Source: a virus
Direction: 5' to 3' (one strand)
DNA: 26,591 nucleotides
Virus record (IMG/VR): IMGVR_UViG_3300042549_001975
Location: 1 to 26,591 of that record
Shown here: piece after piece, positions 1 to 26,591 of the stretch
How the letters are laid out: each line of letters opens with the position of its first letter
Position numbering within the stretch: position 1 is the first letter of the stretch
Translations under genes and position numbers: made by a program
The notes under the pieces: generated by a model
Seen by the model: only the letters and a program-made list of their open reading frames with translations
What the model was told of the DNA's origin: nothing
Database searches by the model: none

Positions 1-14
1 GTGTCATGTGTTTC

Positions 15-518
15 TCACGATAGGAATAAAGCAATTTCGGCCTTGCGGCGGCGCACCAGACCCGGCAGGACTTTCCCGCCAGCCTTGGACCAAGCCAAGA
101 ACGCCTCGGCAGCGCCGTCCCAGTCCTCGCGCAGAATCTTCTGCCGGATGGTGCTGCGCTGGAAGTTGCCCGAGCCTACATTGAAGGCCAGAGCGACACA
201 AGCGTCAAACTTGCACTGACGGCCAGCCAGATTGGGAGCAAGTCGAAGAACACTGCGTTCAAAAGAAACGAGATCATCTTTGAAAATCTCAACCAGTTCT
301 TCTTTCGACCAGACCCGGCTGTCCTCGGGTTTGAGTTGGTAGTCATCACGGATCATCCCGGTGTAAGCCCCAGTACGCACGTTGGGCAGGCGCAACTGAT
401 CGCCGTACATGGCGTGGCCCCACCCCACGGTCCAGATTTTTGCACTGCATTTGTATGGCTTGTTTCGGTAGCCCTCAAATTCGTGCATCAAGTGGATGCC
501 TTTGTCCGAAGTTTTCAC
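15..518 (-). CDS. Endolysin, GH24 (T4-type) lysozyme with E-C-T catalytic triad
   Basis: This 167-aa enzyme should cleave the MurNAc-GlcNAc bond of host peptidoglycan at the end of infection. The N-terminal part reads E-G-Y-R...W-T-V-G-W-G-H, the GH24 signature, and the E-8aa-D/C-5aa-T triad is present as E15, C24 and T30. The cysteine stands where T4 lysozyme has Asp20. The C-terminal half (A-L-A-F-N-V-G-S-G-N-F, then G-L-V-R-R-R-K-A-E) matches the helical lobe of the family. The usual length is 145-180 aa. I chose the GTG at 518: its GTGA overlaps the stop of the upstream holin candidate and GGAG lies 6 nt before it. An in-frame ATG at 548 lies deep in the upstream gene and is less likely. 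No signal peptide or SAR segment is seen, so release should depend on a holin. Confidence 0.93.
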   Translation of the reverse strand: MKTSDKGIHLMHEFEGYRNKPYKCSAKIWTVGWGHAMYGDQLRLPNVRTGAYTGMIRDDYQLKPEDSRVWSKEELVEIFKDDLVSFERSVLRLAPNLAGRQCKFDACVALAFNVGSGNFQRSTIRQKILREDWDGAAEAFLAWSKAGGKVLPGLVRRRKAEIALFLS

Positions 519-1042
519 TTCTTGCTCCAGCCGCGAGAGCCAAACCAAAAGCCGATGATTCCGCCCAGCATCGCCATCTCATCGGCGCTGAACAGCAGGT
601 CGGCGTACTTCAAAACATCGTCGATGCTGGTGATCAGGCCGGGGTGGTTCCACAGATAGACCGCCATGAAGGCATTGATGGCGCACAGCTCGAACACAAA
701 GATGTACGTCACTGTCGGCCGCACGGTGCCCACGTAGTTGGCCACCCATGTGGATGCCTTGGCAAGCACTGCCTTGTCGTGCTCTTGAGCGCCTTGCACC
801 ATGCCAGCTTCGGCCTCAGCCATCTGCGCTTGGGTCTGCATCGCCACCTGCTCAGTGCGGATTTCCTCGATCTTGGCCTGCGCTGCAAAACCAGCGGCAG
901 CCATTTGCAACTCACGTTCGGTCTGCATCTGCGCTAATGCCAGTTCGTGCTTTTGGTCAGCCTTGTTTTGAAAGTACTCCAGTAGTTTAGGAAGGCCAGA
1001 GATCAACAGACCCCCAAGTGTTGAAAATAGTGAAAGCATCAA
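515..1042 (-). CDS. Putative holin, 3TM (GTA-holin-like) family
   Basis: A 175-aa protein directly upstream of the lysozyme. It has an amphipathic or weakly hydrophobic N-terminus (about residues 2-24), a long charged, Ala/Gln-rich coiled-coil region (25-100), a strong membrane segment (about 108-130, Y-I-F-V-F-E-L-C...A-V-Y-L-W) and a second hydrophobic stretch at about 153-168 (M-L-G-G-I-I-G-F-W-F-G) before a basic end. The R-P-T...Y motif before the first strong TM and the G-x-W-F-G-S-R-G ending resemble the 3TM holin family found in gene-transfer agents and many phages. The position, ending 4 nt into the endolysin gene, supports a role in membrane permeabilisation. The call rests on layout and a recalled family pattern; it could be another lysis-associated membrane protein. 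Confidence 0.6.
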   Translation of the reverse strand: MMLSLFSTLGGLLISGLPKLLEYFQNKADQKHELALAQMQTERELQMAAAGFAAQAKIEEIRTEQVAMQTQAQMAEAEAGMVQGAQEHDKAVLAKASTWVANYVGTVRPTVTYIFVFELCAINAFMAVYLWNHPGLITSIDDVLKYADLLFSADEMAMLGGIIGFWFGSRGWSKK

Positions 1043-1647
1043 TTACCCCTTTTGGTTAGCATTGCGCTGGCGATTTCCAGCATGAATTTTACTTGTTGGA
1101 TGTCTGTCGGTGGTTCTGCCCACCCGACCGTGACCTGTCCTACAAAGCGGTGGCTGTCAGGTGGTACGCTGACCCGGCAGGTAAACGTCACGCCCTTTTC
1201 CAAGTACCACAAGCCCACCTCAGACTGAGCATAGCGGTAGTCGCCGCAGGGAATCTCATTGGTCATCAGCTTGACCACATCTGCGTTGTTGGCAGAGTTT
1301 TGGCTGAACAGCCCCACATCAATGTCTTCAATCGTCTTGTCGCGCCCGTCCTTGGTGTACGCCTTGTACAGCACCCGGCTGTTGAACAGCGGGTTGACCT
1401 TGAACACCGCAACGACCGTGGCCCCTGTCTTTTTGAGCAGCATGGAACTGGCATCATCGGCCCTTGCAGCGTTGATCTCCGGCAACTTTTTCGATTCCTT
1501 GTAGGCGTCCATCATGAAGGATTGGTTCTGCCAAAGGAAGTACCCAGCAAAGGCCACCACGCCCATGATCAGGATGGCGAACAGCTTGAATGGGCTGTCT
1601 ACATAGGTCAGCACCTTGTCAACAATGGATGCTGGTTTTTCGCTCAT
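1039..1647 (-). CDS. Membrane-anchored protein of unknown function in lysis cassette
   Basis: I do not recognise a named family. The 202-aa product has a short cytoplasmic N-terminus, one clear transmembrane helix at about residues 21-40 (L-F-A-I-L-I-M-G-V-V-A-F-A-G-Y-F-L-W) and a soluble domain of about 160 residues that would lie in the periplasm. That domain holds two cysteines about 23 residues apart (in I-P-C-G-D-Y and T-F-T-C-R-V) that could form a disulfide. The gene overlaps both neighbours by ATGA junctions (start near 1647, stop near 1039), so it is translationally coupled to the lysis genes. A periplasmic role in lysis, or in modifying the envelope during entry or exclusion, is possible but unproven. 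It lacks the coiled coil of a classical i-spanin. Confidence 0.75.
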   Translation of the reverse strand: MSEKPASIVDKVLTYVDSPFKLFAILIMGVVAFAGYFLWQNQSFMMDAYKESKKLPEINAARADDASSMLLKKTGATVVAVFKVNPLFNSRVLYKAYTKDGRDKTIEDIDVGLFSQNSANNADVVKLMTNEIPCGDYRYAQSEVGLWYLEKGVTFTCRVSVPPDSHRFVGQVTVGWAEPPTDIQQVKFMLEIASAMLTKRGN

Positions 1648-2090
1648 CGCAAATGCTTCATGTAAAAAACAATGCCGCCCACCAAAAGGCCAGCAAGGAC
1701 GATTACTCCCAATCCGATGGCGATGTATTCAGCCATGTCTTCAAGCTGCCGCTGCCGCCTCTTTGCTTCTCTGGCGGCTTCTTCCTTGGCTTCCCTGCGC
1801 TTACGGGCAGCAGCGGCTTGGAACTTCTGCCAATCACCCCACATGCCAGGTCTGCCTTCGTAGACCATCCGTTCACGCAGTTCCACTTCTTGCGCGTTCA
1901 GTTGCTCCAATGCCATGAATTCTTCCATGTCGGAGCCGCCACCCTTTTTGGTGGCTCTTTCTTGGATCGCTGCTTTGTTGTCAAAGTAGTCAAACACCCG
2001 TGAGCCGAGCGCAGACAGCTCTTTGCCGTTGGCTAGAGCGCCTTTGATGACTGCAAAAGCAGCGTTAGCAGCAGCAAGTTCGGCAATCAT
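1644..2090 (-). CDS. Coiled-coil protein with C-terminal membrane anchor, conserved phage family
   Basis: This 148-aa protein starts with an Ala-rich helix (residues 1-20). A charged, strongly helical stretch runs at about 55-122, including M-A-L-E-Q-L-N-A-Q-E-V-E-L-R-E-R-M and a run rich in Ala, Arg, Lys and Glu. It ends with one transmembrane segment at about 123-144 and K-H-L-R. The G-R-P-G-M-W-x-D-W-Q-K-F-Q motif at about 80-92 is one I recall from uncharacterised proteins of many aquatic podophages, so the family is probably real though unnamed. Both ends overlap neighbours by 3-4 nt. It could be a tail-anchored lysis accessory or spanin-like factor, but no motif fixes the role. Confidence 0.78.
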   Translation of the reverse strand: MIAELAAANAAFAVIKGALANGKELSALGSRVFDYFDNKAAIQERATKKGGGSDMEEFMALEQLNAQEVELRERMVYEGRPGMWGDWQKFQAAAARKRREAKEEAAREAKRRQRQLEDMAEYIAIGLGVIVLAGLLVGGIVFYMKHLR

Positions 2091-2179
2091 CGCAGCACCT
2101 CAACAAATACTTTGGCGCACCAGACCACCAGCCCACAAAGTAGGGCCGCAGCGATGAAGCTAACGGCCCAATCTTTCAT
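2087..2179 (-). CDS. 30-aa single-span membrane protein
   Basis: A short gene coding M-K-D-W-A-V followed by a hydrophobic stretch (F-I-A-A-A-L-L-C-G-L-V-V-W) and a short amphipathic end finishing E-V-L-R. Its stop overlaps the next gene's ATG (ATGA at 2087-2090), and its own ATG overlaps the stop of the upstream XhlA-like gene. That tight coupling on both sides is the main reason to accept so small an ORF. One TM helix with Lys/Asp at the N-terminus fits a pinholin or holin regulator (inference), but the sequence is too short to assign. Confidence 0.6.
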   Translation of the reverse strand: MKDWAVSFIAAALLCGLVVWCAKVFVEVLR

Positions 2180-2355
2180 TTCAATATCCACACCGCAGAG
2201 AAGATCGTCCCGGCCATAGAAATAATCATCACGCCAGCAGCTTGCATGATGATGTGTTCAAGACGCTTGAGCCTTGCGTTGATTTGCTCGTATCGGAGGG
2301 CGCAGACTTCTTCGTGTGTAGACAGCCGCGCGTCAGTTTTGTCAATCGTGGTCAT
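2176..2355 (-). CDS. XhlA-like small membrane protein (holin/lysis accessory)
   Basis: A 59-aa protein with a heptad-like helix (about residues 8-35, D-A-R-L-S-T-H-E-E-V...I-N-A-R-L-K-R-L-E) followed by one hydrophobic helix (38-58, A-A-G-V-M-I-I-S-M-A-G-T-I-F-S-A-V-W-I-L). An N-terminal coiled coil followed by a C-terminal TM is the layout of the haemolysin XhlA family, which works with holins and amidases in phage lysis. The gene sits in an ATGA-overlap chain with the 30-aa TM gene downstream and overlaps the 47-aa gene upstream by 14 nt. The start ATG at 2355 lies inside that upstream gene. The assignment is by architecture, since sequence conservation in this family is low. Confidence 0.65.
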   Translation of the reverse strand: MTTIDKTDARLSTHEEVCALRYEQINARLKRLEHIIMQAAGVMIISMAGTIFSAVWILK

Positions 2356-2485
2356 CTGCTTTGACCTCTGCTTTTGCTTGCTCTTGAATCTTCACGATCA
2401 GAGGCCACACGCCTGACTTGGCTGGCATCTCGCCCAAGACCTGCAAGATGAATTGCACTTCGTTTGGCTCAAGGTTCAAGTTCAT
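2342..2485 (-). CDS. Small conserved phage protein, 47 aa
   Basis: The product begins M-N-L-N-L-E-P-N-E-V-Q-F-I-L-Q-V-L-G-E-M-P and continues with an amphipathic helix (W-P-L-I-V-K-I-Q-E-Q-A-K-A-E). This matches my memory of a very small phage protein, found next to tail-fibre genes, with a predicted two-helix fold and the L-x-x-x-E-V-x-x-I-L-x-x-L-G-x-x-P pattern. Its ATG overlaps the stop of the upstream gene (ATGA at 2482-2485), which supports translation. No membrane segment, cysteine or catalytic motif is seen. Function is unknown; position between virion-associated and lysis genes does not decide it. Confidence 0.65.
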   Translation of the reverse strand: MNLNLEPNEVQFILQVLGEMPAKSGVWPLIVKIQEQAKAEVKADDHD

Positions 2486-2802
2486 GCTGCGCTCCAAGGC
2501 AATGGTGTGTTCTCAGGGCTGACAGGCGGGGTGATCATGCTGTCGATCTGGCCCTGCACGCAGGCTTGTGCGCTCTCGATCTGGTTGGCAGGAATCCAGC
2601 CAATGACTTGAGCCTCAGTCAGCGAATCGTAAGGCACGAAAGCGCCCTCTTGATCGGCGGAACTGAACTGCGTGTTGCCGCTAATGGAGGCGGTGTTAGT
2701 GCCATCTACGCCAGTAACTTCCCACAAAGCATTGACCACATAGTTAGGGTCAGGCTGTTGCAGGGTATACATCGATGTGATGCGGGTTGTAAAAGTGGTC
2801 AT
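2482..2802 (-). CDS. Small fibre-associated phage protein, paralogue B
   Basis: A 106-aa acidic protein without membrane segments. It has a beta-rich N-terminal half (Y-V-V-N-A-L-W-E-V-T-G-V-D-G), a central F-V-P-Y-D-S-L-T-E-A-Q-V-I-G-W-I motif at about residues 55-70, a helix, and a proline-rich end finishing T-P-L-P-W-S-A-A. The same order of elements occurs in the adjacent upstream gene, so the two are tandem paralogues. The start at 2802 follows the upstream stop immediately (TAA then ATG) with GGAG about 7 nt before. Location after the long fibre gene suggests a virion or fibre-assembly accessory, but I know no defined function. Confidence 0.8.
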   Translation of the reverse strand: MTTFTTRITSMYTLQQPDPNYVVNALWEVTGVDGTNTASISGNTQFSSADQEGAFVPYDSLTEAQVIGWIPANQIESAQACVQGQIDSMITPPVSPENTPLPWSAA

Positions 2803-3120
2803 TTAAATGCTCCAAGGTAAAGGTGGGGTTACAACAGGGGGGTTCTTTTGAGCGTCAATTAACGCTTGAAGATTTGCTTCAATAGCAGGGCGGTCAATTT
2901 GCGGATTAACCCAGCCCCACACTTGATCTTGTGTGAGGTCTGCATATGGTGTGAAGGGTGAACCAGCGGTGTAAGTCACAGGTACTGAACCAGCACTTAA
3001 AGCAGTGTATGCGTCTTCTTGTGCTTGGCACTGCCAGTTCACTTCAAACACAACATCCGTTTGCCCATCAATCTGTGAGTAGGCAGGCATTGAAACAATT
3101 GACCAATAAAAAAATGTCAT
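2803..3120 (-). CDS. Small fibre-associated phage protein, paralogue A
   Basis: A 105-aa protein that aligns by eye with its downstream neighbour. Shared elements are the V-x-x-V-N/A-x-W strand, the P-F-T-P-Y-A-D-L-T-Q-D-Q-V-W-G-W-V motif at about residues 56-72, a helix ending A-L-I-D-A-Q, and a proline-rich tail ending P-P-L-P-W-S-I. The N-terminus differs (F-F-Y-W-S-I-V-S-M-P-A-Y-S-Q-I-D-G), and an internal ATG 10 codons in could be the true start, giving a protein closer in length to paralogue B. AGGGG lies about 6 nt before the ATG at 3120, which favours the longer form. It lies just after the long fibre gene; function unknown. Confidence 0.8.
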   Translation of the reverse strand: MTFFYWSIVSMPAYSQIDGQTDVVFEVNWQCQAQEDAYTALSAGSVPVTYTAGSPFTPYADLTQDQVWGWVNPQIDRPAIEANLQALIDAQKNPPVVTPPLPWSI

Positions 3121-3148
3121 CTTTTTCCCCTGTAATTAGCTCAAACCA

Positions 3149-5554
3149 TCATTTAATTCTGATTGCGGCATAACCGACAGTTTGCGTTGTGGCGCCATTA
3201 GTCACAATAACAGTATTTGCTCCCGATGCGCTGATTGCAATACCAACTGAAACAAGTGATGTGACAGTTACGCCACCAATGCTGTTTACATACACCATCA
3301 CTTGAGCAAATTGTGTCGTGTTGCCGTCCCCGTTTGCCGTCAACATCCAATGTGTCAAGTTGTCCGGTTGCAATATGGTTGCGGTTCCTCCTGAGCCAAG
3401 AGATGCCGTAGTGCCAGATGTACTTCTGATTGCGGCGCTGGGCGCAGTAAAGTTACCAGAGCCATCAAAAATGCCCCGTGGATTCCCATCCCCATCAGAC
3501 AGCACGATGTAGTTGCTGGCAGTGCGGATGTCGAGGCCACCTTGGTTGCCTGTGTAGCGACCAAGGATGGTGTTTTTAGAACCTGAGGATATATCTGACC
3601 CAGCACCAGCACCAATCAGGGTATTGCTTGAGGTAGTCAGTGAAGACCCAGCATCCTTTCCGATGATTGTGTTGGAACTTCCTGTTTGATTTGTATAGCC
3701 TGCAATATGACCAAAAAGCGAGTTAGAAGTACCTGTTGTATTGCTATACCCAGCCAGATACCCAACTGCGGTGTTGTTAGATGCTGTGGTGTTAAGTTGA
3801 AGGGAACTATCCCCAACCGCTGTGTTGCCACTACCTGAAGTATTCTGACGTAATGCCGCTACACCTACGCCAGTGTTGCTTGAGGCAGTTGTACTGTTTT
3901 CAAGGGCGGCATAGCCCAACGCTGTAATCTGACCTGTGCTGTTTGTGTATCCTGCACGATACCCAAGCATTGTATTTGCAAGACCAGTGGTTGTTCCATA
4001 CCCCGCAAAACCACCGACAAATACGTTTACGCTGCCTGTGACGTTGCTAAACCCCGCTTGATAACCTACAGCAGTGTTGTTGGAGGCTGTGGTGTTGGAA
4101 TTCAACGCCTGATAACCAACTCCGGTATTGTTTGAGCCTGTTGTATTGAACTGTACTGAGGCCAACCCCAGTGCGGTATTTGCCGAGCCCGTAGTGTTTA
4201 ACTGCAATGCGCCTTGCGCAAATGCCGCATTGCTTGCGCCGCTTGTGTTCCCAGCCAAAGCACTCGCACCCACCGCAGTGTTGGTAGACACAGCACCTGC
4301 ACCACGGCCCACGGTGAGGCCTTGGATGGTTGCACCCGGTACGACCGACAGCAAGCTGCTGGTCAGGCGCATACCTTCGGTGCCAGTTGCACCAAGACTC
4401 CAGATATGCGCAGTTCCGTCAGCCAAAAGTCTGTAACGGTTTTGGAAAGTTCCGTCAGATACCCTGGAGGAAATTGTCAGGCCCATCCCCGAGGCAGCGC
4501 CGCTAACGTAGTCGGCCTGAAATCTTAAAATCTGGGGAAAAGGCCAATCGTTGCGGCCTTGAAATTGAAAAAATGGATTGGCGGTAGATGTGCCACTACT
4601 TGATCCAATAGACGTAGTGCCAGTAAAAGATGTGTTTCCAGATTGATTAAGCGCTCTAAGCAGGCTTATACCTGTAGAGTCATCGTAAGTAAAAAAACTG
4701 CTACTTGACAAAACTTTGCTGCCGTTAAGGAAGGCCACGCCGTTGGCTTCTCCGGCAGACAAAGTAACAGTGCCAGAAGCAGTCAGGTCAGTGAAGTTAC
4801 CCGCTGCGCCGCCCTCAACCCGCTGCCAGGCCGTGCCGTTAAACGTAGCCCAGTCACCCACCCCCCAGTTGCTGATGCCGTTCAAGGTCGTGGTGCCTGC
4901 GACCGACACGATGTAAAAGCTGTTCGCTGTACCAACACCAGATGCCAGCGGGGGCGTGTTGGTGCTTGCGTTCCAAGTGCCTTTGTAGACCAAAGCCGAT
5001 GAGATCAGATTGATCTGGTTTTGCAGGCTGGTCAGCGTGTCCAGCACGCCTTGGCTGGTGCCGCCGCCGTTGGTGATGACCTTGATTTTCTCGGCCAGAT
5101 CAGGCGCTACCACTTCACCCACGTTCAGCGATCGGCCATCAGACAGGTTGATGACCAGCGAGCCATCAAAGTCAATAAACGCATTGGTGACCGATACGCC
5201 GTCCTCACCGTCGCTGCCATCCATGCCGCGTGCGCCGTCCATGCCGCGTGGGCCTGGCGCACCGTCTTTACCATTACGACCGTCCTTGCCGTCGCGCCCG
5301 TCCTTGCCGTCAATGCCGTTGCGGCCATCTTTGATGGTAGACACACGCTTTTCGATCACCGTGGTCACACCGTCGTACTTCTCGCGGATGTCGTTGTCGA
5401 TTTTCTTGAGCGCCTGGATGACCAACTGCACGTTCTCAGCAGCTTTTCGCTGCTGCATGGCCTTGATCTCCGAGACCGAGTTGCTGACCGAGTTGAACAG
5501 GTTGTCGGCGATGGCATCCACTGCCGCGCTGTCAAAAATTTTATCGATTGCCAT
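3149..5554 (-). CDS. Fibre protein with collagen-like stem and YadA-like 17-residue repeats
   Basis: An 801-aa structural protein probably involved in host binding or particle decoration. Parts in order: an N-terminal helical segment (1-70) that may attach it to the particle; fifteen continuous X-Y-G collagen-like triplets at 75-119 (K-D-G, R-N-G, A-P-G and so on); a beta-rich linker; a module at about 188-250 with Y-K-G-T-W-N-A-S-T and G-D-W-A-T-F-N-G-T-A-W-Q-R-V that is common in phage fibres; about fifteen tandem units of about 17 residues, of the type N-T-A-V-G-Y-x-A-x, at 425-675; and a beta-rich C-terminal domain (about 690-801). No S74 chaperone motif is seen at the end. The start overlaps the portal stop by 14 nt, so it is coupled to the portal, an unusual place for a long fibre. 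Confidence 0.88.
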   Translation of the reverse strand: MAIDKIFDSAAVDAIADNLFNSVSNSVSEIKAMQQRKAAENVQLVIQALKKIDNDIREKYDGVTTVIEKRVSTIKDGRNGIDGKDGRDGKDGRNGKDGAPGPRGMDGARGMDGSDGEDGVSVTNAFIDFDGSLVINLSDGRSLNVGEVVAPDLAEKIKVITNGGGTSQGVLDTLTSLQNQINLISSALVYKGTWNASTNTPPLASGVGTANSFYIVSVAGTTTLNGISNWGVGDWATFNGTAWQRVEGGAAGNFTDLTASGTVTLSAGEANGVAFLNGSKVLSSSSFFTYDDSTGISLLRALNQSGNTSFTGTTSIGSSSGTSTANPFFQFQGRNDWPFPQILRFQADYVSGAASGMGLTISSRVSDGTFQNRYRLLADGTAHIWSLGATGTEGMRLTSSLLSVVPGATIQGLTVGRGAGAVSTNTAVGASALAGNTSGASNAAFAQGALQLNTTGSANTALGLASVQFNTTGSNNTGVGYQALNSNTTASNNTAVGYQAGFSNVTGSVNVFVGGFAGYGTTTGLANTMLGYRAGYTNSTGQITALGYAALENSTTASSNTGVGVAALRQNTSGSGNTAVGDSSLQLNTTASNNTAVGYLAGYSNTTGTSNSLFGHIAGYTNQTGSSNTIIGKDAGSSLTTSSNTLIGAGAGSDISSGSKNTILGRYTGNQGGLDIRTASNYIVLSDGDGNPRGIFDGSGNFTAPSAAIRSTSGTTASLGSGGTATILQPDNLTHWMLTANGDGNTTQFAQVMVYVNSIGGVTVTSLVSVGIAISASGANTVIVTNGATTQTVGYAAIRIK
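3536..4282 (-). repeat. Tandem array of about 15 degenerate 51-bp coding repeats
   Basis: In the fibre gene the encoded unit is N-T-A-V-G-Y-x-A-G-x-S-N-T-T-G-S-x, 17 residues long, with two 16-residue units. The spacing is regular but the DNA has drifted, so selection is at the protein level. The N-T-x-V-G-x-x-A core resembles the trimeric left-handed beta-roll repeats of YadA-type adhesin heads. Copy number could change by slippage or recombination. Confidence 0.85.
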
Positions 5555-7571
5555 TTTTCAACTCCGTGTTCAAAGTTTCGAGGAAGTCGTTTTCCACGTC
5601 CACAACATTGTTCTTTGCATTGTTCATCTGCAACTCAACAATCTTGCTCTTGTTCTTGATGTCCGCTTCCTTGAGCATCAACTCAGCGATCTTGACGCGC
5701 TTGTCAAACTCGTTGGACTCGTTGCCCGCTGGCAGGTTCTTGGTGGTCGATGCGATCACCTTGGCCTGGACCTCTTGCGGCATCAGTTGCGCCTCGGTCA
5801 TCAGCTTGGTCGCCTCTGCCCGGTTCTGCTCGGCCTGCGTGGTGTTGACCGCGATCTGTGCCTGCGCTGCTTGCATCGCCAGTTGCTGCTGCGCCTCTTG
5901 CATTTGCTGCGCCTTTGGATCGGGCTGGCTCATCTGGTCGAGTGCTGACATCAACTCGTAGCGGTTGGTCAGGCTGGAGTTGTTCAAGATGCCCTTCAAG
6001 ATCAGCGGCAGCACTGGGGTGTTTGGCCCCAATGTTTGCAACAGACCAATGAACTGCTGCTGCTCGTACTCGCGGGCGATGATGCCCAGCGTTGCCGTCG
6101 GCAAGAAGCGCATGTCCACGCTCGGGTAACGCTCAGGGTCGAACTGCATGTACCTGAACGCCGCTTTTTGGATGAACGGGATCAGGAAGTCTTCTTGGAA
6201 GTTGACCAGCGTGCGCTTGTACTTCTTGATGATGGTGGCGACCGCCATGCTCATGCCCGCGCCGTCGCGGTTGCCCTGGCTCACCATGCCCTGGCTGTCC
6301 AGCGTGCCCGTGGCCTGCAACAACATGCGCTCAAACTCTTTGGCCGTGTTCAGGTTGTTCAGACTGGTCTCGCCGAACTTGAACGGGTACAGAATCTCCG
6401 CCGGGTTGCCGTTGACCATGAACGCCTTGCCCGGCTTGACCTCAAACCGTGCCCCGCGTGGCAGGCGCGTGGCGTCCATGCCCATCATGGGGCTGGTTGT
6501 CAGCGCCAAGCTGTCTAGGTGTGATCTGACCTGGGCGTCAATCGCCTTTTGCATGTTGTAGGACTTCTCCACCGTGCCACGACCGAGCAATCGGTTGGGC
6601 ACCGTGTCATCTTGGTAGCTGATGACCGGGCGGTCCTTCATCATGTACGGGTTTTCTTCCGCTTTCAGCAGCAGGCCGCCGTTGGCGATCACGACAATCG
6701 CCTCCACCATGTCCGAATAGTCCTCGGCAGCCGAGTCGTCGGGGAACAAAACCGCAACGTCTTCGTCTTTTGGCGTCAGGTATTCGCGGGGCACCAGGCC
6801 GTAGTACTTCAACAACAGCACTTTTTCGTCGCGGTACTGGCTCATCTCCTGCGTCGGCTCCAGATCGGTGTCCTCATACGTCGGGGTGATGTTCACCTTG
6901 CGGTAAATACCCTTCTCGATGCCTTCGACGATCTTATGGATGCCCACATACGACTCAATCGCCACGCCCATGCAGTCGTCCACAGACGTTCCGTTGGGGT
7001 CGAACAAGAAATTCTTGGGGTTGACGGGCATGATCTTGACCGCAATTCGGCTTTTCTCGACCACACCGATGGCCGCTTGGCCCATTTGCCCTGGAATCGC
7101 CTGCGTTGCAGGCTCGAAGATCTTCTCGGTCTTGACGACGATCTCGCCGATGCCCGTGCCGTAGATTTCGGCCATCAGCTCGATCTGATCTATCGCTTTT
7201 CTGATCTTGTCCTGCTTGAAGTCCTCCATGAGCTGCGCTTTGAGCATCTCAACGTCCAACGGGTTGCCGTTGACGTCTTTCAGGTCGTCTTCGATGTCAA
7301 AAAACTCGCCCTGGCCGAAGATCGCTTCCATGATCTCCGCGTGCCGGGTCTCCACCGCCTGCTGGGTGGCCGGGGTCACGATCCTTGAACGCTCAGAATC
7401 CCGTGTTTTGTCTTCTGCCGCCCACTCACCCCGGAAAATACGCTCGTATTCGAGGTAGTCGTCCAGAAAGTTGGTGTTGCGGTAGTCGCGCCAGCGGTCG
7501 CAATGGTCAACAACAAAGGCCGTCAGCTCTTTGTCGTTCTCTGTCGGCTCGTCGAACTCATTTTGATCCAT
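5541..7571 (-). CDS. Portal protein, P22-type
   Basis: A 676-aa head-tail connector subunit expected to form the dodecameric ring through which DNA is packaged and ejected. The N-terminus (W-R-D-Y-R...F-L-D-D-Y-L-E-Y-E-R-I-F-R-G-E-W, then S-R-I-V-T-P-A-T-Q-Q-A-V-E-T) is typical of the long P22-like portal group. The core carries the P-V-I-S-Y-Q-D-D-T-V-P-N-R-L-L-G-R-G-T-V-E region, and a Q-G-N-R-D-G-A-G-M-S-M-A-V stretch is near the middle. The last 140 residues are Gln/Ala-rich helices, as expected for a barrel extending into the capsid. The gene sits directly after the large terminase with 20 nt between. It is usually followed by scaffold and capsid genes, but here a fibre gene follows. Confidence 0.92.
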   Translation of the reverse strand: MDQNEFDEPTENDKELTAFVVDHCDRWRDYRNTNFLDDYLEYERIFRGEWAAEDKTRDSERSRIVTPATQQAVETRHAEIMEAIFGQGEFFDIEDDLKDVNGNPLDVEMLKAQLMEDFKQDKIRKAIDQIELMAEIYGTGIGEIVVKTEKIFEPATQAIPGQMGQAAIGVVEKSRIAVKIMPVNPKNFLFDPNGTSVDDCMGVAIESYVGIHKIVEGIEKGIYRKVNITPTYEDTDLEPTQEMSQYRDEKVLLLKYYGLVPREYLTPKDEDVAVLFPDDSAAEDYSDMVEAIVVIANGGLLLKAEENPYMMKDRPVISYQDDTVPNRLLGRGTVEKSYNMQKAIDAQVRSHLDSLALTTSPMMGMDATRLPRGARFEVKPGKAFMVNGNPAEILYPFKFGETSLNNLNTAKEFERMLLQATGTLDSQGMVSQGNRDGAGMSMAVATIIKKYKRTLVNFQEDFLIPFIQKAAFRYMQFDPERYPSVDMRFLPTATLGIIAREYEQQQFIGLLQTLGPNTPVLPLILKGILNNSSLTNRYELMSALDQMSQPDPKAQQMQEAQQQLAMQAAQAQIAVNTTQAEQNRAEATKLMTEAQLMPQEVQAKVIASTTKNLPAGNESNEFDKRVKIAELMLKEADIKNKSKIVELQMNNAKNNVVDVENDFLETLNTELKNGNR

Positions 7572-7591
7572 TTTGACCCCTATGTCGGTGG

Positions 7592-8851
7592 CTATACCCC
7601 CGATATTACATCCATCGGCTGCCAGTCCTCGTCATCCGCGTCTTCAAAATAGCTGGTGACGGCCAACTGGTCGATGTAGGACAGCGCATCCGGCAAATCG
7701 TCATGGACGCCTTGCGACGGAAACATCAAGAGCTGGTCCACAAACGTGTCCCAGTTCTCTTCGCTGTTCAGGACGATTCTACCGTGTTCAAACCGCCCCT
7801 GCAAAGACCAAATCACCCGGTCGGTCTTCTTCCGGTTGCCGTGCGTCAAATCCACGATGTGACTGTACACGTTGTTCTTCCGCATCAGGTCTGACAAATA
7901 CGGCAAAACCGCGTTCTTGAGCGCCCCTCTTTCGATCCCAATGCTCAATGGCCTGTAGTCGCGCATCTTCATCAGTATCTTGGCCGCCGTTTCACGGATG
8001 TCCCAACGTCCGTGCTCGATCTCTTTCACGAACCACTTGCCGTCGTCCGTCACCTTGACCACTGCAATCGCCGACTCGTCCAGCCGCTTCTTACTGTTCG
8101 CCGCCTGCTTGGCCACTTCCTCGAACCCGGCCAAGTCCACCGCGACGAAATAACTGCCGTAGTCCGGCTCCTCCCCGTACTTGATCCACTCCTCTTTGAA
8201 GACGTCCGCGCCCGCATTGCTGAAGTTGGCCAGGTATTCCTGCTTGAACGCAAACGTAGATAAGGTCTTCTTCGCCGACTCAATCTCGGTTGGGTCGATC
8301 AGCGGGTTGTCCCGCGTGGTGAAGTGCCAGCTCTTCCAGTCGCTGTCCTTTTCCTCCTGCCCCAACTTCCACAGGTCGTAAAACCAGTTGCGCCCTTTTG
8401 GCGTGCCGATGAACATCCCTCGGCCCTTCCTGTCCGACAAGCTGGCCCTGATAACCTGCTCCCACGCCTCTGGCTTGATGTCGGCCACCTCGTCTAGCAC
8501 TGCGTAGGTTAAGGAGACCCCGCGCAGCGTGTCCGGTCGGTCTGCGCCCCTGACGTAGATACGCGCCCCGTTGACCATCGTGATGTCCAAGTTGTTCACG
8601 TGGCTGCTTTGGATCACCTCGCGGCCCAGGTCCAGCAGCAAGTCCCAGATGATCTGCCGCGACTGCCCCATCGTCGGGCTGACGTACAAGACCGCACTGC
8701 CCGGCGGGCACTTGAGCGCCTCAATGATCAGAGTCGTCGCGGCCAGTCTGCTCTTCCCACAGCGCCGCCCAGCGGCGATCACTTTGAACCGCGTCTGGTC
8801 TGCGTAGACCTGCTGCTGCCAGGGCAGCAGTGAGAAGTTCAGGTCAGACAT
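7592..8851 (-). CDS. Terminase large subunit (TerL)
   Basis: A 419-aa packaging motor. The ATPase domain has Walker A A-G-R-R-C-G-K-S at residues 27-34, Walker B with V-L-D-E ending at D120-E121, and the coupling motif G-T-P-K-G-R at 149-154. The C-terminal RNase H-like nuclease has D239 in F-V-A-V-D-L-A-G, E307 in I-G-I-E-R-G and D384/D385/D388 in H-D-D-L-P-D-A-L, giving the three acidic metal-binding positions. It is slightly short for the family but complete. The ATG at 8851 overlaps the end of the upstream small-terminase candidate by 8 nt, so the two are coupled. It acts with the portal encoded next door. Confidence 0.97.
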   Translation of the reverse strand: MSDLNFSLLPWQQQVYADQTRFKVIAAGRRCGKSRLAATTLIIEALKCPPGSAVLYVSPTMGQSRQIIWDLLLDLGREVIQSSHVNNLDITMVNGARIYVRGADRPDTLRGVSLTYAVLDEVADIKPEAWEQVIRASLSDRKGRGMFIGTPKGRNWFYDLWKLGQEEKDSDWKSWHFTTRDNPLIDPTEIESAKKTLSTFAFKQEYLANFSNAGADVFKEEWIKYGEEPDYGSYFVAVDLAGFEEVAKQAANSKKRLDESAIAVVKVTDDGKWFVKEIEHGRWDIRETAAKILMKMRDYRPLSIGIERGALKNAVLPYLSDLMRKNNVYSHIVDLTHGNRKKTDRVIWSLQGRFEHGRIVLNSEENWDTFVDQLLMFPSQGVHDDLPDALSYIDQLAVTSYFEDADDEDWQPMDVISGV

Positions 8852-9203
8852 CTGTAATGTCCTTGACGTTGTAACCGTCCTCTGGCTCTATGACCGTAGG
8901 CTGCTCACCCAGACCCGTGATATTGATCGTGATGGCGCTGCGCTGGTTCTTGTCCTTCTCAAACATACCGATCGGCAGCGTCCTGTCCATGCACATCTTC
9001 AGCGCCGCCATCTGACCAGGGTGCTCATCATTAAGCGCAATCTGGATCACCTTCTCCGCGACATCCTTGCCGCCAGACCTGATCATCAGCTCTTTCAGCT
9101 CCTTGATGCGTTGGTGATCCGTCTTGGGCAGGATCGCAGGCGGGTTCTCTGCGTACCTCTGGATCGTCATCTGCACTGCACTTTGCTTTTTTTTCGTAGA
9201 CAC
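8844..9203 (-). CDS. Putative small terminase subunit / terminase-associated protein
   Basis: A 119-aa protein encoded just upstream of TerL and overlapping it by 8 nt. The N-terminus is basic (S-T-K-K-K-Q). The core is helical (I-K-E-L-K-E-L-M-I-R-S-G-G-K-D-V-A-E-K-V), followed by A-L-N-D-E-H-P-G-Q-M-A-A-L-K-M-C-M-D-R, a motif I recall from proteins that precede TerL in aquatic phages, and a T-I-N-I-T-G-L strand near the end. Location and size fit a DNA-recognition subunit, but no canonical helix-turn-helix is obvious. The start is GTG at 9203 with AAAGGG about 5 nt upstream. Codons 4-6 contain a run of eight A, which is a slippage-prone site. Confidence 0.6.
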   Translation of the reverse strand: MSTKKKQSAVQMTIQRYAENPPAILPKTDHQRIKELKELMIRSGGKDVAEKVIQIALNDEHPGQMAALKMCMDRTLPIGMFEKDKNQRSAITINITGLGEQPTVIEPEDGYNVKDITDV

Positions 9204-9240
9204 TTTGCCCTTTCGGAGTTTTCGCTAGTTTACCTTTTTC

Positions 9241-9295
9241 GGAGGGGAGGGGGGTACAACAATATTGACCGCCGATGCCGACCCCCTCCCCCCCC
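9241..9295. repeat. G-tract/C-tract inverted repeat upstream of terminase
   Basis: The plus strand reads G-rich at 9241-9255 (GGAGGGGAGGGGGGT) and complementary C-rich at 9281-9295. They can pair over about 11 bp with a single-base bulge around a 25-nt loop. The G-rich arm could instead form a G-quadruplex. Position just before the small terminase gene is compatible with a packaging-site or regulatory element, but that is inference. Confidence 0.55.
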
Positions 9296-9320
9296 GTCAA
9301 AAAGTCCAAAATCCTAGGGT

Positions 9321-9486
9321 TTTCCCGATTCTGCTTCGCACAACGTCCATTATGTAAAGTCGATCCTAAGTTATGCACAGAAAAAGTAATACCAAGTGCA
9401 ACAGCGCAGAGTTATGCACCGCCAACTGTGTATAAGTTTTGGATTGGGGCTGTGGATAACTGGGGTCGGCTGGGGAAATCGGGAAA
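9321..9486. repeat. 10-bp inverted repeat bracketing the left DnaA-box cluster
   Basis: TTTCCCGATT at 9321-9330 and its exact complement AATCGGGAAA at 9477-9486. All four left-hand DnaA-box-like sites fall between the arms. Confidence 0.6.
9371..9459. promoter_or_regulatory. Left DnaA-box cluster (4 sites)
   Basis: Sites matching TTATNCACA: TTATGCACA at 9371-9379 (plus), TTATGCACC at 9412-9420 (plus, one mismatch), TTATACACA at 9427-9435 (minus) and TTATCCACA at 9451-9459 (minus). Three perfect boxes and one near match in 89 bp is far above chance. Host DnaA would be the expected ligand; a role in initiation or in titrating DnaA is inference. Confidence 0.75.
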
Positions 9487-9647
9487 GAAAAGAGAGAAAG
9501 GGGCGGGTGGACCTTTTCCCGGGTACCTGCACCACCATAGCCAATCCCAATCACCATGCCAAACCGATAGCATTTACCAATAAATACTTTTATAAGAACC
9601 CAGAACCCAACCACCAGTCAATGCCTTGCCAAGGGCTTTAAACGGGC

Positions 9648-9893
9648 CTACAAGGCTTCGTCAGTTGCTGCCTGTGGGATGACAAGCACAATGCCTTCTC
9701 GTGGCGTATCGGGCCGTAATCCCAAGTTGTAGAAAAGTCTGTACGTATCAATGATCTCAAGGAAGCCAGCAGACATATCACCATCACCAGCAGCGAGGAG
9801 TGTTTCCCGTTCTGCTGGCCCGAGCTTTCGCTGGAAGTGTTTGACATTGGGGTCTGCTGGTCTGCCCAATCCATAAACGCCCATTTGAATCAC
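9648..9893 (-). CDS. Small conserved phage protein within origin region
   Basis: An 81-aa soluble protein with G-V-Y-G-L-G-R-P-A-D-P-N-V-K-H-F near the N-terminus, then L-L-A-A-G-D-G-D-M-S-A-G-F-L-E-I-I-D-T-Y and L-G-L-R-P-D-T-P. I recall similar short proteins from uncultured phages, without a function. The start is either GTG at 9893 or ATG at 9884 (three codons in); neither has a strong ribosome binding site. It lies between the two DnaA-box clusters, in the same direction as the primase/helicase upstream. That placement makes a replication or copy-control role attractive but unproven. Confidence 0.65.
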   Translation of the reverse strand: MIQMGVYGLGRPADPNVKHFQRKLGPAERETLLAAGDGDMSAGFLEIIDTYRLFYNLGLRPDTPREGIVLVIPQAATDEAL

Positions 9894-10004
9894 CGTCTTT
9901 CAAAAAAAGTAGGCGACCAAGAAAGTCACCACATTAAAAAGTTATCCACAGGCTAAGTCCAAAAAACTCAGCAACCCCAAAAACCCCTGCAACGCCTTGA
10001 CCCT

Positions 10005-10033
10005 TGACCCCAACCCTAAAGGGTTGGGGGTCA
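10005..10033. repeat. Strong hairpin within iteron array
   Basis: TGACCCCAACCC pairs with GGGTTGGGGGTCA across a TAAA loop: a 12-bp, mostly G-C stem with one bulged G. There is no T-tract on either strand, so it is not a typical intrinsic terminator. It could be a structured single-strand initiation or priming site. Confidence 0.65.
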
Positions 10034-10086
10034 GGGAGGGTCAACTTTGGCGCTGTTTTGCCCATTTTTGACCCTGACCCTGACTT

Positions 10087-10100
10087 TGACCCTAGGGTCA
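10087..10100. repeat. Perfect 14-bp palindrome TGACCCTAGGGTCA
   Basis: Two iteron copies head to head. This is a likely binding site for a dimeric protein, either as an operator or for copy control of the origin. Confidence 0.65.
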
Positions 10101-10133
10101 TTTAGGGTCAACCTTTTAAAAGTTATCCACAGG

Positions 10134-12149
10134 TTATCCACAGTTGCTTTTCCGCATCATCATGCTACTGGCATTGACCTCATCCGTCATGATCCACCCA
10201 TGTTCCGTGTTTTGGATCATGTCAGCCTGGAGTAATGCGCCGATCAATTTGTCGTTATAGGACGGGTTGATCATGTTGCGCACGGTGCGCTCGGCGTTAC
10301 CGTCTTGGGCCAGTTTGTCCTTGAGGGCTGATCGACTGAGGTAGGGCAGGTCATCCCTGACCTCGGCGCCGGATGCCCACCAAGCGTTTTCCCAAGTCTT
10401 GCGGTGACCGTCGATCTTGGAGTCTTTCTTGGTGGGTGCGGCTGGGGCTTCGGCTTGGGTGGTGATGGCGCTAGTGACGGGTTGGTTGTCCTCGTCGTAC
10501 CAGCCTGGGATAGTGACTTGCTGGAGGTTGAGGTGGATTGGCTCGGCCATTTCGGCGTCTTTGGACTTGCGCTGGACCAATTGCATGGGCTGGTTGTCTT
10601 TGCCTGGGATGACGCTGATCTCGATGTCGAGAGCGCCGCGCCATGCGGATGAGCCTCGGGCGCGGTGTTGGGCCTCGTCTGAGACGCCGGTGTGGTGAAC
10701 CAAGATGACGGTGCAGTTGAACTCCATCATCAGGTTGCCGCAGGCGTCCAGCATGGTCTTGGCGTCTTGGGCGCTGTTCTCGTCTCCGGCAAGGAAACGG
10801 TGTAGGGTATCAACCACGATCACCTTGGGGGTCTCGGGTAGTATTCGGATGTGCTCGACGACTTTGAGGTAGCCAGCGGGGGTGTTCAGGTCGCAGCCGT
10901 GCTTGGATAGCCACATGTTGAGCTTGCCTGACTGATGGTGGTGCTTCCAAGCGGCGATTCGGCCTTTGAGGCCGTGGTGGCCCTCACCAGCCAGGTAGAC
11001 CACATGGCCGGGGCGAACTTTGTTGCCGCACCAGTCGGTGGTGCTGCTGGCAATGCGCAGGCACCAGTCGAGCACCACGAATGTCTTACCGCCACCGGAG
11101 GGGCCGTGGACCATGACAAGGGCTTGGTCCTGAATCCAGCGCTTGACCAACCATGAGATGGGGCTGGGTTGGGCTGAGAACTCGTCGGCGGGGATGAGCC
11201 AATCATCATGTGTTGGGGCAAGAAGGCTGGCTAAGTCGTTGCCAGACTTCACATAATCGTTGGCATCGCCTTGGACTGGTGGAACCACTGTGCGTGCGCC
11301 GTACTTGGCACTGGCCTGCTCGGCGTAGCGTTGGCCAACACCAGAGGCGTCATTGTCGGCGACGATCACGATTTCTTGGGTTGGGCCGTGCATCTCGCGC
11401 AGCTTGCCTGTGACGGGGACAAGGTTGCTGGCGCTGTAGGCCACGATCACAGGGCGATTGGTGATCTCGTGGATGGTTGCAGCGGTGGCAAAGCCTTCGG
11501 CCACATAAAGCGGCCCAAGCTCATCCAGTGAGCCTAGCTGCCAGAACTTACCGCCAGTTTGCCCGCCGGGATGATAGAGCTTGCCACCATCGTGTGCAAT
11601 GTACTGGAGGGTGCTTAAGCTGCCGTCCTGATCGTACAAAGGCACCATCAGGCGACCATCACCCGTAATGCGTGCGCCATGCACGCCAATGCCCTTGTTG
11701 GACAGGTAGGGGTGCTCTGGGCTGGCCGGGTTTGCTGTGGCCCAAATTTGCTCAACTGTCTCGCTGGCAACTTGGTGCTGGCGAATGATCTCTGCATCTC
11801 GCACGGCTTTGGACTCGGCGAGGCGCTTGACATGCACCATTTCTTCAGTGTGCGTGAGCTTGCGGCCAACGTCTGCCCTGAAAGTGGCCTCGATGCCTGC
11901 CCTCCAGCAGCCGAATCGGCCCGCTGGGATGCCATCACCAAACACCAAATACCAACCCGGCTTGTCAATGCCGGGCTTGCCTTTTGTGCCAGATTTAAAG
12001 CGATGAATCTTGCCGTCCATATCAATGTGATCTGGTGGCTCAAGGCCAGCGGCGCGGATGGCATCAATTAGCTGGGCTTCAGGGGATGCAACCAGTTTTT
12101 CTGGGGATGGCGACCAAGGGCCGCCAAGGATGTTTGAGAGGTCAGCCAT
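10134..12149 (-). CDS. Primase/helicase: TOPRIM domain plus RepA-type AAA ATPase
   Basis: A 671-aa replication protein. Its N-terminal half (about 30-310) is primase-like. A TOPRIM fold is marked by V-A-E-G-F-A-T-A (E218) and I-V-I-V-A-D-N-D (D265, D267). The C-terminal half is a RecA-fold helicase of the RepA/AAA_25 type, with Walker A G-P-S-G-G-G-K-T (349-356), Walker B V-I-V-V-D (443-447) and V-H-H-T-G (484-488). The remaining C-terminus may be a DNA-binding tail. It should unwind and prime DNA at the fork. The ATG at 12149 has AAGG 7 nt upstream and overlaps the HTH regulator by 8 nt. Its stop codon lies inside a DnaA box of the putative origin. I see no zinc-binding motif of the DnaG/T7 gp4 kind. 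Confidence 0.92.
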   Translation of the reverse strand: MADLSNILGGPWSPSPEKLVASPEAQLIDAIRAAGLEPPDHIDMDGKIHRFKSGTKGKPGIDKPGWYLVFGDGIPAGRFGCWRAGIEATFRADVGRKLTHTEEMVHVKRLAESKAVRDAEIIRQHQVASETVEQIWATANPASPEHPYLSNKGIGVHGARITGDGRLMVPLYDQDGSLSTLQYIAHDGGKLYHPGGQTGGKFWQLGSLDELGPLYVAEGFATAATIHEITNRPVIVAYSASNLVPVTGKLREMHGPTQEIVIVADNDASGVGQRYAEQASAKYGARTVVPPVQGDANDYVKSGNDLASLLAPTHDDWLIPADEFSAQPSPISWLVKRWIQDQALVMVHGPSGGGKTFVVLDWCLRIASSTTDWCGNKVRPGHVVYLAGEGHHGLKGRIAAWKHHHQSGKLNMWLSKHGCDLNTPAGYLKVVEHIRILPETPKVIVVDTLHRFLAGDENSAQDAKTMLDACGNLMMEFNCTVILVHHTGVSDEAQHRARGSSAWRGALDIEISVIPGKDNQPMQLVQRKSKDAEMAEPIHLNLQQVTIPGWYDEDNQPVTSAITTQAEAPAAPTKKDSKIDGHRKTWENAWWASGAEVRDDLPYLSRSALKDKLAQDGNAERTVRNMINPSYNDKLIGALLQADMIQNTEHGWIMTDEVNASSMMMRKSNCG

Positions 12150-12327
12150 GAGTTACCTTCCGGCTCTCTAAATAGTCCGACAAAGCCTGCAAGACCTTGT
12201 GCGTTGGGTTGGCGCTAGGGTTGTCACGCACTTGCCGAATGGTGTTGTAGTGCAGGCCTGTGGCCTCTGCCACCCTAATGGGCATTCGGTCTGAAAGTGC
12301 TTGGCGTATTTGTTCGAGCGTCATCAT
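12142..12327 (-). CDS. Small HTH DNA-binding protein (Cro/XRE-like)
   Basis: A 61-aa protein consisting almost entirely of a helix-turn-helix: L-E-Q-I-R-Q-A-L, then I-R-V-A-E-A-T-G-L-H-Y-N-T-I-R-Q-V-R-D-N-P, then a C-terminal helix V-L-Q-A-L-S-D-Y-L-E. The V-A-x-x-T-G-L-x-x-x-T-I-R run is the recognition-helix pattern of XRE/Cro-type regulators. I chose ATG 12327 (with a second ATG at 12324) because AAGGA lies 7 nt upstream. A longer frame to 12420 would run across the promoter region. It is the first gene leftward from the divergent promoters, so it likely represses one or both of them. Confidence 0.82.
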   Translation of the reverse strand: MMTLEQIRQALSDRMPIRVAEATGLHYNTIRQVRDNPSANPTHKVLQALSDYLESRKVTHG

Positions 12328-12353
12328 GTTTTTGTCCTTGTTTGAAAAAATTG

Positions 12354-12381
12354 TTGTGATGTGCGAATCATACGCTACAAT
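12354..12381 (+). promoter_or_regulatory. Candidate early rightward promoter
   Basis: TTGTGA at 12354-12359 and TACAAT at 12376-12381 with a 16-bp spacer, leading to the 12436 start with a leader of about 45 nt. The match is moderate and not unique; it overlaps the leftward candidate. Confidence 0.5.
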
Positions 12382-12396
12382 ATTGCTACACCACAA
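12367..12396 (-). promoter_or_regulatory. Candidate leftward promoter for HTH and primase genes
   Basis: On the minus strand, TATGAT (12372-12367) with TTGTGG (12396-12391) 18 bp upstream. The -10 is a good match but the -35 is weak. It overlaps the rightward promoter, so the two cannot easily be occupied together. Confidence 0.4.
12374..12390. promoter_or_regulatory. Candidate operator in divergent region
   Basis: GCTACA is repeated at 12374-12379 and 12385-12390, 11 bp apart on the same face of the helix. The palindrome CAATATTG lies at 12378-12385 between them. The site covers the -10 of the rightward promoter, the expected place for a repressor such as the adjacent HTH protein to act. 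Confidence 0.45.
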
Positions 12397-12435
12397 ACAG
12401 ATTCCCTGACAGTGGTGCAAAAGAAGGAGAGCCAG

Positions 12436-13113
12436 ATGGCTATCAATTTGAAATTGACTGGCGGTTTAACCGCCAATGGGGTGAAGTTGCTTGTCTACGG
12501 GCAAGCTGGTGCAGGCAAGACCACTTTGGTCAAGACGCTGCCCAATGTGATCGTATTGTCTGCCGAGGGTGGTTTGTTGTCCATTCAGGACGCTGACCTG
12601 CCTTACATCGAGATCACCAGCATGGACGATCTGCGCGAGGCTTTCACATGGTGCAGAGACAGCAAGGAGGCATCGGGCTTTGAGTCTGTGGCGCTTGACT
12701 CAATCAGCGAGGTGGCAGAGGTGGTGCTGGCCCATGAGATGAAGAAGTCCAAGGACGGGCGTGCAGCTTATGGTGAGATGAATACCACCATGCAAGAGCT
12801 GATTCGGGCCTTTCGTGATTTGCCGGGCAAGCATGTCTACATGAGCGCCAAGCTGGAGAAATCCACCGATGAGATGGGCAAGATGCTTTATAACCCCGGC
12901 ATGCCAGGCAAGAGCTTGACGCAAGGTTTGCCGTACTTCTTTGATGAGGTGTTGGCCCTGCGTGTTGAGCGTGATGCCGAGGGCGTGACCCAGCGAGCGC
13001 TGATGTGCGACAGCGATGGCCTGTGGCTGGCCAAAGATCGCTCGGGCAAGCTGGAGGCTTGGGAAGCACCAGACCTTGGTGCAATCATTGCCAAGATTGG
13101 GGGCAAGTCATGA
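12436..13113 (+). CDS. Sak4-like RecA-fold ATPase (AAA_24), recombination
   Basis: A 225-aa ATPase with Walker A G-Q-A-G-A-G-K-T at residues 22-29, a Walker B-like V-A-L-D-S at 85-89, and V-Y-M-S-A-K-L-E-K motifs further on. This is the layout of the phage nucleotide-binding family AAA_24. It includes Sak4 proteins, which bind single-stranded DNA and promote annealing or strand invasion. Its neighbours (DUF669 ssDNA-binding protein, Cas4-like nuclease) form the expected recombination set. I chose ATG 12436 because AAGGAGA lies 6 nt before it. An in-frame ATG at 12361 lies inside the promoter and has no RBS. It is the first gene of the early operon. Confidence 0.85.
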   Translation: MAINLKLTGGLTANGVKLLVYGQAGAGKTTLVKTLPNVIVLSAEGGLLSIQDADLPYIEITSMDDLREAFTWCRDSKEASGFESVALDSISEVAEVVLAHEMKKSKDGRAAYGEMNTTMQELIRAFRDLPGKHVYMSAKLEKSTDEMGKMLYNPGMPGKSLTQGLPYFFDEVLALRVERDAEGVTQRALMCDSDGLWLAKDRSGKLEAWEAPDLGAIIAKIGGKS

Positions 13114-13295
13114 AAAATAATGACCAAGCCTTTCCAGTTGGCTACAACGGGCACCTTGGCATGACGTTGAGAGATTACTTTGCGGCCAAGGCGATGCAAG
13201 GAATGATGGTTGAGATTGAAGAGCCAATTTGTGATTACATTGCAAAGCAGGCTTACAAAATGGCAGACGCCATGCTGAAAGCGAGGACACCATGA
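13110..13295 (+). CDS. Small conserved phage protein (G-M-T-L-R-D-Y-F-A type)
   Basis: A 61-aa protein reading H-L-G-M-T-L-R-D-Y-F-A-A-K-A-M-Q-G-M in the first half and I-A-K-Q-A-Y-K-M-A-D-A-M-L-K-A-R at the end. I recall this pair of motifs from many short phage proteins of unknown function. It is helical, with no membrane segment. Both ends are coupled: ATGA with the ATPase gene at 13110-13113 and with the next gene at 13292-13295. Position between recombination genes hints at an accessory role in that module. Confidence 0.75.
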   Translation: MKNNDQAFPVGYNGHLGMTLRDYFAAKAMQGMMVEIEEPICDYIAKQAYKMADAMLKARTP

Positions 13296-13702
13296 AGATA
13301 CCAACCAACATGTTGCCAAACAATATGGAAGAACTGGCCGTGATGTGGCTCAGAGCAAAGCAAGAAGAAAAAGATGCAACAGAAGATCGACGCGATATTG
13401 AGGACCACATCAAGAAGCTGGCACGTATCTCAGACCAGCTCGACAGCACTGAGACCGTTGGTGCAGCAGGGTTTGAGATCAAGATCGAGGGACGCATTGA
13501 CCGCAAGGTCGATTCCGAGAAGCTGCAAATGCTTGCCACTGAGGCCGGACTGAGCGATCACCTTGCAACACTTTTCCGGTGGAAGCCGGAGATCAACATG
13601 TCGGTCTGGAAAGCAGCTGATGAAACAATCACCGGGCCTCTGGCTGGTGCTATCACGGCCAAGCCTGGCCGTCCATCTTTCAAAATCATCCCTAAGGAGT
13701 AA
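13292..13702 (+). CDS. Conserved phage protein of recombination module
   Basis: A 136-aa protein. The N-terminal third is a charged helix (A-V-M-W-L-R-A-K-Q-E-E-K-D-A-T-E-D-R-R). A beta-rich part (G-F-E-I-K-I-E-G-R-I-D-R-K-V-D) and a helix with L-F-R-W-K-P-E-I-N-M-S-V-W-K follow. The last residues (F-K-I-I-P-K-E) are basic. Genes of this shape commonly sit between Sak4-type ATPases and DUF669 proteins in phages. That supports a role with them, but I know no activity. An AAGGAG sequence at its 3' end serves the next gene. Confidence 0.75.
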   Translation: MKIPTNMLPNNMEELAVMWLRAKQEEKDATEDRRDIEDHIKKLARISDQLDSTETVGAAGFEIKIEGRIDRKVDSEKLQMLATEAGLSDHLATLFRWKPEINMSVWKAADETITGPLAGAITAKPGRPSFKIIPKE

Positions 13703-13705
13703 ATC

Positions 13706-14191
13706 ATGGCTTTTTTATCTGAGACTTTTGACATCAACGAATTGCCTGTTGGCAACACTGGAAGCTTTGAGCCTTTGCCTGCTGGCTGGTACACCGCCAC
13801 CATCTCGCAATCCGAGCTGAAGGCCACCAAGGCCAACAACGGCCAATACATCAAGTTGCGTTACGACATCACTGGACCAACGCACCAGGGTCGTGTGGTG
13901 TTTGGCAACTTGAACATCAAGAACGCCAATCCTAAGGCTGAGGAGATTGGTCGCCAGCAGTTGGGCGACATCATGCGTGCAATTGGCCTGGCGAAGGTGA
14001 CTGATACCGATCAGTTGATTGGTGGCCAGATTGGCATCAAGCTGGAGGTCAAGCAAGACGCTCAGTATGGCCCAAGCAACGAGGTAAAGGGCTTTAAGTC
14101 TGTTTCTGGCAGTGCAGCGCCTGCGGCCTCCATGCCTGTTGCCAGTGCGCCATCTGCTGGCAAGGCCGCGCCACCATGGGCTAAGAAGTAA
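13706..14191 (+). CDS. DUF669-family protein, putative ssDNA-binding protein
   Basis: A 161-aa protein with the DUF669 pattern: P-L-P-A-G-W-Y-T-A-T-I-S-Q-S-E-L-K at about 24-40, then G-Q-Y-I-K-L-R-Y-D-I-T-G-P, G-R-V-V-F-G-N-L-N-I-K-N and a helix E-E-I-G-R-Q-Q-L-G-D-I-M-R-A-I-G. The last 30 residues are a flexible Ala/Pro/Ser linker ending P-P-W-A-K-K. That resembles the acidic/aromatic tails of SSB proteins in being disordered, though it is basic here. Known genetic contexts place DUF669 with Sak/Sak4 and nucleases. The protein probably covers single-stranded DNA during recombination and replication. GGAG lies upstream of the ATG at 13706. Confidence 0.82.
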   Translation: MAFLSETFDINELPVGNTGSFEPLPAGWYTATISQSELKATKANNGQYIKLRYDITGPTHQGRVVFGNLNIKNANPKAEEIGRQQLGDIMRAIGLAKVTDTDQLIGGQIGIKLEVKQDAQYGPSNEVKGFKSVSGSAAPAASMPVASAPSAGKAAPPWAKK

Positions 14192-14201
14192 GCAAAAGAA
14201 A

Positions 14202-14225
14202 GCCCCGGCTCGTGAAGGCCGGGGC
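14202..14225 (+). repeat. Hairpin between DUF669 and nuclease genes
   Basis: GCCCCGGC (14202-14209) pairs with GCCGGGGC (14218-14225) around an 8-nt loop: a perfect 8-bp G-C stem. It lies 13 nt before the ribosome binding site of the nuclease gene. No T-run follows, so it is not a clear terminator. RNA processing, partial termination or mRNA stabilisation are options. Confidence 0.6.
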
Positions 14226-14247
14226 AAAGTTCCCAACAGGAGAAACC

Positions 14248-15273
14248 ATGAAAATACCCGAGAGTGATCATAACATTCAGGCGCTGATTGACAAGCACCA
14301 TGAAGCCACTGCCGAAGTGCCTAGACCGCATCTTGGGGCCAGTACCTTGGGCCATGTTTGCGACCGATGGCTTTGGCTGTCGTTTCGGTGGGCTGTTCAG
14401 CCTGAGTTCTCTGGCCGCATCCTGCGATTGTTCCGCCGTGGCCACCAAGAAGAAGCCAATATCATCAGCGACCTGCGGGCCATTGGTCTGGATGTGCGCA
14501 AGGTGTCGAGCCAGCACAGGGTTGATTTTGGTAGTCATGTGTCTGGATCTCTGGACGCCATCATCGACTCTGGTGTGCCTGAAGCACCCAAGACCAAGCA
14601 TGTGGCTGAGTTCAAGACGCACTCCAAAAAATCCTTTGATGCTTTGGTGAAGGATGGTGTGGAGAAGTCCAAGCCCGAGCACTTTGTGCAGATGCAGGTC
14701 TACATGGCCGGGACTGGTCTAGACCGTGCGCTTTATCTGGCGGTGTGTAAGGACGATGACCGTATCCATACCGAGCGCGTGAAGCTGGACAAGGATATGG
14801 CTAACAAGGCCATTCGCCGAGGGCACTACATTACTCTGAGTGACCGGATGCCGGAGCCAATCAGCACTGATGCAAGCTGGTATCACTGCAAGTTTTGCGA
14901 TGCGCACGAGTTCTGTCACAGCACTAAGACCACCAAGCATGTGAACTGCCGCACCTGTGCACACAGCACGGCCACCAAGGCCAGCGAATGGCATTGTGCC
15001 AAGTGGGATGCTGTGATCCCGGTGGATGCCCAACGCACGGGCTGTGAAGGACATGTCCTACATCCTGATCTGGTGGCCTGGCAGCGCAAAGATGGGCCAG
15101 ACGAATGGACGGCTGTTTATGTGGTTGGTGGCGTGACCGTGGCCAACGGTGACCCAGAGCAAGAGGGTGTGTTCAGCTCCAAGGAGCTGCTTGCAAACGC
15201 TGCTGCCTGCGCCAGCGGTGATTCTTTTATTGCAGAGATGCGCAAGGACTTCGGCGGGAGGATTGTGGGATGA
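14248..15273 (+). CDS. Cas4/RecB-type PD-(D/E)XK exonuclease with Fe-S cysteines
   Basis: A 341-aa nuclease for DNA-end processing in phage recombination. Active-site motifs: G-S-L-D (D103), E-F-K (E121, K123) and Q-x-x-x-Y (Q148-Y152). C38 in L-G-H-V-C-D-R-W-L-W-L, together with C214, C217 and C223 in H-C-K-F-C-D-A-H-E-F-C, gives the one-plus-three cysteine pattern of the 4Fe-4S cluster in Cas4/AddB nucleases. A second Cys set follows (C234, C237, C250, C266), probably a zinc ribbon, and is not part of the basic fold. I chose ATG 14248 because AGGAG lies 5 nt upstream. A longer frame to 14212 would run through the hairpin. It is followed by an ATGA overlap. Confidence 0.88.
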   Translation: MKIPESDHNIQALIDKHHEATAEVPRPHLGASTLGHVCDRWLWLSFRWAVQPEFSGRILRLFRRGHQEEANIISDLRAIGLDVRKVSSQHRVDFGSHVSGSLDAIIDSGVPEAPKTKHVAEFKTHSKKSFDALVKDGVEKSKPEHFVQMQVYMAGTGLDRALYLAVCKDDDRIHTERVKLDKDMANKAIRRGHYITLSDRMPEPISTDASWYHCKFCDAHEFCHSTKTTKHVNCRTCAHSTATKASEWHCAKWDAVIPVDAQRTGCEGHVLHPDLVAWQRKDGPDEWTAVYVVGGVTVANGDPEQEGVFSSKELLANAAACASGDSFIAEMRKDFGGRIVG

Positions 15274-15656
15274 CTATCGAAGCAATGAAGCTGGCGCTGG
15301 AGGCGTTGGAGATGTTGGCGCGGTATGAGAATCCTGAAACTAGGATTCAAGTCAGGAAGCCTAAAGACGGTGGGCCGATTGTGACCATGTATCCGCATAA
15401 GGTTGCAACCGATGCGGCAGATGACCTCCGCACCGCCATCGCAGAAGCTGAGAAACAGGAGCCGCATGAACTGCTTTGCGTGTGCGGCGCAACGTGGTGC
15501 ATTTACGCAGATAGCGGCGAAGAGCTTGTGAATGCCCCACCCGCAGCACAGCGCCAGCATGTGACAGACGGCTCTCCTTGTTGGTGCGAACCAGAAACCA
15601 GCTACACGGACCCAGAGACAGGCGCGTCTGTGATTGTTCACAAGGAGCCGCAATGA
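15270..15656 (+). CDS. Cassette-type small phage protein with cysteine-rich centre
   Basis: A 128-aa protein. It starts with a helix (A-M-K-L-A-L-E-A-L-E-M-L-A-R-Y-E) typical of many short phage proteins, then a second helix (D-D-L-R-T-A-I-A-E-A-E). A cysteine-bearing stretch follows (L-L-C-V-C-G-A-T-W-C, later P-C-W-C-E-P). The junction N-A-P-P-A-A-Q-R-Q lies in DNA identical over 18 bases to part of the 19750 gene, so the gene looks assembled from exchangeable cassettes. ATGA overlaps occur at both ends. Function unknown; the cysteines could bind metal. Confidence 0.7.
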   Translation: MTIEAMKLALEALEMLARYENPETRIQVRKPKDGGPIVTMYPHKVATDAADDLRTAIAEAEKQEPHELLCVCGATWCIYADSGEELVNAPPAAQRQHVTDGSPCWCEPETSYTDPETGASVIVHKEPQ

Positions 15657-15868
15657 CCACAACAGAGCAACTGATGACGCAAGAAGAACTCGCCTTCCGT
15701 TGGAAGATTAGCGAGGCTACTTTGGAGCGCGACAGATCACTCAAGCAGGGATGTCGATACCTCAAGCTGGGCGGTCTGATTCGTTACCGCATTCAAGATG
15801 TGTTGGATTATGAAGTAGCCTGCACGCATGAGCCGAAAGCCAAACTCAAGGAGAAGAACAATGGCTGA
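15653..15868 (+). CDS. Winged-helix/excisionase-like DNA-binding protein
   Basis: A 71-aa protein matching the AlpA/MerR-like helix-turn-helix layout: M-T-Q-E-E-L-A-F-R-W-K-I-S-E-A-T-L-E-R-D, then C-R-Y-L-K-L-G-G-L-I-R-Y-R-I-Q-D-V-L-D-Y-E. The L-G-x-x-I-R-Y-R-x-x-D-V-x-x-Y-E ending is the wing and last helix of excisionase-type domains. No integrase is seen nearby, so a transcriptional or replication-related role is more likely than excision. The start at 15653 overlaps the previous stop (ATGA). Confidence 0.8.
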   Translation: MTTTEQLMTQEELAFRWKISEATLERDRSLKQGCRYLKLGGLIRYRIQDVLDYEVACTHEPKAKLKEKNNG

Positions 15869-16139
15869 AGAAGTGTCACTTGAAGTCGCCATTGAAGTGG
15901 TGCTGCGAAACGGGCCGACCTTCGAAACGATTGCAGGGCTTTGCAAGATGGCAGCAGAAGCCGAGCGCAATCGCACATGGACGCAGGCGCACTGGACCGA
16001 GTACGAGCGCAGCATTGCCGCAGCCGAACGCAAGCGCCTGCACGACAAGTTCATGGAGATTCACAAGTCGCAGCAGCACAGCAACAACTACTGGCACTTT
16101 GCCGCACGCAAGATCATGGAGGAACCTGATGTTGCGTGA
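15861..16139 (+). CDS. Hypothetical helical phage protein
   Basis: A 92-aa protein, all helical by appearance. It has an N-terminal S-L-E-V-A-I-E-V-V-L-R-N-G-P-T-F-E-T-I region and a charged helix (Y-E-R-S-I-A-A-A-E-R-K-R-L-H-D-K-F). The end is rich in His, Asn and Trp (H-S-N-N-Y-W-H-F-A-A-R). AAGGAG lies before the ATG at 15861. It overlaps the HTH gene by 8 nt and the helicase by 11 nt, so it is translated with them. I do not recognise the family. Confidence 0.72.
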   Translation: MAEEVSLEVAIEVVLRNGPTFETIAGLCKMAAEAERNRTWTQAHWTEYERSIAAAERKRLHDKFMEIHKSQQHSNNYWHFAARKIMEEPDVA

Positions 16140-17718
16140 CTACCAACAGCGAACCATCGACCAGCTCTATGCCTGGTTTGAGGCAGGCCACGCAGGCAAC
16201 CCTTGCCTGGTGCTTCCCACCGGATCGGGCAAGAGCCATATCGTGGCCGCGCTGTGCAAGGACGCGCTGCAGAACTGGCCTGAGACCGTGGTGCTGATGC
16301 TGACGCATGTGAAGGAGCTGATCGAGCAGAATGCCGAGAAGATGCGCCAGCACTGGCCAGGTGCGCCGATGGGCATCTACAGCGCCAGCATCGGAAAGAA
16401 GCAACTCGGTGAGCCGATCACCTTTGCTGGCATTCAGTCGGTGCGAAGCAAGGCCAAGGAGCTGGGCCATATCGATCTGGTCATCATCGACGAGTGCCAT
16501 CTGGTCAATCACAAGGACGAGGGTGGTTATCGCAAGCTGCTGGCCGAGTTGAAGGCAATCAATCCTGCGCTGCGCGTGATTGGCCTCACGGCCACGCCTT
16601 ACCGCCTGGGGCACGGACTGATAACCGATAAGCCTGCCCTGTTCGATGCCCTGATCGAGCCTGTGAGCATCGAGGAGCTGGTCTTTAAGGGTTACCTAGC
16701 CACCTTGCGGTCCAAGGTCACCAGGTCCAAGCTGGATGTGACTGGCGTGCACAAGCGTGGGGGCGAGTTCATCGAGGCCGAGCTACAGGCAGCCGTTGAC
16801 ACCGACGACAACAATCAGCGGGTGGTGCGTGAGGTCATTGAGCTGTCAAGAGATCGCAAGGCCTGGCTGGTGTTCTGCACAGGCGTCAAGCACGCACAGC
16901 ATGTAGCCGAAGTCCTACGCCAGCAAGGCGTGAACGCTGAGTGCGTGACGGGTGAAACTCCGAAGAAGGAACGCGAGCGAATGCTGACAGAGTTCAAGGC
17001 TGGCCGTCTACGCGCCCTGACCAATGCCAACGTGCTGACCACTGGGTTTGACTATCCTGACATCGACCTGATTGCCATGCTGCGCCCGACCATGAGCGCC
17101 AGCCTATATGTCCAGATGGCAGGACGAGGCATGAGGGTGAAGTCGCACACCGATCACTGCCTGGTGCTGGACTTCGCAGGGGTGGTGGCCACACACGGGC
17201 CGATCACTGCAGTGCAGCCGCCGAAGAAGGGTGGCGATGGCAATGGCGAAGCGCCAGTCAAAGTCTGCGAGAACTGCGACGAGCTGGTGCATATCTCGGT
17301 GATGGTTTGCCCAACATGCCAGCACCCCTTCCCGGTTAAAGAGGTTAAGAAGCTGCAACTTCGCAATGACGACATCATGGGCTTGGAAGGCCAAGAGTTA
17401 GAGGTGACAAGTTGGGCATGGCGTAAGCATTTAAGCAAGCAATCAGGCAAAGAAATGCTGGCTGTGACGTACTACGGCAGTTTGAGTGATACGCCGATTA
17501 CCGAATACTTACCAATTGCACATGAAGGTTATGCGGGGCAGATGGCTGTGCAAAAGCTGATCACAATTGCCGAGCGTGCCCAAATCGTGCGTGGCGGCCT
17601 GAATGTGCCAACAATGATTGAGATGGCGCAGAACATGAACAATGCCACACCGCCATCAATAATTGAGTATCGCAAGGACGGTAAATTTTTTAAAGTAACG
17701 CGAAGGAAATGGGAATGA
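16129..17718 (+). CDS. SF2 DEAD/DEAH-type helicase with zinc ribbon
   Basis: A 529-aa superfamily 2 helicase. Motif I is P-T-G-S-G-K-S (30-36), motif II D-E-C-H (121-124), motif III T-A-T-P-Y-R (154-159) and motif VI Q-M-A-G-R-G-M-R (329-336). L-R-D-Y-Q-Q-R at the start is the Q-motif-like entry. After the two RecA lobes a zinc ribbon is formed by C380/C383 and C394/C397. A C-terminal domain of about 120 residues follows, with a more AT-rich codon mix than the core. It probably remodels branched DNA or assists replication and repair in the early module. The ATG is at 16129, just after GGAGGAA. Its end overlaps the next gene (ATGA). Confidence 0.94.
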   Translation: MLRDYQQRTIDQLYAWFEAGHAGNPCLVLPTGSGKSHIVAALCKDALQNWPETVVLMLTHVKELIEQNAEKMRQHWPGAPMGIYSASIGKKQLGEPITFAGIQSVRSKAKELGHIDLVIIDECHLVNHKDEGGYRKLLAELKAINPALRVIGLTATPYRLGHGLITDKPALFDALIEPVSIEELVFKGYLATLRSKVTRSKLDVTGVHKRGGEFIEAELQAAVDTDDNNQRVVREVIELSRDRKAWLVFCTGVKHAQHVAEVLRQQGVNAECVTGETPKKERERMLTEFKAGRLRALTNANVLTTGFDYPDIDLIAMLRPTMSASLYVQMAGRGMRVKSHTDHCLVLDFAGVVATHGPITAVQPPKKGGDGNGEAPVKVCENCDELVHISVMVCPTCQHPFPVKEVKKLQLRNDDIMGLEGQELEVTSWAWRKHLSKQSGKEMLAVTYYGSLSDTPITEYLPIAHEGYAGQMAVQKLITIAERAQIVRGGLNVPTMIEMAQNMNNATPPSIIEYRKDGKFFKVTRRKWE

Positions 17719-17906
17719 GACACACCGAACCAGAGTTCTTAGTCCAGTGGCGCGAGTGGGACCGCGCTGGCCCACCGCGCTGCTGCCACACCTGTGAGAG
17801 CTACGGCAACGATGGGCTTTGTGTTGAGTTCTTTATGACCCCGCCTGCTGAGTTCGCTGAGGCTGTTGGCGAGTGCCCCAAGTGGGAAAGAGGAGTGCCG
17901 TTTTGA
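17715..17906 (+). CDS. Small zinc-finger-like phage protein
   Basis: A 63-aa protein with four spaced cysteines in the pattern C-x2-C-x8-C-x17-C (C24, C27, C36, C54), followed by P-K-W-E. The C-H-T-C...C...G-E-C spacing resembles the second cysteine set of the Cas4-like nuclease in the same operon. A metal-binding role is likely; the partner is unknown. ATG 17715 is preferred over 17709 because it forms ATGA with the helicase stop and leaves proper room for the AAGGA ribosome binding site. Confidence 0.72.
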   Translation: MRHTEPEFLVQWREWDRAGPPRCCHTCESYGNDGLCVEFFMTPPAEFAEAVGECPKWERGVPF

Positions 17907-18259
17907 CTGATCGCATACCCACCGAGCATGAGGAGCAGCGCGAGGTCGTGAAATGGTTTCGCCAGACCCATAGAGGCGTTCGCATCTTTGCAATCCCCAA
18001 CGGGGGCCAGAGAAGCATTGCAGCAGCCGCCAGGCTGAAGGTTGAGGGGGTATCTGCTGGCGTGCCTGATCTCTTTATCCCTGCCTGGCACTTGTGGGTG
18101 GAGATGAAGCGCATCAAGGGTGGCGTGCTAAGTGCAGAGCAAAAGGATTGGCTCAAGTATTTAGAGGAAGTGGGCTATTGTGCTAAAGTGTGCAAGGGTG
18201 CTGATGATGCGAAGGATCAGATCACTGCCTTTTTTAACCAACACAAGGACTCGCTATGA
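17903..18259 (+). CDS. VRR-NUC domain nuclease
   Basis: A 118-aa stand-alone VRR-NUC protein. Key features are E-E-Q-R-E-V-V-K-W-F near the start, I-P-N-G-G-Q-R (31-37), L-K-V-E-G-V-S-A-G-V-P-D-L (45-57) with the metal-binding D56, and W-V-E-M-K-R with E67 and K69. L-S-A-E-Q-K-D-W and the G-Y motif follow. The family comprises PD-(D/E)XK nucleases common in phages, thought to act on branched DNA such as Holliday junctions. The start is TTG at 17903: TTGA overlaps the previous stop, and AGGAG lies 7 nt upstream. No ATG is available in frame except one inside the preceding gene without an RBS. Confidence 0.92.
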   Translation: MTDRIPTEHEEQREVVKWFRQTHRGVRIFAIPNGGQRSIAAAARLKVEGVSAGVPDLFIPAWHLWVEMKRIKGGVLSAEQKDWLKYLEEVGYCAKVCKGADDAKDQITAFFNQHKDSL

Positions 18260-18408
18260 GTGAACAAACCAAAGACCGTTACATGACCATTCGACTGCCA
18301 GCAGATGTGGAGCTGGAGATTCGCAAGCACGCTGATCGCCACACCAGAACGCTGGCCGCACAGGTGCTGCACTACATCAAGCAGGGGTTGGCAAAAGAAA
18401 AGAAGTGA
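18256..18408 (+). CDS. Small ribbon-helix-helix (Arc-like) protein
   Basis: A 50-aa protein whose core, Y-M-T-I-R-L-P-A-D-V-E-L-E-I-R-K-H-A, is a ribbon strand followed by the first helix of an RHH fold. T-R-T-L-A-A-Q-V-L-H-Y-I-K-Q-G-L is the second helix. It should bind DNA as a dimer through its N-terminal strand and may control this operon or a late promoter. The ATG overlaps the nuclease stop (ATGA). It is the last gene before a gap containing a possible internal promoter. Confidence 0.78.
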   Translation: MSEQTKDRYMTIRLPADVELEIRKHADRHTRTLAAQVLHYIKQGLAKEKK

Positions 18409-18425
18409 TTAGGGTTTGTCCTAGG

Positions 18426-18456
18426 TTGATGATGCGGTGGGATATCGTGGTAAGAT
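18426..18456 (+). promoter_or_regulatory. Candidate internal promoter with extended -10
   Basis: TAAGAT at 18451-18456 preceded by TGG (extended -10 form), with TTGATG at 18426-18431 19 bp upstream. It lies in the 85-nt gap between the RHH gene and the 18494 gene, where the overlap chain is broken. Score by eye only. Confidence 0.4.
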
Positions 18457-18493
18457 GTGGGCATCGCAACAACCAAACCAGCAAGGAGCTGAC

Positions 18494-18697
18494 ATGGCAA
18501 ACCAAATGCACTTAGACAAATCAGGCACTGGCTTCACAAGCCGCACCGCTTGTGGCCGCAACATTCTGCGCACCCCAATGAGTACGGATTGGGAAAACTT
18601 CAAGATGGAAGCGCCTGCATACCGCTGCATTAAGTGCGTTGCAAGCAAACAGTTTGAAGTCAACACGCGTATGGACGCTCGCAAGGCCGCAGCTTAA
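18494..18697 (+). CDS. Small phage protein, possibly zinc-binding
   Basis: A 67-aa protein with S-G-T-G-F-T-S-R-T-A-C-G-R-N-I-L-R-T in its first half and Y-R-C-I-K-C-V-A-S-K-Q near the end. The cysteine after the first strand plus C-x2-C later could bind zinc with one more ligand. ATG 18494 has AAGGAG 6 nt upstream; an in-frame ATG at 18437 lies before the promoter candidate. Function unknown. Confidence 0.72.
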   Translation: MANQMHLDKSGTGFTSRTACGRNILRTPMSTDWENFKMEAPAYRCIKCVASKQFEVNTRMDARKAAA

Positions 18698-18703
18698 TCA
18701 ACC

Positions 18704-18718
18704 GGGGCCACTGGCCCC
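18704..18718 (+). repeat. Compact hairpin GGGGCC-ACT-GGCCCC
   Basis: A perfect 6-bp G-C stem with a 3-nt loop just after the 18494 gene. No T-run follows, so if it acts in termination it is weak or needs a factor. Stabilisation of the upstream mRNA is another option. Confidence 0.5.
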
Positions 18719-18736
18719 ACATTTAAGGAAAACCCC

Positions 18737-18880
18737 ATGAAGCACCACAAATATCACCAACACTACCAAGTCAAGGCCTCCAAGCTGCACGCTTGTGCAG
18801 AGGCTGCATTGGACCTGATCACAGCCCTTGTCATCGGCATTGGCTTGGCCGCCTGCCTGTTCTACGGGTGGTCGGCATGA
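18737..18880 (+). CDS. Small His-rich membrane protein, 47 aa
   Basis: The N-terminus is rich in His, Lys and Tyr (K-H-H-K-Y-H-Q-H-Y-Q), and one transmembrane helix follows (about residues 25-42, L-I-T-A-L-V-I-G-I-G-L-A-A-C-L-F-Y). AAGGAA lies 6 nt before the ATG and the stop forms ATGA with the next gene. Function unknown. A small early membrane protein could be an exclusion or host-modifying factor (inference). Confidence 0.62.
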   Translation: MKHHKYHQHYQVKASKLHACAEAALDLITALVIGIGLAACLFYGWSA

Positions 18881-19179
18881 GCTGCATGAACACCCAAATG
18901 ATGAACAGCCGCCAGTATGACGAGGACAGGGCCGAGGCTTTGGAATTTGCCATTGAAGACCGAGCTGCTGAACTACTGACGCATGGCGAGGCGTGCGACC
19001 CGATGGATGGTCATAACGTAATTGAGGCAATGGAAAGTGCCACACCAATTGACAAGAAACTTCTTGGGCAATGGCTTGCAACTGGTGACTATGCGGCTTG
19101 CGGCTTGTGGATGACCATGATCTCAATAGATTACTTCTCAAAGAAAGCCGATGAAATGGCGCGGGATGAATTGGCATGA
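18877..19179 (+). CDS. Hypothetical phage protein, 100 aa
   Basis: An acidic, helical protein with D-E-D-R-A-E-A-L-E-F-A-I-E-D-R-A-A-E-L-L in the first half. L-L-G-Q-W-L-A-T-G-D-Y-A-A-C-G-L-W and a final Y-F-S-K-K-A-D-E-M-A-R-D-E-L follow. I do not recognise a named family. The ATG at 18877 overlaps the previous stop; a second in-frame ATG lies three codons in and others follow closely, so the exact start is open. It is coupled to the next gene by ATGA at 19176-19179. Confidence 0.68.
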   Translation: MSCMNTQMMNSRQYDEDRAEALEFAIEDRAAELLTHGEACDPMDGHNVIEAMESATPIDKKLLGQWLATGDYAACGLWMTMISIDYFSKKADEMARDELA

Positions 19180-19376
19180 ACAGGTTTGAGGCGTGGGAAG
19201 CGCACAACCTGGCCAAGTTTGCCCAAGACGCCGCAGCCCGGCTGCTTGAGCAAGAAGAGCTGATCGAGAGTCTGCAAGCAGACTTGAAGGCGGCTATCCG
19301 TGCCTATCGGCACTTAGTAATCGAAGGAGCAAACCGTGAACAAAACTATGCCGTGGGTCCCCGTAGGGCATCCTGA
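19176..19376 (+). CDS. Small coiled-coil phage protein, 66 aa
   Basis: The product is almost entirely helical: F-E-A-W-E-A-H-N-L-A-K-F-A-Q-D-A-A-A-R-L-L-E, then E-E-L-I-E-S-L-Q-A-D-L-K-A-A-I-R-A-Y. It probably forms a coiled coil. The C-terminal 13 codons overlap the start of the next gene by 41 nt in another frame, so the end is the least certain part. The start is fixed by the ATGA overlap with the previous gene. Confidence 0.65.
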   Translation: MNRFEAWEAHNLAKFAQDAAARLLEQEELIESLQADLKAAIRAYRHLVIEGANREQNYAVGPRRAS

Positions 19377-19512
19377 TTTCAAATGGAGCAGTGGCTCTGA
19401 TGTGCAGGCGTTGTGGCGCAAGTACGGCTGGGCACCGCCCAGCGAGAAGATCACGCCGCCGCCAGTGATCAATAAAGAGCCAGCGTGGATAACGCTCAGG
19501 AGGCTGAAATGA
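19336..19512 (+). CDS. Small phage protein, 58 aa, GTG start
   Basis: Begins at GTG 19336 with AAGGAG 6 nt upstream (an ATG four codons on is an alternative). The product has W-V-P-V-G-H-P-D-F-K-W-S-S-G-S-D-V-Q-A-L-W-R-K-Y-G-W and a Pro-rich middle. It ends with a basic strand (W-I-T-L-R-R-L-K). Five Trp in 58 residues is unusual. The stop overlaps the next ATG (ATGA). Function unknown; the good RBS and coupling support translation. Confidence 0.65.
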   Translation: MNKTMPWVPVGHPDFKWSSGSDVQALWRKYGWAPPSEKITPPPVINKEPAWITLRRLK

Positions 19513-19664
19513 CCCAAGCCCAAAAAGTATTTGAAGCCTTGATGCGCTCTAAAGGGCACACCGACTTCAACATGAACGTCAATGGCAAGTACAGCGTTCC
19601 ATCACTCCAAACCCGCTGGTCGTACTTCCAACTCGGTTGGGAGATGAAGGCGGTGACACCATGA
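19509..19664 (+). CDS. Small conserved phage protein, 51 aa
   Basis: Reads V-F-E-A-L-M-R-S-K-G-H-T-D-F, then N-G-K-Y-S-V-P-S-L-Q-T-R-W-S-Y-F-Q-L-G-W-E-M-K. I recall this family from other phages of Gram-negative hosts, where it is short and unassigned. The R-W-x-Y-F-x-x-G-W end is characteristic. ATGA overlaps occur at both ends (19509-19512 and 19661-19664). Confidence 0.7.
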   Translation: MTQAQKVFEALMRSKGHTDFNMNVNGKYSVPSLQTRWSYFQLGWEMKAVTP

Positions 19665-19753
19665 CCGACTGCAAACACCGCTGGGAGCCTGTAGAAGGGC
19701 AGCCTTTGTACAAATGCGCCCGGTGCGGCGTTTTTCTGAGGATCATCAAATGA
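19661..19753 (+). CDS. 30-aa zinc-ribbon-like peptide
   Basis: A minimal metal-binding protein: C-K-H-R-W-E at the start and Y-K-C-A-R-C-G-V-F near the end, giving one Cys plus His and a C-x2-C. Such mini zinc ribbons (C-x-H-x-W...C-x2-C-G) are frequent in phage early regions. ATGA coupling on both sides is the main support for a gene this short. Function unknown. Confidence 0.62.
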   Translation: MTDCKHRWEPVEGQPLYKCARCGVFLRIIK

Positions 19754-20319
19754 CTGACAAAGAAGCATTGATTACACGGCTGCGTGAAGAAGCGACTCAC
19801 GCCTTGCACCACCAGACTATTGCGCTGCTGCTTGAAGCTGCACAAGCCCTTGCAGCACCTGTGCAGGAGCCTGTGGCGTGGATGGATGCATTGGGTGACA
19901 TCTATAAACATGAGCTTTGGCCTGACTGGAATCCGCCTCACACGTTCCTCTATGCCACCCCACCCGCAGCACAGCCAGCACCTGTGCCATGTTGCGGCAA
20001 ATACGAAACTTGCACTCAGGCTTGCACACCTCGCGGGAAATTTCTTGGGGCGCGTGAAGCCGCAGCACAGCCAGCACCTGTGCAGGAGCCTGTGGCAGAT
20101 AAGCTGATACAGCAATACATCACCGCACTTGTGGCAAATAAACCAGACGAAGCCGCCAACGCAACAAAGGCAATGGTTGATTACGTTTACACCACCCCAC
20201 CGCAGCGCCCGTGGTTAGACCTGACGGATGAGCAGATTAAAGCCATTGAAGCAATGGCGCTGACAAAAAATATGGCAATAGCAATGACGATGGCAGCACT
20301 CAAGGAGGTAAACACATGA
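19750..20319 (+). CDS. Mosaic cassette protein with A-P-V-Q-E-P-V-A repeats
   Basis: A 189-aa protein that looks like a chain of exchangeable segments. An N-terminal helix (L-I-T-R-L-R-E-E-A) is followed by A-P-V-Q-E-P-V-A-W-M-D, then T-P-P-A-A-Q-P-A-P-V. A cysteine cassette (C-C-G-K-Y-E-T-C-T-Q-A-C) comes next, then a second A-Q-P-A-P-V-Q-E-P-V-A. A helical part follows, and the end carries P-W-L-D-L-T-D-E-Q-I-K-A-I-E. The DNA holds exact repeats (see repeat entry). I recall such P-V-Q-E-P-V-A segments from phages of Comamonadaceae-like hosts. ATGA overlaps at both ends. Function unknown; the repeats suggest a linker-rich binding protein. Confidence 0.7.
   Translation: MTDKEALITRLREEATHALHHQTIALLLEAAQALAAPVQEPVAWMDALGDIYKHELWPDWNPPHTFLYATPPAAQPAPVPCCGKYETCTQACTPRGKFLGAREAAAQPAPVQEPVADKLIQQYITALVANKPDEAANATKAMVDYVYTTPPQRPWLDLTDEQIKAIEAMALTKNMAIAMTMAALKEVNT
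19854..20096 (+). repeat. Direct repeats inside mosaic gene
   Basis: A 24-bp exact repeat lies at 19854-19877 and 20073-20096. A 23-bp exact repeat lies at 19965-19987 and 20061-20083. Part of the second (18 bases, 19958-19975) also occurs at 15535-15552 in another gene. Recombination between copies would delete or insert in-frame cassettes: both spacings, 219 and 96, are multiples of three. Confidence 0.85.
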
Positions 20320-20573
20320 CCGCCAAAATCTACCGCGCCCCTGTCATCACTCTGGCGCTGACAGAGGCGCAAGTCGAAGTGATCATTGAGTCTGCACTTG
20401 CGGCCCTGCGCAAAGAGCATGACCGCATCCTAAAGCGTGAGGCTAAGAAGCTGGACAAGGCACTCGCGGCGGCCAAGGAAGCCGCCACAGACTACCAACG
20501 CACCCGCGCACTGGCACTCAAGGCCCAAGGCGAGATCAGAGATCTAAAACGCAAACTGAGGGAATACGAATGA
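20316..20573 (+). CDS. Coiled-coil phage protein, 85 aa
   Basis: A short beta-like N-terminus (Y-R-A-P-V-I-T-L-A-L-T-E-A-Q-V) precedes a long charged helix running from about residue 20 to the end. It is rich in Lys, Glu, Ala and Arg (R-K-E-H-D-R-I-L-K-R-E-A-K-K-L-D-K-A-L) and ends I-R-D-L-K-R-K-L-R-E-Y-E. It probably forms a coiled-coil dimer. AAGGAGG lies upstream of the ATG and the previous stop overlaps it. Function unknown. Confidence 0.7.
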   Translation: MTAKIYRAPVITLALTEAQVEVIIESALAALRKEHDRILKREAKKLDKALAAAKEAATDYQRTRALALKAQGEIRDLKRKLREYE

Positions 20574-20785
20574 ACTGCTGCAACGATTTTGGAGACTGCG
20601 ACCAAGGCCGGGATTGCCCGGTGCGTGTGGCTAAGTACAAACCCGTGATGCTGGCCGCTGAACCGCTGCCGCCAAGCGTCTGGCGTGAGCAGCTTAGATA
20701 CTTGGCCGAGTGGGCGCTGCTGGGCGTTGTCGGTGCAGTGTGGATAGCTTTTTTGTTGTTGCTATTTTGGAGCGTAACCAAATGA
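20570..20785 (+). CDS. Cys-rich small membrane protein, 71 aa
   Basis: The N-terminus has four cysteines within 16 residues (N-C-C-N-D-F-G-D-C-D-Q-G-R-D-C-P), enough for a metal site. A linker and a C-terminal membrane helix follow (about 47-68, A-L-L-G-V-V-G-A-V-W-I-A-F-L-L-L-L-F-W). This N-terminal pattern recurs in short phage proteins. It would place a metal-binding head at the cytoplasmic membrane. ATGA overlaps at both ends. Function unknown. Confidence 0.68.
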   Translation: MNCCNDFGDCDQGRDCPVRVAKYKPVMLAAEPLPPSVWREQLRYLAEWALLGVVGAVWIAFLLLLFWSVTK

Positions 20786-20961
20786 ACCCGTTTGAATGGA
20801 AGAAAGACCCGCGCCCGAGCATCTTTATGAAAGACGCCGCGTACCGGACCAAGGGCGTGGCAGCCAACACCGATTACAAGCTGTTTGGCATTTACTCTAG
20901 GGCCAAGCCCAGCGGCAAGCCCACGCTGAATAAGCATGAGCTGTCCAAGGGACGGCTCTGA
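20782..20961 (+). CDS. Small basic phage protein, last gene of early operon
   Basis: A 59-aa basic protein (F-E-W-K-K-D-P-R-P-S-I-F-M-K, then Y-K-L-F-G-I-Y-S-R-A-K-P and many Lys near the end). No membrane segment. A nucleic-acid-binding role would fit the charge but no motif is recognised. The start overlaps the previous stop (ATGA). Its stop is 3 nt from the stop of the oppositely oriented ejection gene. Confidence 0.65.
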   Translation: MNPFEWKKDPRPSIFMKDAAYRTKGVAANTDYKLFGIYSRAKPSGKPTLNKHELSKGRL

Positions 20962-20964
20962 GGC

Positions 20965-22836
20965 TTAATTGCCCAACATCCCAGTAGCAGACCCAACAGC
21001 CGCAGCGCCAGTTAAAAGACCCGTTTGCGGTCTTTGCGCTCTGCGGTTTAATTCCCGCAAGATGGTGGTCTGCTCTATTGGATCAACGGTAAACAGACGC
21101 TTTTGCAAAGCCTCAGACGTTTCGCCGCTGATTCCCTTTGCTCTTGAAAGCAGTGCTTGACCACCAGCTCGCAACATACTCAATGGGTCACCAGTAGCGG
21201 TTGCTTGAGCCAAAGAACCCAAGAGGTTTGCATCACCTTGAACGGACAGGTTTTCTGCTGTGCGTGAGCCGCCAAGGATTCTTTGCTTGGTTGCGCTTTG
21301 CTGACCCAAGCCTTTGACGTATTGAGAAAACTCAGTGTAGGAGGCTTGATCTGGAAAGGCATTTCGAAGCAACAGCTTTTGATTTTCTGACTTAAAGATT
21401 TGCTTGGTGAAGTCGCCGCCCTTGAAGTTGCCAATGCGGTTGTTAACGTCAGCCATTACACCCAAACGGAACGCCTCTTTTTCGTCAGGGTTGAGTTTTC
21501 TGATTTTTGAGACGGCTTCTGCTGGGTCAAGCCTTTGATAGTCTTCACCCATCTTGAAGGCGTTTTTAATGCGCTCTGCATCTGCAAACTCAGCGTTTGC
21601 TTTTGCGTATTGAGGGTTCAGTGACTTGATGAGATCGTTAAACTCGTTTTTGACCTTGACTACATCTCGGCCATAGCCTGAAATCTTTGTGGTCACGCTA
21701 TCGGTTTCAGCATCCACTACACGGTCAAGGCCGATCTTGATCTGGTGCAAGATGTCAGTTGGAACTGATTGCGCATTGCGGATGGCGCTTAGATCAGGCA
21801 ATGTGTTGCCATAAACGCCAGCACGTTTTACTGCTTCTTCATACGCTTTTTGGAAGACAGGACGGTCCACATACTTACGAAAAGGGGTTGCATCAACAGC
21901 AATTCGATAGGCGTCTGGGTATGCCTGGCTTGCAAGTCGTGATTGATTTGCGGTCAAAGCCTCAAGATACTCAAATCCATTGACGTTTCTAGCCAAGCCA
22001 GCTTTTTCAACCAATCCCTTCACAATATCGTTTGGCTGATCAATCATGCGATTGAGAAGGAACGACTCAGTGCGGCCTTTGGCTTTTGATTGCACAACGT
22101 ATGCGCTGTAAGCCAAGTCGTTAAGGCTTTTGCCCAAGTCAGCAATGACGGGGTTTGGAACGCCAATCCTGCGCAACTCATCCAGTGCTTGCTGCGCCTC
22201 TGTTGGTGTGAGATTGTCTTTCTTGAGATAGCTTGCCAGCATCTTTGATGCCGCTGTTGTTTGATCGCCAATGCCAGCAGAGTTCAGCACGTTCTTGATG
22301 AGTGTTCCAGCCTTGTCAACAACAATTGGCACGGAGCCACCAAGCAAACCGCCAAAGATGCCACCAAGAGCCGCCTCGGACCCGGCGTCTTTCTCTGCAA
22401 ATCCGTAGCCAGAAGCCGCGCCAGTTGCAGCGCCAATGGCTGTGCCACGGGCGACTTGTCCTGGCACGGTTTGACCTATGACCGCTGCTTGGGTGCTTGG
22501 TGCAAGTCGGCCAATCTGCTTGGCAGCACCAAGTGGAGCGATCAAGCTGCCACCGATCTCCAAACCTGTCTTGGTGATTGGCATGTCTTGGCCGAATTGC
22601 TTTTGCTGCTCACGCAACAGATTGCGCTGGCGCTCATACTCAGGCCCACTGATTGAGCCAGTGCGAACAGCCGCCTCAATCTCGTCCAAAGTGCCAAAGG
22701 TCAAGCCCTGACCAATTGAGCGAAGTGCCTCGGCTGGACCGGAGTAAGGAACACCAGGGCCAAGGACAGAAGTAAAGGCTTGTGGTTGGTTAGCCTGTGG
22801 CTGGTCAGCCAAAGGTGCATCTTGATAGTTTGCCAT
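20965..22836 (-). CDS. Putative internal virion / DNA-ejection protein C
   Basis: A 623-aa protein. The first 170 residues include G-P-A-E-A-L-R-S-I-G-Q-G-L-T-F-G-T-L-D-E-I-E-A-A and Gly/Ala-rich segments (G-T-A-I-G-A-A-T-G-A-A-S-G-Y-G, then G-G-I-F-G-G-L-L-G-G) that can insert into membranes. The rest is long and helical, ending in another Gly/Ala-rich tail (G-A-A-A-V-G-S-A-T-G-M-L-G-N). Third of three consecutive large genes of this character, it resembles the ejection-protein block of short-tailed phages, whose products leave the capsid first and build a channel across the envelope. The assignment is by layout and composition. The start overlaps the upstream stop (TAATG). Confidence 0.65.
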   Translation of the reverse strand: MANYQDAPLADQPQANQPQAFTSVLGPGVPYSGPAEALRSIGQGLTFGTLDEIEAAVRTGSISGPEYERQRNLLREQQKQFGQDMPITKTGLEIGGSLIAPLGAAKQIGRLAPSTQAAVIGQTVPGQVARGTAIGAATGAASGYGFAEKDAGSEAALGGIFGGLLGGSVPIVVDKAGTLIKNVLNSAGIGDQTTAASKMLASYLKKDNLTPTEAQQALDELRRIGVPNPVIADLGKSLNDLAYSAYVVQSKAKGRTESFLLNRMIDQPNDIVKGLVEKAGLARNVNGFEYLEALTANQSRLASQAYPDAYRIAVDATPFRKYVDRPVFQKAYEEAVKRAGVYGNTLPDLSAIRNAQSVPTDILHQIKIGLDRVVDAETDSVTTKISGYGRDVVKVKNEFNDLIKSLNPQYAKANAEFADAERIKNAFKMGEDYQRLDPAEAVSKIRKLNPDEKEAFRLGVMADVNNRIGNFKGGDFTKQIFKSENQKLLLRNAFPDQASYTEFSQYVKGLGQQSATKQRILGGSRTAENLSVQGDANLLGSLAQATATGDPLSMLRAGGQALLSRAKGISGETSEALQKRLFTVDPIEQTTILRELNRRAQRPQTGLLTGAAAVGSATGMLGN

Positions 22837-24425
22837 TATGGTTTCACCCTTCTCACGCCATCTGGATCAACAAAAACTGTGCCACTTGGGAATTTCGGAT
22901 TCTTCAAAAAGCTGTTGTATTCTGCTGGCGTAATGATTTGAACATCAAACCGAGGAACAGTAATAGGTTGAGGTGGCGGGGGAAAACCTGCATTGGTTCG
23001 GCGCTTGTCTACCGAACTTGCTGCATTTTCTGCACGTCGAGTGTTGATCTCAATCAAGCGTTTCATTGCAGAAGCAGCCGCCTCTTTTGATTCAGAACTT
23101 TTCAGTGCTTTGGCCTCTCGCACAGCATCACCTTCAGTTTGCGTTCCCTTATTCAGTCGCAAACTCTCGTTCACCAAGTTTTCCACAAATCGGTCATATT
23201 CTTCACGCGCCACCACATCAGGCGCACCAGAGCCGACAAGTTGACGCGCCCGAATACTGGCTCTGTCCTTGACTCCAAACTTAATCTCACCCGTTTTGAT
23301 TCTGTTGATGTATCCATACGCATCTGTGGCAATGTTGGTTGCTGCGCTTGCGGCAGAGAAGTCGGCCTCCTCCTCTTTTGCCAAATAAGAAGGCAGCGGT
23401 TTGTTCTTGCGTGCTTCTTCTTTAGCAGCCTCTTGTTGGCGCTTTATGTCTTGCTGAAACTGAATGTTCTGTGCTTGCAATGCTTGATTGCCTTGTTGAA
23501 TCAATAGAGCTTGCTGAGAGTTCTCAAGACCTTGCTGGCGCAACGATTGCATGATGGCTTGGTTGTCTTTAATCTGCTGCTGATTCTGCTCAAATTGCTG
23601 AACACGCTGCGTCATATCAGCCAACTCTTTGACTTTTGCATCAGCCTTTTCAGGGTCAAGAACTCCGCTTGCAAAACTCTTTGAGTATTGCTGTGCAAGT
23701 GTTTGAACATTTTTGGGAATGGTTGCATCAGCAATGAAAGTAGAAAATGGGTTCTCCTCACGCATTGAAGATGCACCAAGTTTTCGCAATGCTGGCAGCA
23801 AGTTGGCTTGCTCTGTGATGGCTGCTCGCCCCTCTGGGGATTGCATGAGTTGAGGCAAGACAGGATTGATATTAAAAGACGCTGGACGAGCTGGGATTGC
23901 CACTGGCTGGCCCTGCTCATCCACCTCAACAAATTGCTGTTGCTCTAGCGTAGCAGGCCGATATGCGCCTTGCAACAGAGATTGAGCCTGTTGCGTCCGA
24001 GCCTGGGACTCCATCGCAATTCGTCGTTTTGTTGCTGCATCTTGACGCGCAAGTTCTTGGTCTTGACGAATCAGCGAGAGCTGCTGCGCTTTGTCTCTTT
24101 CCATTTGCAGCATCAAAGCGCCTTGACCATCGCCACCTCGTCGCAGCATCTCAATGCCGCTGTCAAAGGTGGACAAGTCGTTGGGGTTCAATTGCCCTGC
24201 GATCTGCTGACGCATCGTGACGCGCTGCAATTCAGGGTCTTGGCCACCGAGAGCGCCGCCGATCGCGCCGCCCAGCATGTTGGCCCCACGGCCAATGGCG
24301 TAGTTCGCCTGCTGGAAGGGTGTCAGTTGCGCGTATTGCAGCGCCTGGGCATCGGCACGCTGCTGTTGGGCCTGCTGGTAAGACTCCGGCGAAACGCCGA
24401 ACAAGGATTGCACAATTTCTGCCAT
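22836..24425 (-). CDS. Putative internal virion / DNA-ejection protein B
   Basis: A 529-aa protein, mostly long helices rich in Gln and Ala. The N-terminus (E-I-V-Q-S-L-F-G-V-S-P-E-S-Y-Q-Q-A-Q-Q-Q-R) is followed by a Gly-rich patch (M-L-G-G-A-I-G-G-A-L-G-G). The middle has extensive Gln-rich coiled coil (about 240-340). The last 40 residues are proline-rich (P-P-P-P-Q-P-I-T-V-P). This fits an internal virion protein packed in the capsid and released with DNA. It is coupled to the next gene by TAATG and separated by 10 nt from the gene before it. No lytic domain recognised. Confidence 0.65.
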   Translation of the reverse strand: MAEIVQSLFGVSPESYQQAQQQRADAQALQYAQLTPFQQANYAIGRGANMLGGAIGGALGGQDPELQRVTMRQQIAGQLNPNDLSTFDSGIEMLRRGGDGQGALMLQMERDKAQQLSLIRQDQELARQDAATKRRIAMESQARTQQAQSLLQGAYRPATLEQQQFVEVDEQGQPVAIPARPASFNINPVLPQLMQSPEGRAAITEQANLLPALRKLGASSMREENPFSTFIADATIPKNVQTLAQQYSKSFASGVLDPEKADAKVKELADMTQRVQQFEQNQQQIKDNQAIMQSLRQQGLENSQQALLIQQGNQALQAQNIQFQQDIKRQQEAAKEEARKNKPLPSYLAKEEEADFSAASAATNIATDAYGYINRIKTGEIKFGVKDRASIRARQLVGSGAPDVVAREEYDRFVENLVNESLRLNKGTQTEGDAVREAKALKSSESKEAAASAMKRLIEINTRRAENAASSVDKRRTNAGFPPPPQPITVPRFDVQIITPAEYNSFLKNPKFPSGTVFVDPDGVRRVKP

Positions 24426-24435
24426 GTCTTACTCC

Positions 24436-25488
24436 TTAGATGAACGCGCCGATGTCTTGGTTGCCGTAGGCTAGGCCAGTACCAAAACCAGAGCCACCAA
24501 GGGCCGTCTGCGAGAATCCAGCTTGCCCACCACCGCCAAACTGATTGGCCAGGCCAGACGTGAACGCCCTGTTCTGGCTCAGACCCGTCAGGGCCGTGGC
24601 AAACGGGTTGTAGGCGTTAGCCGCATACTGGCTCTGCGCCGCGCCCATACCGCCTTGCAAGAGCGCCTGAGCGCCTGTTGGGTTGGCCATACGACCACCC
24701 AACTGAGCGCCGATGTCCAGCGGTGCTTGGCCCAACGTCTCTAAACCAGTTGCACCTTGCAGGTACGCTTGGTACGGGCCCAGAGCCGCAGCCTGGCCGC
24801 CGTAGCCTTGCGTGAGTAGATTGCCACCAGTGCCGAACAGACCCGCACCGAACGCTGTCTGTTGTTGCCCGGCCTGCATGGCGTTGGCTGCCAGCGCAGC
24901 GTCTTGCTGGGCCAAAGCGTTGTAGTACGCCTCCATCTCGGGGTTGGCAGCACCAAGACCCGCAGCACCGCTTGGACGAGCGCCTGTCGCGCCGACCGAC
25001 AACCCGCCACGGCCAGTCTGGAACAATTGGTTCTGGAGCTGCGCAAACTGGCGCTCACGGCTTGGGGCCAGCAAGTTCTGCTGCCCGGCCATGTACTGCT
25101 GCGCGGCCTCTTGAGGCGACTGCGCCAAGTACTGCTGGCCGAGGCCGAACAGACCTTGAGCCGCTTGGCCCAAAGGCGCGAACTGTTGCTGCGCTGCCTC
25201 GGCTTGCGTCAGCCCACCACCTGCCAGACCTAAGAAGCGGTCTTGCATGGCCCGCAGTTGTGGGTCTAGCGTGTAGCCCGCGCCTGTGACGCGGCCAGTT
25301 GTTGGGTCGGTCTGGAACTGCGACGTGCCAAAGCGCGTTGTGATACCGACCGGGCGAAAGCGGGCTTCTTCAGCCGCGAGTCGTGCGGCCTCAGTCTGCC
25401 CTCTTGCTTGCGCGTTGGCCGCGTCTTCTGCGGACTCACCGCCCAAGAAGCCGCCGAGAAGACTTGCGCCTGCTGCGAAAAATGGCAT
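24436..25488 (-). CDS. Putative internal virion / DNA-ejection protein A, Gly/Gln/Ala-rich
   Basis: A 350-aa protein. It starts P-F-F-A-A-G-A-S-L-L-G-G-F-L-G-G, a membrane-active-looking segment. Then F-R-P-V-G-I-T-T-R-F-G-T-S-Q-F and a Y-T-L-D-P-Q-L motif precede a long low-complexity Gln/Ala/Gly region with repeated L-F-G-x-G, A-Q-Q-Q and G-A-G patterns. Such proteins often precede the other ejection proteins in podophages. I chose ATG 25488 with GGAG 6 nt upstream; a TTG at 25500 lies in frame but overlaps the cupin gene and is less likely. Confidence 0.62.
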   Translation of the reverse strand: MPFFAAGASLLGGFLGGESAEDAANAQARGQTEAARLAAEEARFRPVGITTRFGTSQFQTDPTTGRVTGAGYTLDPQLRAMQDRFLGLAGGGLTQAEAAQQQFAPLGQAAQGLFGLGQQYLAQSPQEAAQQYMAGQQNLLAPSRERQFAQLQNQLFQTGRGGLSVGATGARPSGAAGLGAANPEMEAYYNALAQQDAALAANAMQAGQQQTAFGAGLFGTGGNLLTQGYGGQAAALGPYQAYLQGATGLETLGQAPLDIGAQLGGRMANPTGAQALLQGGMGAAQSQYAANAYNPFATALTGLSQNRAFTSGLANQFGGGGQAGFSQTALGGSGFGTGLAYGNQDIGAFI

Positions 25489-25489
25489 A

Positions 25490-25783
25490 TCAAACTCCAA
25501 TCAAAACGTCGTCCACCTTTGACGGGTCTTTCTCGTCGGTGGCGTGAATACAAAACCAAACGCAATCCGTGATCGCCTTGACGCCGTGCGTCAAACCAGC
25601 CTTGATCTCAATGCAGGCTGGCGCTTCAACAATATCAATCTCCGTGCCGCGCAGCACCGCCACCTTGCCCTGGGCCAAGATCGACAGGTGGCTGAACTCA
25701 TGCGTGTGCTTCAGAATAGCTGTGCCTGCGGGGATAACCGCTTGCTTGGCGTACAGACCATCGCTGAAGTGGTGGGAGATCAT
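25490..25783 (-). CDS. Small cupin-domain protein in tail module
   Basis: A 97-aa single-domain cupin. Motif 1 is I-L-K-H-T-H-E-F-S-H-L-S-I-L-A-Q-G, with the H-x-H and the following E/H as metal ligands. The strand V-A-V-L-R-G-T-E follows, and motif 2 is A-G-L-T-H-G-V with the last His. The family binds metal and often a small organic acid or sugar. Here it lies between the collar fibre and the ejection proteins, so a virion or carbohydrate-related role is possible. ATG 25783 forms ATGA with the previous stop; a GTG at 25798 would add five residues. Confidence 0.8.
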   Translation of the reverse strand: MISHHFSDGLYAKQAVIPAGTAILKHTHEFSHLSILAQGKVAVLRGTEIDIVEAPACIEIKAGLTHGVKAITDCVWFCIHATDEKDPSKVDDVLIGV

Positions 25784-26496
25784 GCTGTCCGTTTCCACAT
25801 CGCCACAGTGATGTACGGCTGGAGGTTAGCGTCAGTGGCGCTGGAGCCTGTGGAGTTAACCGTAGTGGAAGTTGATGTGCTTACCGAACCAGAAGGAGTA
25901 CCGCCAGACACGCTTGATGTAGAAATAGATGTAGGGGATTCAAGCACATTTCCAAATGAAGTCCCAGAACCTGCACCGCTAGTAGGACCGCCCACCGTAT
26001 GTGCGTGAGCAGCTAGTGGAGAACCTGTAAATGAAGAACTAGACGATGATGTGGCAGTATGGCTATGGGACACAACAATAGCATCTTTGCTACCGCCAGT
26101 TTCTTCTAATGTGTCGAATGAAACATCACTGCCATCCAAGCCAACCATGACTCTACCAGCGCCGAAGGCTGCCCAAGTGCCGAAGCCGAGCAACGTCGCC
26201 GGGTTGGTGGTCACACCAGCGTTGATATAGATGGAGCCTACTGGATACAAAGTTTGAAGCGCAGCTTGCACAAAAGCCGTAGTCGCAAGTTGTGTGCTGT
26301 TCGTGCCTGCCGAAGCTGTGGGCGCGGCGGGCGTTCCGGTAAACGTAGGCGACGCCAAGTCAGCCTTGGTCGCCACAGCCGTGGCGATGTTGTTGAACTC
26401 GGTGTCGATCTCCGTGCCCTTGACAATCTTCAGCGGATCGCCCGAAGTCAGCGCGTCTTTTGTCGCGAAGTTGGTGCTCTTGGTGTAATTGCTCAT
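25780..26496 (-). CDS. Tail fibre / tail-collar domain protein
   Basis: A 238-aa structural protein. Its N-terminus (K-G-T-E-I-D-T-E-F-N-N-I-A-T-A-V-A-T-K) is a common phage fibre attachment helix. A short linker (P-T-F-T-G-T-P-A-A-P) is followed by L-A-T-T-A-F-V-Q-A-A-L. The tail-collar part reads L-Y-P-V-G-S-I-Y-I-N-A, then L-L-G-F-G-T-W-A-A-F-G-A-G-R-V-M-V-G, G-G-S-K-D-A-I-V-V-S-H-S-H-T and the final L-Q-P-Y-I-T-V-A-M-W-K-R. The Ser/Thr/Gly-rich insert (about 150-215) replaces the usual variable loop. It probably forms trimers on the tail tip. The start overlaps the previous stop (ATGA). Confidence 0.86.
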   Translation of the reverse strand: MSNYTKSTNFATKDALTSGDPLKIVKGTEIDTEFNNIATAVATKADLASPTFTGTPAAPTASAGTNSTQLATTAFVQAALQTLYPVGSIYINAGVTTNPATLLGFGTWAAFGAGRVMVGLDGSDVSFDTLEETGGSKDAIVVSHSHTATSSSSSSFTGSPLAAHAHTVGGPTSGAGSGTSFGNVLESPTSISTSSVSGGTPSGSVSTSTSTTVNSTGSSATDANLQPYITVAMWKRTA

Positions 26497-26591
26497 GATA
26501 CTTTCCCGTCTTTGGACTGAATCTCAATCCGTTGAATTGACAGAGGCGCGCCGTTGATGTTCAACTCATAGCCTGTTTGCACGATTTTACC
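26493..26591 (-). CDS. 3' end of a gene, truncated by window edge
   Basis: The last 32 codons of an open frame that enters from beyond the right edge: V-Q-T-G-Y-E-L-N-I-N-G-A-P-L-S-I-Q-R-I-E, then I-Q-S-K-D-G-K-V-S and a stop overlapping the fibre ATG (ATGA). The beta-rich pattern suits a structural protein but the fragment is too short to assign. Confidence 0.6.
   Translation of the reverse strand, partial: GKIVQTGYELNINGAPLSIQRIEIQSKDGKVS

Follow-up and report, generated by a model that had tools for sequence, protein, structure and literature searches.

Organization of the probable replication origin locus

The window, that is, the whole stretch of DNA analysed here, is 26,591 bp long and is identical with the viral record, and tests at the whole-genome level were possible on relatives only. 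It encodes a P22-like portal protein, a terminase and a divergent replication-recombination operon with a Sak4-like annealing protein, a DUF669 single-strand-binding protein, a Cas4-type exonuclease, a ResIII helicase and a VRR nuclease; a tRNA scan of the window detected none. Features of the region around the primase-helicase gene are collected in Table 1. The small 81-aa ORF gave no family match, and a similar counterpart (GRPAD...FQRKLG...) is seen in clade B.

Inspection of the region behind the primase-helicase gene confirmed the elements that the earlier note had described from the letters of this DNA. The three TTATCCACA DnaA boxes that it claimed are present, all on the plus strand, at 9942, 10123 and 10134, and the 16-bp segment AAAAGTTATCCACAGG is repeated exactly at 9937-9952 and 10118-10133. 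The last two boxes are 11 bp apart as stated, and the final one contains the TTA at 10134-10136 where the primase-helicase ORF (10134-12149, minus strand) stops. Eight iterons had been counted, and TTGACCCT indeed occurs in five exact and three one-mismatch copies in 9997-10111. When counted by the TGACCC core, the iterons number nine, five on the plus strand (9998, 10005, 10069, 10075 and 10087) and four on the minus strand (10028, 10038, 10095 and 10105).

Neither kind of repeat is expected by chance. The window was simulated 1000 times with a first-order Markov model: no simulation put more than 4 copies of TGACCC into 115 bp, where the real cluster holds 9, and none had three boxes within 210 bp. 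The suspected enrichment of the box motif also held against shuffled sequence, because TTATNCACA was found 6 times on both strands where 0.49 were expected, and 0 of 100 shuffles reached 6. All six are confined to 9371-10142, where they form two clusters. The second of these is located ~500-800 bp past the primase stop codon, between the 81-aa ORF and terS, and is also found in clade A and B relatives.

Table 1. Coordinates of features at and around the candidate origin (positions in the window)
Feature	Position	Strand	Description
Second DnaA-box cluster	9371..9459		Boxes at 9371 (+), 9427 (-) and 9451 (-), near-match at 9412; overlooked in the earlier note
81-aa ORF	9648..9893	-	Between both DnaA-box clusters
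Candidate unwinding region	9897..9946		50-bp segment of lowest stability within 450 bp past the stop codon; adjoins the distal box; putative
Distal DnaA box TTATCCACA	9942..9950	+	Within the 16-bp repeat 9937-9952; ~181 bp from the proximal pair, kept in relatives
Central dyad / potential stem-loop	9989..10058	-	Inverted iterons, inner stem CAACCC/GGGTTG, loop TTTA
Iteron array	9998..10110		Nine TGACCC/GGGTCA cores; other hexamers replace the array in other clades
Spacer motif GGGCAAAACAGCGCC	10049..10063	-	Between iteron groups; GGGGCAAAA-type motif seen in other clades too
Proximal DnaA box 1	10123..10131	+	Within the 16-bp repeat 10118-10133
Proximal DnaA box 2	10134..10142	+	11 bp from box 1; contains the primase-helicase stop codon
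Initiator-primase-helicase, 671 aa	10134..12149	-	Toprim_3 214-302, AAA_25 RepA-like helicase 320-490, C-terminal winged helix 574-671
Residues 619-636	10242..10295	-	Predicted recognition helix and following loop; residue changes coincide most with iteron changes
Small HTH regulator	12142..12327	-	Overlaps the start of the primase-helicase
Sak4-like ATPase / ssDNA annealing protein	12361..13113	+	Opens the divergent replication-recombination operon

For the helicase domain of the 671-aa protein, RSF1010 RepA was the best structural match (Z 18.4), and the primase part resembles the T7 gp4 primase (Z 17.3). AlphaFold models the C-terminal domain as a winged helix (pLDDT about 90). Its structural neighbours are winged-helix proteins, matched weakly (Foldseek E > 0.05, Z about 7), and the P4 origin-binding domain was absent among the matches listed for this model, which is evidence neither way.

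Conservation of the layout among relatives

Using the primase-helicase, we fetched 80 relatives, later more than 200, and 11 contigs from binned genomes; nearly all are metagenome contigs, and many of them are fragments. Hexamer classes were assigned by counting, and an array was scored where a hexamer had at least 5 copies in the 220 nt behind the primase-helicase gene. A lineage-specific hexamer array was found just downstream of the TOPRIM and RepA-type primase-helicase in 151 of 208 relatives versus 4 of 355 control segments, and it is usually folded around a stem-loop; the remaining 57 of the 208 had no array behind the gene by this 5-copy test. A 25-nt origin core was found in 48 contigs, once per contig, and was adjacent to the primase end wherever the contig was long enough. 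A subgroup contained in L140-L158 and L167-L172 encodes another type of C-terminal domain (ending in ..ENGWIVI) and lacks a hexamer array behind the gene, and the origin must therefore be elsewhere in these genomes. A scan with L101 found no relative.

The inner stem of the stem-loop varies by lineage yet remains self-complementary, the short loop often reads CTTTAG, and the mean best-stem score was 8.3 versus 5.2 in shuffles. Pairing of the iteron part alone proves no hairpin, because the iterons of both arms change together, and stronger evidence for one comes from the variable inner stem.

The arrangement of the DnaA boxes differs between clades. Within the window's clade their positions relative to the stop codon are kept, with spacings of 11 and 181 bp, and the clade with GGTAAC iterons has the same layout with the boxes in opposite orientation. 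One box is found in the AGGGGG-iteron clade. Clade B (e.g. L031, L041 and L054) retains the iterons and has several boxes in an oriC-like arrangement ~500-700 bp away, and none beside the iterons; in a clade that retains TGACCC iterons, a DnaA cluster was located ~600-870 bp downstream. The layout is also present in four named phages, with the hexamers GGGACA (CGphi29 and MW202867), GGTTCA (XX1924) and GGTACA (1N2-2); among them only MW202867 has DnaA boxes at the array. In total, 133 exact boxes were found within 300 bp of 204 primase stop codons, distributed over 59 loci, whereas two control patterns gave 2 matches. Their spacings are 11-12 bp and mostly 177-191 bp, and the least stable DNA was most often located at the distal box (within about 20 bp in 32 of 55 cases).

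As the iteron and stem-loop origin exists without boxes in CGphi29, XX1924 and 1N2-2, the DnaA boxes appear to be a lineage-specific addition (59 of 204 relatives) and no core part of the system. Where boxes occur, their pattern would be hard to explain without DnaA binding, and recruitment of DnaA is likely.

Iteron sequence covaries with the C-terminal tail of the primase-helicase

We determined which part of the protein follows the iteron sequence by sliding protein windows over 115 dereplicated loci. Only the ~70 C-terminal residues of the primase-helicase follow the hexamer, and the other 560 do not: distances between protein windows and distances between repeat spectra gave a partial rank correlation of ~0 up to residue 560 and of 0.36 at residues 601-660. 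In accordance with that, identity at residues ~600-660 was 31-60% between iteron classes and 80-96% within them, while most of the remaining protein showed about 65-98% identity between classes. The contrast is sharpest for L056 and L045, which are identical at residues 1-560 and differ in 59% of residues 597-660, with GGTAAC iterons in the former and AGGGGG in the latter, indicating that tail and array were exchanged as a cassette.

Smaller steps were also observed. In a nested group, replacement of Q625 by V in a domain that is otherwise little altered accompanies the change from GGTAAC to GGGAAC (18 of 18 and 9 of 9 loci), and V625 is found with GGGAAC again in the distant L207. Q625 always occurs with GTA in the hexamer, and I625 occurs with CGCAAC. 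A tree built from residues 1-560 had 39 changes of iteron class and 29 of residue 625, but only 43 of the pair, so that most changes at residue 625 coincide with iteron changes. Per-column coincidence averaged 0.51 over residues 1-560 and 0.72 over residues 600-645, with the best columns at 619-636. In the AlphaFold models, the covarying segment maps in and just after the recognition helix. A family-wide one-residue code was rejected, since N625 pairs with many hexamers, which leaves Q, V, I, M and L as the informative residues. With no more than 5 pairs, a test on phylogenetically independent pairs could not attain the 0.05 level.

The covariation between tail and iterons, which is absent from the earlier note, is in our judgement the strongest evidence for function, and it suggests that the primase-helicase itself most likely reads the iterons. 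Comparison of the loci further shows the winged helix, the iterons and the framing boxes as a unit that has apparently been swapped between phages as one cassette.

The element as a probable replication origin

A repeat array adjoining an initiator gene and DnaA boxes beside iterons, the marks of an iteron-type theta origin, are both present. The earlier note had seen no phage DNA polymerase gene in the window, and the same was true of the relatives: a DNA polymerase of family A, B or C, ParA and a tyrosine integrase were found in none of those searched (19 to 23 records, two of which, G004 and G015, have direct terminal repeats). Because no such polymerase was found, the phage probably uses host Pol III.

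The proposal of a GC-skew switch at the element was upheld in part. The cumulative skew of the window has its minimum at 10206, about 2 kb from the gene-direction switch. The window's subclade and three long contigs of clade A show a skew switch at the element, whereas clades B, C and D lack it; the opposite skew extreme of full-length relatives follows at a distance of only ~10 kb. GC skew was therefore treated as weak proof of an origin.

Taken together, these data make it very probable that the phage starts its replication at this element. We hold with good confidence the fuller reading, in which 9937-10142 is the origin of a polymerase-less phage, the upstream primase-helicase binds the iterons, host DnaA assists and the cassette is exchanged. 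The C-terminal winged helix, for which covariation was observed, would bind the iterons that lie immediately behind the stop codon of its gene. Once the protein is bound to the inverted iterons and the stem-loop, its RepA-type helicase ring and TOPRIM primase may be placed on the melted strands, and host Pol III would take over extension from there. Host DnaA, occupying the tandem boxes at one end and the single box ~181 bp away, would help to bend and open the DNA and to recruit host factors, as at P1 and other iteron-plasmid origins. The earlier proposal of a plasmid-like origin beside a RepA-type primase-helicase thus stands as to the layout and the match to RSF1010 RepA (Z 18.4), and needs qualification as to the DnaA boxes, which lie outside the core.

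Alternative explanations

The boxes might instead form a regulatory or DnaA-titration site, either a datA-like sink or a means of DnaA-controlled transcription of the adjacent genes, outside the initiation machinery. This is consistent with the second box cluster (9371-9459) upstream of terS, with clade B, where boxes are found at the place of the second cluster only, and with the existence of box-free iteron origins. However, framing of the iterons by boxes at fixed distances (11-12 and ~181 bp), in either orientation, is seen in the window's clade as well as in that with GGTAAC iterons, the distal box is most often adjoined by the least stable DNA, and three to six boxes would sequester little DnaA, so that we regard this explanation as unlikely. 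Far less probable is a cosB- or pac-like packaging site read by the small terminase, whose gene is ~1 kb off in the window. In lambda, too, a winged-helix small terminase recognises short repeats, those that make up cosB, and the window shares with many relatives a downstream position of terS. Nevertheless, the repeats track the tail of the primase-helicase. The small terminases of L063 and L052 are 74% identical while their iterons differ and their primase tails are only 45% identical, and in XX1924 the array is still behind the primase although terS is more than 5 kb away. An equally slim chance is left to the hairpin being a transcription terminator of the primase-helicase with incidental repeats. 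Its place just downstream of the gene would suit a terminator, but a scan of the window showed the central hairpin without a trailing T-run on the primase strand, a better terminator-like site lies beyond the array at 9930-9912, and the hexamer copies, whether direct or inverted, change together with the DNA-reading domain of the protein. Both the packaging-site and the terminator readings were rejected as the main explanation.

A different question is whether the origin allows the phage to persist as a DnaA-dependent plasmid prophage, as the earlier note had raised. The layout is like that of P1 oriR and iteron plasmids, a small HTH regulator lies upstream of the gene, and the relative CGphi29 forms turbid plaques and was described as possibly temperate (PMC6518143). 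Against this, no tyrosine integrase and no ParA were found in 23 relatives (PF13614 being the sole partition family searched), and 72,556 plasmid records contained no close relative and no record with the full protein, only partial matches at low identity, none covering more than 65% of it. Only 11 matches, all MAG-derived and with untrustworthy host labels, were obtained among 84,980 species genomes. Plasmid persistence was therefore not borne out, and we consider it very unlikely.

Comparison with known replication systems

The helicase of P4 alpha is of the SF3 type, whereas that of the present protein is an AAA_25 helicase with a RecA fold, similar to RSF1010 RepA and DnaB, and hence lies outside the P4 alpha family. 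In P4 alpha, one polypeptide carries primase and helicase, and its C-terminal winged helix recognises short repeats of the origin (PMC4234260). The present protein likewise joins primase and helicase in one chain with a C-terminal winged helix, for which the covariation suggests origin binding; unlike in P4, the array is directly 3' of the gene and around a stem-loop, with DnaA boxes framing it in some clades. The Sulfolobus plasmid pRN1 and phage BIP-1 have, immediately after the replication gene, a stem-loop that is the origin or putative origin and that keeps its fold although it varies in sequence; the protein ends in a winged helix and has a primase of the archaeo-eukaryotic type and an SF3 helicase, and no iterons were recognised (PMC4234260). 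The large stem-loop directly 3' of the replication gene, the fold kept while its sequence varies and the winged-helix end are shared with our system, which differs in having neither an archaeo-eukaryotic primase nor an SF3 helicase and in its clear iterons covarying with the protein.

Covariation of a DNA-binding domain with an iteron origin, and exchange of such modules, have been demonstrated experimentally for the RepA_N and ori modules of PLE satellites and for Odn of phage ICP1 (PMC8263062). The same covariation and modular exchange are seen here. PLE, however, is a satellite in which few variants and a RepA_N domain are found, whereas the present system comprises about 20 hexamer classes and a winged helix within a phage primase-helicase. 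P1 oriR and other DnaA-using iteron plasmids combine iterons with tandem DnaA boxes, and so does the present origin. The initiator RepA of P1 lacks helicase activity, whereas here initiator, primase and helicase are in one chain; partition genes were not found. As in RSF1010, the helicase is RepA-like, and helicase, priming and, as predicted here, iteron binding are self-encoded, but RSF1010 uses three proteins (RepA, RepB' and RepC), and the single protein here has a T7 gp4-like primase instead of RepB'. By descent of the catalytic domains, the system belongs to none of P4 alpha, pRN1/BIP-1, PLE and P1. No earlier description of this origin family was found in the literature searched, which largely left out subscription journals, and a prior description is possible.

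These results name, from sequence alone, a likely origin and its likely reader for a large group of polymerase-less uncultured aquatic phages. They also provide a natural series of paired winged helices and hexamers in about 20 classes, some of them one residue and one base apart, from which recognition rules can be read and tested. A more speculative idea, which we put forward tentatively, is that these phages form 'replicon types' comparable to plasmid incompatibility groups, the cassette being swapped or mutated repeatedly under selection against co-infecting relatives, satellites or origin-directed nucleases, with helix and hexamer as a readable specificity code. If this is true, co-infecting relatives, satellites or nucleases would be unable to use or attack the origin. 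Replication incompatibility types in lytic-type phages become testable in this way, as does the role of host DnaA as an optional helper added lineage by lineage.

Other features of the neighbourhood

In some clades (L049, L056, L073 and L044), a gene with a ParB-like nuclease domain was located ~450-900 nt behind the primase stop codon; it looks like the type often fused to DNA methyltransferases, not like a partition gene. Just upstream of terS in the window, at ~9243-9298, there is a long inverted repeat of a G-run and a C-run (GGAGGGGAGGGGGGTAC ... GACCCCCTCCCCCCCC). This type of repeat was conserved in the relatives inspected (L009, L016, L023, L027, L062, L033 and L055), and it is possibly involved in packaging or serves as a late promoter.
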